Under the pieces are notes generated by a model. The model searched no databases. It was given only the letters and a program-made list of their open reading frames with translations, and was not told the origin of the DNA. A stretch of DNA of 64,000 nucleotides from Bacteroidota bacterium (GTDB lineage Bacteria > Bacteroidota > Bacteroidia > Flavobacteriales_D > Crocinitomicaceae): the NCBI GenBank assembly GCA_006226425.1, contig SBGX01000019.1:62001-126000 (forward strand), in the 5' to 3' direction. Positions 1-64,000 of the stretch are shown piece after piece; the stretch's first letter is position 1, and each line of letters begins with the position of its first letter. Position numbers and translations under genes: made by a program.

Positions 1-1205
1 TGGTTGAAAAAAACGGTGGTGTTTTGAATGCCAACACTTCTCAGGACAGAACTTATTACTACGAAATACTCCCTTCCAATCAATTGGAATTGGGACTTTG
101 GTTGGAAAGTGAGCGGATGCTCCATGCCAAAGTAGAGCAAACAGGAATTGAAACGCAACGAGAAGTTGTCAAAGAAGAGAAAAGACAGCGTGTTGACAAC
201 CAACCTTATGCTTCATTTATGACCGAGATGTTTTCTCGTATGTTCAAAAAACACCCATACCAGTGGGTTCCTATTGGAAGCATGGAACACCTGAATGCGG
301 CCCAGGAAGAAGATTATGTCAACTTCTACCGTACTTTCTATGTTCCTTCCAATGCGACATTATCCATTGCTGGTGACCTGAACATCGAACAAACGAAAAA
401 GTGGATCGATCAATATTTTGGAACGATTCCAACTGGTCAGGCAATTAACCTATATCGTGATTTTGAAAACCTTTCAGAGGAAGACTTCAAAAAATTGCAC
501 GGAGTGGAGAAGGCCAAGTTTGACAAAACAAATTTCTTGAACCCTAAGGATGCGGCGGCTAAAAAACTGTTGAAGAAATACAGCAGCATGCCGACAGTCA
601 TTCCACGTCCGGAAAGAAATGAACCACCTTTAACCGGTGTTATCAAGGATACGATTTACGACAACATTCAGTTGCCAGCAGTTTTCATGGGATATCGTTT
701 TCCGGAACAAACACATCCAGACGCTTACGCCATCGAAATGATGAATTCGTTGCTTTCAGGTAGTAGTAGTTCACGGATGAACAAAAACCTGGTAGAGAAA
801 AAGCAATTAGCTGTTGCGGCATTCTCTTTCTCCTTTGGAATGGAAGACCCTGGTATGGGACTCGTTGCAGCCATCGCGGCAAATGGAATTGAGCTGGGAG
901 ATGTTGAAAAGGCACTGGATCAGGAAGTCAAATTAGTTCAGAACGAATTGATCTCTCAGGAAGAGTTTGAGCGTTTGCGCAATCAGTTTGAGAATGACCT
1001 TATTTCTTCTAATAGTTCGGTTGCCGGAATCGCGGAAAACCTGGCAGACAACCACGTCTACATGGGAAGCGCGGATGTAACGAACAATCAAATGGCAAAA
1101 TATATGGCCGTGACTCGTGAAGACATTCAACGTGTTGCGAAAAAATACTTCACTCCTGAAAACAGGATCATCTTGTATTATTTGCCTAAGAAATCAGAAG
1201 AGTAA
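1..1205 (+). CDS. M16 family zinc metallopeptidase, 5' end outside the window (partial)
   Basis: The reading frame is open to the first base, so the gene starts upstream; the TTG at 24 is only an internal codon. The visible part is about 400 residues. It opens with the stretch ending in RTYYYEILPSNQLELGLW, which in M16 peptidases follows the HxxEH zinc motif and precedes the third (Glu) ligand region; HxxEH itself must lie before the window. A second M16 domain follows (roughly residues 210-393), but its usual R/Y element is degenerate: SSSSRMNKNLVEKKQLAVA lacks the Tyr. Family knowledge: M16B enzymes often work as two polypeptides, one carrying HxxEH and the other R/Y. The next gene, 33 bases downstream, carries the R/Y element, so the two probably form one heterodimeric peptidase exported to the periplasm. 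Function is well supported; the substrate is unknown. Confidence 0.9.
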   Translation, partial: VEKNGGVLNANTSQDRTYYYEILPSNQLELGLWLESERMLHAKVEQTGIETQREVVKEEKRQRVDNQPYASFMTEMFSRMFKKHPYQWVPIGSMEHLNAAQEEDYVNFYRTFYVPSNATLSIAGDLNIEQTKKWIDQYFGTIPTGQAINLYRDFENLSEEDFKKLHGVEKAKFDKTNFLNPKDAAAKKLLKKYSSMPTVIPRPERNEPPLTGVIKDTIYDNIQLPAVFMGYRFPEQTHPDAYAIEMMNSLLSGSSSSRMNKNLVEKKQLAVAAFSFSFGMEDPGMGLVAAIAANGIELGDVEKALDQEVKLVQNELISQEEFERLRNQFENDLISSNSSVAGIAENLADNHVYMGSADVTNNQMAKYMAVTREDIQRVAKKYFTPENRIILYYLPKKSEE

Positions 1206-1238
1206 AACAATATCTAAATAAAGAAGCATTTTAAAATC

Positions 1239-3317
1239 ATGAAAAGATTAATCCCCATATTTAGTTTATCCCTGCTACTGGCAGGAAACGGTTTTGCTCA
1301 GATCGATCGATCAATGAGACCAAAACCCAGTGTTGCACCGGATATCAACATCAAGGATTCGGAAGTATTCAAGACTGAAAACGGAATCACTGTTATCTTA
1401 TCGGAGAACCACAAATTACCGCGTATCTCCATGCGTTTGGTGATGGGATCAGACCCACGACTAGAAAAGGACAAAGCTGGAATTTCGGAGCTGGTTGGTG
1501 AAATGATCATGGGTGGAACCAAGAATCGAAGCAAAGACCAATTGGACAAAGAAATCGATTATGTGGGCGCGACCCTCGGAGCTACTTCCAAGGCGATCTA
1601 TATGTCTTGTTTGACCAAGCACCTGGACAAGGTGATGGATTTATATACAGATGTCCTTAAGAATCCGATCTTTCCACAGTCAGAGTTCGATCGAATTGTC
1701 AAACAACAGGAATCAGGACTACTTTCCACGAAAGCCTCACCTGATGCCATGTCATCCAACGTTGTCAGCCGGGTGAACTTCCCAAACCATCCTTACGGGG
1801 AGGTGATGACAGAACAAACACTGGCCAACATTACTCAGGACGACATCATTGCCTACTACACGAAGAACTTTACCCCTGACGGGAGTTACCTGGTTATCGT
1901 AGGTGATATTGACAAAGCAGCTGCCGCGAGACTGGTTCAAAAGTATTTTGCAGATTGGAAAGGGGTTGAAAAATACTCTTACAACTGGCCTGCAGGATTT
2001 TTGAACAAAGGGAATCGGGTGATTTTCGTTAAGAAACCTGGTGCCGTGCAATCTAAAATCACGGTTACTTTCCCAATGCGTATTACTCCCGGGGATCCGG
2101 ATCAAATTGCAGTAAAAGTCCTTAACGGTATCCTTGGTGGAGGTGGTTTTGGAACACGTCTGATGCAGAACCTACGAGAAGATAAGGCATACACCTATGG
2201 ATGCTATTCTTCTGTCAACGTAACAGATAACGGTAGTTGGTTCTCTGCTTCCGGTAACTTTAGAAATGAAGTAAGTGATAGTGCGATTACTCAAATTCTG
2301 TACGAACTAGATCGAATTACGACCTCACACGTAACGGACGACGAGTTGAATCTAACAAAATCCTCTATGGCCGGAAGTTTTGCCCGTTCACTAGAGCGAC
2401 CTTCAACGGTAGCAGACTTCGCATTGAACATTATTCGTAACGAGTTACCGAAAGATTACTACCAGACGTATCTGAAAAAATTGGCTGCGGTAGATAAGGA
2501 TGCTATTTTGACAATGGCTCAAAAATACCTGACAGCTAAGAACTGTAACATCGTAGTGGTCGGAAATGAAGACATCATCGAAAAACTCAAAGTATTTGAC
2601 TCCGATGGTGAAATCGAATTTTTGGATGCCTTTGGTCAGGAGATCATCGACATGAAAGAAGCCGACATTACTGCAGATCAATTACTGGAAAAATATGTTC
2701 TGGCTATTACCAAGTCAAGCAGCATGAAGGCAGCCAAGAAAAAGGTAAAGAAAATCAAATCAACCAGCCAGGAAATGGAATTGAAAAGTCCTATGTTCCC
2801 TGGAGCAATGAGCATGAACACCTATTTTATGGCACCTAACAAAGAAGCCATGAAAATGGAAATGCAGGGGATGGTGATTCAAAAATCTTACTTCGATGGT
2901 GAAAAGGGAGCTGCAACCAATATGCAAACCGGAAAGAAAGAGATGACTGAAGAAGAAATCATGGCGCGTAAAAAATCTGTCGGGGTGATTCCGGAGATGA
3001 ACTATGCCACTTCCGGGATGGGCTATGAACTGAAGGGAATCGAAACCATCAAGGACAAAGAATACTATGTTCTGGAACTGAATGACGGTACAAGCACGAA
3101 AACAGAATACTATGACAAGGAGACTTTCATGAAGTACAAAAGCATTTCTGCTCAACAAGGTCAGGAAACGACAAGTACCTATGGAGACTTTAAAGAAGTG
3201 AATGGAATGGTCTTCCCTCACTCCATGACACTTAGTATTGGTCAAATGACCCTGAATGGTACGGTGAAAGAAATAAAAGTCAACGGAAAAATTGATTCGA
3301 AAATTTTCAAGGACTGA
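1239..3317 (+). CDS. M16 family non-catalytic partner subunit fused to a C-terminal LolA-like domain
   Basis: 692 residues with a signal peptide (MKRLIPIFSLSLLLAGNGFAQ). Residues about 40-470 form two M16 domains. At the zinc site, where a catalytic subunit has HFLEH, this protein has ELVGE, so the metal ligands are missing and it should not bind zinc. The second domain keeps the substrate-binding R/Y element (TRLMQNLREDKAYTYG). This is the pattern of the inactive, substrate-gripping partner, and the gene lies 33 bases after a catalytic-type M16 gene. Residues about 500-692 are an extra Met/Lys-rich stretch and then a beta-rich domain (TKTEYYDKETFMKYKS, GDFKEVNGMVFPHSM) that resembles LolA/outer-membrane-lipoprotein-sorting folds; this last assignment is inferred from the look of the sequence only. 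Confidence 0.9.
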   Translation: MKRLIPIFSLSLLLAGNGFAQIDRSMRPKPSVAPDINIKDSEVFKTENGITVILSENHKLPRISMRLVMGSDPRLEKDKAGISELVGEMIMGGTKNRSKDQLDKEIDYVGATLGATSKAIYMSCLTKHLDKVMDLYTDVLKNPIFPQSEFDRIVKQQESGLLSTKASPDAMSSNVVSRVNFPNHPYGEVMTEQTLANITQDDIIAYYTKNFTPDGSYLVIVGDIDKAAAARLVQKYFADWKGVEKYSYNWPAGFLNKGNRVIFVKKPGAVQSKITVTFPMRITPGDPDQIAVKVLNGILGGGGFGTRLMQNLREDKAYTYGCYSSVNVTDNGSWFSASGNFRNEVSDSAITQILYELDRITTSHVTDDELNLTKSSMAGSFARSLERPSTVADFALNIIRNELPKDYYQTYLKKLAAVDKDAILTMAQKYLTAKNCNIVVVGNEDIIEKLKVFDSDGEIEFLDAFGQEIIDMKEADITADQLLEKYVLAITKSSSMKAAKKKVKKIKSTSQEMELKSPMFPGAMSMNTYFMAPNKEAMKMEMQGMVIQKSYFDGEKGAATNMQTGKKEMTEEEIMARKKSVGVIPEMNYATSGMGYELKGIETIKDKEYYVLELNDGTSTKTEYYDKETFMKYKSISAQQGQETTSTYGDFKEVNGMVFPHSMTLSIGQMTLNGTVKEIKVNGKIDSKIFKD

Positions 3318-3338
3318 TTTTAATTGATCCAAAAACAA

Positions 3339-3369
3339 AAAACGCCGGGAAATAATTCCGGCGTTTTTT
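3339..3369 (+). terminator. Rho-independent terminator after the M16 pair
   Basis: Stem AACGCCGG (3341-3348), 9-base loop, CCGGCGTT (3358-3365), then T-run to 3369. It sits 22 bases after the stop codon of the second M16 gene and separates this operon from the adhesin gene. Confidence 0.85.
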
Positions 3370-3424
3370 GCATTTATCACACTTATTTTCGTCGCTCATT
3401 TTCATTTTTAAGCTTCATTTTTTT

Positions 3425-3455
3425 TTTGTAATTTTAGCCGCTATAACTAAATTTT
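3425..3455 (+). promoter_or_regulatory. Possible Bacteroidota-type promoter for the adhesin gene
   Basis: TTTG at 3425-3428, 19 bases, then TAAATTTT at 3448-3455 (one mismatch to TAnnTTTG). The predicted transcript start is only a few bases before the ATG at 3462, so either the mRNA is nearly leaderless or translation starts at a later ATG (3537). Confidence 0.35.
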
Positions 3456-3461
3456 TCAAAC

Positions 3462-6400
3462 ATGAAGCGAAATTTTACCTTATTACTACCTTTTCCGAAA
3501 GTGAGCAGGTTGTCGCAAGTTTCGAAGGCATCCAAAATGATTGGAATGTTAATCGGAGCTTTGTTTTTAGTACAATCCTTTTCTTTCGGTCAAACAGTTA
3601 TCTACACTGAAACCATGGATAATGGAGGCGGTGGTTCCAATGGTGATGCCATTTCGGTACACGCAAGCAACGGACGTTTTGATGAGGCCACACTTACTTA
3701 CAGTGGTACGGCAGATATGCGAAACACACTTCCTTCATCCGGATACACATCTGCTTCTGGAGGTTTCAATGTTATGTTTAACTCTACTGGAGAAACTTTC
3801 TCTATGAACGGGCTTGACTTTTCGGCCTGTCAGTCGGAGATCAAACTTTCTTTCGGATTGCGTAAGGGAACCAACTTAAGTGATGGTACCTCTATGTTGA
3901 TTCAGTACAATACGTACGACGAACCAACCATTTTCAAGAAAATCACTTTTGATCCACTTCCAACAGGTTCAGGAACTGCCACATGGTATTACATTACTAG
4001 CAATTCTTTGATCCCAAGTAATGTTAAATCTATTCGTTTTGCAGCTCAATCAGCAGTTGAAATGAGATTGGATGACGTGGAAATTCAATGTAACACGGTT
4101 ACTTGTCAGGTGCCAGACATTCTTAATGAGCCGATCGACGTAACTTCTTGTCAGAACCAACCAGTGAAGTTCGGTACTTTCGCTCAAAGTACAACGAACA
4201 TGACTTACCAGTGGCAGGTAAATGACGGAAGTGGCTTTGTGAATGTTACTGATGGAGCTCTTTACACGGACACTCAAGAAGACTCCCTGGTGATCAACAA
4301 CGTTACCGGAGCCATGAACGGTTACAAATACCGTTGTGTTGCAACTAACTCTTGTGGAGACTCATTCACTGTTGAAGTAACACTTACGGTTAACGCTGTG
4401 GACATTCCAACAATTACAGCTTCCGGACCACTTGAATTCTGTTTGGGAGGAAGCGTTACCCTGACTTCTTCTTCAGCTACCGGAAACGAATGGTCAACCG
4501 GAGAAACAACTCAGTCCATTACGGTCACTGGTGACGATGAATATTCGGTTAAGGTCACCTTTAATAACTGTTCTGAAACCTCGGACCCAACCATCGTGAA
4601 GGTAAATGACCCTTCATTTAACATGGAGAACATCCAAAACCCAACGACTTGTATTTCTACGGATGGTAGCATCGACATCAATGGTTCTGCTACGGGGATG
4701 GTTTCCTGGACTGGTCCTGTCAACGGAAACTCCGGAGCTCCTGTTCCACTTCTTTACACGATTGGAGGGTTGATGCGAGGAACATACACCATTTTGTTCG
4801 AGGTATCTCCAGGATGTAGCTCTACGGAGACGATTACGTTGGTTGGAGACATTCCTGTCCCAACGATTACCGCAAGTGGACCTTTGACTTTCTGTGACGG
4901 GGATAGTGTTATCTTAACATCTTCTGCAGACCTGGGGAACACCTGGTCAAACGGAGAAACAACAAAAGAAATCATTGTCACCACTTCTGGTACTTATAAT
5001 GTAACTGTGACTTCAGGAACTTGTGTGAAACAATCAACCGATACGGTGGTTACAGTAAATCCAAAAACTGTCCTAAGCGTGACAGCTTTCACAGACCCTA
5101 CAGCCTGTGCTGTTGCCGATGGTAGCATCACTGTTGGAGGTACCGGAACTGGAAACATCAGTTGGACTGGAGCTGCTACAGGATCCATGACAGGTGTCAC
5201 TTTGCCTACAACAATTTCGGGGCTTATTGCTGGTTCCTATACAATCAAATTCAACAATGGACTTTGTCAATCTGAAGACATTGATCAAACATTGACTGAT
5301 CCAGGTGCCCCTGCCACACCAACAATTACGGCAAGCGGACCTATTTCTTTCTGTGACGGAGGTTCAGTTACCCTGACATCTTCTTCCGCAACGAACAATA
5401 CCTGGTCAACAGGAGAAACAACACAAACAATCACTGTTTCAACTACTCAAGACGTGACTGTATCCGTTACGGTAACCGGTTGTACTTCTACTTCAGCAGT
5501 AACTTCAGTGGTTAATAATGCTTATCCAAGCACACCAACCATTGCCGTTAAGGATACTGTAAACATTTGTACAGGTGACTCGGTTATTTTGACTTCTTCG
5601 TCTCTGAGCAATAACACCTGGTCAACTGGTTCTACGACTCGTTCAATTGTTGTGAAAACTTCAGGAACTTACAATGTAACTGTAGACAATAACGGTTGTA
5701 CAACGACTTCTGCGGACACAGCCATTACTGTTTCAGCTACCGCCCCTCTGGTGATTGGTTCTACCACTGACCCAAGCTCTTGTGGAGCAACTAACGGTGT
5801 TGTTCAAATTGCTGGAATTTTCGGACCAGATCCAAATGGTACCCTTTCCTGGACTGGAGCAATGACTGGTGATGCCGGTGTAAATCCAATCACCCTGCCA
5901 TATACAGTATCTGGACTTTCTTCTGGAACTTACGATTTCACATTTAACTCCGGAGCAGGTTGTGTCGGAACAGCAAACGTTACGATTACAGGACCGAATA
6001 CTCCTCCTAGTATTTCTGCTAGTGGACCAACAAGCATCTGTGAAGGTGGAAGTGTTGTACTTTCCTCTTCTTCAGCTGTAGGAAACACTTGGTCAACCGG
6101 TGAAACAACACAAAACATTACGGTGAACAGCACAGGATCCTATACGGTTACAGTGACAGACAACGGTTGTACATTGACTTCAACCGCCACAGACGTAACA
6201 GTTAACCTGAAGCCAGTTCTTACAGCCACGATGAACTCTCCAAGTGTTTGTGGTGATTCTGATGGTAGTCTGGTAATCGATGCAGCTGGTTCCGGAACCG
6301 GAAACTTAATTTGGACAGGAGCCGCTTCAGGTTCACAATCTGGTATCAACCTTCCGTTTACAGTATCAAACCTGTCTGCCGGATCATACCAGTTCCGTTT

Positions 6401-7598
6401 TGATGACGGTTGTGCTTCTAATCTATTCAACTTCGACGTGATGGAAGCCAGTGTTCCTTCGACTCCAGTGATTACCGCTAATGGATCAACAACGATCTGT
6501 AAAGGCGATTCTGTTGAGTTGACTTCCAGTGAAACAAATAACATCTCCTGGATTACCGGAGAAACAAGTGCAAGTATCTGGGTGAAACTTTCCGGTAACT
6601 ATACGGTAACTGTAACACAAGGATTCTGTACAGAAACTTCTGACCCAATGAGTATTGGAGTGAAGTCACTTCCAACCAAACCATCGATTTCCTCTTCGGA
6701 TGTTGACAATACAGTTTGTGAAGGAACAACTGTAACGCTGACTTCCAGCGCAGGAGCAGGTAGTGACTGGTCTGATGGGTCTACCGGAGCATCTCTTGAT
6801 GTAACAAGCAGTGGTACATTTGACGTTTCGGTAACAAATGTTGATGGCTGTACGGCTACTTCCGACCCAGTAACAGTGACGGTTAATCCAAAACCAACAA
6901 AACCAACAATCTCTGCAGACGGAGCGACTACTTTCTGTGACGGAGAGTCTGTGACGCTTACATCTTCAGCTACAAGTAATATTCAGTGGTCTACTGGTGC
7001 GAACGCCGCGTCTATCAGTGTGAATTCTTCAGGAACATTTACAGTAACTGTTACAGTGAACGGATGTTCTTCTGTTTCCGACCCAACGTCGACAACGATG
7101 AATCCGAATCCGACAGCGATCTTGAATAGCTTCTCTCCTGTTTGTGATACGGCTGCTAATGTACCGTTGAATCAAGGTCTGCCTGTTGGTGGTATCTACA
7201 CTGTAGATGGAACGGAAATGACTGAATTTGATCCAGATCCATCTAACGTTGGAGATCATACAGTAGTCTATACCGTTACGGAAAACGGTTGTTCCGGAAG
7301 TGCCACAACGACTCTGACAGTTCAGAATTGTTCAGGTGGAACGGGAGGAATCAACGAAGAAACAAATTACCCATTTGTGGTCTTCCCGAACCCAAGTACC
7401 GGATCAATTCAAATTGAAGGAGATTACGTTCATGCAATTAGTAGCATCGAAGTAAGAGACCAATTGGGTCGTAACGTACAAGATTATGGTGCGGGTACAA
7501 CTCAGGTTAATTTGAACGAATTGTCAAACGGAATCTACCTGTTGGTAATCAACGGAGAAAACTTCCAGGAAACAATTCGAATCCAATTGAATAAATAA
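3462..7598 (+). CDS. Giant T9SS-secreted repeat adhesin (Ig-like and SprB-like repeats)
   Basis: 1378 residues. A long N-terminus ends in a hydrophobic signal segment (MIGMLIGALFLVQSFSFGQ, residues 26-44); the ATG at 3537 is a plausible alternative start. Residues about 45-210 are a beta-rich domain and about 219-311 an Ig-like domain (MTYQWQVNDGSG, YRCVATNSCG). Then come two repeat types of about 65-85 residues: eight copies of type A (core CxGxSVTLTSS...WSTGETT...GTYTVTV...NGC) and four of type B (PxxCxxxDGSI...G...SWTGA...ISGLxxGxYTI), in order A B A B A A B A B A A A over residues about 315-1213. Type B resembles SprB repeats of gliding-motility adhesins. The C-terminus (about 1302-1378, FPNPSTGSIQIEG to the end) is a type A T9SS sorting domain, so the protein should be displayed on or released from the cell surface. 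Ligand unknown. Confidence 0.9.
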   Translation: MKRNFTLLLPFPKVSRLSQVSKASKMIGMLIGALFLVQSFSFGQTVIYTETMDNGGGGSNGDAISVHASNGRFDEATLTYSGTADMRNTLPSSGYTSASGGFNVMFNSTGETFSMNGLDFSACQSEIKLSFGLRKGTNLSDGTSMLIQYNTYDEPTIFKKITFDPLPTGSGTATWYYITSNSLIPSNVKSIRFAAQSAVEMRLDDVEIQCNTVTCQVPDILNEPIDVTSCQNQPVKFGTFAQSTTNMTYQWQVNDGSGFVNVTDGALYTDTQEDSLVINNVTGAMNGYKYRCVATNSCGDSFTVEVTLTVNAVDIPTITASGPLEFCLGGSVTLTSSSATGNEWSTGETTQSITVTGDDEYSVKVTFNNCSETSDPTIVKVNDPSFNMENIQNPTTCISTDGSIDINGSATGMVSWTGPVNGNSGAPVPLLYTIGGLMRGTYTILFEVSPGCSSTETITLVGDIPVPTITASGPLTFCDGDSVILTSSADLGNTWSNGETTKEIIVTTSGTYNVTVTSGTCVKQSTDTVVTVNPKTVLSVTAFTDPTACAVADGSITVGGTGTGNISWTGAATGSMTGVTLPTTISGLIAGSYTIKFNNGLCQSEDIDQTLTDPGAPATPTITASGPISFCDGGSVTLTSSSATNNTWSTGETTQTITVSTTQDVTVSVTVTGCTSTSAVTSVVNNAYPSTPTIAVKDTVNICTGDSVILTSSSLSNNTWSTGSTTRSIVVKTSGTYNVTVDNNGCTTTSADTAITVSATAPLVIGSTTDPSSCGATNGVVQIAGIFGPDPNGTLSWTGAMTGDAGVNPITLPYTVSGLSSGTYDFTFNSGAGCVGTANVTITGPNTPPSISASGPTSICEGGSVVLSSSSAVGNTWSTGETTQNITVNSTGSYTVTVTDNGCTLTSTATDVTVNLKPVLTATMNSPSVCGDSDGSLVIDAAGSGTGNLIWTGAASGSQSGINLPFTVSNLSAGSYQFRFDDGCASNLFNFDVMEASVPSTPVITANGSTTICKGDSVELTSSETNNISWITGETSASIWVKLSGNYTVTVTQGFCTETSDPMSIGVKSLPTKPSISSSDVDNTVCEGTTVTLTSSAGAGSDWSDGSTGASLDVTSSGTFDVSVTNVDGCTATSDPVTVTVNPKPTKPTISADGATTFCDGESVTLTSSATSNIQWSTGANAASISVNSSGTFTVTVTVNGCSSVSDPTSTTMNPNPTAILNSFSPVCDTAANVPLNQGLPVGGIYTVDGTEMTEFDPDPSNVGDHTVVYTVTENGCSGSATTTLTVQNCSGGTGGINEETNYPFVVFPNPSTGSIQIEGDYVHAISSIEVRDQLGRNVQDYGAGTTQVNLNELSNGIYLLVINGENFQETIRIQLNK

Positions 7599-7617
7599 TT
7601 CTTTCTTAGAATTTCGA

Positions 7618-7645
7618 AAGGGCTGCCAGTGGCAGCCCTTTTTTG
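7618..7645 (+). terminator. Rho-independent terminator after the adhesin gene
   Basis: Stem GGGCTGCC (7620-7627), 3-base loop, GGCAGCCC (7631-7638), six T residues. It lies 21 bases after the stop codon. Confidence 0.9.
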
Positions 7646-7735
7646 TTTGGTCATTTTTGAAAAAGCTTGCTAAAAAACAACTTCATCCCGCCCGACCACT
7701 CACACTAAAAATCTTTCTGGGCCGTTTCTTACTCC

Positions 7736-8374
7736 ATGAAAGCACAACTAATTATTTTCGCAGCCTTATTGAGCCTTCTTAGCTCATGTAAAAAAGAAAA
7801 AACGGAACCAATTTGCACCCCTGCTCCTCAGGAAGACTATTTCCCCAACAAAGCAGGTTCCTATTGGACTTATCAATGGTATTCAATCGATTCAAACGGT
7901 GTTGAAACGGCTTTTGGAAGCCTGGACAGCATTTATATTTCCGGGGACACCTCCATAAACAATCAAAGCTACACCATTTACAAAGGAAGAAAACTTGGAA
8001 ATAATAATTATACAAGTTTGTTGCGGGATTCTTCGGGGTACATTGTTAGTCCACAGGGGTTCATTCACTATTCCTACACGAATTTCACAGACACCTTACA
8101 ACAAGGAGTCTCAGCTCCCTGGAACTGGTACCTGAAAATGTTTCAGGAATCGTTGGACCTTTTTGGCGCAACGAAAGAAGCTTTGAAGGCCCGAACATAT
8201 TACTATGATCCTTCGGGCAACCCAATAAACAATTGCGGAGACACTTATTTCACCTTCAATAGCTGGTATGTTTCAGGAATCGGAAAAGTGAAAGAAACCA
8301 ATGCTTTTGCCAACCAACTTCAAAATTGTGGTTTGCTGGAAGCCAGACTTGTCAGCTATCACATCGGCGAATAA
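7736..8374 (+). CDS. Hypothetical lipoprotein
   Basis: 212 residues with a lipoprotein signal peptide ending in lipobox LLSSC (Cys at residue 18) followed by KKEKTEP. The mature part starts with a pattern seen in many Bacteroidota lipoproteins (YFPNKAGSYWTYQWYSIDS), suggesting a small beta-sandwich domain on the cell surface or periplasmic face of a membrane. I do not recognise a specific family. The gene stands alone between two terminators and converges on the next gene. Confidence 0.8.
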   Translation: MKAQLIIFAALLSLLSSCKKEKTEPICTPAPQEDYFPNKAGSYWTYQWYSIDSNGVETAFGSLDSIYISGDTSINNQSYTIYKGRKLGNNNYTSLLRDSSGYIVSPQGFIHYSYTNFTDTLQQGVSAPWNWYLKMFQESLDLFGATKEALKARTYYYDPSGNPINNCGDTYFTFNSWYVSGIGKVKETNAFANQLQNCGLLEARLVSYHIGE

Positions 8375-8388
8375 AAAATTAAGTCAAC

Positions 8389-8418
8389 AAAAAAAGGTCG
8401 GTTAACACCGACCTTTTC
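8389..8418. terminator. Bidirectional terminator between convergent genes
   Basis: Stem AAGGTCGG (8394-8401), loop TTAACA, CCGACCTT (8408-8415). On the plus strand it is followed by TTC; on the minus strand by seven T residues. It can serve both the lipoprotein gene and the minus-strand gene ending at 8439. Confidence 0.8.
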
Positions 8419-8438
8419 TTTCTGTATAACTCAATGAA

Positions 8439-9164
8439 TTAGTTAACTATTTCATCATAACGCTGTTTGAAATCGCTATCATTCTCATACCATTGGGCCA
8501 CTTTACCCAAAAGTGCTTTGGCCTTGTCTGGCTGCTTCATTTTGATGTAACACTCGGCCGTCATAAAGACACCTAATTTCAACATCTTTTTGTCCGCAGG
8601 AAAGTAATCATCCAAAGACTTCACATTTTCCAGCAATTTATCCGCTTCTTTCCACAATGCCTTGGCTCCTCCCTTATCAGCCACCATATATTTACAGGCA
8701 CCTTCCAGGTAAAAACCTCCAACGTCATAGCGATTCATTTTATAGCCCTTACGAACCCATCCCCCAGCTTTTCTATAATCTCCTGCCTCCAGGTCGTTTT
8801 CTACTGCTTCTACAAGGGATTGGCGAACTTCGGCAAAGAAATCATTGTACTTTTCATACACTGTACTGTCCTTGTCTTTCTTAAAACATTTCCCCAATAC
8901 ACTAAAAACTTGTTTGTACGCATTCTTATACTCCTCGTCTCTATCTGAAACAAAAGAAATACGGTAATACCCCTGAGCCAGATAATAATAAACGACCGGA
9001 TCATTTTTCGTATCGTCCTTCTCAGAGTATTTGGTACTTTCTTTGATCAACTTGGGATAATTCTCATCTGCAAGTAGAATTAACAAGTCATCGTATGTTG
9101 GCGGCTGTGCACGCAACATGGTAACACAACTTAACACAAATAAAATACTGAGTGACTTTTTCAT
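8439..9164 (-). CDS. Hypothetical secreted TPR-like protein
   Basis: 241 residues with a signal peptide (MKKSLSILFVLSCVTMLRAQ). The rest is alpha-helical with TPR-like helix pairs, for example VVYYYLAQGYYRISF, AGDYRKAGGWVRKGYKM and TAECYIKMKQPDKAKALL, spaced as in tetratricopeptide repeats. Such proteins usually mediate protein contacts in the periplasm; no partner is evident from the neighbours, since the gene is monocistronic and converges on a lipoprotein gene. Confidence 0.75.
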   Translation of the reverse strand: MKKSLSILFVLSCVTMLRAQPPTYDDLLILLADENYPKLIKESTKYSEKDDTKNDPVVYYYLAQGYYRISFVSDRDEEYKNAYKQVFSVLGKCFKKDKDSTVYEKYNDFFAEVRQSLVEAVENDLEAGDYRKAGGWVRKGYKMNRYDVGGFYLEGACKYMVADKGGAKALWKEADKLLENVKSLDDYFPADKKMLKLGVFMTAECYIKMKQPDKAKALLGKVAQWYENDSDFKQRYDEIVN

Positions 9165-9291
9165 AACTTTTCTATTCTTTGATTTAAAATTTTCTAATCT
9201 AAAATAACATATTCAATAATCGTGCCGAAGCTTTTTCGTCCCTTTTATTTTTTTGACTTTCCGACTTATACGCCTCCGCTTCACAATTGTT

Positions 9292-11424
9292 TCATTCCAG
9301 GCTCTTTATTAACAACTCCAGAATATGTATCGCTGCCCTGGAGATTTTAGTCCCCGGACCAAATACACCAAACACTCCCGCTTCATACAGGAAATCATAG
9401 TCCTTTTGCGGAATCACTCCCCCAGCAATCACCATGATATCCTCACGCCCCTGCTTTTTCAATTCCTCAATGACTTGCGGCACCAGTGTTTTATGTCCTG
9501 CCGCCAGGGAAGACACCCCCAATACATGCACATCATTTTCAATCGCCTGCTGCGCGGCTTCTTCCGGGGTTTGGAACAACGGACCAATATCCACATCAAA
9601 ACCAATATCAGCAAAAGAGGTTGCTATGACCTTTGCTCCACGATCGTGTCCATCCTGCCCCATCTTTGCAATCATGATTCTTGGACGACGCCCTTCCAGT
9701 TGCGCAAATTCTGATGCGAGTTCCCGCGCTTTTTCAAATTCATTATCATTCATTGATTCCGATGAATATACTCCACTAATTGAACGAATCGTTGCCCGAT
9801 ACCGTCCATACACATTTTCCATTGCCTGTGAAATTTCACCCAGACTTGCGCGCTCTCTGGCACAAACCACTGCCTGCTCTAGCAGGTTACCACTCCCACT
9901 TTGAGCTATCTCCTCCAATTTAGCCAGTGCCTCTCTCACTTTCGATTCATCACGCCCCGATCTCAACTCGTTTAATCGTTCAATTTGTTCCAGACGCACT
10001 TTGGTATTATCCACCTCGAGGGTATCAATTGGTTCTTCTTCCTGTAACTGATAACGGTTAACTCCTACGATCACATCTTTTCCAGAGTCGATCCGGGCCT
10101 GTTTCCGAGCCGCAGCTTCCTCAATTCTCATTTTCGGAATTCCGGTTGCAATCGCCTTGGCCATTCCCCCCAATGATTCCACTTCTTCTATCAATTTCCA
10201 GGCTTCCTCTACTAATTCTGCCGTCAAGCTCTCCACGTAATAACTCCCTCCCAGGGGATCAATGATATCTGTAATCCCTGTTTCCTCTTGCAAATAAATC
10301 TGCGTATTCCTGGCAATCCTCGCCGAGAAATCCGTTGGCAATGCAATTGCCTCATCCAGGGCATTTGTATGTAATGATTGCGTTCCTCCCAGCGCAGCAG
10401 CCAATGCTTCCACACAGGTTCTTGTCACATTATTAAACGGATCCTGCTCCGTTAAACTCCAACCCGAAGTTTGGCAATGTGTTCGCAATGCCAGTGATTT
10501 GTTATTCTGAGGCTCGAACTGCTTAACCAACTTAGCCCACAACAATCTCCCGGCACGCATCTTTGCCACTTCCATGAAATGATTCATCCCAATCGCCCAA
10601 AAGAAACTCAGGCGAGGAGCGAAATCATCAATTTTCATTCCCGCTTTGATCCCAGCTCGAAGGTATTCCAATCCATCCGCCAGGGTATATGCTAACTCGA
10701 TAGCCGCCGTGGCACCAGCCTCTTGCATGTGATACCCGGAAATCGAAATGGAGTTAAAACGCGGCATGTTTTGAGAAGTGTACTCAAAAATGTCTGAAAT
10801 AATCTTCATCGACGGCTCCGGTGGATAGATGTAGGTATTTCGCACCATAAATTCTTTCAGAATGTCATTTTGAATGGTTCCGGAAAGTTGCTCCTGACTC
10901 ACTCCCTGCTCTTCTGCCGCCACAATGTAAAATGCCATAATCGGAATCACGGCTCCATTCATTGTCATTGAAACGGACATCTGATCCAATGGGATTTGAT
11001 CGAACAGCACCTTCATATCCAATACAGAGTCAATTGCAACCCCTGCTTTTCCAACATCCCCCACCACACGCTCGTGATCGGAATCATACCCCCGATGCGT
11101 AGCCAAATCAAAGGCCACCGAAAGCCCTTTTTGCCCGGCTGCCAAATTTCTTCGATAAAAAGCATTCGACTCTGTCGCCGTTGAAAAACCAGCATATTGA
11201 CGAATCGTCCATGGACGAATGGCATACATCGAAGCATAAGGCCCTCTGAGGTAAGGAGGAATTCCCGAAAGGAAATTCAAATGCTCCAACGGGGTCATGT
11301 CTCTCTTCTGATAACAAGACTTCAAAGCAATATTTTCAGCCGTTTGGAGCGTATCAATCACTTCTCCAACCTGATCTTCCTGTCTTTTCTCCCAGCTTAT
11401 TTTTGTAAAATCTATCCGTTCCAT
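9292..11424 (-). CDS. mutB: Methylmalonyl-CoA mutase, large (catalytic, B12-binding) subunit
   Basis: 710 residues, the usual length. It interconverts (R)-methylmalonyl-CoA and succinyl-CoA with adenosylcobalamin, linking propionate, odd-chain fatty acid and branched amino acid breakdown to the TCA cycle. The N-terminal part is the substrate TIM barrel ([18 protein letters not shown] near residue 68; [13 protein letters not shown]). The C-terminal B12 domain has the cobalamin-ligand motif DGHDRG (residues 591-596, His593), and later SSLAAGH and GGVIP. It starts one base after the mutA stop codon, so the two subunits are cotranscribed. The window shows sucD at 28671 but no epimerase or carboxylase. 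Confidence 0.97.
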
Positions 11425-11425
11425 C

Positions 11426-12781
11426 TCAAAGTGCTTTTTCCTGAATTTTCAACTCTTTCTCTAAGACCAGCGAAGAGAGACCGTGATAAGTAATTTCTGT
11501 CAGCTGCCATTTACCCTGCTTTTCTTCTGGAGAGGGATACTTATTCACTCCGATCAAGGTACGCTTCCCTTCTCTGAAATGTTCGATTCGTTTTGCTGCT
11601 GTATTTCGAATGTTATCTTTCCAGGATGCAGATTTCAAAAGCCCTCCTTCACGCTCTATTTCCTGAAACAGGCTCCAGGCCTTCTCACAAAGTTGATCTG
11701 TCAATTCTTCAATGGCATAGCTTCCTCCTGTTGTATCCAGTACCTGATTCAGATATGATTCTTCTTTTAAAATCAATGAAATATTGATTGACATTCGCTC
11801 TGCCAGTTCACTGGCTCCCTCTTCCGACAATTGATCATAAGCCTGAACATGAACGTCCTGCGCTCCCCCCAATACGGCAGACATCGCTTCGGTACTTTGT
11901 CGCAACAGGTTGGTATATGGATCCAACAGGGATTTATTAACAAAACCTGTTCTTGCGGTAATCATCGCTGTTTCATTGCATTTATGTTCCGGATCATAGC
12001 TCCTGGCCACTTGCGCCCACAACTCCCGAAAAGCCCTGAACTTGGCCACTTCCACAAAATAAGTTGGTGAAATTCCAAAGGTGAAATGAATTCCTGCAAG
12101 CGCATCATCCACCGAAGAGCCTGATTCCAACAAACGATGAATATACTCGTTCCCAGCGGCCAATGCAAAAGCCAATTCCTGCGTCGCATTAGCTCCTGCC
12201 TGCTGAACAGCGTATGCGTTCACCTCGAATGATCGAAGCAATCTTTTACTTTTGGATAAAGACAAGCCTTCCGAAAAAGACTGTCCGAGTGGGTCGTAAA
12301 AACAAAGTACTTCCTGGTATTCAACATCTTCCAAAAAGGAATTTAGTCGCTCCAACGTCTCCCGATCAGAAAACCTGAATCCGAGACGAATGCAATCCAT
12401 TCGAACCCCATTTAGCAGGGATTTGAAATTGGAATTTGCCTCCCATGTTCTCACATCAAAAATCACCACACTTACTCCCTTCATCAACATTTCCAGTGCC
12501 TTCTTATTCGCCTCCTCTTCCGATTTCTCCCTAACCTCGTAAACAATCCCCCAATCATTCAACTCCATACTATTTCCACGACGGTATGGAGTTCTTCCAG
12601 GAAAACGAGCTTCCTGATTTGAATCCCCTGGATAATTGTAGCTGGTAAACTCGAGTTCCTCAATCGCATCCTTTTTTAACAGATACTGATCAAAATCCTT
12701 TCCCTTCAACTCCTTTGTCAACACCTCCAACCATGCTTCCTTTGCAGGTGCTTCAAAGGCATCAAAATATTTTTTCGTCAT
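11426..12781 (-). CDS. mutA: Methylmalonyl-CoA mutase, small subunit
   Basis: 451 residues. Homologous to the TIM-barrel part of the large subunit ([40 protein letters not shown]) but with no B12 domain: it ends after the linker where the large subunit has DxHxxG. Some family members keep a vestigial B12 domain, so this is a short form. Family knowledge: the small subunit is structural and the enzyme is an alpha-beta heterodimer. Its ATG overlaps the stop of the EI24 gene by four bases (ATGA) and its stop is one base before mutB. Confidence 0.95.
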
Positions 12782-13515
12782 AAAACCTCAGCTTTCGTTT
12801 GAGTTAATTTCCCCTTCGTTTTTAGGTAAACAACAGTGCTCACCATGGTCACCAAAAACGGAGCTAACAAGATTCCTGCATAAGGAATCAGGTAAATCAA
12901 ATTAAATAGAGCCCCGGTGAGCAGCACATGCAGCATTCTTCCGAAGCCAAATCCAAAACTACTGAATATTGCTTCTCCGTATCGCTCCAGTGAATAATCA
13001 TAAAACGCAAAACCCAAAAAGAACGAATTGATCAGCCAGTAAATCAATGAATCAATGGCATGAAAACCGGTAATCCAGGCAAACAGCCACCAAATTCCCA
13101 TGATCATGAAATTCAGGAACAGAGCCACAACCAGGATAAAAACAGCTCGCAACAAATCGGTGATGATTCTCACAAAACCACCAGAAAACTTTGCTCCGGT
13201 CAGTTCGTTATCCAATTTTTCAGACAACAAACAGTTCACTGGAGACAATGCCGTTAATACCAGAAATTTATAGAACATGAACAGCAAATACGAAGCGAAG
13301 CCCATCACGGCAACCGCCCCTTTATTCAGGTACGAGCCAATCCAGGGCACACTGGCAAACCAGGTGTTCTCTTCATACTGCTCCATGTACGAGGCAGAAG
13401 CATAATACAAAATACCGATGACAAGCGCAGGAATCAGGTACAACCAAAACTTTCCCTGCATCAGTTTTTCAATACTGATTTTTAAGCCTAAAATATGGTC
13501 GTTAATCGCTTCCAT
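12778..13515 (-). CDS. EI24/CysZ-like membrane protein
   Basis: About 245 residues with several hydrophobic segments (for example LYLIPALVIGILYYASA and MGFASYLLFMFYKFLVL) and the family hallmark LSPVNCLLSEKLD, plus FFLGFAFYDYSLERYG. These match the EI24 domain, which includes the sulfate permease CysZ and eukaryotic EI24. In Bacteroidota the substrate is unknown. I use ATG 13515; the frame can be extended three codons to a TTG at 13524, but ATG is more likely. It overlaps mutA by four bases, so it is probably translationally coupled to the mutase genes; a role with them is not implied by the family. Confidence 0.85.
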   Translation of the reverse strand: MEAINDHILGLKISIEKLMQGKFWLYLIPALVIGILYYASASYMEQYEENTWFASVPWIGSYLNKGAVAVMGFASYLLFMFYKFLVLTALSPVNCLLSEKLDNELTGAKFSGGFVRIITDLLRAVFILVVALFLNFMIMGIWWLFAWITGFHAIDSLIYWLINSFFLGFAFYDYSLERYGEAIFSSFGFGFGRMLHVLLTGALFNLIYLIPYAGILLAPFLVTMVSTVVYLKTKGKLTQTKAEVL

Positions 13516-13537
13516 TTGCCACAAAATCTGTGCTCTG

Positions 13538-13545
13538 CGAATATA
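13538..13545 (-). promoter_or_regulatory. Possible -7 promoter element for EI24-mutA-mutB
   Basis: Minus-strand TATATTCG, one mismatch from TAnnTTTG, about 20 bases upstream of the ATG at 13515. No good -33 element. Confidence 0.3.
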
Positions 13546-13563
13546 GTAAAAATCAAGAAATTA

Positions 13564-14544
13564 CTAGGGTTTTCCTTTCATGTGGGCCTTCACAAAATCA
13601 CTTACCAGATAAGCGAGTGCTTTCCCTACCAGTGACTTTTCATCTGCCGTTTGTGGAGCCGCTTCCGGAAGATGTAAATAACAAGCATCAGATCGCCCCA
13701 TTTTTCGAAGATACATCCGAGCCTGCTCCAGGGAAATTCCTGAAGGAGTCATTGCGCTACTCGGCATATAAGCAATCGCATCCATGTCCAATTCGACCCC
13801 TATCACTTTCCCTTTACAAATCTCAAGCACCTTTTGGATGTCTTTGACAAATGCTTCTGGGTCCTCCAAATAATCGTCAAAGTAAGTCGCCATACAAGCA
13901 TCCTCCTTCAATCGATCCAATATATATTGATTATTGTATGACTCATGGAGTCCGAGGACGGCATAGAAATCCATCTTTCCTTCCTTCCGGGCCCAGGAAA
14001 ACGAATTTCCGCTGTGTCGGTAATCCGTTGCGCGATAATCGGCGTGCGGATCACAATTCACCACTGAAATTGGGGTTTTACAAACTTTTGAAACAGAACA
14101 AATGAGTGGATAAGCATTATTGTGCCCTCCTCCTATCAGGATCGGAATCATTCTCTGGGCAATCCAGGGCTCCAATAACTGCTCCACAGCAAGGTCAATC
14201 TCCCGGACCAGTTCCTTTTTCCTGGAAGGATCAAATTGAACGTTCGTCCGAAGTTCTCCAAGAATCTGAAATTCACTGCCATTCAAAAACTGATTGGACT
14301 GCATATTCACAAATTTTCCCACAAAGGATTCAAAAGCAGTGATCGATCCAGGCCTTCCTTCATTTGCTTGAGGCCCCAGATCTTCGCTAACTCCCAGGAT
14401 CAGGTACTTTGCCTTCCCCGAAGTTTCATTTCCCAGACTGACATGATCCCCTAGACGCTCTTCTCCTTCTCGATGAGTCAGGAAATAACCCAATTGCTCT
14501 TTGGTCCAGGGTTGAAAAGAACATACTTCATTGATCATTTTCAT
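13564..14544 (-). CDS. Formimidoylglutamase-like ureohydrolase (arginase/agmatinase superfamily)
   Basis: 326 residues. The binuclear manganese ligands of the superfamily are all visible: His in GGGHNN, Asp/His/Asp in CDPHADYR, and the Asp pair in ELDMDAI. The DPHADYR and ELDMDA variants differ from true arginases (DAHxD, DVD) and match the Bacteroidota proteins usually called formimidoylglutamase, the last histidine-degradation step giving glutamate and formamide. No other hut genes are in view, so the substrate is uncertain. It overlaps the upstream thioesterase gene by four bases (ATGA). Confidence 0.85.
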   Translation of the reverse strand: MKMINEVCSFQPWTKEQLGYFLTHREGEERLGDHVSLGNETSGKAKYLILGVSEDLGPQANEGRPGSITAFESFVGKFVNMQSNQFLNGSEFQILGELRTNVQFDPSRKKELVREIDLAVEQLLEPWIAQRMIPILIGGGHNNAYPLICSVSKVCKTPISVVNCDPHADYRATDYRHSGNSFSWARKEGKMDFYAVLGLHESYNNQYILDRLKEDACMATYFDDYLEDPEAFVKDIQKVLEICKGKVIGVELDMDAIAYMPSSAMTPSGISLEQARMYLRKMGRSDACYLHLPEAAPQTADEKSLVGKALAYLVSDFVKAHMKGKP

Positions 14545-14963
14545 GACTGGACTTCAAAAGGTTTTATTTTTTCCAGAAAAACAGTGGGGGCTGGCATCGG
14601 ACTCATCGTCTCTTTATTTACAAACACTAGCAATGTGCTGGCATCAGCAACTCTTTTCCCAGATTCATTCTCTATTTCGTACTCAAAATAGATACGCGCC
14701 CCTTTTACCAACACAATTTTCGTACGAACCAATAATTCATCATCATAATAAGCGGGAGACTTATATTTAACCTGATATTCGGAAACCGGGAGCATCACTC
14801 CCATTTCTTCCAAACTCTTATAACTCATCCCCAATTCACGCATAGCTTCCACTCGACCAACTTCAAAATACTGGGCATAATTCCCATAATAACAATAGCC
14901 CATCTGATCAGTTTCACCGTAACGGACCCGAATTTTTGTTGTATGCTCGAATACAATGTGCAT
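14541..14963 (-). CDS. Acyl-CoA thioesterase, YbgC/4-hydroxybenzoyl-CoA thioesterase family
   Basis: 140 residues forming one hotdog domain. The catalytic loop is RYGETDQMGYCYYGNYAQYF, with the Asp of the family DxMGxxYxxxY pattern, followed by the long-helix region FEVGRVEAMRELGM. Members hydrolyse short or aromatic acyl-CoA thioesters in the cytoplasm. It is the first gene of a two-gene operon with the ureohydrolase and is divergent from dnaA. Substrate not predictable. Confidence 0.88.
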   Translation of the reverse strand: MHIVFEHTTKIRVRYGETDQMGYCYYGNYAQYFEVGRVEAMRELGMSYKSLEEMGVMLPVSEYQVKYKSPAYYDDELLVRTKIVLVKGARIYFEYEIENESGKRVADASTLLVFVNKETMSPMPAPTVFLEKIKPFEVQS

Positions 14964-15055
14964 TTCTTTCAGACAATTATTGTTGGTACATTTTTTGTTA
15001 ATACAATGTTAAGCATTTTAAAGCAAACACTTTCAGAAATTCAATAAGCTATGCA

Positions 15056-15073
15056 TTCCTAGTACCCTAGGAA
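15056..15073. repeat. Inverted repeat upstream of dnaA
   Basis: TTCCTAG (15056-15062), spacer TACC, CTAGGAA (15067-15073): perfect 7-base arms with a 4-base spacer. The size suits a dimeric regulator operator or a small hairpin; no T-run follows. It lies about 240 bases upstream of dnaA and 90 bases upstream of the thioesterase start. Confidence 0.5.
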
Positions 15074-15228
15074 AATCAGCAAAAAACTGCTTTTCAGGAG
15101 CTCCATTTTCAAAAAAATTAAGAAGTAAAATATTTTAAAAAATCAATACCCATTTCATTTTTTTTTTAACTTTTTTATCCCAATATTTGCTCCCGGTTGA
15201 GACTTGACCTATCGCTCATCAAAAATAG

Positions 15229-15255
15229 TTGAGAACGAGAATTTACACTAGTTTG
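15229..15255 (+). promoter_or_regulatory. Possible dnaA promoter
   Basis: TTG at 15229-15231, 17 bases, then TAGTTTG (15249-15255), which is one base short of TAnnTTTG. The expected start is about 40 bases upstream of the dnaA ATG. Confidence 0.3.
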
Positions 15256-15298
15256 GACCTTCAGTGGTTAAAACGAATAAAAAAGGACTTTAGAATTA

Positions 15299-16729
15299 AT
15301 GAATGCTAACTGTGAAACTGTTTGGAGCTCTTGTTTAAAAGTAATTAAAGATAACGTTCCTTTACAAGCTTTCAAAACCTGGTTTGAACCAATTGTTCCT
15401 ATCAAGTTGGAGGGGCATGTCCTGACCATTCAGGTTCCTTCTCACTTTTTCTATGAGTGGCTTGAGGAGCATTATATTACCCTACTTAAAAAGGTAATCA
15501 AAAAAGAGATTGGCACAGAAGGGCAGTTAGAATACAGCATCGTTATGGAAAACAACAATAAAAATGCGACTCCATATACGGTTAAATTACCCACTTCAAA
15601 TAAAACGGCTCTAAAAAATGCGCCGGTCAGCGTTCCTTTAAATTTAGAGGACAACCAAATTAAGAACCCATTCATTATTCCGGGACTTAAAAAGGTAAAT
15701 GTTGACAGCAACCTGAATCCGGCATATTCATTTGAAAATTTTGTAGAAGGTGACTGTAACCGTCTGGCCAGGTCAGCTGGTTATGCCGTAGCAAACAAGC
15801 CTGGAGGAACAGCATTTAACCCCCTCCTGATTTATGGAGGTGTTGGATTAGGGAAAACACACCTGGCTCACGCCATCGGAATTGGAATCAAAAATCAATT
15901 TCCCAATAAGACCGTCCTGTACGTTGGGTCGGAGAAATTTGCCCATCAATTTATTGATGCCATTAAAAATCAATCCACCAATGATTTCATCCACTTCTAT
16001 CAAATGGTAGACGTACTGATCATTGATGATGTTCAATTTTTCTCTGGGAAAGAGAAAACACAGGATGTCTTCTTCCATGTTTTCAACCACCTGCACCAAA
16101 ACGGAAAACAGATCATTTTGACATCTGACAAACCTCCGGTTGAAATGCAGGGTATGGAACAACGTCTACTATCCCGATTCAAATGGGGATTGTCTGCCGA
16201 TCTTTCCGCTCCTGATCTGGAAACGCGAATTGCTATTCTAGAGAAGAAGATGTATGGAAACGGAATCGAATTGCCCAAGGAAGTGGTTGAGTACCTGGCA
16301 TACAGCATCAACACAAACATCCGTGAGATGGAAGGAGCATGGACTTCTTTACTAGCTCAGGCTTCATTAAACAAAAAGGCCATCACCCTGGATCTTGCCA
16401 AGCAAATGATTGACAAATTTGTCAAGAATACAGCACGTGAGGTATCCATTGATTACATCCAGAAGGTTGTCTGTGATTACTTCGATCTACCGATCGAGAT
16501 GCTGAAATCAAAAACCAGAAAGAGAGAAGTTGTTCAGGCACGCCAGATTTCTATGTATTTCTCCAAAAAAATGACCAAATCATCTTTGGCAAGTATTGGA
16601 GCTCATTGCGGAGGAAAGGATCATGCGACGGTGTTACACGCCTGTCGGACTGTCTTAAACCTGTCCGAAACGGACAAACAGTTCCGAGCTTATCTGGAAG
16701 ATTTGGAAAAAAAATTGACCATACAATAA
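15299..16729 (+). CDS. dnaA: Chromosomal replication initiator protein DnaA
   Basis: 476 residues with the four DnaA domains. Domain I (about 1-85) has QAFKTWFEPIVP; a short linker follows; domain III is the AAA+ ATPase with Walker A GGVGLGKTH (180-188), Walker B VLIIDDVQFF (239-248) and an arginine-rich LLSRFKWGL; domain IV carries the DnaA signature GGKDHATVLHAC (438-449) that contacts DnaA boxes. It binds the origin as ATP-DnaA and opens the duplex. The gene is monocistronic, ending in a strong terminator. Its own promoter region is the AT-rich gap before it; DnaA autoregulation cannot be shown because no clear boxes are seen. Confidence 0.98.
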   Translation: MNANCETVWSSCLKVIKDNVPLQAFKTWFEPIVPIKLEGHVLTIQVPSHFFYEWLEEHYITLLKKVIKKEIGTEGQLEYSIVMENNNKNATPYTVKLPTSNKTALKNAPVSVPLNLEDNQIKNPFIIPGLKKVNVDSNLNPAYSFENFVEGDCNRLARSAGYAVANKPGGTAFNPLLIYGGVGLGKTHLAHAIGIGIKNQFPNKTVLYVGSEKFAHQFIDAIKNQSTNDFIHFYQMVDVLIIDDVQFFSGKEKTQDVFFHVFNHLHQNGKQIILTSDKPPVEMQGMEQRLLSRFKWGLSADLSAPDLETRIAILEKKMYGNGIELPKEVVEYLAYSINTNIREMEGAWTSLLAQASLNKKAITLDLAKQMIDKFVKNTAREVSIDYIQKVVCDYFDLPIEMLKSKTRKREVVQARQISMYFSKKMTKSSLASIGAHCGGKDHATVLHACRTVLNLSETDKQFRAYLEDLEKKLTIQ

Positions 16730-16751
16730 TTTTAAAATCAGAATAAACTAA

Positions 16752-16777
16752 GGGACTTTATGCATAAAGTCCTTTTT
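16752..16777 (+). terminator. Terminator after dnaA (20-base perfect palindrome)
   Basis: Bases 16753-16772 are a perfect palindrome (GGACTTTATG followed by its reverse complement) and are followed by five T residues. It sits 23 bases after the dnaA stop. Confidence 0.8.
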
Positions 16778-16827
16778 CTTTTGTTAAGGGGTATTCCTCC
16801 TACAAAAGTTGACTTAAGGAAAAAACG

Positions 16828-17796
16828 ATGAAAAACAAGGTAACATTCATCATGAATCCGTCGGAACTGGGAGCAGGAACAAGAGGTGCGTCCATGGGCC
16901 CCGGAGCCATTCAAAGTGCAGCCCGCGAAAAGGAAAGCACCCTGTTTGGAGAGCATGAAATCCGCTGGATTCCAGAACATAATTTTTTACTGGACCAGGA
17001 AAACAGATTTCCTCACGCCAAACATATTGATGGAATTGTACAAATTTTTGACTCCCTCATTGAGGAAATTAAAAACTGTCAGAATCGGCAAGAATTCCCT
17101 ATTGTAATCGCCGGAGACCACAGTTCTGGAGGAGGAACCCTGGCCGGTGTCTGTGCTGCGAATCCTGGAAAAAGAGTTGGAGTCATTTGGATTGATGCCC
17201 ATGGAGATCTTCATTCTCCGTACACAACCCCTTCCGGAAATGTACACGGCATGCCTCTGGCAACAGCCCTGGCAGAAGACAATATAGATTATGCCCGAAA
17301 TCAACCGGCTCCAGAAACCGTCCAACATTGGAACGCGTTAAAAAATGCCGGGGGAAGTTCTCCAAAAATTGAAGCTCAGGACCTCGTCTTTATGGGGGTC
17401 CGGGATACTGAAAAAGAAGAAAATGCCATCATTGATTCAAAAGGAATCCGAAATTACACCGTCGCAGAGGTCCGTGAAAAAGGAATTGCCCAATGTCTCC
17501 AAGAAATCGAGCAAAAACTGTCCGCTTGTGACCTGATCTACATCTCTTTTGATGTGGATTCCATGGACCCTGAATTAACCTCTCACGGAACCGGAACTCC
17601 TGTTCCAAACGGATTTACACCAGATGAGGCCAAAGACATCATTCTGGGACTTCTGGAAAACCCAAAGACAAGCTGCTTTGAACTAGTGGAGGTCAATCCA
17701 TGTTTGGATGAAAAGAAAAACAAAATGGCGGAAACAGCTTTTGACATCATTCAAGAGATCGTTCAAAAACTTAGTGACGTTTCATGGAACAACTGA
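16828..17796 (+). CDS. rocF: Arginase
   Basis: 322 residues. All manganese ligands of arginase are present: His in AGDHSS (near residue 96), Asp/His/Asp in DAHGDLH (near 122) and the Asp pair in SFDVDSMDP (near 240). The HGMPLA stretch and the EVNPCLDEKKNKMAETA C-terminal motif are typical of arginases. It converts arginine to ornithine and urea in the cytoplasm. A weak Shine-Dalgarno-like AAGGA precedes the ATG. The end overlaps argS by 13 bases. The ornithine aminotransferase at 57842 would take the product further to glutamate semialdehyde. Agmatinase is the main alternative but the C-terminal motif favours arginase. Confidence 0.88.
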   Translation: MKNKVTFIMNPSELGAGTRGASMGPGAIQSAAREKESTLFGEHEIRWIPEHNFLLDQENRFPHAKHIDGIVQIFDSLIEEIKNCQNRQEFPIVIAGDHSSGGGTLAGVCAANPGKRVGVIWIDAHGDLHSPYTTPSGNVHGMPLATALAEDNIDYARNQPAPETVQHWNALKNAGGSSPKIEAQDLVFMGVRDTEKEENAIIDSKGIRNYTVAEVREKGIAQCLQEIEQKLSACDLIYISFDVDSMDPELTSHGTGTPVPNGFTPDEAKDIILGLLENPKTSCFELVEVNPCLDEKKNKMAETAFDIIQEIVQKLSDVSWNN

Positions 17797-19682
17797 TCCG
17801 AAAGACCCTGGTCAATCAGGCAGAAAAATTGTTTGGTTCACCCATTGAGGAAAAACAGATTCAATTTCAACTTACCCGCAAAGAATTTGAAGGCGATTTA
17901 ACCCTGGTCGTTTTTCCTTTTGTTAAACTTCTTAAATGTAGTCCAGATCAGGCCGCCGAAAAAATTGGAAGTTTCCTCACACAGGAAATTGAGGACATTG
18001 CATCATTTAATGTCATCAAAGGCTTCCTGAACCTGGTGCTTAGCAAAGCATACTGGATCGGACAGCTCGAAAAAATCGGAGAAGACGATCAATTCGGCTT
18101 TGCCCGCCCGGAGAGTAAGGGGACGATGATGGTAGAGTATTCTTCTCCGAATACGAATAAACCTTTACACCTCGGACATCTTCGAAATATTTTCCTGGGC
18201 TATTCAGTTGCTGAAATCCTCAAAGCAAACGGACACCGGGTCGTAAAGACCCAAATCATTAACGATCGCGGAATCCACATCTGCAAAAGTATGTTGGCCT
18301 GGGAACGCTTTTCACCACTCAATGAAAATGGTGAACGGGAAAACCCTTCGAATACAGGAATGAAGGGAGATAAACTGGTCGGGAAGTATTACGTAGAGTT
18401 TGATAAACATCTGAAACAAGAGACCGAAGAGCTTTTGAAGGACTGGGAAAAAGGCCAGTTTGGAGATGCTTCTGCCGAGAGCATTCAGAAATTCAATGAA
18501 TTGAGTGATGCCATGCAGGGTAAGGATGAAAAAGCTGGCAAAGCCATTCGGGACAAAATCACAGAGCTGGCCAAAAATGAGTCCTCCCTCATGAAAGACG
18601 CCAAAAGCATGCTGATCAAATGGGAAGCACGTGATCCTGAAACATACTTATTGTGGAGCACCATGAATGGTTGGGTGTACGAAGGATTTGAGACTACTTA
18701 CCGCCAAATGGGGGTGGATTTTGACCATTTATATTACGAATCAGACACCTATTTGATCGGAAAGGATGTTATCGAAAAAGGATTGAAAGAAGGCGTTTTC
18801 TTCCGAAAAGAGGACGGATCGGTCTGGATTGATTTGAGTGATGAAGGACTGGATGAAAAACTCCTCCTCCGTTCTGATGGTACCGCTGTTTATATGACCC
18901 AGGATATTGGGACGGCCATTGATCGTTTCAAGGATTACCCAGACCTGGAAGGAATTACCTATACCGTAGGAAATGAACAGGATTATCACTTCAAGGTGTT
19001 ATTCCTGATCCTGAAAAAAATGGGCTATAGCTGGGCAGATTCCTGCTATCATTTGTCCTATGGAATGGTGGACCTCCCATCCGGAAAAATGAAATCCCGG
19101 GAAGGGACCGTGGTTGATGCGGATGACCTGATGGCTGATGTAATTGCCAGTGCTAAAAGCATGACCCAGGAGCGCGGACATTTGGACGGCATGTCTGAAG
19201 AAGAAAAGGAAAAGCTTTACGCTCAAATTGGAATGGGCGGACTAAAATATTACCTATTAAAAGTGGACCCAAAAAAGAGAATGCTCTTTAATCCGGAAGA
19301 ATCCATTGAACTTAATGGAAATACAGGTCCATTCATTCAATATGCCTACGCCAGAATTCAAAGCTTGCTAAGAAAAGCTGGAAATCATGGAAAAATGAAT
19401 CCGAATGTCGAATTACTTGCCGAAGAAAAGGAATTAATCAAGCATTTAAGTCTTTTCCCTCAAACCGTATCCGAAGCTGGCAACACACATTCTCCAGCCC
19501 TGATTTGTAATTATGCCTATGAACTGGTCAAACTATTCAACCAGTTCTATCAGAACATTCCGATTAATTCGGAAAGTAAGCAGGAGCCGAAAGAACTTCG
19601 CCTATACCTCAGTTATTGCACGGGAAAGGTGATTCGAAGCGCAATGAAACTAAACGGAATTGAAGTTCCACAAAGGATGTAA
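17784..19682 (+). CDS. argS: Arginine--tRNA ligase
   Basis: 632 residues. N-terminal tRNA-recognition domain (about 1-100), class I catalytic domain with HIGH signature HLGH (129-132) preceded by SSPNTNKPL, a KMSK-like KMKSREGT near residue 435, and a C-terminal DALR anticodon-binding domain ending in KVIRSAMKLNGIEVPQRM. It charges tRNA-Arg using ATP. About 50 residues longer than many ArgS, mostly a Lys/Glu-rich insertion near residues 190-275, as is common in Bacteroidota. Start ATG lies inside the arginase gene (13-base overlap), implying translational coupling. Confidence 0.97.
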   Translation: MEQLIRKTLVNQAEKLFGSPIEEKQIQFQLTRKEFEGDLTLVVFPFVKLLKCSPDQAAEKIGSFLTQEIEDIASFNVIKGFLNLVLSKAYWIGQLEKIGEDDQFGFARPESKGTMMVEYSSPNTNKPLHLGHLRNIFLGYSVAEILKANGHRVVKTQIINDRGIHICKSMLAWERFSPLNENGERENPSNTGMKGDKLVGKYYVEFDKHLKQETEELLKDWEKGQFGDASAESIQKFNELSDAMQGKDEKAGKAIRDKITELAKNESSLMKDAKSMLIKWEARDPETYLLWSTMNGWVYEGFETTYRQMGVDFDHLYYESDTYLIGKDVIEKGLKEGVFFRKEDGSVWIDLSDEGLDEKLLLRSDGTAVYMTQDIGTAIDRFKDYPDLEGITYTVGNEQDYHFKVLFLILKKMGYSWADSCYHLSYGMVDLPSGKMKSREGTVVDADDLMADVIASAKSMTQERGHLDGMSEEEKEKLYAQIGMGGLKYYLLKVDPKKRMLFNPEESIELNGNTGPFIQYAYARIQSLLRKAGNHGKMNPNVELLAEEKELIKHLSLFPQTVSEAGNTHSPALICNYAYELVKLFNQFYQNIPINSESKQEPKELRLYLSYCTGKVIRSAMKLNGIEVPQRM

Positions 19683-19718
19683 CAAAAAAAGCGGATGCTA
19701 AACATCCGCTTTTTTTAA
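19683..19718. terminator. Bidirectional terminator between argS and the T9SS redox gene
   Basis: Stem GCGGATG (19691-19697), 5-base loop, CATCCGC (19703-19709), flanked by an A-run on the left and a T-run on the right, so it has a T tail on both strands. The two genes converge here. Confidence 0.88.
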
Positions 19719-19728
19719 TCATATCCCG

Positions 19729-20553
19729 TTAGTGCCTGACTATAAAACGACGAATCTCTGATCCGCTTTCCGCTTCTACCTTAAGGATATAAATTCCTTC
19801 TTCCCAATTCCTGGTTTCAATTCGATAGACTCCCTGACCAATACGCATTGATTCTGCCTTCATTTTTTGTCCCAGCGAGTTGAACACGGCGAGTTGAACA
19901 GGAGTTCCTCCCTCTACCACACCTGCATCTATATAATCTCCAGAAGGGTTCGGGCCGATATAGGAAATACTCCCTGGCATCCGAATCTCTTCCAACGAAA
20001 GATTCCCACATTTACTCTGAGCCGCTGCCCTGATGGCATCAGCATTCATGGAAGTTGTTAATTTGTAAAATGAACGGTCACTACAAACCAACACAAGTGC
20101 CGGTGTACCGAAACTTCCGGATGGAATAAACGTCGTGATCGCATTATATATTTTCGATTGATCCGTCTCATTAGCAATCGGATAATCGACTCCTTTCGTC
20201 CAGTCACCTAGCGTATTTCCTGTTCCACGAACATTTTCATCCGTGCTATTCTGATCCACTTCAAAACCGATCACCATCACATCACTAATGGTTCCAGGGG
20301 CTCCATAGGAAAGATAATAATCATTAAAATAACCGGCATTATGATGAGCCCAGCAAAATCCACACAGTGTCCGGAAAAAATCCAGCACTACATGTTTTCC
20401 TTGTGAAGTGTACTCATAGAGATCATGTGCATTGCCCTGCATGTCAGTGATCACCACATTTTTACTCATTACGGTTCCATCTGGAGCAATCTGGGCATAA
20501 GTAGTGCTTAACAGGGAAACACCAGCCAGCAAATAAAGTAGTTTTCGATACAT
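19729..20553 (-). CDS. T9SS-sorted thioredoxin-fold protein with CGFC motif
   Basis: 274 residues from ATG 20553. I chose this start because a -7 promoter element lies just upstream at 20575-20582 and because it gives a clean signal peptide (MYRKLLYLLAGVSLLSTTYAQ); an earlier in-frame ATG at 20586 would lie upstream of the promoter. The mature protein has a redoxin/thioredoxin-like domain with VVLDFFRTLCGFCWAHH, a CxxC active site, and a later cis-Pro-like GTPALVLV. The C-terminal about 80 residues (PNPSGDYIDAG to KVEAESGSEIRRFIVRH) are a type A T9SS sorting domain. It is predicted to act as a thiol-disulfide protein at the cell surface; partner unknown. Confidence 0.85.
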   Translation of the reverse strand: MYRKLLYLLAGVSLLSTTYAQIAPDGTVMSKNVVITDMQGNAHDLYEYTSQGKHVVLDFFRTLCGFCWAHHNAGYFNDYYLSYGAPGTISDVMVIGFEVDQNSTDENVRGTGNTLGDWTKGVDYPIANETDQSKIYNAITTFIPSGSFGTPALVLVCSDRSFYKLTTSMNADAIRAAAQSKCGNLSLEEIRMPGSISYIGPNPSGDYIDAGVVEGGTPVQLAVFNSLGQKMKAESMRIGQGVYRIETRNWEEGIYILKVEAESGSEIRRFIVRH

Positions 20554-20574
20554 GGTTGTGATATTCGTGTTACA

Positions 20575-20582
20575 CAAATATA
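20575..20582 (-). promoter_or_regulatory. -7 promoter element of the T9SS redox gene
   Basis: Minus-strand TATATTTG, an exact TAnnTTTG. The predicted transcript start is about 18 bases upstream of the ATG at 20553, which decides that start. No -33 TTG at the usual spacing. Confidence 0.55.
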
Positions 20583-20611
20583 ACATTTTAAACTAACAGT
20601 CTGACCAAGAA

Positions 20612-21172
20612 TTAATTACGAATAATCTGAATTTGACTATCCAGGCCTATCTTGATGATCTTAGAGGCCCTTTTTTGAACTTCCCCGTGCGATTCAGAGG
20701 AAACTCCATCCACTCCGTCCACCAATCTCTGATCAATCTCAGAAAAAGTAGTTGGAATGGCTGCCCCAGAAATATTGGCAGAAGTAGACACGATGGGTTT
20801 CCGAAGTGCACGAATCAACTCCTGACAAAGTCCATGATTGACCACACGGATTCCGACAGAACCATCTTCAGCATAAACCGACTTGGCTAGCCCCTGCACT
20901 CCCGGATAAATGATGGTCAGGGGTTCCGTTGCCAGATCAATCAGGTCATAGCACACTTCCGGAAAGTCCGGCACATATTGCTCAAGCATCCGAACACTGT
21001 CCACCAAAACAATAAAACTTTTCCCTTCCTTTCGCTCCTTCAACTCCAGAATTCGCTCGCAAGCTTCATCCTTTGTAGCGTCGCATCCCAATCCCCAAAT
21101 GGTATCTGTCGGATAAAGGATCACTCCTCCTTCTTTTAAGCTTTCTTTCAGTAGGCTTCGATTATTTTCCAT
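20612..21172 (-). CDS. tsaC: L-threonylcarbamoyladenylate synthase (Sua5/YrdC/YciO family)
   Basis: 186 residues, one YrdC domain. Motifs: [17 protein letters not shown] (substrate pocket), [13 protein letters not shown] (the KxR/K signature) and [11 protein letters not shown]. It makes threonylcarbamoyl-AMP from threonine, bicarbonate and ATP for the t6A modification at position 37 of ANN-reading tRNAs. There is no C-terminal Sua5 domain. It overlaps trmD by 11 bases, so it is expressed with it. YciO-type paralogues of unclear activity are the alternative. Confidence 0.88.
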
Positions 21173-21851
21173 CCCTCTTTTTTAATAAATCCGGTCTTCG
21201 TTCTTTTGTTCGTTGATAGGCTTTTTCTTCGCGCCATGCCTCAATTTTTTTAAAGTCACCTGACAGCAGAACTTCCGGAACCTTCCATCCCCGGTACTCA
21301 GGAGGTCTGGTATACACCGGGGGTGATAATAAATGATCCTGAAAGCTATCGGTCAGTGCGGAAGTCTCATCATTGAGTACTCCCGGAATCAATCTCCCGA
21401 TGCTATCCACAAGTACAGCCGCTCCCAACTCCCCTCCAGACAAAACATAGGAACCAATCGAAATTTCAAGGGTTATATAATGCTCACGAATTCGTTCGTC
21501 TACCCCTTTGTAATGACCACACAAGATCATCAAGTTTTCATTCAACGAAAGCCGATTGCATCGGTCCTGCTCCAGCAATTCTCCATCCGGAGTCATGTAA
21601 ATAATCTCATCATAATCACGCTCTTCTTTCAGACGATCAATCAAGGCAGCAATTGGCTCCGCAGACATGACCATTCCGGCACCTCCACCATATTGATAAT
21701 CATCAACATTTTTGTGCTTACTTGTTGAATAATCCCGTATGTTGTGAATGTGAATTTCCAAATGACCTTTTTCCTGTGCCCGCTTCAAAATGGAATTGGA
21801 AAAAGGTCCTTCCAGCAATCCAGGTAATATTGTCAGAATATCAATACGCAT
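21162..21851 (-). CDS. trmD: tRNA (guanine37-N1)-methyltransferase
   Basis: 229 residues, typical length. SPOUT-fold trefoil-knot motifs are clear: [39 protein letters not shown]. It methylates G37 of tRNAs reading CNN/GNN-type codons to prevent +1 frameshifts. In many bacteria trmD sits with rpsP-rimM-rplS, but here it is with tsaC. The start MRIDILT is the family N-terminus; a -7 element lies only four bases upstream of the ATG, so the transcript may be leaderless. Confidence 0.96.
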
Positions 21852-21855
21852 GGAA

Positions 21856-21863
21856 CAAAATTA
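21856..21863 (-). promoter_or_regulatory. -7 promoter element directly before trmD
   Basis: Minus-strand TAATTTTG, an exact TAnnTTTG, ending four bases before the trmD ATG. The predicted start of transcription coincides with the start codon. No -33 element at the usual spacing. Confidence 0.45.
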
Positions 21864-21883
21864 GTTCAAACTTTTTTAGTTCT

Positions 21884-21913
21884 TTTGTGTTTAGACAACA
21901 AGAACTATTTTTT
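21884..21913 (+). promoter_or_regulatory. Possible promoter for the aromatic amino acid operon
   Basis: TTTG (21884-21887), 18 bases, TATTTTTT (21906-21913; one mismatch to TAnnTTTG). It is about 43 bases upstream of the ATG at 21957. Confidence 0.35.
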
Positions 21914-21956
21914 TTACGAAAAAGATAGGAGGCGAGTGTCTTAATCACATTGTTTC

Positions 21957-23045
21957 ATGAGCTATCCATTGACCGAACATATTCGAAAAGAAAAAAGACC
22001 ATTTGTGATTGCGGGCCCCTGCAGTGCCGAATCAGAGGAGCAAATGCAAGTCATTGCCGCTGATCTGGCTCGTGATAGCAAGGTGAAATTACTTCGGGCA
22101 GGGATTTGGAAACCGCGTACCCGACCGGATTCCTTTTCCGGAATTGGACAAGCTGGCCTCAAATGGTTGGTTGATGCCGGTCGTCAAAATGGCCTTCCAG
22201 TTTGCACGGAAGTTGCCAATCGTGAACATGTGGAAGACGCGTTAAAAGCAGGTGTTGACGTCCTTTGGATTGGAGCGCGCACAAGTGTTAATCCTTTCAC
22301 GGTCCAGGAAATCGCTGATGTGCTTCGTGGAGTGGAAATTCCAGTAATGGTCAAAAACCCAATTAATCCGGACCTAAATCTCTGGATCGGGGCCCTGGAA
22401 CGCTTGGAAAAATCGGGGATCAAAGAACTTACAGCCATTCATCGGGGATTCTCCATCTATCAGCATCGCAAATACCGAAACGTCCCCAATTGGGAGCTCC
22501 CCATTGCTCTAAAGGAACGGTTTCAGGAACTTCCCTTGATTTGTGACCCCAGTCATATCGGGGGGAAAAGAAGTTTGCTTCGGGAGATATCCCAAAAGGC
22601 CATGGACCTCAACTTCGATGGCTTGATGATTGAAACACACCCGAGCCCAGAACAAGCTCTATCTGACGCCGAACAGCAAATCACAGCGGATGAGTTGAAT
22701 GATTTGTTAAGTCATTTAGTACTTCGATCCGCAGAAATAAGAGCCGGTCACGCGGAAACTATAGATGATTTAAGAGAAAAAATTGCTATATTGGATGATC
22801 GGGTTTTCGAACTGCTCTCCGCCCGAATGGATATTAGTTCCGAATTGGGACATTTTAAACGTGATCATCACATCACGATCCTGCAAACAGAACACTGGAA
22901 AAACATGATTGATTCGCGATTGAATAAATCAGCGGATTATGGATTGACCAGAAGGTTCATTCGACAGGTGATGGATGCCATTCACCAGGAGTCGATTCGA
23001 AGACAAACGAAAATCATGAACGAAAAAGAAGATCAAAAGCGATGA
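21957..23045 (+). CDS. Bifunctional DAHP synthase / chorismate mutase
   Basis: 362 residues. Residues about 1-255 are a type I-beta (KDPG/KDO8P-like) 3-deoxy-7-phosphoheptulonate synthase: FVIAGPCSAES, KLLRAGIWKPRTRPDSF, ICDPSHIGGKR, DGLMIETHPSPEQALSD. It condenses PEP and erythrose-4-phosphate, the first shikimate step. Residues about 267-350 are an AroQ-type chorismate mutase (IDDLREKIAILDDRVFELL). This fusion is common in Bacteroidota, where the mutase part can also act as a feedback domain. It overlaps aroA by four bases (ATGA), forming a two-gene aromatic amino acid operon. Confidence 0.95.
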   Translation: MSYPLTEHIRKEKRPFVIAGPCSAESEEQMQVIAADLARDSKVKLLRAGIWKPRTRPDSFSGIGQAGLKWLVDAGRQNGLPVCTEVANREHVEDALKAGVDVLWIGARTSVNPFTVQEIADVLRGVEIPVMVKNPINPDLNLWIGALERLEKSGIKELTAIHRGFSIYQHRKYRNVPNWELPIALKERFQELPLICDPSHIGGKRSLLREISQKAMDLNFDGLMIETHPSPEQALSDAEQQITADELNDLLSHLVLRSAEIRAGHAETIDDLREKIAILDDRVFELLSARMDISSELGHFKRDHHITILQTEHWKNMIDSRLNKSADYGLTRRFIRQVMDAIHQESIRRQTKIMNEKEDQKR

Positions 23046-24301
23046 ATCAAATCATCCATTCAGGAAATTATCGGGGAAAAATTCAGGTTCCCCCGTCCAA
23101 AAGTGATGCTCAAAGAGCCATTTTGGCCGCAGGTCTCGCACAAGGAACCTCTCATCTCACCAATTACGGGAACAGTGATGACGAGCTTGTCATGCAAAAT
23201 TTCATCAGACAAATCGGTGCTGAGATCATAGAAAAGAAAAACCGGGTGCTCCGCGTCAACGGTACAAACTCTTTCCCTTCAGAAGCAACATTTCAGATTG
23301 GGGAAAGTGGACTTAGTGCACGACTAATAACAGCAATTTGTGCCGCCCATCCCGGACATTTCATTATAAAAGGCGAGGGATCTCTTCTGGAACGTCCAAT
23401 GCATTCTTTCCAGGATATACTCCCTATGTTTGGAATCCATTTTCAGTCAAATCAGGGCTTTCTGCCACTTCATATCAGCGGAGGCCCGATGCAAGGAAAA
23501 AAGGCTCAAATAGATAGCTCTACCGGATCACAGTACTTGTCTGGACTCCTTATGGCTCTTCCAATGATTGACGAAGATTCGAGTCTGAACGTACATCAAT
23601 TGGTGAGCAGACCTTACGTCGAAATGACCTTGCGAACCATGTCGAAATTCGGAGTTTTCATTGAACAGGACTCCCTGCAAACTTTTCACATTAAAGGAAA
23701 ACAGAAATACCTTCCGGCCTCGTACTACATTGAATCCGATTGGAGCTCTGCTTCTTATTGGCTGGTTGCCTCGGCATTGGGTCTGGAAATTGAAACAGGA
23801 GAATTAAATCCCCAGAGTCTTCAGGCCGACCGATTGATTCTCAGCGCCTTTAAAGCAGCTAATTGCGAAGTGGAATTCCATCAGGGCAACTATAAGATTC
23901 ACGGTAAATTTCGTCAGGCCTTTGAGTTTGATGCAACCCATTGCCCAGACCTCTTCCCTGCCCTGACGACCTTCGCCAGTCTTTGTCCAGGAACGACCAT
24001 TCTAAAGGGTTTGAAAAGACTTCGCTATAAGGAAAGCAACCGGGGAGAAGCTCTGCAAACAGAATTTGCTAAACTTGGAGTTCAAATCGATCTTAAGGAG
24101 GATGAAATGTTCATTCATGGACGAGATCAACTCCGAGGAGCTCAGGTAAATTCGCACCGGGATCACCGAATTGCCATGTGCCTGGCTATAGCAGGAATGT
24201 TTAGTGAAACGCCCATCGAAATTTCGGATTCGGAAGCTGCTTCAAAAAGCTATCCTGAATTCTGGGATCATTTAAATTCATTAAAGACTGAAAATCAGTA
24301 A
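23042..24301 (+). CDS. aroA: 3-phosphoshikimate 1-carboxyvinyltransferase (EPSP synthase)
   Basis: 419 residues. EPSP synthase motifs in order: VPPSKSDAQRAILAA, GESGLSARLI, DSSTGSQYLSGLLMAL, DWSSASYW, RLRYKESNRGEAL and HRDHRIAMCLAIAG. It makes EPSP from shikimate-3-phosphate and PEP. The motifs read GESGLSAR rather than the usual GNAGTxxR, as in several Bacteroidota enzymes. It overlaps the DAHP synthase gene by four bases. Confidence 0.95.
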   Translation: MNQIIHSGNYRGKIQVPPSKSDAQRAILAAGLAQGTSHLTNYGNSDDELVMQNFIRQIGAEIIEKKNRVLRVNGTNSFPSEATFQIGESGLSARLITAICAAHPGHFIIKGEGSLLERPMHSFQDILPMFGIHFQSNQGFLPLHISGGPMQGKKAQIDSSTGSQYLSGLLMALPMIDEDSSLNVHQLVSRPYVEMTLRTMSKFGVFIEQDSLQTFHIKGKQKYLPASYYIESDWSSASYWLVASALGLEIETGELNPQSLQADRLILSAFKAANCEVEFHQGNYKIHGKFRQAFEFDATHCPDLFPALTTFASLCPGTTILKGLKRLRYKESNRGEALQTEFAKLGVQIDLKEDEMFIHGRDQLRGAQVNSHRDHRIAMCLAIAGMFSETPIEISDSEAASKSYPEFWDHLNSLKTENQ

Positions 24302-24340
24302 CTTAAATACACACACAAGGGAAATCTCATCTCTTTTTCG

Positions 24341-24348
24341 TACCTTTG
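24341..24348 (+). promoter_or_regulatory. -7 promoter element of the cysteine desulfurase operon
   Basis: TACCTTTG, an exact TAnnTTTG, followed by GCAGC; predicted start about 16 bases before the ATG at 24368. No TTG at the usual -33 distance. Confidence 0.65.
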
Positions 24349-24367
24349 CAGCCTAAATTTCAGTTTT

Positions 24368-25507
24368 ATGCGTGTATATCTAGATAATGCGGCAACCACT
24401 CCTATTTTACCGGAAGTTGTAGATGAAATGTGTCGTTGTCTGAGAGATCAGTTTGGGAACCCTTCTTCCACACACTATTTTGGGAGACAGGCAAAGGCCG
24501 AGATTGAAACGGCACGTAGAAAGATTGCTTCACACCTTAACTGTAAGGCTTCTGAAATTATTTTCACTTCTGGAGGAACCGAAGCGGACAACATGGTTTT
24601 CCACACGGCAATTCACGGCCTCAAAGTAGAACAAATTATCACCTCTCCGATTGAACATCACGCGGTACTCCACACAGCGGAGCATCTGGCGGAACAATTT
24701 CAAATCGAGCTTCAATTGGTTCGGGTTGACGAACAAGGGCATGTCGATTTAAAGCACCTGGAAGAATTGCTACAAAATGGAAAAAAGACACTCGTCTCCC
24801 TGATGCATGCCAATAACGAAATCGGAACCTTACTTCCCATTCGTCAAACAGGAGAACTTTGTCATAAATACGGGGCATATTTCCATTCGGACACCGTACA
24901 AACGATGGGACACTATCGCTTTGATCTCCAGGAATTGCCCGTTGATTTTGTGACCTGTTCAGCACACAAGTTGCATGGACCCAAAGGAGTTGGATTCCTC
25001 TATGCTAACAAGCAGATTAAAACCGAAATTATGATTCACGGTGGAGCACAAGAGCGAGGACTCCGAAGTGGTACAGAAAATATCTCCGGAATTGTTGGCC
25101 TGGTCAAGGCGCTGGATTTGGCATACACCGACCTGGAAGAACATCAGAATCATGTTCAACAACTTAAAAGTTATTTGATTGAGAAACTTCAACGCAATTT
25201 TCCAGACGGAGGTTTTCATGGAGACATTCGATCAGAACAAAGCCTCTATACCGTTTTGAATTGTTGGTTCCCCAGAACAGATAAAGCAGCGATGTTGCTC
25301 TTTACCCTGGATTTGAAGGGGATCGCATGTAGCGGGGGGAGTGCTTGTTCTTCAGGGGCTACCAAAGGTTCTCATGTCCTTGAAGGAATTGGCTCCGACC
25401 TTTCCGTCCCCAACGTCCGTTTCTCTTTTTCACGGCTAAATACAATAGAAGAAGTAGACTTTGTTGTGGAACAACTCAACGAATTATATCAACTCGCCCT
25501 GGCCTGA
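24368..25507 (+). CDS. Cysteine desulfurase (NifS/IscS family)
   Basis: 379 residues. PLP-dependent class V fold: YLDNAATTP at the N-terminus, the PLP lysine in CSAHKLHGPKG (Lys201), RSGTENISG, and the active-site cysteine in SGGSACSSG (Cys327). It removes sulfur from cysteine as a persulfide for Fe-S clusters or thiolated tRNA. It starts a four-gene operon whose other members are envelope proteins, not isc/suf genes, so the sulfur acceptor is not apparent. The stop codon shares a base with the next start (TGATG). Confidence 0.93.
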   Translation: MRVYLDNAATTPILPEVVDEMCRCLRDQFGNPSSTHYFGRQAKAEIETARRKIASHLNCKASEIIFTSGGTEADNMVFHTAIHGLKVEQIITSPIEHHAVLHTAEHLAEQFQIELQLVRVDEQGHVDLKHLEELLQNGKKTLVSLMHANNEIGTLLPIRQTGELCHKYGAYFHSDTVQTMGHYRFDLQELPVDFVTCSAHKLHGPKGVGFLYANKQIKTEIMIHGGAQERGLRSGTENISGIVGLVKALDLAYTDLEEHQNHVQQLKSYLIEKLQRNFPDGGFHGDIRSEQSLYTVLNCWFPRTDKAAMLLFTLDLKGIACSGGSACSSGATKGSHVLEGIGSDLSVPNVRFSFSRLNTIEEVDFVVEQLNELYQLALA

Positions 25508-26808
25508 TGAAAAAGATCATTTTTGCACTATGCCTGTTTTGTATTGCTAGTTCAGCACGCGTACAGTCGCTTTATTTCCCCCCATTGACAGGAAGTACGT
25601 GGGAACAAACGGCCCCAGAAAACCTGGGATGGTGTCAGGAAAACATCGACAGTTTATACGCCTACCTTGAAGCAACAAACACGAAAGCCTTTCTACTTTT
25701 AAAAGATGGAAAGATCGTCCTGGAAAAGTATATGAATGGCTTTGCCCAGAGCGACCAATGGGTGTGGAATTCAGCTGCTAAAACCTTGACAGGTTTCGCT
25801 GTTGGAATCGCTCAGGAAAAAGGACTCCTATCACTCAACGATAGCAGTTCTCATTATCTTGGAAGTGGGTGGACGAGTCTCACGCCAGAGCAAGAAGGGA
25901 ACATCACGATCCGGCATCAAATCACCATGACAAGTGGATTAAAAAGTACCGGTGATCACTATTGTACTGATCCCGAATGCCTGATCTATGCAGCGGAACC
26001 CGGCACCAGATGGTCTTATCACAATGCCCCTTATACGCTGTTGGATAGAGTCCTTACTGAAGCTACCGGGATCAACTACGATGATTTCATCGAAAACAAT
26101 ATCCGTCAGAAAATTGGCATGGACGGAAAATTCTACAAAGTAGGATTCAACAACATCCATTTGAGTACCGCACGAAGCATGGCTCGTTTTGGACTTCTGC
26201 TCCTGGCTGATGGGACCTGGGATGGCACTGAAATACTGGGAGACCAGGTTTTTCTGGATAGCATGCGTAACACTTCACAGGAAATGAACCCATCGTATGG
26301 CTTTTTGACCTGGCTCAACGGAAAATCTTCTTACATGCTCCCTATTGAAAGTCTTCAGATTTCAATCAACCGAACAGCACTTCCAAATGCCCCTGAAGAT
26401 GTCTACATGGCGCTTGGAAAAGATGGACAAATGATCAATGTTTCTCCTTCCGAAAAGCTCATCATGGTCCGCATGGGGGAAGCCGACGGAAATAGTCTGG
26501 TCCCAAACGATTATAATGACACTATTTGGCAAAAGATCAATCAACTTCCATGTACAATTGGATTGATGGAACAAGAACTTCACTCCTTCCAAATACATCC
26601 AAATCCAGGCTCTGACCGAATTCACCTGAAACTACCCGAAGGTGAAGTAGTCAAGCAAATTAGCATCCTAAGTACTCAAGGAAAGGAAGTGGAATTATTC
26701 GTTCGTCCAGAAAAGGAAGTGAATGTTTCCGGATTGCTCCCCGGTATTTATTTCATCGAAGTCCAAACGGAAGACAGACGATATCAAAGCAAATTCATCC
26801 GGATGTAA
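25507..26808 (+). CDS. Secreted serine hydrolase (beta-lactamase/PBP-like) with T9SS sorting domain
   Basis: 433 residues. Signal peptide (MKKIIFALCLFCIASSARVQS). The class C beta-lactamase/esterase fold has the SxxK nucleophile motif SAAK (Ser89, Lys92) and the YxN motif YHN (171-173), with ARSMARFGLLLLADG as in Beta-lactamase family proteins (PF00144). The C-terminal 75 residues (IHPNPGSDRIHL to SKFIRM) are a T9SS sorting domain. It should act at the surface on an ester, amide or peptide; the substrate is unknown and beta-lactam hydrolysis should not be assumed. It is coupled on both sides by one-base stop/start overlaps. Confidence 0.9.
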   Translation: MKKIIFALCLFCIASSARVQSLYFPPLTGSTWEQTAPENLGWCQENIDSLYAYLEATNTKAFLLLKDGKIVLEKYMNGFAQSDQWVWNSAAKTLTGFAVGIAQEKGLLSLNDSSSHYLGSGWTSLTPEQEGNITIRHQITMTSGLKSTGDHYCTDPECLIYAAEPGTRWSYHNAPYTLLDRVLTEATGINYDDFIENNIRQKIGMDGKFYKVGFNNIHLSTARSMARFGLLLLADGTWDGTEILGDQVFLDSMRNTSQEMNPSYGFLTWLNGKSSYMLPIESLQISINRTALPNAPEDVYMALGKDGQMINVSPSEKLIMVRMGEADGNSLVPNDYNDTIWQKINQLPCTIGLMEQELHSFQIHPNPGSDRIHLKLPEGEVVKQISILSTQGKEVELFVRPEKEVNVSGLLPGIYFIEVQTEDRRYQSKFIRM

Positions 26809-27902
26809 TGAAACGAGCCCTTGCTCTCCTACTTTTCTTAGCTGTGACTTCTACTGGTCATACCCAGGAAAAGAGAGCATCCCAATGGCATCTCCAGGCA
26901 ATGTTTTCCCAGGGGGTCGTTTTACCTGAATACTCCTTTGTTCACTCAACCACCCAAACTCCAATTCAACAGATGGAGTTAAGTTTTCTTAAACAAAGTA
27001 AGGGAAATTCCTTCTGGCAGGAAATCTACAATTATCCAAAATTCGGTCTGGCCCTGTTTGCCGGAAGTCATGGGAATCCAGCAATACTTGGGCATGAAAT
27101 CGCTGTCTACCCCTTTGTAAGCCTAAGTAGCATACGTCGAAAAAAGTACTCCTGGGATCAAACGATTGGCCTCGGACTGGGATGGGCGAGCAAAAAATTT
27201 GACCTGGATAACAACCCGATGAATATTGCCGTTGGCTCGCACCTAAATGTCCATTTTCGCTTTCGAAGTTCCTTCTGCTGGTATCTTAATCAGCGTTGGA
27301 ACCTCATCACAGGGATCAACTTTCATCACTTTTCAAATGCAAATATGAAGGAACCGAACCTGGGAATCAACACGGTTTCCATTGCATTCGGAGCCAATTA
27401 CCGAATCAGTCCCGATCAGGAATACCTTCACAATGAGATTCCAGTCCATGAAGCGGCCAATGAATTTGCCTTTGTTTATGCCGCCGGTGGAAAACACACC
27501 CGAGCCCTACAAACAGACGTTTACTTTACCTCTTCCCTGTCATTTGAATTTAAACGTCGCTGGAAACGCAAATTTTGGTGGGGCCTTGGGACCGATTTGT
27601 TCTACGATTCTGCCACTGAAGTAGAATTGAGCACACCGGGCAAGAAAAGTTATCGCCCCTCTGATGATTTCAGAAGCGGATTACACCTTTCTCAAGAATT
27701 TGTCTATCAACAATTCAGTTTTGTTTTGCAAGAAGGAATCTACCTGGGACTGATCGATCAGGTGAACCACAACGTGATGTACAACCGGGCAATTATTCGC
27801 TACAAATGGAATCCTCATTTCTTTAGTCACATTTCCATGAAATCGCACCTGCATATCCTGGACTACCCAGAAGTTGGTTTTGCTTATTATTTCTCCAAAT
27901 GA
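26808..27902 (+). CDS. PagL-like lipid A 3-O-deacylase / acyloxyacyl hydrolase
   Basis: 364 residues with a signal peptide (MKRALALLLFLAVTSTGHTQ) and alternating hydrophobic strands that suggest an outer-membrane beta barrel. The key sign is FHHFSNANMKEPNLGIN (His174 and Ser176), which matches the PagL HxS catalytic pair and the following SNAxxxxPNxGxN stretch. PagL removes the 3-O acyl chain from lipid A. The protein is about twice the length of Pseudomonas PagL (near 170 residues), so only part of it is the PagL barrel. It overlaps the GIN-domain gene by four bases. Confidence 0.82.
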   Translation: MKRALALLLFLAVTSTGHTQEKRASQWHLQAMFSQGVVLPEYSFVHSTTQTPIQQMELSFLKQSKGNSFWQEIYNYPKFGLALFAGSHGNPAILGHEIAVYPFVSLSSIRRKKYSWDQTIGLGLGWASKKFDLDNNPMNIAVGSHLNVHFRFRSSFCWYLNQRWNLITGINFHHFSNANMKEPNLGINTVSIAFGANYRISPDQEYLHNEIPVHEAANEFAFVYAAGGKHTRALQTDVYFTSSLSFEFKRRWKRKFWWGLGTDLFYDSATEVELSTPGKKSYRPSDDFRSGLHLSQEFVYQQFSFVLQEGIYLGLIDQVNHNVMYNRAIIRYKWNPHFFSHISMKSHLHILDYPEVGFAYYFSK

Positions 27903-28609
27903 AACAGCTTCTAATCATATTCATCGCTTGTCTGGTTCTTTTTTCCTGTGAAAAGAGAAATCGGATCATACAACAACAGATTGAGGTAAATGATTTCAGA
28001 GAACTCAATCTGGAGAGCCACTTCGATGTTGAATTAATCCAGGGACAACAGTGCAAGGTCCTTATCGAGGCGCCAGAAAAATTGCTTCCAAAAGTTGAGA
28101 TCTCTCAGGAAGGAAAACAGTTGACTTGTAAACGTGGGGACAAAATGTCCTGGGTCTCGCCTAAAAACAACGACATCAAACTCATCATTACCGTAGATAG
28201 TCTTGAATTGATCCGAGCAAAGGAAAGCTGTGTCATCAACAGTAAAAATCAGTTGAGAGGAACAAGTCTGGGTGTCATTTTTGCAAGTAAGCTCAATGAA
28301 GCTCACCTGAATATTCAATACGAGAGCTTTTACTATTGGAATAATTTTCCCTGCGGAGGAGTTTTGGAACTTCAGGGAAACTGCTCTTTACTTAGCATCT
28401 GGAATTATGCACTGATGCAAGTTCAGGCCGAACAACTTAACTGTGCAACGGCACTCATCCAAAATAGTTCAAAGGGAGATTGTCACATCCGAGCCTCAGA
28501 AGCAATCAAATACCACATTTTTGGGGAAGGGAACATCCATCTATATGGAAATCCTGGCACCATTATCCAGGAAGCCAACAGCGGTAAGGGAGAGTTAATC
28601 ATTCATTAA
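27899..28609 (+). CDS. GIN-domain (DUF2807) lipoprotein
   Basis: 236 residues. Lipobox LVLFSC (Cys17) and then a DUF2807-type beta-helix: VNDFRELNLESHFDVELIQG, VLIEAPEKLLPKVEIS and LKLIITVDSLE-type turns. Members are called putative auto-transporter adhesins or head GIN domains and sit on the outer membrane; biochemical function is not known. Last gene of the operon. Confidence 0.85.
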   Translation: MKQLLIIFIACLVLFSCEKRNRIIQQQIEVNDFRELNLESHFDVELIQGQQCKVLIEAPEKLLPKVEISQEGKQLTCKRGDKMSWVSPKNNDIKLIITVDSLELIRAKESCVINSKNQLRGTSLGVIFASKLNEAHLNIQYESFYYWNNFPCGGVLELQGNCSLLSIWNYALMQVQAEQLNCATALIQNSSKGDCHIRASEAIKYHIFGEGNIHLYGNPGTIIQEANSGKGELIIH

Positions 28610-28620
28610 GTTTGGAAAAC

Positions 28621-28650
28621 AAAAAAGGGCGCACTTTCGTACGCCCTAAT
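28621..28650 (-). terminator. Terminator of sucD (minus strand)
   Basis: Read on the minus strand: AGGGCGTAC, tetraloop GAAA, GTGCGCCCT (one G-U pair), then six T residues. The same hairpin on the plus strand lacks a good T-run, so it mainly serves sucD. Confidence 0.8.
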
Positions 28651-28670
28651 ATTTGAATGAAGTAAGCTGA

Positions 28671-29549
28671 TTAAGCCGTTACTCCAATAACTTCTGCCAT
28701 TTTCTTTCCGATATCTGCTGGCGAGTCCACAACGTGAATTCCGCAGTCACGCATGATTCTTTTCTTCGCTTCAGCTGTATCATCATGTCCTCCGACAATC
28801 GCTCCGGCGTGTCCCATCGTTCTTCCTTTTGGTGCAGTTTCTCCGGCGATGAATCCGACAACTGGCTTTTTCGCGTTGTCTTTAATCCATCTTGCTGCGA
28901 TTGCTTCCAGGTTCCCTCCGATCTCACCGATCATCACGATTCCTTCTGTTTCCGGATCATTCATTAACAATTCAACCGCTTCTTTGGTGGTTGTTCCGAT
29001 GATTGGGTCTCCACCGATTCCGATCGCTGTTGTAATTCCCAACCCAGCTTTTGCTACCTGATCTGCAGCTTCATAAGTCAATGTTCCTGACTTGGAAACA
29101 ATTCCTACTTTTCCTTTCTTGAAAACAAAACCGGGCATGATTCCTACTTTTGCTTCACCAGCCGTGATTACTCCCGGACAGTTGGGCCCGATCAAACGAC
29201 AATCATACGCACTGATAAATTCTTTGGCTTTCACCATATCATTCACTGGAATTCCTTCCGTGATACATACGATCACTTTGATTCCTGCACTGGCAGCTTC
29301 CATAATTGCATCTGCAGCAAAGGCAGGTGGTACAAAAATGATTGACACATCAGCACCTGTTTTTTTCACCGCATCTTCCACCGTGTTGAAAACCGGACGA
29401 TCCAGATGAGATTGACCTCCTTTACCCGGAGTAACTCCACCTACCACGTTTGTTCCGTACTCAATCATTTGTCCGGCATGGAAAGTTCCTTCACTTCCTG
29501 TAAAGCCCTGTACGATCACCTTTGAATCTTTGTTTACCAGTACACTCAT
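28671..29549 (-). CDS. sucD: Succinate--CoA ligase, alpha subunit
   Basis: 292 residues. CoA-binding Rossmann domain with [18 protein letters not shown] and [12 protein letters not shown], ligase domain with [10 protein letters not shown], and the phosphohistidine in GHAGAI (His247). It makes succinate, CoA and ATP/GTP from succinyl-CoA in the TCA cycle. The beta subunit gene is not adjacent, which is usual in Bacteroidota. Methylmalonyl-CoA mutase at 9292 supplies succinyl-CoA to the same step. Confidence 0.97.
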
Positions 29550-29569
29550 TGCTCAATTTTATTTGCTCC

Positions 29570-29601
29570 CAAAATTAGTGTTTTGATCCAGACCTGCCAA
29601 A
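29570..29601 (-). promoter_or_regulatory. sucD promoter
   Basis: Minus strand: TTTG (29598-29601), 20 bases, TAATTTTG (29570-29577), both matching the Bacteroidota sigma-70 consensus. Predicted leader about 17 bases. Confidence 0.7.
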
Positions 29602-29755
29602 TTATTCCGGGACTATTTTCCCCTTTCATCCTAAAGGATGTCTTAGCTCATTTACTTTTTTTTCACTTTTTCCTGAACCAATTCAAAAGATGAATGTACT
29701 GCCTGAAAAATGAGCTCAACATTTACATTGAATCACAAACATAAATTCAAAACTC

Positions 29756-30670
29756 ATGAAAAAGATATTTTTTTTAGTCGCTGGAATCGCGTTTAGTTTC
29801 CAGAGTTATTATGCCCAGTACAATTCATGTGCTGCCAAAAGCGTAGTCACCGAAAGCAAAAGAGTCAAAGTACTGGATGAAGTCACGGGTGATTATTCGT
29901 ACGAACAACAGGAAGTTCCGGTCCAACAACGTGACAATTTTGGAAATGCTTCCGGAAACCAGTATGACCTGGCCGTAGACGGCGCCTTTGAAGGACAAAC
30001 CATAGTTGTTCTACATCTGTACACCGGAGAGAATTTTGATTTTGAAGCCCCTAAAAAGGCCCTTGCCGAAAAGGGATTTTCTGTTTACCGCTACATCAAC
30101 AATCCTCCTTCCCCGGAAGAATTGAAAAAGTCATTGGACAAGGCCTGTCAGCTTTGGGTTATTTCCACCACGACCCAACGTTTGAATGATGAACATGCCA
30201 AGGTTATTAAAGAGTTCTTCGATAGTGGTCGCGGAGTTTATATCTGGGGAGACAATGATCCATACCATGCTGACGCTGACTTCCTGAGCAAGAAACTCCT
30301 GGGAACTACTATGAGTGGATACTATACCGGAAGTAAAAATGTGACCTTCAAAGATTTTGATACGAAGGGGGGAATGGTCAAAAATCACCTGATCACCACC
30401 GGATTGGAGTACGTTTTCGAAGGAATCACCATTTCTCAATTACACGACCCAAATCAACAATTGACCCCATTGATCTGGAGTTCTGACGGAAATGTCGTTA
30501 CCGGAATCTATGAACGTGATGGAAAAAGACTGATCATTGACGGAGGTTTTACACGACTTTACTGCAACTGGAATACGGCTGGAACTGGTCGTTATGTCAA
30601 GAATGCGGCTGCATGGCTAGTCAATTATGAGCGTTTCGGCGACGAGGTATTGGGTGAAAACATCAAATAA
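29756..30670 (+). CDS. Secreted protein of unknown function, first of a tandem paralogue pair
   Basis: 304 residues. Signal peptide (MKKIFFLVAGIAFSFQSYYAQ), then YNSCA. The core alternates strands and helices (GQTIVVLHLYTGENFDFEAP, ALAEKGFSVYRYI, ACQLWVISTTTQRL, GRGVYIWGDNDPYHADADF, IDGGFTRLYCNWNTAGTGR), which suggests a glutamine-amidotransferase-like or ThuA/IFT52-like Rossmann fold; this is an inference and no catalytic triad is evident. The conserved GDNxPYHADADFL could bind metal. The next gene is a close paralogue nine bases downstream. Confidence 0.85.
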   Translation: MKKIFFLVAGIAFSFQSYYAQYNSCAAKSVVTESKRVKVLDEVTGDYSYEQQEVPVQQRDNFGNASGNQYDLAVDGAFEGQTIVVLHLYTGENFDFEAPKKALAEKGFSVYRYINNPPSPEELKKSLDKACQLWVISTTTQRLNDEHAKVIKEFFDSGRGVYIWGDNDPYHADADFLSKKLLGTTMSGYYTGSKNVTFKDFDTKGGMVKNHLITTGLEYVFEGITISQLHDPNQQLTPLIWSSDGNVVTGIYERDGKRLIIDGGFTRLYCNWNTAGTGRYVKNAAAWLVNYERFGDEVLGENIK

Positions 30671-30679
30671 GGAGAAATC
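30663..30679 (+). promoter_or_regulatory. Strong Shine-Dalgarno site before the second paralogue
   Basis: AAGGAG lies eight bases or less upstream of the ATG at 30680, right at the stop of the preceding gene. Such purine-rich sites are rare in this window. Confidence 0.5.
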
Positions 30680-31585
30680 ATGAAAAAAATAATCATTCTT
30701 AGTGCTGGAATCTTTCTCTTTTTTCAGGGATATCATGCTCAGTACAACAGCTGTGCGTCAGTCAGTGAAGTCACAGAAACAAGACGAGTTGAAGTCAAGG
30801 ACCGTGAAACCGGCAAAGTGAAGTACGAAGACCAAAAAGTTCGTGTCAAAAAGAGAGATGCCTTTGGAAACGCAGCCGGGAATCAATATGACCTCGCCGT
30901 GGATGGTGCTTTCGAAGGGCAAACCATCTTGGTTCTGCAACTGGTCAACATCAACTTTGATGCCCCCAAAAATGCATTGGCGGAAAAGGGGTTTTCGGTT
31001 TATCGCTACGTCAACAAAGCACCTAGTCCAGAAGAACTCAAAAAATCATTGGACAAAGCCTGTCAACTATGGGTCATCTCCGGTTCATCACAACAGCTCA
31101 ACAATGAACACGCCAGGGTCATTCAGGATTTTTTTAATCAGGGAAAAGGAGTCTATATCTGGGGCGACAACACTCCTTATCATGCAGACGCAGACTTCTT
31201 AACGAAGCAATTGCTTGGAACGACCATGAGCGGAACTTACCAGGGAGATCAAAACGTAACTTTTAAAGACTACGATACCAAAGGAGGGATGCTAAAAAAC
31301 CACCTGATCACCACTGGATTGGAGTATGTCTACGAGGGAATTACCATTTCTAAAATACACGACCAAAATCAACAATTGACTCCCCTTATCTGGAGTTCTG
31401 ATGGAAACGTGGTTGCAGGGATTTATGAACGAGACGGAAAACGACTGATTATCGACGGAGGCTTTACCCGTTTGTACTACAAATGGAATACTGCCGGCAC
31501 GGGTCGATACGTCAAAAATGCTGCTGCATGGCTGATTAACTACGAGCGATTCGGAGATGAAGTTTTGGGAGAAAACTTAAAATAA
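30680..31585 (+). CDS. Secreted protein of unknown function, second of a tandem paralogue pair
   Basis: 301 residues with a signal peptide (MKKIIILSAGIFLFFQGYHAQ). It aligns with the preceding protein along its whole length: identical blocks include GNQYDLAVDGAFEGQTI, LAEKGFSVYRY, LLGTTMSG and YVKNAAAWL. Differences cluster in the first 60 residues and in the segment after GQTI, where this copy is three residues shorter. Same operon, a recent tandem duplication. Function unknown. Confidence 0.85.
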   Translation: MKKIIILSAGIFLFFQGYHAQYNSCASVSEVTETRRVEVKDRETGKVKYEDQKVRVKKRDAFGNAAGNQYDLAVDGAFEGQTILVLQLVNINFDAPKNALAEKGFSVYRYVNKAPSPEELKKSLDKACQLWVISGSSQQLNNEHARVIQDFFNQGKGVYIWGDNTPYHADADFLTKQLLGTTMSGTYQGDQNVTFKDYDTKGGMLKNHLITTGLEYVYEGITISKIHDQNQQLTPLIWSSDGNVVAGIYERDGKRLIIDGGFTRLYYKWNTAGTGRYVKNAAAWLINYERFGDEVLGENLK

Positions 31586-31611
31586 ACAGCCTACAGCTTG
31601 CCTGATAAAAC

Positions 31612-32070
31612 TCATCTTACTTCTTTGACCTCCAGGTCGAAGAGTAGGATTGAGTTTTTTGGTATATCTTCCAGTTCGTGGTCTCCGTACCCCAGTTGCG
31701 GTGGAACGACCAATTTTGCCTTTCCTCCCTTTTTGAGATAGAGCATAATCTCTTTCCATCCCAGGATCAAATCTGAAACTGCAAATTCAACCGGTTCTTC
31801 CCGGTATCGATCATCAAAAGTACTTCCATCCAACAAACGTCCTTCGTAAGTAAAAGTAACGACGTCCGAGTACTGGATATTTTTCCCTTCTCCCGGTTCC
31901 TCAATGAGATAATACAAGCCTGATTCGGAACGCTCATAGGAAAGTTTGTTTTTCTTTAGGTAAGCCTCGATCTTGCTGTCAAACATTCCCTTATCATCTT
32001 CTGAATACGTCTTGCAGGCTGTGAGAAGCAACATTCCCAGAAGAAACACATAGATTCTGTTCATTTTCAT
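31612..32070 (-). CDS. FKBP-type peptidyl-prolyl isomerase lipoprotein
   Basis: 152 residues from ATG 32070. This start gives a lipoprotein signal (MKMNRIYVFLLGMLLLTAC, Cys19) and overlaps the TraB-like gene by four bases (ATGA); the open frame further upstream lies inside that gene and is not used. The FKBP domain is clear: YSDVVTFTYEGRLLDGSTFD, EFAVSDLILGWKEIM, KLVVPPQLGYGD. It probably helps fold proteins in the periplasm or at the outer membrane. Last gene of a five-gene operon. Confidence 0.9.
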   Translation of the reverse strand: MKMNRIYVFLLGMLLLTACKTYSEDDKGMFDSKIEAYLKKNKLSYERSESGLYYLIEEPGEGKNIQYSDVVTFTYEGRLLDGSTFDDRYREEPVEFAVSDLILGWKEIMLYLKKGGKAKLVVPPQLGYGDHELEDIPKNSILLFDLEVKEVR

Positions 32071-32963
32071 ATTTTTACTGGTGTTAGCCGATACCCTTCC
32101 TTTCGGAGTAAATTGATCACTCCTTCTTCTCCTCCCAAATGTCCTGCTCCCACTGCAATAAAGCAGGACTTTTCCGCAATCCATGCCTTTATTTTCGGAA
32201 TCCAATTGTGGTTTCGCTGGGCCAGAAAAACCTGCTCTAAAGACCCCATCGTACCGCCTTCATTTTTCGCAATCAGGTAAAGCGAATCCATCTCCTGTCT
32301 GAGGTACATATCCTGCAGATCCCTGAGCATCTCCACGGCCTTATCTCCATCCCGAATTGCTTCTATCACCATTTCTGCCTGTTGTTCTTTGCTCAAGGCA
32401 TCAAGGAAACCGATCTGCTCCTCAAGCCCTTCCAATCCGAGCGTCTCAATTTTCTCTTCTTTACAAATTTTTGCGATTGACATCTCGTAAGACTCAACCT
32501 TCCCCACCATGCTCATCTGGGTTGTCAACTGCAACAAGACGAAGGGCTTCATCTTCCCCATACTGGCTAAAAAGGCCTCTTTATCGAGAAAAAACTCTTC
32601 TTTGGCCCAATTCAATAGCGTATCCTGTTGCTTTTCGGTAAAAAAGTCCAGTACATTTCCTTCCTGCAAAGTCAGGTAAGGCATTAATTTCATTTGATCG
32701 TCCAGGTCATCCAAATCCACCTCGCTGATCACCAATTGTGATTTTCGAATTTTCTTCTGCAAAGCCGTCGGAAAATAAAAGCGGTCCTTCTGGATCATGT
32801 GCATGGTTCCAAAAAGATAGCAATCCTTATGCACGCCAGTCCCCTCGATTTTCCAGAGGAGTGAGGAAGAACTTTCTAACTTTTTTCCATGTTCCTCCGA
32901 ACTAAAAGAGCATAAAAATAGCAGAGAACAAAGAAATATGGACCAGGAAAGCTTCAGATTCAT
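32067..32963 (-). CDS. TraB/GumN family protein
   Basis: 298 residues with a signal peptide (MNLKLSWSIFLCSLLFLCSFS). TraB/GumN hallmarks: LFGTMHM near residue 50, GLEGLEEQIGFLD near 175, RNHNWIPKI and VGAGHLGGEEGVINLLRKEGY. The two GxxH motifs are the proposed metal-binding active site of this Tiki-like metalloprotease clan. Substrate unknown in bacteria. It overlaps both neighbours by four bases. Confidence 0.9.
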   Translation of the reverse strand: MNLKLSWSIFLCSLLFLCSFSSEEHGKKLESSSSLLWKIEGTGVHKDCYLFGTMHMIQKDRFYFPTALQKKIRKSQLVISEVDLDDLDDQMKLMPYLTLQEGNVLDFFTEKQQDTLLNWAKEEFFLDKEAFLASMGKMKPFVLLQLTTQMSMVGKVESYEMSIAKICKEEKIETLGLEGLEEQIGFLDALSKEQQAEMVIEAIRDGDKAVEMLRDLQDMYLRQEMDSLYLIAKNEGGTMGSLEQVFLAQRNHNWIPKIKAWIAEKSCFIAVGAGHLGGEEGVINLLRKEGYRLTPVKI

Positions 32964-33673
32964 ACTTTTTCAAGTTTTGCCAGATAGTGATCTCCATTCA
33001 CTTCCAGTCGGCTTGTCTTAAAGCCAACTTCCTTTGCTTCTTTGAATAGCGTGTCAAAATCAACGTACAACCAATCGAACCACTTGCCTTTCTCCTTTTT
33101 ATACTGCATTTGAAAACGGAAATTACCATAATATTCACTGTTCAGATCCACCCACAAAGCTCCGTCCTCATCCTCATACAAGTAGCGAATATCCGAAGAG
33201 TCGCAAAGGAGTTGCCCTCCCGACTCCAACAAATCCCAGGCGTGCTTCAGGGTATTCTTAAGGTTGGATAGTTTTCCTGCAATCCCTATTCCATTCATCA
33301 GCATAAGGATCGTATCATAGCGCTCCTCCTTCACATGAAAGAAATTTAGTTCACGAGCAGATATGCCAATCGAATTCATATACTCTACTGCTCCTTCAGA
33401 AGTATCAATGGCTTCGACTTTCAATCCTTTTTCCATCAGGTATTCACTGTGAACACCAGCTCCGGCCCCTACATCCAACACTTTTCCACGGCACATTTCC
33501 AGGGCCATTTTTTCGAGTTCCGGCATTTCTTCATAAGTCCTGAAGAGGACCTCGACTGGAATAATATCATCTTCACAGATGTCGGATGCAACTACAATGT
33601 CAGCTGGTTTTTTCCGAACTGAATATTCTTTAATTGCTGCTCCAATAGGGTCTTTTTTATTTGTCTCCGACAT
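32960..33673 (-). CDS. SAM-dependent methyltransferase, class I
   Basis: 237 residues from ATG 33673, four bases after the stop of the upstream gene; a longer in-frame extension to 33826 overlaps the acidic tail of that gene and has no coding character. Motif I is GKVLDVGAGAGVHSEYL, followed by KVEAIDTSEGAVEYM and a motif post I region YDTILMLMNGIGIAG. The acceptor substrate cannot be told. Third gene of the cca operon. Confidence 0.88.
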   Translation of the reverse strand: MSETNKKDPIGAAIKEYSVRKKPADIVVASDICEDDIIPVEVLFRTYEEMPELEKMALEMCRGKVLDVGAGAGVHSEYLMEKGLKVEAIDTSEGAVEYMNSIGISARELNFFHVKEERYDTILMLMNGIGIAGKLSNLKNTLKHAWDLLESGGQLLCDSSDIRYLYEDEDGALWVDLNSEYYGNFRFQMQYKKEKGKWFDWLYVDFDTLFKEAKEVGFKTSRLEVNGDHYLAKLEKV

Positions 33674-33677
33674 GCTT

Positions 33678-34220
33678 CTAATATTCATAATCATCATAAG
33701 ACTGGAAATCATCGTCGTCGTAGCCATCCTCAAAATCATCAAACAGATCATCCGATTCTTCGCCTTCTTCATCCTCCAAATCACCCAGATCCATCTCTCT
33801 TGACTCCTCATCTGGAGTTTCTCCAACCATCAATGCAACTTCCGGTTCTGCAACTTCTTTTTCCTCTCTTCCTATCAATTCGATTAGAAATATCCACATC
33901 CGCATGAAATCATAGACCAGGATCATTTTTTGATCTTCTGTTTCTACGATCTCTTCCATCTTCGTCTCTGACATAACGAGCGTTCCTTCTTCTTCCTGGC
34001 TTTCCCCAAAACTCATGTCCATCAAACTCACCTCTCTTCCCTTGTCCCAATTCTCATTTGATAGGTAAAAAGAAGCCATTTGATCTCCCTGAAAACCAAA
34101 GGCAGACATAATTGACTGGTAAAACTGCTCCAGATTATGGGTTTCCCCAATCAAAATATCACGAAAAATTTCCGTATCCTGTTCTGTGTCCAGCAGCACT
34201 CTGAATTTTAGGCTTCCCAT
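33678..34220 (-). CDS. PRiA4_ORF3-like protein with acidic tail
   Basis: 180 residues. The N-terminal half (about 1-130) matches the plasmid pRiA4b ORF-3-like family: FRVLLDTEQDTEIFRDI, LEQFYQSIMSAFGFQGDQMA, SFYLSNENWDKG. The last 40 residues are almost all Asp/Glu with a few aromatic residues (DDLFDDFEDGYDDDDF), a disordered acidic tail. The family is widespread as a chromosomal gene in Bacteroidota and its function is unknown; the name does not mean plasmid origin here. Second gene of the cca operon. Confidence 0.83.
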   Translation of the reverse strand: MGSLKFRVLLDTEQDTEIFRDILIGETHNLEQFYQSIMSAFGFQGDQMASFYLSNENWDKGREVSLMDMSFGESQEEEGTLVMSETKMEEIVETEDQKMILVYDFMRMWIFLIELIGREEKEVAEPEVALMVGETPDEESREMDLGDLEDEEGEESDDLFDDFEDGYDDDDFQSYDDYEY

Positions 34221-34228
34221 TGAACTGA

Positions 34229-35683
34229 TTATTTGGTCTCTAATTTATGAAGAATTTTGTTCCTGAGCTTCGTATCCTTCACCTCCAGGCCCATCTCTTC
34301 TCCCAACTCTAACATGTACTTAAAGGCCATTTCGAAATCATTTGACAACTGTCCCTCCAAGATGGCATCCTTGATCCTATTTTTGATATCCCCCACCTGA
34401 AAACAAGGTTCCAGTCCAAAGGTTTTCATAATCAAATCTCCTGACACCGGAGGCTGAAAATTTCGTAAACGGTCCTTCTCTTCGACTGCCTTTAATTTCT
34501 CTGCTACAATCTCAAAATTCTTTCGATACCGCGCTACCTTGAACTCATTTTTTGAAGTAATGTCCGCATTACAGAGGAGCATCAGGTCATCAATATCATC
34601 CCCTGCCTCAAAAAGCAAGCGCCGAACCGCAGAGTCTGTCACATGCCCTTTCACCAGAGAAATTGGGCGCAAGTGCAATCGAACCATTTTTCGGACATAC
34701 TTCATTTTCTGATCCATTGGAAGTTTCAAGCGCTTAAATATTTTTGGAACCATTCGCGCTCCAACATCTTCGTGTCCATGAAAAGTCCAACCCGTTTTCG
34801 GATCAAAACGCTTCGTAGCAGGCTTGGCAATATCATGCAAAATGGCTGCCCATCGCAACCACAAATCGTCACTGGTTTCTGCCAGGTTATCGAGTACTTC
34901 AAGGGTATGATAGAAATTATCCTTATGCGATTTTTTTCCAATCGTGTCAACTCCTTCGAGGGCTACCATCTCCGGAAAAAATTGCTTCAACAAACCGGTA
35001 TCAAATAACAACTTGAATCCTCTCGACGGTTGCGGGGCCAAAATCATCTTGTGCAACTCATCCATGATCCGTTCAACAGATACAATTTCCAACCTGGAAG
35101 CGTGATCATAAATAGCCTGGAAGCTCTTTGCTTCAATCTTAAAGTCCAACTGAGTCGCAAAACGAATCGCCCGCAACATCCGAAGTGGGTCGTCCGAATA
35201 GGTCTGACCTGCCTCCCGTGGTGTTCGGATCAAGCCTTCTTGCAGATCATCTATTCCATTGAAGGGATCCAATAACTCACCAAAATTGTCCTGGTGCAAA
35301 CTAATTGCCAGGGCATTAATGGTGAAATCCCGGCGTAACTGATCATCTTCCAGACTCCCGCTTTCAACTACTGGTTTTCTCGAATCTCTAATGTAAGATT
35401 CCTTCCTGGCACCCACGAACTCTACATCCAGGTCTTTGTAACGGAAATGTGCCGTTCCGAAATTTCGAAACAGTGACACTTTCTTAATGCGCAGCTTCTG
35501 GGCACTCTTTTCGGCCAGTTCCAATCCATTTCCCACCACCACGATATCTATATCCTTGGAAGGTCGTTCCAGGATCAAATCACGCACAAATCCTCCGACA
35601 ACATATGCCTGAAGATTCTGTTCTGTCGCGATTTGCGACACAACCTTAAAAACCGGATGTTTTAGATGATTTGAGAAATTCAT
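34229..35683 (-). CDS. cca: CCA tRNA nucleotidyltransferase with HD domain
   Basis: 484 residues from ATG 35683. A -7 promoter element at 35701-35708 lies just upstream, which rules out the longer frame to 35749. The class II nucleotidyltransferase head has YVVGGFVRDLIL and KDIDIVVVG (catalytic Asp pair); RRDFTINALAI and DPLRMLRAIRFATQL follow. A C-terminal HD domain is present (ILHDIAKP, GHEDVGARMVPKI). It adds or repairs the 3' CCA of tRNAs. First gene of the operon cca, PRiA4_ORF3, methyltransferase, TraB, FKBP. Confidence 0.95.
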   Translation of the reverse strand: MNFSNHLKHPVFKVVSQIATEQNLQAYVVGGFVRDLILERPSKDIDIVVVGNGLELAEKSAQKLRIKKVSLFRNFGTAHFRYKDLDVEFVGARKESYIRDSRKPVVESGSLEDDQLRRDFTINALAISLHQDNFGELLDPFNGIDDLQEGLIRTPREAGQTYSDDPLRMLRAIRFATQLDFKIEAKSFQAIYDHASRLEIVSVERIMDELHKMILAPQPSRGFKLLFDTGLLKQFFPEMVALEGVDTIGKKSHKDNFYHTLEVLDNLAETSDDLWLRWAAILHDIAKPATKRFDPKTGWTFHGHEDVGARMVPKIFKRLKLPMDQKMKYVRKMVRLHLRPISLVKGHVTDSAVRRLLFEAGDDIDDLMLLCNADITSKNEFKVARYRKNFEIVAEKLKAVEEKDRLRNFQPPVSGDLIMKTFGLEPCFQVGDIKNRIKDAILEGQLSNDFEMAFKYMLELGEEMGLEVKDTKLRNKILHKLETK

Positions 35684-35700
35684 GGTATCAAACGGGACGG

Positions 35701-35708
35701 CAAATATA
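35701..35708 (-). promoter_or_regulatory. -7 promoter element of the cca operon
   Basis: Minus-strand TATATTTG, exact TAnnTTTG; predicted leader about 14 bases to ATG 35683. No -33 TTG. Confidence 0.55.
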
Positions 35709-35767
35709 AGCAGTTTTTCACGAACGAAAAAATTTGTTTCCCTTATCAATTCAGGCTTTCAGCACAC

Positions 35768-36994
35768 TTATGCTTTGGACAAATGCTGCTTGACCCGGTA
35801 CATGAAATAAATGTTCAATAAGATGATCAATACGACCAAATATCCAAGCCAGTCAAAATGCTCCAGAGGACTGTCCTTGGACTGCTGAACGACGATCATT
35901 CCACTAATCGATGTAGCCAGCCCTCCCGACAATTGTTGCAAGGAGGAATTGACACTCATAAATGCCCCCCGATCTTTCAAACCAGGAAGTCCCATAATCA
36001 TGGCATTTGCCGGAACCATGCGACTCATTATTCCAATCATCATCAGCATGTTCACCAAAGCGACCAAATAAAAGCCCCATCTACCCATAAAGCAGTATAC
36101 GATAACCGTCACAGCCATCCAAACCGACGCATAGGCATACAATTTCATCCGATCCATTCGGTCACTCAACTTCCCTGTAATCGGCATAATAATAAGGGTG
36201 GTAATCCCTCCAATCAAAAATAACATCGGTAGTTCTGTTTCTGTAATTCCCAGGTTATTGATCGAATAAACACTTCCCCAGGGCATCATCATCCAGCCAC
36301 CAAGCGAAAGACAGGCTGTGGCCAAAAAACCACTCCGGTACCTTCGATTCATGAGCGTATTCCACAGATGTTTCAGTGGATTCTCCTTTTCCTGCACGGC
36401 CAAATGATCCCGAATTGGCTTCATTTTGATAATTGCCACTAAACAAACCATCGCTGCCAGAATAACAATCATAAAAAAGGGAGACTGCCATCCCCAGCTA
36501 TTGGCGATAAACAAGCTAATTGGAATCCCCATCACCTGACTAACTCCAAAGCCCATTTGCAAAAACCCGATCACTCTTCCGCGCTGGTTTTCGGCGAAAA
36601 TATCGGCAATGATCGCCATCGATATAGAGCCTATCACTCCTCCAAAAATTCCGGTAATGATACGGGCCAACAACAAAAGCCAATAACTTGATACCAGGCC
36701 ACACAACAAGGTCCCCAGAATAAATCCGATGTAAAAAAACAACAGCAATTTTTTCCGATCAAAACGATCCGCAAAACCGGCTGTCAAAAAGCCGGAAGAA
36801 CCGGCACTAAACGCGTACACGGCGACTACCATACTGAACTGCGATGGATTCAGGTCCATGGCCTTTTTCAGCATATCCCCTAATGGGGACATCACCATAA
36901 AATCCAGTACAACCGTAAACTGGGTCATTGCCAAAACAATGATCACCCATACCTGATAAGAGGTGAATTTCCCCTTTGTTGCTACCCGATCCAT
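35768..36994 (-). CDS. MFS transporter (DHA1-like)
   Basis: 408 residues, about 12 hydrophobic segments. The N-terminal half has the MFS loop motif GFADRFDRKKLLLFF and the helix-5 motif GFGVSQVMGIPIS; the central loop is charged (MKPIRDHLAVQEKEN). Proton-linked drug or small-molecule exporters look like this; no substrate can be named. It overlaps the M61 gene by 13 bases and is the last gene of a three-gene operon with two peptidases, so a peptide or amino acid substrate is possible. Confidence 0.9.
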   Translation of the reverse strand: MDRVATKGKFTSYQVWVIIVLAMTQFTVVLDFMVMSPLGDMLKKAMDLNPSQFSMVVAVYAFSAGSSGFLTAGFADRFDRKKLLLFFYIGFILGTLLCGLVSSYWLLLLARIITGIFGGVIGSISMAIIADIFAENQRGRVIGFLQMGFGVSQVMGIPISLFIANSWGWQSPFFMIVILAAMVCLVAIIKMKPIRDHLAVQEKENPLKHLWNTLMNRRYRSGFLATACLSLGGWMMMPWGSVYSINNLGITETELPMLFLIGGITTLIIMPITGKLSDRMDRMKLYAYASVWMAVTVIVYCFMGRWGFYLVALVNMLMMIGIMSRMVPANAMIMGLPGLKDRGAFMSVNSSLQQLSGGLATSISGMIVVQQSKDSPLEHFDWLGYLVVLIILLNIYFMYRVKQHLSKA

Positions 36995-38688
36995 TTCTTA
37001 AAAGCTCTTTGCTGGTGTTGGTTTGGGGTAGTTACCCTGCTCAGCTCATATTTCATGTAAAAATGTCGATCGATCACTGGCAAAATAACCTCTTTCAGAA
37101 CGCCACTTCGAGAGATTGTCAATACTTTCTGATCTTCATCAAAATAGTTTAACCATTGATCCATATTTTCGTTGAGTTGCATTCCATTCACTGCGAGCAC
37201 CTCATCCTGCAACATCAATCCTCCCAACTCTGCTGTACCTCCTGGATACATGTCTGAAACAACTGTTTTTCCATTCTTTTGCTGAACTTTAAGGCCCAAA
37301 TTTCCGGCACTGTAATCTTTCACGGGCTCGTGTTTCAACTCCAGTCCCAGGTATTCAAAGGCATCGGTCAAAATCGACTCGTAGGGCTTGGTTCCAAAAA
37401 AATAATCTTCCCATAACTGGTCAAACGATTGTCCTGCGGTCTGTTCAACCACTTTTTTGTAATCTGCCTCCGTCACTCCTTTTTGTCGGTGATAATAATT
37501 AAAATATAATCGCTTCATCACTTCATCCAGGCCATACTTCTCCTTTGTATGCCGCATCACAAATACATCTGTCACGAAAGCCAACAAAGCACCTTCCGTG
37601 TAAATCGAAACCTTTCTCCCCGGAGCCCCTGCCACATAACCGTCTAACCAGGTATCCCATGACGATTCCGCCACCGAATAGTTGAAACGAGCGAAATTGT
37701 CGAAGTGTCGCTGTAATTTGCTGCTAAATTCTTTATAGTACTGCTGCTCGGAGAACACCCCACTCTTAAATAGAAAATGATCGCCTTGATAGGTCGTCAC
37801 CCCTTCACACAGAAAGCCCAAATGCGAGTAATTTTCCTTCGTAAAATCATAAGGATACATCTCAGCCGGTCTGATGGCCTTGACATTCCAGGTATGGTAA
37901 AGTTCATGGGAACTAACTCCCAATAATTCGTCGTAAAAGCTCCCGAAAACGTCGTACGAAGGTCCTAGCAGAATAACTGTCGAATGCTGATGTTCCACCC
38001 CATGATAAGCCTTATAAGGCACAATTTGAAACAGAAAGTAATACTCCCTAACCGGAAATTCCGAGAACTCTTCCATCTGCTTGGAGGTAAAAGCGAGGAA
38101 ATCTTTTTTCAGACGATCCCAATCTACTTTGACTTCTCCCTGAAAGACCAGATGAAAAATCACTCCTTCCACCTCATAAGTCTCCTCTTGAAAATCAGGG
38201 GAACAAATCCACGGTGCATCTGCCAGGGAGTCAAAATTCGGCGCCTTCATCACCTTTCCTTCCTGAGGCAATGAACAGGCAACTCGATAATGATCCGGAA
38301 CATTTAAAGTCACTTCGCAAGCTTCATCTTCATGCCCTTCGGCATAGATGCAGCAGTTCACGGGATTCACATACAGTTGTTTTGCATCCAGGTAAGTTGA
38401 CCCAGCATTCAATTCCGAAGCATAATACTGATAATCCACCTGAACTTCCATTGCTTCAGCCACTTCAAATTCCCAACAGTCCTTACTGACTTTGTGACAG
38501 GTCAATTTTTCAGCACTTGCTCTCAATTTCAGATTACGGACATTTTTAGCGAAATTCCCTAATTCATAGCGACCTGGTCGCCAGGAAGGAAGTCGGAAAC
38601 GATTTACCCCTGCTTCAGCCTGAAAGAAATAGCTAATCTGAATGTATTGTAGATTCGAATTCTCGATGGAAAAGTGATACTTCGTCAT
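36982..38688 (-). CDS. M61 family glycyl aminopeptidase with PDZ domain
   Basis: 568 residues. Zinc motif HELYH (261-265) with the third ligand Glu295 in LCEGVT; both are typical of family M61. An N-terminal beta domain (PSWRPGRYELGNFAKNV) precedes it and a PDZ domain follows near residue 460 (NLGLKVQQKNGKTVVSDM). No signal peptide is visible at the chosen start, so it may be cytoplasmic, unlike many family members. Five bases downstream of the M14 gene. Confidence 0.92.
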   Translation of the reverse strand: MTKYHFSIENSNLQYIQISYFFQAEAGVNRFRLPSWRPGRYELGNFAKNVRNLKLRASAEKLTCHKVSKDCWEFEVAEAMEVQVDYQYYASELNAGSTYLDAKQLYVNPVNCCIYAEGHEDEACEVTLNVPDHYRVACSLPQEGKVMKAPNFDSLADAPWICSPDFQEETYEVEGVIFHLVFQGEVKVDWDRLKKDFLAFTSKQMEEFSEFPVREYYFLFQIVPYKAYHGVEHQHSTVILLGPSYDVFGSFYDELLGVSSHELYHTWNVKAIRPAEMYPYDFTKENYSHLGFLCEGVTTYQGDHFLFKSGVFSEQQYYKEFSSKLQRHFDNFARFNYSVAESSWDTWLDGYVAGAPGRKVSIYTEGALLAFVTDVFVMRHTKEKYGLDEVMKRLYFNYYHRQKGVTEADYKKVVEQTAGQSFDQLWEDYFFGTKPYESILTDAFEYLGLELKHEPVKDYSAGNLGLKVQQKNGKTVVSDMYPGGTAELGGLMLQDEVLAVNGMQLNENMDQWLNYFDEDQKVLTISRSGVLKEVILPVIDRHFYMKYELSRVTTPNQHQQRAFKKWIG

Positions 38689-38693
38689 GTCTT

Positions 38694-40403
38694 TTAATAA
38701 ATTTTGTAAATCGGTAATTTCATGTAGGAGGCCTCAAAATAATGGCTTCGCTGATAAATAAAATAAAGTTGTGCCCATTGACTTTCCGCGAACTTGGGAT
38801 CCTCAGCCTTTCTTCGCTCCAGCTCCTTTTTTAGAGTCGGATTCTTTTGAATCAACTCTGCTGCGATATCCTCAAAAACGTAAGGAGAGAAATATTCCTT
38901 CTGTTGCAGATAACTGTCGAAAAAATTCCAGGCAAAATAACTATCCGGAGCAAGCGGTTCCAACACGGAACAAATAAACCGCCTCCGATTCTGGTTGGTT
39001 GGAATCAAGTAATCCCCTGACTTTAATTTCCATTTTACGGGCCGCTCCTGATATTTCGTCTTCGAGTGTAAGTAATGTCCTTCGTACGGACCGCTGCGAG
39101 ATTCATAGTCTGTAATTTCTATCTGACTTAACAGTATGGTGGTATCTCTCCCGACCTTTCTCATTTGAACTTCGTTTGCTTGAAGACGCTCAATCAATTT
39201 TACACACTGTGCCGACACAACATAATATGACGGAATTCTGATGGAATCACTGGCTCTAAAATCTTTGTAATAGGAAAGGTACTTTGTAAACGGTTTGTCC
39301 CGGTCATAATACAGGCGATCAAGGCCAGTCACCTGACTCTTTTTGTAGCCATGCTCAAAGCCCATAAACAACACGCTGTCTCTTTTCTCTGTTCGCTGGA
39401 AATTGCAATAAAACAAATTTGCCCTCTTGCTACTTTTTAAGGCCTCCTCCCTTGCCTCTTCGAGTTTAGAAGCATTTTTATTCAACCATGCCAAAGCCGA
39501 TCCTAAATAAGCTCTGGTAGCATGTACGCGTTGTTCAAACCCTTTGAGCATGTGTGTTTCCGTCGTAATACTCAGACTATGAAACATACTCGCATACCCC
39601 ATGGCATATCGGGGAAGATCATCGAAGGCGACAAGTCCGGAGTCCGGAACTGCCTTCAAACTTTGAACGTAAGGCGTTACGTAGATCTTTTGTTCCCTCA
39701 TCAATCGATCCATCTCCGGAACGAACTCATTGCTGGTTAGTTGACGCAGCGAAGGCTCCATGCGGGCTTCCAGTTGATAAATCAAGGTCATCGTATGCTG
39801 ATAATCCGCCCCATTACTAACATGTGTATCGATGAATAAATCCGGGTCAAGTGCGTGAAAAATTCGGGCGAAAGTAAAGGCATTCTTCGAATCCATTTTG
39901 ATGAAATCCCGATTCAAATCCAGGTTCTGTGCATTGCCTCGAAAACCATATTCCATGGGTCCAAGTTGGTTTGCCCGACTATGACTCCCCCGATTCATGG
40001 CCCCTCCCACATTGTAACACAAAACAAAGGCCAGCGTAATCTCAGATTGAATCTGAAGTTCCCCTTTCAAATGGGATTCTGTCAACATCCCGCAGGCATT
40101 GATTCCGTCCGGTTCCCCCGGATGAATTCCATTATTGATAAACAAAGTGGTACCTTTTCTTGCTCGTTCAAAGGTCTTTAGAGAGTCTCCTGCTCCATTC
40201 AGTACGCAAAGGTAAATGGGCAATCCATAATCAGAATCTCCCATCTGATATAGCTCCAATTGCCCCTTATCTTCCAATCCCTGATAGTACCGAACCAGCT
40301 CTTCATATTCCGGCGTCTGATTTCCCTCGAATATTTGAGCATGAAGGGCTCCGAACCCAAAAAGGACTCCAAAAAATAAACAAATCGATTTGAAATTGAT
40401 CAT
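38694..40403 (-). CDS. M14 family zinc carboxypeptidase, secreted
   Basis: 569 residues from ATG 40403, which gives a signal peptide (MINFKSICLFFGVLFGFGALHAQ); ATG 40412 is an alternative and the longer frame to 40475 lies upstream of the promoter. Zinc ligands: HxxE in NNGIHPGEPDG (His94, Glu97) and His194 in DTHVS. NLDLNRDF is the substrate-binding stretch. A long C-terminal part (about 300-569) is unassigned. Exported carboxypeptidase, first gene of an operon with M61 and MFS genes. Confidence 0.9.
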   Translation of the reverse strand: MINFKSICLFFGVLFGFGALHAQIFEGNQTPEYEELVRYYQGLEDKGQLELYQMGDSDYGLPIYLCVLNGAGDSLKTFERARKGTTLFINNGIHPGEPDGINACGMLTESHLKGELQIQSEITLAFVLCYNVGGAMNRGSHSRANQLGPMEYGFRGNAQNLDLNRDFIKMDSKNAFTFARIFHALDPDLFIDTHVSNGADYQHTMTLIYQLEARMEPSLRQLTSNEFVPEMDRLMREQKIYVTPYVQSLKAVPDSGLVAFDDLPRYAMGYASMFHSLSITTETHMLKGFEQRVHATRAYLGSALAWLNKNASKLEEAREEALKSSKRANLFYCNFQRTEKRDSVLFMGFEHGYKKSQVTGLDRLYYDRDKPFTKYLSYYKDFRASDSIRIPSYYVVSAQCVKLIERLQANEVQMRKVGRDTTILLSQIEITDYESRSGPYEGHYLHSKTKYQERPVKWKLKSGDYLIPTNQNRRRFICSVLEPLAPDSYFAWNFFDSYLQQKEYFSPYVFEDIAAELIQKNPTLKKELERRKAEDPKFAESQWAQLYFIYQRSHYFEASYMKLPIYKIY

Positions 40404-40426
40404 TTGGCTCATGGACTTTGTTGGAT

Positions 40427-40455
40427 CAAAACTACGAAATAATTGGCTCCACAAA
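40427..40455 (-). promoter_or_regulatory. Promoter of the M14-M61-MFS operon
   Basis: Minus strand: TTTG (40452-40455), 17 bases, TAGTTTTG (40427-40434). The predicted start leaves about 20 bases to ATG 40403 and excludes the start at 40475. Confidence 0.55.
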
Positions 40456-40515
40456 TCAGACAATTCGATCAACAAGGGATTCTATGCATAGACAATTAAC
40501 AGCTACGTTTGGATA

Positions 40516-40542
40516 ACTCAACGAGAGGCCTCGTAATTGAGT
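40516..40542. repeat. Hairpin in the divergent M14/LpxD intergenic region
   Basis: ACTCAACGAG (40516-40525), loop AGGC, CTCG (40530-40533), three-base bulge TAA, TTGAGT (40537-40542). A ten-base-pair stem with one bulge, followed on the plus strand by CTCTTTT. It is not at the end of any gene. Confidence 0.5.
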
Positions 40543-40575
40543 CTCTTTTAAGCGTAACTTTAAAAAAAATGACCC

Positions 40576-41499
40576 ATGAAATTAACTGAGGCCCTGAGCC
40601 TGAAAGATGCCGCAGAATTCCTGAATTGCGATTTTTTGGGAGATCCTGCCCACCTCATTACCGGACTCAACGAAATACACATGGTGGAAACGGGAGATTT
40701 GGTATTTGTGGATCACCCGAAGTACTACGAAAAAGCGCTTCATAGTGCCGCAACCACCATTTTAATAGACAAAAAGGTGGATTGTCCTCCTGGCAAAGGA
40801 CTTCTGATTTCTGCCCAACCTTTCGACGACTACAATCGACTGACCAAACACTACACGCCTTTCAAACCGGTTCGTAGTGGTCAGGGAGAAAATGTTCGCA
40901 TCCATCCAGACGCCATCATTTACCCCAATGTTTTCATTGGAAACGACGTAGAGATTGGAGCCGGAAGTATTCTTTATCCTGGAGCCTGCATCATGGACCG
41001 TACGATCATCGGGAAAGACGTCAAAGTTGGTCCGGGCAGTATCATTGGCTACGACGCTTTCTACTATAAGAAAAAAGCAGATGGTTTTGATCAAATGCAC
41101 TCTTCGGGTGGTGTGATTCTAGAGGACCGTGTAGATATCGGTGCAGGATGTACCATTGACAAGGGCGTATCGGCAGATACAACCATTGGGTACGGAACGA
41201 AGATCGACAATCAGGTACACGTCGGACACGACTGTATCATCGGAAAACATTGCCTGATTGCCGCACAAGTTGGCCTGGCGGGATGTGTACGTATGGAAGA
41301 CCATGTTACTCTATGGGGACAAGTGGGATGTACGAGCGATGTTACCATTGAAGAAGGAGTAACGGTGTATGCCCAATCGGGGATCAAGGAAAGTCTGGAA
41401 GCGGGAAAGACCTATTTTGGAAGCCCCTGCGGGGAAGCCCGGGAAAAATTCCGGGAATTGGCTGCCATCAAAAAAATTCCTGAACTGCTAAAAAAATAA
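40576..41499 (+). CDS. LpxD-like UDP-3-O-acyl-glucosamine N-acyltransferase
   Basis: 307 residues. N-terminal uridine-binding domain (about 1-95) and a left-handed beta helix of hexapeptide repeats (for example VFIGNDVEIGAGSILYPGA, CIIGKHCLIAAQVGLAG). The stretch IDNQVHVGHDC holds the active-site His equivalent. LpxD adds the N-acyl chain in lipid A synthesis. In Bacteroidota a second, longer lpxD usually sits in the main lipid A cluster, so this shorter form may be a paralogue with different chain choice. A Bacteroidota -7-like TAACTTTA lies 14 bases before the ATG. One base separates it from the phosphatase gene. Confidence 0.82.
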   Translation: MKLTEALSLKDAAEFLNCDFLGDPAHLITGLNEIHMVETGDLVFVDHPKYYEKALHSAATTILIDKKVDCPPGKGLLISAQPFDDYNRLTKHYTPFKPVRSGQGENVRIHPDAIIYPNVFIGNDVEIGAGSILYPGACIMDRTIIGKDVKVGPGSIIGYDAFYYKKKADGFDQMHSSGGVILEDRVDIGAGCTIDKGVSADTTIGYGTKIDNQVHVGHDCIIGKHCLIAAQVGLAGCVRMEDHVTLWGQVGCTSDVTIEEGVTVYAQSGIKESLEAGKTYFGSPCGEAREKFRELAAIKKIPELLKK

Positions 41500-41500
41500 G

Positions 41501-42733
41501 ATGCCTGAAGTACTCATACGGGATTTGGAACAAAAGATTCTGGACAATGAATTCAAACTGAATTCATTGCTGGAAATCACCAATGCCATTAACCAAAATG
41601 AGTCTGTGGAAAAACTGGCCCGAATCTTTGATTTCATTCTGAAAGAACAAATCGGAGTTCCGCGCTTTTTGCTTTTTCACAAAAAAGAAGGCTGGGAATT
41701 ATTGCTCAAAACGGGATTCAAAGGTCGCTCCAAAGACATTGTGGTAGAACGAGACCTCTTGAGATTTCAGGAAATCACCGTCATTGAATCCTCCCATTCA
41801 CCGGTAATCAACCAGTTCGAGGTCGTTGTACCAATCCTCCACCAGGGAGAAGCTTTGGCCTATCTGCTATTGGCCGGACTGGACGAACTAAGGTTAAACC
41901 GCCTGGAAGCCATGAATGAAATGAGCTTCATCCAGACCCTGACTAACATCATCGTAGTGGCCATCGAAAACCGCCGAATGAGTAAACAAGGGATCGTTCA
42001 GGCAAGAATCAAAAAAGAACTCGAAGTCGCCTCTGAGATGCAAAAACTACTTTTTCCAAGCGACCTACCTTCCAATAAATGGATGGATATTTCCGCCAAA
42101 CACATTCCTCGTCACGAGGTGGGAGGTGACTACTATGATTTCATCCCTCTCAACGAAGAAGAGTACATCCTTTGTATTGCAGACGTTTCCGGGAAAGGGA
42201 TCAGTGCCGCCATGCTGATGGCGAACTTTCAGGCCACTATACGCACGCTTTTTAGTTATCAGCGCTTTGAACTAAAATTTCTCATTGAGGAATTAAACAA
42301 AAAGGTGATTCGCAGCTCCAAAGGAGAGAAGTTTATTACTTTCTTCATTGCTCACTATCACATGGCCAAGCGCGAGCTTCACTACATCAATGCTGGACAC
42401 AACTACCCCTTTGTTACCAATGGCAAGGAATACGAATTGTTGGACGAAGGCTGTGTCGGACTTGGCATGTTTGAAGAACTTCCCTTTATCAACCTGGGAC
42501 GATTGGTGATTCCCAACAACTCAACCCTCGTACTTTATACCGACGGGATCATTGAGCTTGAAAACGAACGAAATGAGCTTTTTGAACTGGACCGGCTGGT
42601 GAAGCTTGTTCACAGCTTTTATCCTCTCAAAATGGAAGATCTTAACAATTTGATCTTTTCCAAACTGGATGAATGGAGGGGGAATAAAAATTTGGTTGAT
42701 GATACGGCGATTTTTTGTTGCCGCTTTTTCTAG
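41501..42733 (+). CDS. GAF-domain PP2C (SpoIIE/RsbU) serine phosphatase
   Basis: 410 residues. A GAF-like sensor domain (about 20-160) is followed by a short coiled linker (KKELEVASEMQKLLFPSDLP) and a PP2C-type SpoIIE domain with metal-binding GGDYYDF (208-214), ADVSGKG (227-233) and LYTDGIIE. These enzymes dephosphorylate anti-anti-sigma proteins in partner-switching cascades. No anti-sigma kinase or STAS gene is near, so the target is elsewhere. It converges on ftsY with two bases between the stops. Confidence 0.9.
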   Translation: MPEVLIRDLEQKILDNEFKLNSLLEITNAINQNESVEKLARIFDFILKEQIGVPRFLLFHKKEGWELLLKTGFKGRSKDIVVERDLLRFQEITVIESSHSPVINQFEVVVPILHQGEALAYLLLAGLDELRLNRLEAMNEMSFIQTLTNIIVVAIENRRMSKQGIVQARIKKELEVASEMQKLLFPSDLPSNKWMDISAKHIPRHEVGGDYYDFIPLNEEEYILCIADVSGKGISAAMLMANFQATIRTLFSYQRFELKFLIEELNKKVIRSSKGEKFITFFIAHYHMAKRELHYINAGHNYPFVTNGKEYELLDEGCVGLGMFEELPFINLGRLVIPNNSTLVLYTDGIIELENERNELFELDRLVKLVHSFYPLKMEDLNNLIFSKLDEWRGNKNLVDDTAIFCCRFF

Positions 42734-42735
42734 GA

Positions 42736-43689
42736 TTAGAAACTGAAAAGAGAATCTACGAATTCGTCTTTATTAAAAATCTGGAGGTCATTCATTCCTT
42801 CACCTACCCCGATGTATTTCACCGGAATTTTCATTTGATCGGAAATCCCAATGACCACACCACCTTTCGCAGTTCCATCGAGCTTTGTAATTGCCAACGC
42901 CGAAATTTGTGTCGTCAAAGCAAACTGTTTAGCTTGTTCAAAAGCATTCTGACCGGTTGAACCATCCAGTACTAACAAAACTTCATGAGGGGCTTCCGGG
43001 ATGACTTTATCCATCACTTTTCGGATTTTCCCCAATTCATTCATCAGGTTCACCTTGTTATGCAATCTTCCGGCGGTATCAATGATGACTACGTCTGCAT
43101 CCTGCGCCTTCGCGCTTTGAAGTGTATCAAAAGCTACGGAAGCCGGATCCGCTCCCATTCCCTGCTGAACGATCGGCACTCCAACCCGATCTGACCAAAC
43201 GATCAATTGATCCACGGCAGCTGCTCGGAAGGTATCCGCCGCTCCAAGGACAACTTTCATCCCCTGAGACTTAAATTGATGCGCCAGCTTTCCGATGGTC
43301 GTTGTTTTTCCAACACCGTTCACACCCACCACCATAATTACGTATGGCTTTTTATCAAAAACGAAGCTTTTTTCGAGTTCATTATAAGTATCGTTTTCCG
43401 CCAGTAATGCTGAAATTTCCTCCTTCAGCACCGAGTTCAGTTCGGAAGTATTGAGTACCTTATCTTTGGCTACACGATCTTCAATGCGTTCAATGATTTT
43501 TAAGGTAGTCTCTACTCCCACATCGGAAGTGATCAGCACTTCTTCCAACTCATCCAATACTTCGGCATCCACTTTGGATTTACCAACAATGGAACGCGTG
43601 AGTCTCGAGAAAAAACTCTGTTTCGTTTTTTCCAGCCCTTTGTCTAACGAAGCTTTATTTTCTTTGGAGAACAGCCCGAAAAACGCCAT
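42736..43689 (-). CDS. ftsY: Signal recognition particle receptor FtsY
   Basis: 317 residues. N-terminal N domain (KSFFSRL... VLDELEEVLITSDVG), then the SRP GTPase G domain: GVNGVGKTTT (122-131), DTFRAAAVDQL, DTAGRLHNKVNLMNEL and TKLDGTAKGG. The acidic A domain of E. coli FtsY is absent, as in many Bacteroidota. It docks SRP-bound ribosomes at the membrane. No promoter is visible between it and the hairpin 14 bases upstream, so it may depend on read-through from the ribosomal protein genes. Confidence 0.97.
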   Translation of the reverse strand: MAFFGLFSKENKASLDKGLEKTKQSFFSRLTRSIVGKSKVDAEVLDELEEVLITSDVGVETTLKIIERIEDRVAKDKVLNTSELNSVLKEEISALLAENDTYNELEKSFVFDKKPYVIMVVGVNGVGKTTTIGKLAHQFKSQGMKVVLGAADTFRAAAVDQLIVWSDRVGVPIVQQGMGADPASVAFDTLQSAKAQDADVVIIDTAGRLHNKVNLMNELGKIRKVMDKVIPEAPHEVLLVLDGSTGQNAFEQAKQFALTTQISALAITKLDGTAKGGVVIGISDQMKIPVKYIGVGEGMNDLQIFNKDEFVDSLFSF

Positions 43690-43702
43690 AAATTATAGGG
43701 AA

Positions 43703-43733
43703 TAAAAAACCCCGATCGATCAGGATCGGGGCT
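43703..43733 (-). terminator. Terminator/attenuator between DUF4295 and ftsY
   Basis: Minus strand: CCCCGATC (43724-43731), 6-base loop, GATCGGGG (43710-43717), then TTTTTT. It ends 14 bases before the ftsY ATG. Confidence 0.8.
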
Positions 43734-43744
43734 TAGAGTGAAAA

Positions 43745-43900
43745 TTATTTCTTGTTAAACCAGTCTTTCACCTGATCGTTGTGTACAATCTCTTCTTTGA
43801 AGCCGTACGATCCTGATTTTTCTGATTTAATCATTTTGATCACCTTCGTATGCTCTTTTCCTCCACCTTTCTGTAGGGATGCTACTACTTTCTTTGCCAT
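43745..43900 (-). CDS. DUF4295 small protein
   Basis: 51 residues, MAKKVVASLQKGGGKEHTKV to the C-terminal DQVKDWFNKK. It matches the short, basic DUF4295 family found only in Bacteroidota directly after rpmG. Lysine-rich and without Cys, it could be ribosome-associated; this is inferred from gene order and charge. It lies 11 bases after rpmG. Confidence 0.9.
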   Translation of the reverse strand: MAKKVVASLQKGGGKEHTKVIKMIKSEKSGSYGFKEEIVHNDQVKDWFNKK

Positions 43901-43911
43901 GGTAAATCAGT

Positions 43912-44100
43912 TTATTTAATTTCTTTGTGAACGGTATATTTCTTCAAGACCGGATTGTATTTTTTCAATTCCATCCGATCTGGAGTATTCTTTCTATTCT
44001 TAGTCGTAATGTAACGAGACGTTCCAGGCATCCCGGACTCTTTGTGCTCTGTACATTCCAGGATCACTTGAATTCTGTTCCCTTTTGCTTTCTTTGCCAT
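43912..44100 (-). CDS. rpmG: 50S ribosomal protein L33
   Basis: 62 residues. [18 protein letters not shown] and [19 protein letters not shown] are typical of L33. Only one Cys is present, so this is the zinc-free (C-minus) form. Structural protein of the large subunit near the E site. 46 bases downstream of rpmB. Confidence 0.95.
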
Positions 44101-44146
44101 CTTTCTAACTCTTTAATGTGGTCGTTTCACAACGATCTGAGATCGT

Positions 44147-44383
44147 TTATTTTAAATATCCTTTTTCTCTTGCTTCTTTCAAACAGGCTGAAATTCCTTT
44201 CTTGTTGATTGTTCTCAACGCCGCTGTCGAAATCTTCAAGGTAATGAAGCGATCTTCTTCCGGAATGTAAAATTTCTTTGTGATCAGATTTGGGTAAAAT
44301 TTACGCTTCGTTCTACGCTTTGAGTGCGATACGTTATTACCAACCATTACTGCTTTTCCGGTGATCTGACAAACTCGTGACAT
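44147..44383 (-). CDS. rpmB: 50S ribosomal protein L28
   Basis: 78 residues. [33 protein letters not shown] and [13 protein letters not shown] are L28 motifs. It lacks the paired CxxC zinc cysteines of the C-plus form. First gene of the operon rpmB-rpmG-DUF4295, possibly extending into ftsY. Confidence 0.96.
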
Positions 44384-44420
44384 CTTCTTAAACTTTTAAT
44401 GCTAATTATTAAAGCGGGTG

Positions 44421-44451
44421 CAAAGGAATGAATAATATCTTAAACAACAAA
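44421..44451 (-). promoter_or_regulatory. Promoter of rpmB operon
   Basis: Minus strand: TTTG (44448-44451), 19 bases, TTCCTTTG (44421-44428; one mismatch to TAnnTTTG). Predicted leader about 34 bases to ATG 44383. Confidence 0.5.
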
Positions 44452-44452
44452 A

Positions 44453-45742
44453 TTATTGCCCGCTTTTTTTCGTGTTATTTTCATTTTTTTTCGACGTTCT
44501 AAAAGGGATTCCCAAAAGTTCGCATCTCAACAGGTTTACAGCAGACAAAACGGTCGCCCTCATGTTTCGCTCCCGGGTATCTCCAAAATGAAAACGGAAG
44601 GCTTTTACTCCTTCTGATGAAGCCAGGCCAACCCACACCGTTCCGTTCTCCGCAAACTCATCTCCTCCTTCCGGCCCCAGAAAGCCGGTTGTTGATAAAC
44701 AATAATCGCTTCCGATTCGCTCCCTTCCCCCCTGCGCCATGGCCTTGGCGGTTTCTTCTGACACCTCTCCATACTGCTTCACAATCTCCGGATCTACTCC
44801 GGCCAACCTGGCCTTTAGATCAATCGTATACGTAAACAATCCACCCAGGAAGTAATTGGATGCCCCAGACACACTCACAAACTCTTTTGCCAAAGCTCCT
44901 CCCGAACAACTTTCAACTGTTGAAATTGTCTTTCCTTTCTCCTTGAGAATGCTCCCCACGACCGTGGACAAATCATCCTGTTCATAACCATACGTATATT
45001 GAGGCAGTCGATCCTTTAGCTCTTGAAACAACTCATCAATCAACACTGCGTCGTCATTCCCTCGCTCTGATGTTAATCGCAATTTTACCATTCCCGTTGC
45101 CGGCAAATAAGCCAGTCCGAGGCCCTGTGCCCTTAGCCGGTCTTCCCAGTCACTCATGATATGGGCCAGCGACGATTCCCCGATTCCAGTCGTCAAAATT
45201 GTCCGGTGATAAAGTGGACGTGTCTGAAAATATTCTCCAATAGCCGGCAAGGCATGTTCTTCCATGATTCCCTCCATTTCATAGGGAACTCCGGGCATAC
45301 TGATCAGAATCCGCTCATTCTTCTCAAACCACATCCCCGATGCCGTTCCGAAACGATTGGGCAACACCTGACAGCTTTCAGGAAGCTCTGCCTGCTGGCG
45401 ATTCACCTCCAACATGGGACGATTCTTGTGTCTAAAAATCATTTCAATTCGCTCCAGTACCTCCTCCTTTAAAACAAGCCTGGTCTCAAAATAATCACAG
45501 AGTACTTTCTTGGTGATATCGTCTTGGGTAGGTCCTAACCCTCCGGTCATGAGCACTAATTCACTTCGTTCAAAAGCCAGATCAAGCGCTCCGCGAATTG
45601 CCTGCTCTTCATCCTGAATCACCTGATTCCATTTTACCACGATCCCAATCAGACCTAATTGCTCCCCGATCCAGGCAGCATTTGTGTTAATAGTTTTGCC
45701 AATTAACAACTCATCTCCGATGGAGATTATTTCTGCGTTCAT
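44453..45742 (-). CDS. cinA: CinA family nicotinamide mononucleotide deamidase-related protein
   Basis: 429 residues with both halves of CinA. N-terminal MoCF-like COG1058 domain: IISIGDELLIGKTINTNA, LVLMTGGLGPTQDDITK, MPGVPYEMEGIM. C-terminal PncC-type amidase domain: TVESCSGGALAKEFVSVSGA and YCLSTTGFLGPEGG. Related proteins deamidate NMN in NAD salvage or hydrolyse ADP-ribose. The order cinA-rpmB-rpmG-DUF4295-ftsY is a familiar Flavobacteriia cluster. cinA ends just before the rpmB promoter. Confidence 0.93.
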   Translation of the reverse strand: MNAEIISIGDELLIGKTINTNAAWIGEQLGLIGIVVKWNQVIQDEEQAIRGALDLAFERSELVLMTGGLGPTQDDITKKVLCDYFETRLVLKEEVLERIEMIFRHKNRPMLEVNRQQAELPESCQVLPNRFGTASGMWFEKNERILISMPGVPYEMEGIMEEHALPAIGEYFQTRPLYHRTILTTGIGESSLAHIMSDWEDRLRAQGLGLAYLPATGMVKLRLTSERGNDDAVLIDELFQELKDRLPQYTYGYEQDDLSTVVGSILKEKGKTISTVESCSGGALAKEFVSVSGASNYFLGGLFTYTIDLKARLAGVDPEIVKQYGEVSEETAKAMAQGGRERIGSDYCLSTTGFLGPEGGDEFAENGTVWVGLASSEGVKAFRFHFGDTRERNMRATVLSAVNLLRCELLGIPFRTSKKNENNTKKSGQ

Positions 45743-45750
45743 AGTATCTG

Positions 45751-45783
45751 TTTGGATTTTTAACTAAATAAATCGTACTTTTG
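45751..45783 (+). promoter_or_regulatory. Promoter of the DUF4197 lipoprotein gene
   Basis: TTTG (45751-45754), 21 bases, TACTTTTG (45776-45783), exact -7 consensus. Predicted leader about 23 bases. Confidence 0.65.
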
Positions 45784-45809
45784 GCTTTTGACAAAAATAG
45801 AAAATACGC

Positions 45810-46553
45810 ATGAAATCCCGAATAAGCATCATCGTTATTTCCCTAGGAACTTTGTTAGCCGTAAACTCTTGTGACACTTTAAATGAGGCGGCCGGACTTA
45901 TCGTTACCGATCCCGGAAATCAAAAAACTCAACTGACCAATGCAGAAGTGATCAGTGGTTTGAAAGAAGCACTTTCCGTGGGAATTAAAAATGCTGTCGA
46001 TATTTCATCAGTCACAGACGGATTCAATAAAAACAATTTGATCAGACTCCCTTTCCCGGAAGATGCCCAAAAAGTGAAAGAAAAAGCGCTCCAATGGAAG
46101 CTCGATGGCCAGGTGGAGAAATTTGAAACGACATTGAATCGTGCTGCGGAAGAAGCAAGTAAGGAAGCTTTACCAATCTTTAAAAATGCGATCTTGAACA
46201 TGTCTGTTCAGGACGGATTCTCCATTTTGAACGGAGGTCAGGGAGCAGCTACCCGATTTCTAAAGAATAATACAACGAATCAACTGGTGGAGGCTTTCAG
46301 TCCTAAAGTAAAGGACGCGATCTCCAAAGTGAAACTGACCGAACTTTGGAACCCCATCATTAGTAAATACAATATGGCCATGAAGTTAAAAGGCGGTGAA
46401 ACGATCAATCCTGATCTGAATGCCTATGTGACCGAAAAAGCCATTAACGGCCTGTTCAAACTGGTCGAAATTGAAGAAAACAAAATTCGGCAGGACCCTG
46501 TTGCCCGTGTTTCGGATATCCTGGTCAAGGTATTCGGAAGCGTCAGCAACTAA
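45810..46553 (+). CDS. DUF4197 lipoprotein
   Basis: 247 residues with lipobox AVNSC (Cys21). The mature part matches DUF4197: VISGLKEALSVGIKNAVD, IRLPFPEDAQKVKEKALQW, DGFSILNGGQGAATRFL. The family has no known function; it is alpha-helical and widespread in Bacteroidota and Proteobacteria, near the envelope. Followed after 32 bases by a nucleoside phosphorylase gene. Confidence 0.88.
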   Translation: MKSRISIIVISLGTLLAVNSCDTLNEAAGLIVTDPGNQKTQLTNAEVISGLKEALSVGIKNAVDISSVTDGFNKNNLIRLPFPEDAQKVKEKALQWKLDGQVEKFETTLNRAAEEASKEALPIFKNAILNMSVQDGFSILNGGQGAATRFLKNNTTNQLVEAFSPKVKDAISKVKLTELWNPIISKYNMAMKLKGGETINPDLNAYVTEKAINGLFKLVEIEENKIRQDPVARVSDILVKVFGSVSN

Positions 46554-46573
46554 GCCTGTATCGTTACATAAAT

Positions 46574-46581
46574 TAGCTTTT
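46574..46581 (+). promoter_or_regulatory. Weak -7-like element before the nucleoside phosphorylase gene
   Basis: TAGCTTTT (46574-46581), one mismatch to TAnnTTTG. It ends four bases before the ATG, so any transcript from it would be leaderless. No -33 TTG at usual spacing. Confidence 0.25.
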
Positions 46582-46585
46582 TAGT

Positions 46586-47449
46586 ATGAAATATCCTCAT
46601 TCTGAGTTGGTCCTGAATGCTCAGGGCCAGGTTTATCATTTAGGTCTATCTCCTGAACATTTGGCTCCCAACGTTATTCTAGTAGGAGATCAGGATCGCG
46701 TGGCACTGGTATCACAATTTTTTGATCAAATTGAACACCGTTCACAGCACCGTGAGTTCACTTGTCACACTGGAACTTACAAAGGGAAACGAATCACCGC
46801 TCTCTCCACGGGAATTGGAACGGATAACCTGGACATCACAATCAATGAGTTGGATGCGCTGGTGAATATCGATCTGGAAAAGAGAGATGATAAAGTCGAA
46901 AAAACAAGTTTAAATCTCGTTCGCATTGGAACCTGCGGAATTTTGCAGGCTGATGTGCCGGTACACTCTTACATTCTAAGTAGTCACGCCTACGGACTAG
47001 ACAATATTGCTCATTTCTACGATGTTTCTTTCTCTGCTCAAGAACAACAACTGAACGATCTATTAGACACTCATCTCGGACTTCCGGAAAAAATCAAACC
47101 ATATTTTATTAGCGCCAGTGAAGATCTGGTTTCTAAACTGAGATCGGAAAAAACAACCGAGGGAATTACTGTTACAAGCAGTGGTTTTTATGCTCCTCAG
47201 GGAAGACAGCTTCGCCTGAAACTTGCTACTTCTCAACTCAACGAAAAATTGGGCGATTTTAATCATCAGGGATTGCGCGTCAATAACTTTGAAATGGAAA
47301 GTTCCGCGCTTTTCTTCCTTGGGAAAGCCCTGGGACACCGAGCTACCACGATTTGTCTCGGAATTGCCAACCGTCCCAACGGAGAATTTTCGAAAGGATA
47401 TGGCAAAGAGATGAATGAATTGATTGAATACGTATTGGATAGAATCTAA
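46586..47449 (+). CDS. Nucleoside phosphorylase (PNP/UDP family)
   Basis: 287 residues. NP-I family signatures: NVILVGDQDRVALVSQFFD, ITALSTGIGTDNLDI, LVRIGTCGILQADV, and NNFEMESSALFFL, where the Glu contacts the ribose. It cleaves a nucleoside with phosphate; uridine phosphorylase-type is likely from the MExSA and GTCG motifs, but purine nucleosides cannot be excluded. Salvage enzyme in the cytoplasm. Confidence 0.9.
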   Translation: MKYPHSELVLNAQGQVYHLGLSPEHLAPNVILVGDQDRVALVSQFFDQIEHRSQHREFTCHTGTYKGKRITALSTGIGTDNLDITINELDALVNIDLEKRDDKVEKTSLNLVRIGTCGILQADVPVHSYILSSHAYGLDNIAHFYDVSFSAQEQQLNDLLDTHLGLPEKIKPYFISASEDLVSKLRSEKTTEGITVTSSGFYAPQGRQLRLKLATSQLNEKLGDFNHQGLRVNNFEMESSALFFLGKALGHRATTICLGIANRPNGEFSKGYGKEMNELIEYVLDRI

Positions 47450-47450
47450 A

Positions 47451-47458
47451 TAGTTTTG
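47451..47458 (+). promoter_or_regulatory. -7 element before the C1 protease gene
   Basis: TAGTTTTG, exact TAnnTTTG, ending four bases before ATG 47463. Translation may start at ATG 47475 instead. No -33 TTG at usual spacing. Confidence 0.35.
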
Positions 47459-47462
47459 CGGC

Positions 47463-49034
47463 ATGGCCATTAAAATGGAAAAAGATAATCCAAACTCGAA
47501 AGAGCAGGATTATCGCAGTAAAGGATCAAGAAGAAAAAGTTCCGGCGGAGGAATGGCCGGTCCTGTTGGAAATATTGCGGGAGCATTGCTCCCCATGCTG
47601 ATTAAAAAGCCAAAGCTTCTTCTAATCGTTCTGGGAATCGCCGTTGTCGCTTACTTCCTTTTAGGAAAAAGTTGCTCCTCATCTAACAGCCCGTTAAACT
47701 CACAGGCAATTCAGTCCCTTTTTAATACCGGTGGACTTTTTAACAAGGAAATTTACGAGGAAACTGAGATTTACGAGCCGCTGGCCGACAACAAAAAAAA
47801 TCCACTCCCGGAAAGTGTTACTCTTAAGCAGTTTTGTCCCACACCACTCAACCAGGGAAAACAAGGTTCCTGCGTGGCCTGGGCGTCTGCCTATGCTGCC
47901 CGGACAATTCTGGAGGCGAAGCGAACCGGAGCCAATCCTAACAAAATAAGATATAGTCCTTCTTTCATGTACAATCAGATTAGTACGGATCGAAGAACCT
48001 GTCAGGGCTCATACATTAAGTATGCCATGGACAACCTGATGAAAGTTGGAGCAGTCGGTTTTCAAGATTTTCCTTACGATGACGACGATTGTAGCCGAAA
48101 ACCTGGAAACAGATTAATCCAGGATGCCCAGGTCAACAAAATTAAAGGCTTTCAACGTTTGACCGAAAAGGACAAGGGAAAATCGCATGAGATGCTGGCC
48201 ATGAAACAAAACCTGGCGAAGGGCTCTCCAGTCATCATTGGCATGATGGTCGGAGGAAGTTTCATGAACAATATGATGGGAAAAGATGTCTGGTTTCCGA
48301 CCAACTCCGATTTCAACCAGTCTGGATTCGGCGGTCATGCCATGTGTGTCATTGGCTACGATGACTACAAAGAAGGAGGTGCTTTCCAAATCATGAATAG
48401 TTGGGGTGAAAAATGGGGAAAAGGAGGATTCTGCTGGGTCCGATACAGCGATTTCAAAGAATTCAACCGGGAAGCCTATGGATTATATCCGATGGGTGAT
48501 GTCTTTAAAAATGAGGAAAACAGATTCAAAGGGAGTTTTGGACTTCAATTAAACCAGGGAAAAAGAAACATCCAATTGCGTCAGGCGGGTCCTTTTTACT
48601 ATGAGACGACTGAAGCTCTGAAAGCAGGAGATAAATTTAAAGTGGAATTCACGAATAACATTGAATGCTACACATACATTTTCGGTGAAGATGACGACAA
48701 GAGCATTGATGTTTTGTTCCCCTACACACCGAAACATTCTCCCTACTGCGGAATCACCGGAACACGTCTATTTCCAAGAGATTATAGTATGGTTCCCAAC
48801 GAGCACGGAGAAGTTGATCGTATCGCCATATTAATTACGAAAGAACCGATTGATTACGATGTTTACAACAAAAAGATCAATGAGGCTAGCGGAAACAATC
48901 TGGAAGAAAAGATCCGGTCTGCCTTCCAATATAATCGGGGATTCACCAGCTATGGAGCATCGCAAAGCATTGACTTCGAAATGAACAAGGGGAAAGATGC
49001 CATGGCCTTCTTCGTGATTGGCGTTCGAAAATAA
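47463..49034 (+). CDS. Membrane-anchored papain-like C1 peptidase with DUF4384-like tail
   Basis: 523 residues. A basic N-terminus (RRKSSGGG) and a single membrane helix (LLLIVLGIAVVAYFLL, about 52-67) anchor it; there is no cleavable signal. The C1A domain has the oxyanion Gln131 and nucleophile Cys137 in NQGKQGSCVAWAS, His292 in GGHAMCVIGYDD and Asn312 in MNSWGEKWG, so the papain triad is complete. The C-terminal about 170 residues resemble DUF4384 (FKVEFTNNIECYTYIFGED). The start could be ATG 47475 because a -7 element lies four bases before ATG 47463. Orientation of the protease (periplasmic) is inferred. Confidence 0.88.
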   Translation: MAIKMEKDNPNSKEQDYRSKGSRRKSSGGGMAGPVGNIAGALLPMLIKKPKLLLIVLGIAVVAYFLLGKSCSSSNSPLNSQAIQSLFNTGGLFNKEIYEETEIYEPLADNKKNPLPESVTLKQFCPTPLNQGKQGSCVAWASAYAARTILEAKRTGANPNKIRYSPSFMYNQISTDRRTCQGSYIKYAMDNLMKVGAVGFQDFPYDDDDCSRKPGNRLIQDAQVNKIKGFQRLTEKDKGKSHEMLAMKQNLAKGSPVIIGMMVGGSFMNNMMGKDVWFPTNSDFNQSGFGGHAMCVIGYDDYKEGGAFQIMNSWGEKWGKGGFCWVRYSDFKEFNREAYGLYPMGDVFKNEENRFKGSFGLQLNQGKRNIQLRQAGPFYYETTEALKAGDKFKVEFTNNIECYTYIFGEDDDKSIDVLFPYTPKHSPYCGITGTRLFPRDYSMVPNEHGEVDRIAILITKEPIDYDVYNKKINEASGNNLEEKIRSAFQYNRGFTSYGASQSIDFEMNKGKDAMAFFVIGVRK

Positions 49035-49040
49035 CTTCAG

Positions 49041-49814
49041 CTAGTCCTTAGATTTTGAATAATCTGCCTCGAATCGTTCCGATTCCAAATCCGGGTATTT
49101 GGGGTCCATTTTTTCCAGCGTTTCCAAAAGAATTTTAGACGCAACGTATTCCTTCGTCCAATTTCGGTCACAGGGAATAATATGCCAGGGAACTTTGTCA
49201 CACTTTTCAAAAATTCGTTCGTACACTTCCATGAACTCATCCCAATGGTCCCTGGTGTCCCAATCTCCATCCGAATGTTTCCAGTGTTTCCTTTTCACAT
49301 TGATTCGGTCGGTCAGGTTTTCAAACTGATCTTCCTTGGATATGTTAAGGTAAAACTTTAGAATCCTGGTCCCATTCTCCTCTAGCATTTCCTCAAAATC
49401 GTTGATTTGACGGTAACGTTTTTCGATGACTTTCTTATCGATATAGCCATAGACGGAAGGCACCAAAATATCCTCGTAATGCGAACGATTGAAAACGGTC
49501 ACCATCCCTTTTCTAGGAACTTTTTGATGTACTCGCCATAAAAAATCGTGTGCAAATTCTTCTTCTGTCGGTTTTTTGAATGAATGAACCTGAACCCAAG
49601 ATGGACTCACCTGACTAAACAACTCTCTCGTTAATCCATCTTTTCCGGAAGCATCCATCCCCTGTAAGATCAGAAGAATACTGCGCTTGCTTTCCGCATA
49701 GAGCTTTTTTACATATTCCCCGATTTGTCGGACCTGCTCCAGGGTTTGGGCCTCTTTTTCCTCACGGTTCCACTTGTCCGGACCATCCGGATCATGTTGT
49801 TTCAGTAAACTCAT
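49041..49814 (-). CDS. Polyphosphate kinase 2 family protein
   Basis: 257 residues. P-loop kinase core: Walker A QGMDASGKDG (51-60), lid and Walker B region FNRSHYEDILVPSVY. PPK2 enzymes phosphorylate nucleoside mono- or diphosphates with polyphosphate. The substrate class (AMP or ADP/GDP) cannot be set by eye. It overlaps the EEP-fold gene by four bases and is last in a three-gene operon. Confidence 0.93.
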   Translation of the reverse strand: MSLLKQHDPDGPDKWNREEKEAQTLEQVRQIGEYVKKLYAESKRSILLILQGMDASGKDGLTRELFSQVSPSWVQVHSFKKPTEEEFAHDFLWRVHQKVPRKGMVTVFNRSHYEDILVPSVYGYIDKKVIEKRYRQINDFEEMLEENGTRILKFYLNISKEDQFENLTDRINVKRKHWKHSDGDWDTRDHWDEFMEVYERIFEKCDKVPWHIIPCDRNWTKEYVASKILLETLEKMDPKYPDLESERFEADYSKSKD

Positions 49815-50854
49815 TGTTTCAATTTAATGTAGACGGGCAAATGGTCAGAATAACCGCCATAATAATTTCTACCTCCATAGGTTTCATTCGGCTTGGTATC
49901 CCCGCTCTTATAGGTGTAAATTAAGGCCTGATCATATAAAATTTGATCCTGCCCCACAACTTGAAGTCCATTTTTTGGGTCCAGCATATTCTGACTTACG
50001 ATCATTTGGTCAAAGACCATCCATTCCCTTCGGTACGAAATAGTTCCCTTGCCAGATTCATGTTCATCTGTCAACAAATTGACCAAATCTCCCGGACTTA
50101 GGTTTTCCTCAATAGATCTAGCTCTTAAGACTTCGCGAACACTTTTATTATCCGGCTTATCGTTGAAGTCCCCCATTGCCACAATATTGGCATTCGGATC
50201 TTCCTTTTGAATCTGGTCTATGCTGGCACGAAGCTTTTTCGCCGCCCTAACTCTTTTGTATTCTGTTTCTTGCTGACCGTCCCTTCTCGACGACCAGTGA
50301 TTCACAAAACAATGAATCAAATCGGAGCCATTCAGCCAACCAGAGACGTAAAGAATATCTCTGGTATAATACCCTTCCTTTCGATCAGATACGTCGATCG
50401 TTTCAAATTCCTTCAACTTAAAGCGATCGGAATCATATAACAGGGCACAATCAATTCCTCTTTTGTCCGGTGAATCCTGATGACAAATCGCATAATGCTC
50501 TCCTTTCAGTTTTCCGGTCTTGATCAAATCGTTCAGTACTTCTTTATTCTCCACTTCTGCCAACCCAATAATCACCGGAAGCTCCTCTCCTAAAAGCGAC
50601 AATGCTTCGGCCAGGTGCGTCAGCTTCTTTTGATAACGTGACTCATCCCAGGCCAATTCACCGTCCGGTAAAAATTGAGCATCATTTGTATTCGGATCAT
50701 CTTTCGTATCAAACAAATTCTCTACATTGTAAAAAACCAGATTCATAAATTTCTCTTTTTTGCTTCTTTTTCCGGGCCCCTGACTATCCGTGTGCGTTAA
50801 TGTACACCCCATCAACAGTAATCCAGAAGCAAGTATTAATTTCCAACGACTCAT
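49811..50854 (-). CDS. Endonuclease/exonuclease/phosphatase-fold lipoprotein
   Basis: 347 residues with lipobox LLLMGC (Cys17), so it is exported and lipid-anchored. The EEP (DNase I-like) domain has all core motifs: FYNVENLFD, GLAEVEN (metal Glu), GIDCALLY, VNHWSSR, MGDFND and YSDHLPV (catalytic His). It could hydrolyse extracellular DNA/RNA or a phosphoester. It overlaps the HerA-like gene and PPK2 by four bases each. Confidence 0.9.
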   Translation of the reverse strand: MSRWKLILASGLLLMGCTLTHTDSQGPGKRSKKEKFMNLVFYNVENLFDTKDDPNTNDAQFLPDGELAWDESRYQKKLTHLAEALSLLGEELPVIIGLAEVENKEVLNDLIKTGKLKGEHYAICHQDSPDKRGIDCALLYDSDRFKLKEFETIDVSDRKEGYYTRDILYVSGWLNGSDLIHCFVNHWSSRRDGQQETEYKRVRAAKKLRASIDQIQKEDPNANIVAMGDFNDKPDNKSVREVLRARSIEENLSPGDLVNLLTDEHESGKGTISYRREWMVFDQMIVSQNMLDPKNGLQVVGQDQILYDQALIYTYKSGDTKPNETYGGRNYYGGYSDHLPVYIKLKQ

Positions 50855-52503
50855 TTGATCCCTAATACGCCAAGAATTCCTCTTGTAATGACACTTACCA
50901 AACTATTGCTTTTCGTGGATCGGGTAGCCGCTTTGGCGATATCTTTCCACATCTTTGCCTTTTCCCGCTCCTGACGCTTCTTTTCCCGTTCGGCCTCCAA
51001 CCTCAATCTTTTCAATTCCCGCTCTTCCTCTTTCTTCCTCTTCTCTTCTTCTTTTTTCAAGTGCTCCAGCTCCTTGCGTTCTTTCTCCTCCAAAATTTCA
51101 GCCTCTTTTGCCTGCTGTTCCTCAATTCTTTCGCGGTGCTCCTGTTCCGAGGCCTTTTCCAACTTGGCTGTCAGAATTTCATAAGCGCTATTCGAATCGA
51201 TCTCTTCATTGTATTTCCCTGCAATTTCAGAAGCGTCCACTAAATTTTTCACCTCCTGCTCGGACAAGATATCCATTCGAGAAAGTGGTGCACGACAAAT
51301 CAGCGAAACCAATGGCGTTGGAATTCCCTTCTCATTCAGAGAGGTCAACATCGCTTCTCCAATCCCCAACTCGGTAATCAAACGATCAGCTTCATAATAA
51401 TCTGAAATGGGGTAGTTTTCTGCGGTCCTTTTAATCGCTTTTCGATCCTTCTCAGTAAAAGCACGCAAGGCATGTTGCACTTTGAGCCCTAACTGTGAAA
51501 GTATTTCCTCCGGAACATCCGTCGGATCCTGGGTGCAAAAGAAGACTCCTACTCCCTTGGAGCGAATCAATTTAATGACCACTTCCAACTGATCCAGCAA
51601 TGCTCTTGATGCTTCCTTGAAAACCAGATGTGCCTCATCAATGAAAATGCACAGTTTTGGCTTGTCCAAATCCCCCTCTTCGGGAAAGCTCTCATAGATT
51701 TCAGCCAACAAGCAAAGCATAAAAGTGGAAAACAACTTGGGTTTGTTCTGAATGTCCATTAAACGGACAATGGAGATCATCCCATTCCCCTCTTGATCTT
51801 TCCTCAATAAGTCTTTTGGTTCAAAAGAACGCTCTCCAAAAAAACGATCTGCTCCCTGTTGCTCCAGCTCAATCACTTTACGCATGATAGCATTCACCGT
51901 AGCTGGAGAGATGCTTCCATATTCTTTCTCCAATTCCTCTTTTCCCTCCGAGGAAACATATTGCAAGACTTTCCTCAAATCCTTCAGATCGAGAAGGGGC
52001 ATTTTTTGGGTATCACAATAAACAAATAGCATGGAAATCACACTGCTCTGCGTATCGTTCAGTCCCATTATTTTAGACAACAATACCGGTCCGAACTCTG
52101 ATACAGTTGCTTTCATCCGCACACCTGGACCTTCAGACAGGCTCATTAATTCAACTGGCAACTTTCTTGGTTCGTAGGCCAGTTCGATCGCCTGGTGTCG
52201 CTTATCAATAAAGTCATTACTACTTCCTTCTGCCGCCAAACCACTTAAATCTCCCTTGATATCCATCAACAGACAGGGAATCCCTTTCAATGACATTTGT
52301 TCCGCCATTACCTGCAAGGTCTTTGTTTTACCTGTACCGGTTGCCCCTGCAATCAATCCATGACGATTTAATGATCTCAATGCAATTTTGGTATGAAGTC
52401 CAGGAATGGCCTGACCGTTCAGAGCGATCCCTCCCATGGTCAAATAATCTCCTTTGTAAGTGTAAGCTTTATTGATCTCTTCTATGAACTTTTCCTTCGA
52501 CAT
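50851..52503 (-). CDS. HerA-like ATPase (DUF853) with C-terminal coiled coil
   Basis: 550 residues. P-loop AGATGTGKTKT (52-62), Walker B CIFIDEAHLVF and the DUF853 stretch KGVGVFFCTQDPTDVPEEIL. The last about 100 residues are a Lys/Glu-rich coiled coil (EERELKRLRLEAEREKKRQE) and then a short hydrophobic tail. DUF853 proteins are close to the HerA/FtsK translocases but are not the archaeal NurA partner. A -7-like TTTATTTG at 52529-52536 lies 26 bases upstream. The role is unknown; cell-envelope or DNA-processing functions are both possible. Confidence 0.88.
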   Translation of the reverse strand: MSKEKFIEEINKAYTYKGDYLTMGGIALNGQAIPGLHTKIALRSLNRHGLIAGATGTGKTKTLQVMAEQMSLKGIPCLLMDIKGDLSGLAAEGSSNDFIDKRHQAIELAYEPRKLPVELMSLSEGPGVRMKATVSEFGPVLLSKIMGLNDTQSSVISMLFVYCDTQKMPLLDLKDLRKVLQYVSSEGKEELEKEYGSISPATVNAIMRKVIELEQQGADRFFGERSFEPKDLLRKDQEGNGMISIVRLMDIQNKPKLFSTFMLCLLAEIYESFPEEGDLDKPKLCIFIDEAHLVFKEASRALLDQLEVVIKLIRSKGVGVFFCTQDPTDVPEEILSQLGLKVQHALRAFTEKDRKAIKRTAENYPISDYYEADRLITELGIGEAMLTSLNEKGIPTPLVSLICRAPLSRMDILSEQEVKNLVDASEIAGKYNEEIDSNSAYEILTAKLEKASEQEHRERIEEQQAKEAEILEEKERKELEHLKKEEEKRKKEEERELKRLRLEAEREKKRQEREKAKMWKDIAKAATRSTKSNSLVSVITRGILGVLGIK

Positions 52504-52540
52504 GATCTTCCTTATACGTATTGATCTACAAATAAAATAA

Positions 52541-52565
52541 AAAAGGGGATGAATTACCCCCTTTC
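52541..52565 (-). terminator. Terminator of the 156-residue protein gene
   Basis: Minus strand: AAAGGGG, loop, CCCCTTTTTT. It lies about 45 bases downstream of the gene ending at 52610 and separates it from the HerA operon. Confidence 0.7.
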
Positions 52566-52609
52566 ACTAGATTCTATTAGCTTCTCTCAATTTTATGCTG
52601 AGTAGCGAG

Positions 52610-53080
52610 TTACTTTTTGCCAAAGAAAGAGCCTAACAACTTGGAAAGGAATCCCATTCCGCCACTTTTTCCGGAAGCACCATTGTTACTGTCCCCGTCA
52701 AACATATCCACAAAATTCCCTAATAAGCCAGCGATTCCATCCTGGGAATTTGCTCCTTTCGAAGACAGTCCAGAAGAAAACTGTTGAATAATCTGTGGCA
52801 TGTAGGCACTCACTGATTGCGCAATATTATCAGGTAATCCTACCTTTTGAATCAAGCCGGATAAAAAGTCATTCTGGACCGAAGAAGCCATGGACTCATC
52901 ATCATCTGTATTCGGATTATCTGAAATCAGGCTGGAAACCTGTCCTGGATTTTCCTTGAATTTTTTGTTAATAGCCCCAACGGCCTGATTCATGACCGAG
53001 TCAATCTGACCATCTGATACTCCTGCCTGTTTGATCAAACCTCGTACCGTTTCATTATTTAGTATATCACCTAAATCCAT
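52610..53080 (-). CDS. Hypothetical protein (DUF937-like)
   Basis: 156 residues, no signal peptide. Helical N-terminal half with repeated amphipathic helices (VRGLIKQAGVSDGQIDSVM, FLSGLIQKVGLPDNIAQSV) and a Gly/Ser-rich C-terminal linker ending FLSKLLGSFFGKK. The pattern recalls the DUF937/YidB family, a weak similarity. A -7 element lies 17 bases upstream. Confidence 0.7.
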   Translation of the reverse strand: MDLGDILNNETVRGLIKQAGVSDGQIDSVMNQAVGAINKKFKENPGQVSSLISDNPNTDDDESMASSVQNDFLSGLIQKVGLPDNIAQSVSAYMPQIIQQFSSGLSSKGANSQDGIAGLLGNFVDMFDGDSNNGASGKSGGMGFLSKLLGSFFGKK

Positions 53081-53096
53081 CGTTATATTTTTGTAA

Positions 53097-53104
53097 CAAA
53101 TATA
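53097..53104 (-). promoter_or_regulatory. -7 promoter element of the 156-residue protein gene
   Basis: Minus-strand TATATTTG, exact TAnnTTTG. Predicted leader about 13 bases to ATG 53080. No -33 TTG. Confidence 0.5.
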
Positions 53105-53167
53105 GAAAAATCATTATTTTATATTAAATTAGCTCTGTTTTACTTAAGAACAATATTAATTATCACG

Positions 53168-53500
53168 ATGGGAAAATTTGTAATTAAAAAAAGAACGAAC
53201 GGCGAACTTCAATTTGATCTAAAAGCCGGAAATGGACAAGTAATTCTTACAAGCGAAGGCTATAAAGCTAAAGCAAGTTGTGAGAATGGAATCAATTCTG
53301 TGATCAAAAACTCTCAGGATGACTCTAAATTTGATCGTCTGACATCTAAGAATGGAAAATTTTATTTCAATCTGAAAGCTACTAACGGACAGATCATTGG
53401 TACCAGTGAAATGTATGAAAGTAAGGCTTCCTGCGAAAATGGAATTGAATCTGTTAAGAAGAATGCAGCAATTGCAAGCACAGAAGATACAAGCAACTAA
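53168..53500 (+). CDS. YegP-like protein with two DUF1508 repeats
   Basis: 110 residues made of two DUF1508 units: residues about 1-50 (GELQFDLKAGNGQVILTSEG, KASCENGINSV) and about 55-100 (GKFYFNLKATNGQIIGTSEM, KASCENGIESV). YegP-type proteins are small cytoplasmic proteins of unknown function. The gene is divergent from the DUF937-like gene and ends in a bidirectional terminator. Confidence 0.92.
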   Translation: MGKFVIKKRTNGELQFDLKAGNGQVILTSEGYKAKASCENGINSVIKNSQDDSKFDRLTSKNGKFYFNLKATNGQIIGTSEMYESKASCENGIESVKKNAAIASTEDTSN

Positions 53501-53518
53501 GAACAACTATTCTTTTAT

Positions 53519-53553
53519 AAAAAAACCGCAGCGAATCGCTGCGGTTTTTTTTA
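53519..53553. terminator. Bidirectional terminator between yegP-like gene and glyA
   Basis: Stem CCGCAGCG (53526-53533), loop AAT, CGCTGCGG (53537-53544), A-run before and T-run after. Strong T tail on both strands. Confidence 0.9.
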
Positions 53554-53573
53554 TTCTATCAGGATCTCCGATC

Positions 53574-54848
53574 CTACATTTGGAAGAGCGGATAGGCCCG
53601 CATCATTTCGTTTACTTCCTTCTTTACTGCAATACTCACTCCCTGGTCTCCTCCAGAAGTCAATACACGGTCAATGAGATCAACCACCTGATGCACTTCT
53701 GTCTCTTTCAATCCGCGCGTCGTAATTGCCGAGGTACCAATTCGGATTCCGGATGTCACAAATGGCGATTCCGTATCAAAAGGAACCATGTTCTTGTTCA
53801 CGGTGATATCCGTTGCCACCAGGGCATTCTCCGCATCTTTTCCTGTAATTCCCTTGGAACGCAAATCAATCAACATGCTGTGATTGTCCGTTCCCCCGGA
53901 AACTATTTGATATCCTTTGGAAACAAAGGCTTCGGCCATCACTGAAGCATTCAACTGGACCTGCTTCATGTAGGACTTGTACTCTTCTGTTAGTGCTTCA
54001 CCAAAAGCAACTGCCTTGGCCGCAATTACATGCTCTAAGGGGCCTCCCTGAATTCCTGGAAAGACTGCTGCATCCAACAAGGCTGCCATAGATTTAGGAT
54101 TTCCATTTTTCCATTTCAATCCAAAAGGGTTATCGAAATTCCTTCGCATCATGATCACCCCTCCTCTAGGCCCTCTTAAGGTCTTATGAGTTGTGGTCGT
54201 TACAATGTGGCAATGCTCCAAAGGGTCATTCAACAAACCAGCCGCAATCAAACCAGCTGGATGCGAAATATCCGCCAGGACGATCGCTCCTATCTCATCC
54301 GCTACTTTGCGAATCCGTGCATAATCCCAATCTCTACTGTGCGCTGAAGCTCCACAGATAATCATTTTGGGGCGATGTTCTCTGGCTTGATTTTCCAAAG
54401 CTACATAATCAATTCTTCCTGTCTCTTTCTCTACTCCATAAAAGTGAGGCTCATACAATTTCCCGGAAAAATTGACCGGAGAACCATGTGTAAGGTGTCC
54501 TCCATGCGACAGGTCAAAGCCTAACACCTTATCTCCCGGTTGCAAACAGGCCAGAAACACTGCAGCATTCGCCTGCGCTCCGGAATGGGGCTGTACGTTT
54601 GCCCAGGTAGCACCGAACAATTTACACAAGCGATCGATTGCCAGTTGCTCTACCTTATCAACGACTTCACAACCTCCATAATATCGTTTTCCGGGGAGTC
54701 CTTCTGCATACTTGTTCGTTAGTACGGAACCCATGGCCCGCATAACGTCCTCGCTTACAAAGTTTTCAGATGCGATCAACTCGATTCCTTCAAGTTGTCT
54801 CTTTTTTTCAGCTTCGATTAAATCGAAGAGTTCTTTGTCCTTTTGCAT
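53574..54848 (-). CDS. glyA: Serine hydroxymethyltransferase
   Basis: 424 residues. PLP lysine in [14 protein letters not shown] (Lys222), N-terminal [29 protein letters not shown] and [12 protein letters not shown]. It interconverts serine and glycine with tetrahydrofolate. An exact -7 TAnnTTTG lies just upstream. Monocistronic, facing the yegP-like gene. Confidence 0.98.
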
Positions 54849-54865
54849 TGCCTGTCTGTTTGTCG

Positions 54866-54873
54866 CAAAAGTA
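54866..54873 (-). promoter_or_regulatory. -7 promoter element of glyA
   Basis: Minus-strand TACTTTTG, exact TAnnTTTG. Predicted leader about 14 bases. No -33 TTG at usual spacing. Confidence 0.55.
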
Positions 54874-54920
54874 AAGATTAAATTTCAAAACGGAGCCCCT
54901 TTTAGGAGCCTTGATTTCGT

Positions 54921-55682
54921 CTAAAATCGTTTCACACAATTCAGTGTATGTGTCAGGCGTTGTTGATCATTATTCCAAATCCCTTCTACTCTCAATTCAT
55001 CATTCCGAACCCATCCATGTGCATGCATAATTCGTCCCTCATCCAGCACAATTCCTACATGTGTTACCTTGCCTCCAGCATTGTGAAAAAAGGCCAGGTC
55101 TCCAAATTCCAACTCATCAAAAGGAATCTCGCGGCCATGTAGCACCTGTTCACTGGCATCCCTTGGCAAATTGATCCCTTTCGAACGATACACCTGTTGC
55201 GTGTACCCGGAACAATCGATCCCAAAAGGACTTTTTCCTCCCCACAAATAGGGACTTCCTTCATAAGCAAAAACGAGTGCTCTGAACGTATCTTCTTCTC
55301 CCGATCCGGAATCATCTAATACTACCTCCACCAAATAATTCTGTGTCCCCATTTGAAATGTCTCATCGCACTCTTCTGGCAAGTAGGCTCCCCGGCTAAT
55401 CAACTGTGACATTCCTCCACCAGTGATCCGCAAGAGAAATTCCCCTTGCATTCCCAGACCATCCTGCCAACGTTTCCATTCTTTCGGGCTCATTGGCAAA
55501 AGTTGCTTTGTATCCATCCAGCCCTCATAGCCATCGATCGCCGAACGCACCAGGGTCCAATTGGAGGCCACTTCCAATACATCAACTGGCTCACCAAAGA
55601 GTAATTGACTGACCATTTCTGCCCCATCTTCAGCTTTGGAGCGCAGCGGAGCAATATTGACTCTACAACTAGCTAGTTTCAA
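54921..55682 (-). CDS. C40 (NlpC/P60) peptidase without signal peptide
   Basis: 253 residues. An SH3-like domain (about 5-60) and a linker precede an NlpC/P60 domain with Cys157 in FGIDCSGYTQQ, His208 in VTHVGIVL and His220/222 in IMHAHG, the full Cys-His-His set of gamma-D-glutamyl-diamino acid peptidases. No signal peptide or lipobox is visible, so it may act in the cytoplasm on recycled muropeptides. Three bases after the DinB gene. Confidence 0.9.
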   Translation of the reverse strand: MKLASCRVNIAPLRSKAEDGAEMVSQLLFGEPVDVLEVASNWTLVRSAIDGYEGWMDTKQLLPMSPKEWKRWQDGLGMQGEFLLRITGGGMSQLISRGAYLPEECDETFQMGTQNYLVEVVLDDSGSGEEDTFRALVFAYEGSPYLWGGKSPFGIDCSGYTQQVYRSKGINLPRDASEQVLHGREIPFDELEFGDLAFFHNAGGKVTHVGIVLDEGRIMHAHGWVRNDELRVEGIWNNDQQRLTHTLNCVKRF

Positions 55683-55685
55683 GAT

Positions 55686-56267
55686 TTATTTCTTTGGAAA
55701 CGCCGGGTGATTCATTACATTCAATGCCTGTTGCACGTGTCTCTCATTATGATACACCACAAAAAGCAAAGCATCTCCCAGTCGTAAACGAACGATCTTA
55801 CTGATCGAAATTGGAACTTTTACCCGACGTAAATTCACCTGGGAGGCCAGTTCAAAAATCTCTTTCAGTTCTACCTGATTTGTCTCAAACAACGCAACAT
55901 CATCTTCACTCAACAAAGACTCATCCATTCTTGGGTTGTAGGCTTTAGGTGCCTTAAACTTTCTTTTTACATTCTGTGCCCTCCCAAGCTTCATGGATTT
56001 CCAGGCTGATCTCCCCAGAGGAGACGAAACAAAATTTTCTTTGTTCGTTGTAAATCGGGTCTTTTCAATCCCCTTGCGAAATACATTATGATAGTAATTC
56101 GCATATTGATTCAAATGGGCAAATACTTCCTGAATGTTCCAGGATGACTCATTGGGTCTCCACTGTAGCTGTTTGGCTGAAAGTTTTGAAAACTTCCCCC
56201 GAACCAGCTTCAGGTTCTCTTCGGTAATCGCTCTCACCTCTTTCAATAAGTCGATTGAAGTTATCAT
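55686..56267 (-). CDS. DinB superfamily protein
   Basis: 193 residues. A four-helix DinB-like fold: SWNIQEVFAHLNQYANYY (first His), and FVVYHNERHVQQALNVM with the C-terminal His pair. These could bind a metal as in bacillithiol transferases. The substrate is unknown. First gene of a two-gene operon with the NlpC/P60 gene. Confidence 0.85.
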   Translation of the reverse strand: MITSIDLLKEVRAITEENLKLVRGKFSKLSAKQLQWRPNESSWNIQEVFAHLNQYANYYHNVFRKGIEKTRFTTNKENFVSSPLGRSAWKSMKLGRAQNVKRKFKAPKAYNPRMDESLLSEDDVALFETNQVELKEIFELASQVNLRRVKVPISISKIVRLRLGDALLFVVYHNERHVQQALNVMNHPAFPKK

Positions 56268-56309
56268 TTAGTTACAAATGTTTTGAAGGTATGTCTATTG
56301 TTTATTCAT

Positions 56310-56338
56310 CAAATATAGCTAATTTATAGTCATTTCAA
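56310..56338 (-). promoter_or_regulatory. Promoter of the DinB-NlpC operon
   Basis: Minus strand: TTG (56336-56338), 18 bases, TATATTTG (56310-56317). Predicted leader about 39 bases to ATG 56267. Confidence 0.6.
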
Positions 56339-56407
56339 TGCTTCCAAGCCCTTAGCTTCTTTACTTTTAGCAGTATTTCGTAAATTGCCGGATCAAATTC
56401 GTATCAC

Positions 56408-57694
56408 ATGAAACTTCTAATACCCCTACTATTTTTATTTCTGACCGGAAGCATCCAGGCCCAAAATTTTGATTGGAAGCTACTTCCGGAAGCACCGTTT
56501 CACACCTGCAATAATGCCGTTGTTGAAGCTTTCGATGGAGATCATCTCTGCGCTTATTCCTTTGGAGGAATGGATACAAGCAAAATTCATTCTGGAATTC
56601 ATCAAAAAGCAATGAAATATGATCCAATCACCAATTCCTGGTCAATTTTGGCTAATCTTCCAGACAGCAGTGGTAAAATTGCCAGTGCAGCAAGCGTAGT
56701 CCGCAACAAAATATACATCATCGGAGGCTACCACGTAGCTGCCAACGGCCATGAAACCTCATCAAACAAAGTACATGTCTTTAATCCGCTCACCGAAAGT
56801 TTTGAAGCTGACGCGAGCCCTATCCCCATCCCTATTGACGATCACGTGCAGTTGGTCTGGAGGGACAGCCTTATTTTTGTGGTATCCGGTTGGAGCAACA
56901 CTCAAAATGTTCCAAACGTGCAAATATTCAACCCTTCTTTAAATCAATGGACGGTCGGGACTTCCACCTCAAACAACTTCCTATACACTGCTTTCGGGGC
57001 GTCTGGAGTCATCATTGGGGACACGATCTTCTATCATGGGGGCGCACGAATGGGAGGAAATTTCCCGGGCACTGATTATCTCCGAAAAGGTGTCATTAAT
57101 CCCGTTGATCCGGAAAAAATCAGCTGGTCGCAAGCCACTGCCAGTAACGGTCTCATCAGGTATCGAGCTGCGGCCGTCACTTATGGAGATCGTGCTTTTT
57201 GGATGGGAGGTTCTGAGAAAACTTACAACTATGACGGAGTGGCCTATGACGGAAGCGGAGGAGTCAATCCAACAACCGGCATTTTAACTTACCAAAGTCC
57301 TTCGGCTCTATGGAAGGAAGTACCTGGACAGCCATATGGAGTCATGGATTTACGTGGAATTGCTCAAATGAGTTCAAATTCCTGGATCATCATTGGAGGT
57401 ATGGAGAATGGACAGCAGGTAAGTAACAAAGCTTATCTGATCACTCTCGATGAAGGATCTCTCGGATTGTCTGATCAGTACATGGAACGCATCGAGTTCT
57501 TCCCGAATCCGGTTGATTCTCAACTGCAAATCTCTCCATTGCAAGAGCAAAGCTTGTCACTATTTCAAGCAAACGGTAAGCTCCTGCGAAAGATTGAGCC
57601 AGGAAAAAAAATGATCGATGTTTCCGATCTTGCTCCCGGAAGATACATTCTTCAAACCGGCGAAGGAAAAAGTTACTCCTTTATAAAGAAGTAG
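56408..57694 (+). CDS. Kelch-repeat secreted protein with T9SS sorting domain
   Basis: 428 residues. Signal peptide (MKLLIPLLFLFLTGSIQAQ). About five kelch units follow, visible as paired Gly and Trp/Tyr in AYSFGGMDTS, KIYIIGGYHVAANGHE, IFVVSGWSNTQNV, TIFYHGGARMGG and WIIIGGMENGQQV, forming a beta propeller. The C-terminus (FFPNPVDSQLQIS to KSYSFIKK) is a T9SS sorting domain. It could bind or cleave glycans or proteins outside the cell; no catalytic motif is visible. Confidence 0.88.
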   Translation: MKLLIPLLFLFLTGSIQAQNFDWKLLPEAPFHTCNNAVVEAFDGDHLCAYSFGGMDTSKIHSGIHQKAMKYDPITNSWSILANLPDSSGKIASAASVVRNKIYIIGGYHVAANGHETSSNKVHVFNPLTESFEADASPIPIPIDDHVQLVWRDSLIFVVSGWSNTQNVPNVQIFNPSLNQWTVGTSTSNNFLYTAFGASGVIIGDTIFYHGGARMGGNFPGTDYLRKGVINPVDPEKISWSQATASNGLIRYRAAAVTYGDRAFWMGGSEKTYNYDGVAYDGSGGVNPTTGILTYQSPSALWKEVPGQPYGVMDLRGIAQMSSNSWIIIGGMENGQQVSNKAYLITLDEGSLGLSDQYMERIEFFPNPVDSQLQISPLQEQSLSLFQANGKLLRKIEPGKKMIDVSDLAPGRYILQTGEGKSYSFIKK

Positions 57695-57720
57695 TTAGGA
57701 ACAATCTTCAAGGCTTAAAA

Positions 57721-57752
57721 TTTGACTTTTTTAGTTACAGCATATAACTTTG
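57721..57752 (+). promoter_or_regulatory. Promoter of ornithine aminotransferase gene
   Basis: TTTG (57721-57724), 20 bases, TAACTTTG (57745-57752), both consensus. Predicted start near 57756, leaving an 86-base leader, the longest of the predicted leaders in this window. Confidence 0.7.
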
Positions 57753-57762
57753 TAACGTAAGG

Positions 57763-57835
57763 ATGATTTCTCTCCTAATTGAATGAGGAAAGGATGGTAG
57801 CTCTCCGAGACGAGCTTTCGTTTAATTCTAATTAA
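57763..57835 (+). promoter_or_regulatory. Leader of the ornithine aminotransferase gene with short upstream reading frames
   Basis: The leader holds three ATG-started short frames: 57763-57786 (MISLLIE), 57783-57800 (MRKGW, overlapping the first) and 57794-57835 (MVALRDELSFNSN). It also holds a small stem, AGCTC and GAGCT, near 57799-57816. Two frames contain Arg codons. Whether any is translated is not shown; it could be an attenuation leader or chance. Confidence 0.3.
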
Positions 57836-57841
57836 TTTGTT

Positions 57842-59086
57842 ATGCTTACAGTTATGCAAAATTTATCCTCAGAAGAAATGATCCGGTTGGAAGATCGTTA
57901 TGGTGCACACAACTATCACCCGCTACCCGTTGTACTAAGTAAAGGAGAGGGCGTTTATGTTTGGGACGTAGAAGGGAAAAAATACTTCGATTTCCTTTCT
58001 GCCTATTCTGCCGTGAATCAGGGACATTGTCACCCAAAAATCGTTCAGGCACTAATCGAGCAATCCAAAGAGTTAACCCTGACTTCAAGGGCTTTCTACA
58101 ATGATAGTCTCGGACACTACGAAAAATTCGTTTGTGAATACTTTGGTTTTGACAAAGTACTTCCTATGAACACAGGTGCAGAAGCCGTTGAAACAGCCAT
58201 TAAGTTATGTCGCAAATGGGCTTACGAGAAAAAAGGAATCGCTGAAAACCAGGCAAAAATCATCGTTTGTGATGGAAACTTCCACGGTCGAACAACAACA
58301 ATCGTATCTTTTAGTAATGACCCGGATGCCAATACGAATTTCGGACCTTTTACCCCCGGTTTTATTCGTATTCCATACAATGATGTTGCTGCCCTGGAAA
58401 AAGCACTTCAAGCTCCGGATGTTGCCGGATTCCTGGTAGAACCTATTCAGGGAGAAGCTGGTGTTTATGTTCCTTCCGATGGTTATTTAGCTGAAGCCAA
58501 AGCCTTGTGTGAAAAACACCATGCGCTTTTCATCGCTGATGAAGTACAAACAGGGATTGCACGTACAGGAAAACTACTGGCTGTTCATCACGAAAACGTA
58601 ACTCCCGATATTTTAATTCTCGGAAAAGCATTGTCTGGAGGAGTGTACCCGGTATCAGCTGTGCTCGCAAATGATCCAATTATGGAGGTTATTAAGCCTG
58701 GTCAACACGGTTCTACTTTTGGAGGAAATCCTGTTGCTGCCAAAGTTGCTATTGCCGCCCTGGAGGTGATCCAGGAAGAAGCTCTTGCTGAAAATGCGGA
58801 AGAACTGGGAACATTATTCCGTCAAAAAATGAACGAATTGATTGCGGAAAGCGATCTTATCGTGAAAGTACGTGGAAAAGGGCTTCTGAATGCTATTATT
58901 GTTAATGATAGCCCTGAAAGTAGCACGGCCTGGGACTTGTGTGTTCAATTGAAAGAAAATGGTCTGCTCGCCAAACCAACACACGGAAACATTATTCGCT
59001 TTGCTCCACCACTTGTCATGAACGAAGAGCAATTGATGGAATGTGTAGAGATCATCAGAACAACCGTACTTAACTTCAAAAAATAG
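57842..59086 (+). CDS. rocD: Ornithine--oxo-acid transaminase
   Basis: 414 residues; class III PLP aminotransferase. [19 protein letters not shown] and [15 protein letters not shown] are hallmarks of ornithine aminotransferase; [13 protein letters not shown] and the PLP lysine in [15 protein letters not shown] follow; the Asp of [12 protein letters not shown] pairs with the pyridine N. It converts ornithine and 2-oxoglutarate to glutamate-5-semialdehyde and glutamate, the step after arginase. ATG 57854 is an alternative start. Confidence 0.95.
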
Positions 59087-59102
59087 TCTGTTGTTATGGA
59101 CA

Positions 59103-59133
59103 TAAAAAAGCCTGCTGAAAAGCAGGCTTTTTC
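59103..59133. terminator. Terminator after rocD
   Basis: Stem GCCTGCT (59110-59116), GAAA loop, AGCAGGC (59121-59127), then TTTTTC. Flanked by A-run upstream, so it may also serve the minus-strand gene ending at 59162. Confidence 0.85.
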
Positions 59134-59161
59134 TTTGCTATTAATTATTGCTTTGGACGGA

Positions 59162-60574
59162 CTACTTGATCTTCGTTGGACAAACATAGTCTGTTCGTGT
59201 CAAACCGGTGTTTTTAATCGCACCGTAACCTCCGGCCACATCAATGAGATTGTGAATTCCGCGGCTTTTTAAAATGGACCCGGCGATTACTGAGCGATAT
59301 CCTCCCGCACAGTGGATAAAGAAATCTTCTTCTTTTGGAAAAGATGCCAGATAATCATTCAAATAATCCAATGGCGTTGACTCTGCCATTTCCAAATGCT
59401 CGCTTGCATACTCTCCTGGCTTTCTAACATCAAATACCGGAGTTCCCTGCGCATTCACCTGACGTTCAAATTCCTCTGCAGATACCGAACGCATGTTGTC
59501 CGTTTCTTTTCCTGCTGCTTTCCAGGCATCCAGACCTCCGTCCAGGTAGCCCATCGTATGGTCAAAACCAACGCGAGACAAACGCGTCACCGTTTCTTTT
59601 TCTCGTCCTTCAGGCGTGACCAGTAAAATAGGTTGTTTTACATCCTTGATCAAAGCCCCTACCCACGGTGCAAATCCACCATCGATTCCAATAAAGATCG
59701 AATTGGGAATATGGTCTTTGATAAATTCACTTTGATGTCTTACGTCCAATATCACTGCTTCCACTTCATTTGCCAATAACTCAAATGCTTCCGGACTCAA
59801 TGCCTTACAACCTCTGGAAAGTACATCATCAATCGAATCGTATCCTCCTTTATTCATCGCCACATTCATTGGGAAATAAGATGGTGGAGGCAATAATCCG
59901 TCTGTTACTTCTTTAACAAATTCTTCTTTCGTCATGTCAGCGCGAAGTGCGTAATTCGAACTTTTCTGTTCGCCAAGTGTTCCAACCGTCTCTTTAGACA
60001 TATTTTTTCCACAGGCCGAACCAGCTCCGTGTCCTGGATAAATCACCGTATCATCCGGCAAAGTCATGACTTTGTTTCTCAAGCTATCATACAAGGTAGC
60101 CGCCAACTCCTCCTGTGTCATCGAAGCTGCTTTCTGGGCCAGATCCGGTCTTCCAACATCTCCCAAGAATAGTGTGTCTCCGGTGAACAATGCTGTTTCC
60201 TTTCCTGTTTCATCAATCAAGAGGTAACAAGAACTTTCCATGGTATGACCAGGAGTATGAAGCAGTTTAATCTTCACGTCTCCCAATTCAAAGAGTTCTC
60301 CATCCGCCCCTACATAGGCATCATATCCCGGGCTTGCTGTTGGACCAAAAACAATTTTTGCTCCTGTTTTCTCAGCCAAGGTCACGTGACCACTCACAAA
60401 GTCCGCATGGAAATGCGTTTCAAATACATACTTGATTTTTGCTCCGTCCTTTTCAGCTCTTTCCACATAGGCTGAAACTTCTCTTAAAGGATCAATAATT
60501 GCTACTTCTCCTTTGCTTTCAATATAATAAGCTCCCTGAGCCAAACATCCGGTGTAAATTTGTTCTACTTTCAT
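59162..60574 (-). CDS. MBL-fold protein with two rhodanese domains (persulfide dioxygenase-like)
   Basis: 470 residues. N-terminal ETHE1-like metallo-beta-lactamase domain: THFHADFVSGH (His54, His56, Asp58; Phe59 replaces the usual second His), TPGHTMESSC and FTGDTLFLGDVGRPD. The missing second-site His fits a mononuclear-iron persulfide dioxygenase, which uses one site. Two rhodanese domains follow; the first lacks the catalytic Cys (LLVTPEGRE), the second has Cys422 in FIHCAGGYRS. It probably oxidises sulfane sulfur and shuttles it. Monocistronic. Confidence 0.9.
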   Translation of the reverse strand: MKVEQIYTGCLAQGAYYIESKGEVAIIDPLREVSAYVERAEKDGAKIKYVFETHFHADFVSGHVTLAEKTGAKIVFGPTASPGYDAYVGADGELFELGDVKIKLLHTPGHTMESSCYLLIDETGKETALFTGDTLFLGDVGRPDLAQKAASMTQEELAATLYDSLRNKVMTLPDDTVIYPGHGAGSACGKNMSKETVGTLGEQKSSNYALRADMTKEEFVKEVTDGLLPPPSYFPMNVAMNKGGYDSIDDVLSRGCKALSPEAFELLANEVEAVILDVRHQSEFIKDHIPNSIFIGIDGGFAPWVGALIKDVKQPILLVTPEGREKETVTRLSRVGFDHTMGYLDGGLDAWKAAGKETDNMRSVSAEEFERQVNAQGTPVFDVRKPGEYASEHLEMAESTPLDYLNDYLASFPKEEDFFIHCAGGYRSVIAGSILKSRGIHNLIDVAGGYGAIKNTGLTRTDYVCPTKIK

Positions 60575-60611
60575 CGTTTTGTGTTTTTATTGTCATTCAA
60601 TTGATACTATA

Positions 60612-60619
60612 CAAATTTA
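60612..60619 (-). promoter_or_regulatory. -7 promoter element of the MBL-rhodanese gene
   Basis: Minus-strand TAAATTTG, exact TAnnTTTG. Predicted leader about 34 bases to ATG 60574. Confidence 0.45.
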
Positions 60620-60692
60620 ACGAAATCTGTTCTTTTCTCATCCTCAAAAACAAAAGATTTCGACCTTAGTTTGAAATGCTAAATTGGGGAAA

Positions 60693-63128
60693 TTAAGCTG
60701 ACAATCTTCTCTTAAAAGAGGCAACGTCAAAGAAGTAAATAAACTTGACTGTTAAGGTATTGACCGGATTCTGCTCAAAGGCCGATGAAAGGTTATTGAG
60801 GTAGGAACGGATGATGATATTCTGGTCATTCACGAGCGCATTCTTGTAAACGACATTTAGGAAGCTACCTGGCCCAAGCTGCCAGGCAAAGATCATATCC
60901 GTGTTAAAGGCATTGAAGTTAAAATCCGTATTAGCTGCAATGGAATTATCTCGAATAACATAGCCCGCTGCATCCAAATTTCCGTGATAATAATATTCTC
61001 CTGAAGACCAATAATGTCTAACGCGCATGGTCAGCGACAGGTTATTCTTGAAAAGGTATTTGGCACTGAGCAAACTTGTAAGGACCTTCACCTTGCGACT
61101 TCCATAAAACGGCGACCCCTCATCGTCGTATCCTGCAAAACCTACGTTTCCATCGTCGATCTCAAACGTTACAGATGGTCTTAGTGTAAACTTATCCGAG
61201 AAGCGAATGATCGGTGCAATCCTTCCATCCATATACGTTCCCCCGTAACCTGTAATGGAAGTTCCAAGTCCTATATTTCCATCCAGGGCAAATTTTCTCC
61301 GGTAGTCACTTGAAACTCCACCGGAAAAGTAAAAATATCCCGGCTTCATAAACGGTTGTCCTTCGATGCGCGACTCAAATTGATCAATCGCATCCTCCAA
61401 TTGACTTGAGATATTCACGAACATGGAATGAAAGCTCTTTCGAAGGGTGGTGAAACCATTATAATCCAGTTGTTTTTTGAGTAGCTGATTTCCCAAATAA
61501 CTCTGCTCCAGTGAAAAATTCAACGTGTTGAACAATTGGTTCAATTTCCAAAAAGGATTGTACTTGTTGTATCTTACCTGTGCCCGATGATACCTGAAAT
61601 TATTGCGGAAATTCACCCCCAGATCATTCGGATCAAAATTGGGTGAAATGTTTTCCGAATAAAGCTCCCAGCGGAACTCCCCTTTAATTCTGGATACCCG
61701 CATCAGGTAATTCACTCCGTCATTGCCCACATTTTCGCTGAACAGATTACCGAAACTCAACGTATCTTCTTTCTGGGTCAATTTGATCTGTGCTGCCGCA
61801 CTGTACGAGTTTTTTTTGTTCACCAGATTCGTTCCGATCGAGGTCACATTGGCATCTGCAAATCCCTTCATACGGCTCGTGTTCAGGTTGATCAAATAGA
61901 CAGAGCTATTGTTCTTCAGATTTTGATCAAAAGCCACAATGTTATAGTTCACCAGCGGATTGGTCATGACTTTTCGTTCACGGCCACTAATGGTATCCAG
62001 GACTGTTGCAAAAGTTTCGCTGGTCACGGCATTCAGCACCCCGATTCCCGTTCCCTTTTGAGTCCGCCCCGACACCTTCGATACATTCATCAAACGTGTG
62101 GTTTCGGGATTCCGTTCCACAATTTCATTGGCATCCAGCTGATCATAGGCATCAAAATAACCTACCGGACGTCCTCCAATTCGTCTGGAATAAAACAAGC
62201 CTCCGCGATTGAACAGATCAACCCCCTCCTGAAAGAATGGACGCTGTTCAGGGAAGATCACTTCAAAAGCACCTAAATTTTTAACGATATTATCCGATAA
62301 AACCTGACTGAAATCTGGGAGCAGGGTCATATCGAGTGTAAACGCCTCACTGAGTCCAAATTTCATATCCGCTCCCCCTCCGTAGCCATAGTTGTAGCTT
62401 CCATCACTCTCAGTCATATTTGCCGACAGGTAAGGAAAAAATTGCAAACGGATCGGATTCTGAATGTCTTTCAAGCCTTCAAGTCTCCCCCAATAATTAA
62501 TCTCATTTTGCACGTTTTTAGAAACCAACGACCACTGCAATTGGGTCCGCGTTCTCCGAATTAAACGTTCAAACTGAATATTCCATACCATGGAATCAGA
62601 ATTCGGAAAGCGAATGGCGGAAAAGGGAATTTCCATTTCGACGATCCATCCCTCGGGAACAATGCTTACCTTGCTTTCCCATACGGCATTGTACGAAAAA
62701 TCGGAAAATCGGTAATCTTTTTGAACTCCGGAAGCAAACACCTGAAAACCGAAAGCGTCCAATTTTTTGTCGTAGGTATCGATCATGAAAGCAAAGTGAT
62801 CCGCATTCAGATCATCGTCACGCTCTCCTAACTGCCTTAAAATGCTATCCGGGGAATCGTCATAGCACATCGCACCGATGTATATGGCATAATTGTCATA
62901 AAGGACTTTCACCTCCGTTCGATATGGGGCTGGCGCTCCCTCGGTCGGATTTCGTTCTGTAAATCCTGTAGCTGGCTCTACCGTCTTCCAATCCTCCTCA
63001 CTTAGCTTACCGTCAATTTTTATTTTGCCTTCCGCCCGCATGGTTCGCACTAGCTTCTCTGGCTGCTGACCATAACAGATCACAGACTGTAGCAACACGA
63101 ACGAAAATAATAGTAAAACGTTTTTCAT
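60693..63128 (-). CDS. DUF5916 outer-membrane protein with CBM9-like N-terminus
   Basis: 811 residues with a signal peptide (MKNVLLLFSFVLLQSVICYGQ). Residues about 30-220 are a CBM9-like beta-sandwich (KIDGKLSEEDWKTVEPATGF, NADHFAFMIDTYD, WIVEMEIPFSAIRFP). The rest is DUF5916, rich in alternating strands (SLTMRVRHYWSSGEYYYHG, FKRRLSA end) that suggest an outer-membrane beta barrel. The fixed motif FPEQRPFFQEGVDLF is a DUF5916 hallmark. Function unknown; perhaps a porin-like or carbohydrate-related protein. A strong -7 element lies 19 bases upstream. Confidence 0.88.
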   Translation of the reverse strand: MKNVLLLFSFVLLQSVICYGQQPEKLVRTMRAEGKIKIDGKLSEEDWKTVEPATGFTERNPTEGAPAPYRTEVKVLYDNYAIYIGAMCYDDSPDSILRQLGERDDDLNADHFAFMIDTYDKKLDAFGFQVFASGVQKDYRFSDFSYNAVWESKVSIVPEGWIVEMEIPFSAIRFPNSDSMVWNIQFERLIRRTRTQLQWSLVSKNVQNEINYWGRLEGLKDIQNPIRLQFFPYLSANMTESDGSYNYGYGGGADMKFGLSEAFTLDMTLLPDFSQVLSDNIVKNLGAFEVIFPEQRPFFQEGVDLFNRGGLFYSRRIGGRPVGYFDAYDQLDANEIVERNPETTRLMNVSKVSGRTQKGTGIGVLNAVTSETFATVLDTISGRERKVMTNPLVNYNIVAFDQNLKNNSSVYLINLNTSRMKGFADANVTSIGTNLVNKKNSYSAAAQIKLTQKEDTLSFGNLFSENVGNDGVNYLMRVSRIKGEFRWELYSENISPNFDPNDLGVNFRNNFRYHRAQVRYNKYNPFWKLNQLFNTLNFSLEQSYLGNQLLKKQLDYNGFTTLRKSFHSMFVNISSQLEDAIDQFESRIEGQPFMKPGYFYFSGGVSSDYRRKFALDGNIGLGTSITGYGGTYMDGRIAPIIRFSDKFTLRPSVTFEIDDGNVGFAGYDDEGSPFYGSRKVKVLTSLLSAKYLFKNNLSLTMRVRHYWSSGEYYYHGNLDAAGYVIRDNSIAANTDFNFNAFNTDMIFAWQLGPGSFLNVVYKNALVNDQNIIIRSYLNNLSSAFEQNPVNTLTVKFIYFFDVASFKRRLSA

Positions 63129-63146
63129 GAGTCCGGCTCAAACCCA

Positions 63147-63154
63147 CAAAGTTA
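63147..63154 (-). promoter_or_regulatory. -7 promoter element of the DUF5916 gene
   Basis: Minus-strand TAACTTTG, exact TAnnTTTG. Predicted leader about 15 bases to ATG 63128. Confidence 0.55.
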
Positions 63155-63252
63155 TATGTTCAAAGAAATTCTCTGTTATAAAACTTGTTAAACGGAACGA
63201 TTCAATGATTGAGTGAGCTTATTAAGCACTAATTCGACTCTCAAAACCAATC

Positions 63253-64000
63253 TTATTTCATCAATTTGCGCTGTCTTATGACCCCATCCTGTTCAATCGT
63301 CATGAAATAGCTTCCGGAAGATAGGTCTGACACATCTATATGGATCTCTCTGGAAGTATGTGTTCCGAGATAAACCACTTTGCCTGTCATATCATAAATC
63401 TGCAAATTCGAGGCACCCGCTTTCGGCAATTGCACATGCAATTCATTCATCATCGGCACCGGATAGACCTGCAATTCCTCTAATTCTTTTGTACTCAAGC
63501 CCACGATTGTACCCGAACCGTAGTAAATTTGATCGGAAGCCAAAAGGTATTCTCCGGTCCCACGGAAGGGGCAAAACAGCTGCAAATAAATCTGATATAC
63601 TCCATAGTGACTGAGTGGATCAAAATCATAACTCATGGTCAAATCAAGCTCCAGGGTATCATAATAGACGACCCAATCAATATGCACCTGACCATCGCTA
63701 AAACTAAAGTCAGAAATGATTACGGAATCTACCGAGAAGTAATCCAAATCGCAGTTACTAAGGGCATCCGCAAACAAAGAATCAACATAGGAAGAATCCT
63801 GATAATTATCGGTGTCAGTCGTGTTTCCTGGTGGCACAATGACAAAAGTCAGATTCAAACTATCTCCTGTGGCATCTGCGACCATGACCTGATGCACACC
63901 TTCACAAAGATTAACAGCTTCCTGTGTTGTGCTTCCGTCTGAATAGAGATAAGTGTAGGGAGCTGTTCCGCCGCTGACATCCGTCATAGCGCTTCCATCA
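63253..64000 (-). CDS. T9SS-sorted protein with SprB-type repeat, N-terminus outside the window (partial)
   Basis: The frame is open through the right window edge (the residues before Met63987 read as coding, D-G-S-A), so the gene begins beyond 64000. The visible 249 residues start with an SprB-like repeat (DVSGGTAPYTYLYSDGSTTQ), continue with an Asp/Ser-rich beta region, and end in a T9SS sorting domain (YPVPMMNELHVQLPK to RKLMK). Probably a surface adhesin or a multidomain secreted protein. Confidence 0.85.
   Translation of the reverse strand, partial: DGSAMTDVSGGTAPYTYLYSDGSTTQEAVNLCEGVHQVMVADATGDSLNLTFVIVPPGNTTDTDNYQDSSYVDSLFADALSNCDLDYFSVDSVIISDFSFSDGQVHIDWVVYYDTLELDLTMSYDFDPLSHYGVYQIYLQLFCPFRGTGEYLLASDQIYYGSGTIVGLSTKELEELQVYPVPMMNELHVQLPKAGASNLQIYDMTGKVVYLGTHTSREIHIDVSDLSSGSYFMTIEQDGVIRQRKLMK

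Follow-up and report, generated by a model that had tools for sequence, protein, structure and literature searches.

A member of the Crocinitomicaceae (Bacteroidota; GenBank assembly GCA_006226425.1, a genome of 3.4 Mb in 36 contigs) carries side by side two genes for closely similar proteins of some 300 residues, and the question raised by this locus is to what kind of protein the two copies belong and what they may do after having diverged from one another. We analyzed a stretch of 64,000 nucleotides of contig SBGX01000019.1 that includes both genes (hereafter the window). The two adjacent paralogs described by an earlier reading of the sequence alone are indeed there, as two open reading frames in tandem with an intergenic gap of 9 bp (Table 1), flanked on one side by a succinyl-CoA ligase-type gene (28671-29549) and on the other by an FKBP-type isomerase gene, both on the opposite strand. 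The rare strong Shine-Dalgarno site claimed for the second gene is the sole one (AAGGAG, AGGAGG, GGAGGT or AGGAGA at -18 to -5) among the 51 open reading frames of at least 150 amino acids in the window, each taken from its first ATG, some of which may be wrong starts. A Bacteroidetes-type -7 box (TAnnTTTG) was not found on the plus strand in 29550-29760 or 30560-30682, and no third copy was detected in the host genome at E ≤ 0.001. Both genes probably belong to one small operon, whose products are soluble and exported.

Table 1. Positions in the window of the two paralogs and of their main sequence features
Feature	Position	Strand	Remarks
Paralog a	29756..30670	+	304 aa exported protein; slower-evolving copy; TGENFDF loop kept
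Paralog b	30680..31585	+	301 aa exported protein; faster-evolving; TGE of the loop lost (3-residue deletion)
AAGGAG Shine-Dalgarno-like site	30669..30674	+	5 nt before the ATG of b; overlaps the stop codon of a
Leader of a	29756..29815	+	predicted cleavage between A and QYN; by eye and Q-rule
Leader of b	30680..30739	+	predicted cleavage between A and QYN; by eye and Q-rule
Conserved family domain of a	29933..30637	+	residues 60-294; GATase1/GIFT-like fold aligns at about 78-295
Loop after strand 1 in a	30023..30043	+	TGENFDF, residues 90-96; changed in b and in additional copies of other multi-copy genomes
DNDPYHAD motif of a	30251..30274	+	residues 166-173; between strand 160-164 and helix 172-182
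DGGFTR motif of a	30539..30556	+	residues 262-267
DNTPYHAD motif of b	31166..31189	+	
DGGFTR motif of b	31454..31471	+	

Comparison of the two copies (a and b) yielded 77.3% identity over 304 aligned protein positions and 72% over 903 aligned bases, with dN values of 0.155-0.164 and dS values between 1.5 (LWL85) and 6.1 (NG86, saturated). Because synonymous sites are near saturation and the protein has been kept, the resemblance between the copies is not due to chance; judging from these substitution estimates, the pair goes back to an old duplication and has been held under strong purifying selection. Divergence had been described as concentrated near the N-terminus, and identity is indeed low throughout residues 1-60 (12/20, 13/20 and 10/20 in consecutive blocks of 20 residues), but some later blocks are low as well (11/20 at 81-100, where b has its 3-residue deletion, and 12/20 at 141-160), and the claim of concentration does not hold in full. 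The segment GDNxPYHADADFL, where x is D or T, is exactly common to both copies, as had been noticed.

Both proteins start with a hydrophobic leader that ends in A followed by QYN. Examination of 40 long-form homologues, comprising 36 Bacteroidota members uncut by a contig end, one that is cut (L016) and three from outside the phylum (L011, L014 and L120), recognized by pattern and eye a hydrophobic leader with QYN or QAYN after it in all 36 of the uncut Bacteroidota members and in none of the three outsiders. Substrates of signal peptidase I in Bacteroidetes typically have a glutamine after the cleavage site (PMC5837995; PMC10653852). The hydrophobic leaders with Q at +1 point to Sec-dependent export with predicted cleavage by this peptidase, in agreement with the earlier designation of the pair as secreted.

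Searches of family collections, like the sequence-only reading, recognized no family: Pfam gave no match at E ≤ 10 for either protein, NCBIfam and PHROGs nothing significant for either of them (the sole NCBIfam match, for b, was at 0.12; PHROGs gave 5.0 for a), and PADLOC no match for a. Sequence searches of the PDB gave nothing convincing (1.3 for a alone; 0.03, to a designed protein, and 0.97 with a profile). No published description of the family was found among the titles and abstract openings searched, and an earlier one may exist. Profile comparison by hhalign of the family (29 rows) with the alignments of GldG, DUF4350 and ThuA yielded 0.35, 0.44 and 3.3%, none of them significant, against 0.06-0.9% for controls that were shuffled or unrelated and that included no ThuA shuffle. 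The same procedure linked the family to six relatives of about 200 residues (98.8%) and to an intermediate sequence, L022 (99.9%), and linked the 200-residue relatives to DUF4350 at 65%. In Pfam, three of these shorter proteins gave matches below the cut-offs to DUF7408 (4e-4), IFT52_GIFT (0.057), OST48_N (0.042) and ThuA (0.02), and the scan of L022 was without a match. The shorter relatives (L023, L049-L052 and L075) have leader-like N-termini, recur in the host family and keep [DE]NxP and DGGYxRF.

The family is, by these sequence searches, patchy and rare outside the host family. One scan of a species-genome collection, which reaches close relatives only, gave 12 loci with relatives, and 9 of 59 genomes of near relatives matched, including the genome studied here and weaker matches (G002, G045). 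Within the host family at least 57 of 200 genomes matched at E ≤ 0.001, 26 of them with the long form (our genome included) and 31 with weak matches only, mostly to frames of about 200 residues. Sampling throughout the phylum gave at least 1 of 395 genomes, namely the one studied here; around the cyanobacterium that carries a homologue the counts were at least 1 of 292 and 1 of 97, and around the Clostridia member at least 1 of 398 and 2 of 201, the already known genome being counted in each time. The figures for the samples of 200, 395, 292 and 398 are lower bounds, as a limited number of first-look candidates was scored per genome. The possibility of a mobile or phage gene was rejected, there being no match in viral contigs, phages or plasmids.

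To what fold the proteins belong was addressed with AlphaFold2 models based on the family alignment (pLDDT 87.6 for a and 90.6 for the domain of b), whose comparison with PDB structures by VIA-align and Foldseek bore out the Rossmann-like, possibly glutamine-amidotransferase-like fold suspected from the sequence. In the case of VIA-align, which re-ranks Foldseek's top 1000 chains only, the best match of both models was the GIFT domain of IFT52 (5fmr_A; Z 18.7 for a and 18.9 for b, rmsd 2.5 for each, 195 and 194 residues aligned) and the second OST48 (8b6l_N; Z 17.5 and 17.6), followed by TrpG (15.8 and 16.4), the ThuA-like protein 1t0b (16.1 for both) and Salmonella STM1381/STM3548 (about 16); other IFT52 and OST48 entries (8bd7_B, 15.3; 6c26_B, 15.0) lie inside the range of the GATase and ThuA proteins. 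The order by Foldseek E-value differs, other superfamily members coming first: at the top (3e-8 to 1.4e-7) are 1t0b and a beta-1,2-glucosyltransferase, the latter with its GATase-like domain, OST48 ranks lower, and IFT52 is not among the best 50 rows of either search. Among the viral structures of BFVD the best match (E 3.2e-8) was to a Caudovirales protein, followed by herpesvirus proteins (one annotated as tegument protein/FGARAT), which we take as generic fold matches. The predicted models clearly place the pair in the class I amidotransferase-like superfamily, and they moderately support the GIFT subfamily within it.

The pair can be set against the known members of this superfamily. With the GIFT domains of GldG, IFT52 and OST48/Wbp1 the models share the predicted fold (Z 17-19, 2.4-3.1 Å over 190-205 residues for IFT52 and the best OST48 rows), and the family is also devoid of the amidotransferase cysteine; it differs from them in its low identity (10-15%), in its own motifs (DNxP..D and DGGFTR) and in being a free exported protein, and at the sequence level Pfam connects the pair with none of the three, the hhalign value for GldG being that of the controls. 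GldG itself (PF09822) is present in 23 of 24 genomes of relatives. The fold is shared with ThuA-like proteins (PF06283; Z 16.1, among the lowest Foldseek E-values), but the pair has no Pfam match to them, a single one of 15 members reaching E 0.11. DUF4350 (PF14258) likewise has no Pfam match to the pair, its hhalign likeness being confined to the 200-residue relatives. Class I glutamine amidotransferases (TrpG, GuaA) resemble the models in fold (Z about 14-16) but have a catalytic cysteine that is absent here. The pair is a new family of a known fold, not a new kind of system.

Examination of the 40 homologues, which come from three phyla, identified 52 invariant positions in the domain, including D60, G63, N64, D71, W134, D166, N167, P169, D173, H211 and E222, as well as D262-G263-G264, T266-R267, W272, R279, N283 and W287. 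The rows had first been picked by DGG[FY]TRL and [DE]NxP, and part of those motifs is hence fixed by the selection; a blastp of all open reading frames of the loci (E ≤ 1e-25) added to the first 39 only L047, which completes the 40, and the shorter L022, which was left out. Identity is 42-56% even to the four most distant members of the first alignment, A1 (L009, L010, L011 and L014). L022 and the six 200-residue relatives, the latter picked by DGGY[AS]RF, keep [DE]N.P, Y162, G188, DGG and R267; the 200-residue relatives have N/T in place of H211 and S/A in place of E222, in an alignment that is uncertain. The fixed polar set probably forms one site. Of the conserved His/Asp metal ligands proposed from the sequence, the conservation stands, D166, D173, H211, E222 and D262 being invariant in all 40, but conservation does not show a metal.

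No cysteine is invariant in the 40 sequences; the position of C131, before strand 132-136, is C in 37 of them. A disulfide between paired cysteines was considered and rejected, as the two common cysteines are not kept together (L008 is without the first and L009 without the second). The GDN/DNxP segment comes, in the model of a, directly after strand 160-164 and leads into helix 172-182. We presume, from the topology of the fold rather than from coordinates, that this is the place of the nucleophile-elbow cysteine of amidotransferases. Because the predicted fold is the same, no cysteine is invariant and this place would be occupied by DNxP, amidotransferase chemistry is not expected.

How the two copies arose and diverged can be judged from the rest of the host family, where 5 of the 26 long-form genomes are multi-copy: our genome, G532/L005, G485 and G482 with two copies each, and G483/L003 with three. 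In the 40-row tree the window pair (100/98) and the three copies of L003 (91/84) each form a separate clade, the Fluviicola copies (L005 and G485) group between the genomes, one from each, and the copies of G482 split elsewhere (92/67). By this tree the five genomes represent four separately placed sets of copies, behind which a deeper duplication with loss, or gene conversion, may lie. L013, titled Chitinophaga pinensis, is nearly identical to L004 and groups with Flavobacteriales MAGs in the same tree; its title is probably wrong.

Each of the five multi-copy genomes has exactly one copy with the residues TGE (90-92), which the remaining copies have lost by deletion or substitution. TGE is present in 24 of the other 29 homologues, several of which are close relatives and not independent. 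Since five single-copy members (L014, L021, L039, L047 and L120) are without TGE, its loss is not confined to duplicates. End branches of the copies without TGE, compared with those of the TGE copies, measured 0.18 vs 0.034 in the window, 0.15 vs 0.032 in G482 and 0.092 vs 0.0069 in G485; those of the two Fluviicola copies of L005 were equal (0.018 each), and L003 gave 0.24 and 0.055 for its TGE-less copies vs 0.083 for the TGE copy. This pattern of sequence change suggests that one copy was conserved and the other retuned.

Placing these results into a functional model, we tentatively propose, with a confidence somewhat short of even, that the pair are exported ligand-binding proteins of the GIFT type rather than amidotransferases, with a sugar as the first guess for the ligand, and that the copies diverge in specificity. 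The reading is supported by the export leader, the predicted fold, the lack of an invariant cysteine, the invariance of the domain positions and the duplication pattern; the operon, the residues lining one pocket, ligand binding, the ligand class and the split in specificity are what we infer. Each protein would consist of a short N-terminal arm and one class I amidotransferase-like (GIFT/ThuA-type) domain without nucleophile, in which N64, D71, D166, N167, D173, H211, E222, D262, R267, R279 and N283 most likely line a single pocket along the sheet's C-terminal edge. This putative pocket would bind a small polar ligand. We would think first of a sugar or a piece of a glycan, because the nearest folds (GIFT domains, ThuA and glycosidase domains) are tied to carbohydrate; binding of sugar by GIFT domains has been proposed (PMC7226087). 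After the duplication one copy would have kept the common loop while the other changed it and evolved faster, so that between them the two proteins may bind a pair of related ligands or partners.

Conservation as strict as this would be equally in keeping with an enzyme and with a binding protein. An exported hydrolase, isomerase or esterase on a ThuA/GATase-like scaffold, with D166, D173, H211, E222 and D262 as a possibly metal-dependent active site, would account for the 52 invariant positions, D, H, E and R among them, for the identity retained by the most distant members and for the predicted likeness to ThuA-like proteins (Z 16.1; Foldseek E 5e-8). We nonetheless regard it as rather unlikely, as no known catalytic triad is recognizable by eye, the PDB sequence searches gave no enzyme relative at a meaningful E-value, and the six 200-residue relatives keep [DE]NxP and DGG[FY] but, within the uncertainty of that alignment, not H211 and E222.

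The neighbors of the family were read at 26 distinct places, two of them around shorter relatives (L074 and L075). A conserved operon partner was sought and rejected: the commonest neighbor cluster (sigma-factor-like, by eye) occurs at 5 of the 26 places and in no constant position, and carbohydrate genes were not among the neighbors seen to recur at these places. In Pseudanabaena cinerea FACHB-1277 (L011) an Hsp70 protein of 769 residues (Pfam HSP70 at 5-495, E 7e-107) has the family domain as its C-terminal part. Its gene lies in a cluster (L011:291-10419, also L076) with three more open reading frames of Hsp70 type, one Pfam-confirmed and the other two recognized by eye, a gene resembling GrpE (32.9 bits), a vWA gene of TerF type that stayed below threshold and, by eye, a trypsin-type protease-like open reading frame. 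In the Clostridia MAG (L014:2449-6714, L077:9111-17682) the domain lies behind a TerY_C-like zinc ribbon (17.2 bits, cut-off 28.4). This ribbon recurs in an adjacent vWA (TerY-like) protein (29.5 bits), which has a neighbor copy (by eye), and in a TerD protein (156.5 bits); the cluster further includes a kinase (51.6 bits) and a protein weakly resembling PP2C (21.5 bits, cut-off 24). PADLOC gave generic kinase matches only for this cluster. L120, from among the relatives of this MAG, has a Cys-rich N-terminus, and its two neighboring open reading frames on a 6.5 kb contig are not Ter-like by eye.

The Clostridia cluster is nearly the TerY-P triad reported in PMC11090510, and clusters of Hsp70/GrpE and vWA genes are presented as conflict systems in PMC7159879, the main text of which contains no occurrence of GATase or ThuA. 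Two distant homologues (L014 and L011) are part of such clusters, the Ter components being partly assembled at L014/L077, but the window pair differs in being exported and in having no Ter or Hsp70 gene seen around it, among the open reading frames of about 11-36 kb inspected by eye and seven, the pair included, inspected by Pfam. With one case each, the Hsp70 and Ter contexts are weak evidence for a common role.

These contexts bear on a second alternative, namely that the domain is a protein-protein scaffold, as the GIFT domains of IFT52 (a structural train component according to PMC10191852) and OST48 are in their complexes, and that the Hsp70 and Ter contexts reflect recruitment of stress machinery. 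The best VIA-align matches, which are GIFT domains of large complexes, and the Hsp70 fusion in Pseudanabaena speak for such a role; we hold it to be decidedly unlikely given that 36 of the 40 homologues are, by leader and length, exported single-domain proteins, that no partner gene is widely recurrent (5 of 26 places at most) and that many invariant positions are polar or charged, which would fit a ligand site. An active class I glutamine amidotransferase or glutaminase, to which the overall fold of the models would conform, is highly improbable and already contradicted by the lack of an invariant cysteine, the only common one lying before strand 132-136.

The reading of the pair as exported ligand-binding proteins can be extended, in a way that we consider speculative and on balance improbable, to a domain that serves as a common sensor of a single conserved small ligand, extracytoplasmic in Bacteroidota and the input module of cytosolic Hsp70/Ter stress or conflict systems in other phyla (C-terminal to Hsp70 in the cyanobacterium, behind the zinc ribbon in Clostridia), whose repeated duplications in the host family retune a specificity loop while one copy stays constant. 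Should the reading of the pair as ligand-binding proteins of the GIFT type be right, environmental Bacteroidota would possess, in the form of a free and soluble protein, a domain family of the IFT52/OST48/GldG-type fold that is conserved with great strictness and has no name, offering a simple system for testing the old proposal of sugar binding by GIFT domains and a candidate ligand-sensing part for the Hsp70 and Ter stress clusters.

Elsewhere in the window, a dnaA-like open reading frame (15299-16729, by eye) has arginase/agmatinase-family-like open reading frames on both sides (13564-14544 and 16828-17796), and DnaA boxes in the window show no excess (17 vs 18.1 expected). Upstream of the succinyl-CoA ligase-type gene, a PagL-type lipid A deacylase (Pfam 48.1 bits) is followed directly by a DUF2807 protein (26808-28609).
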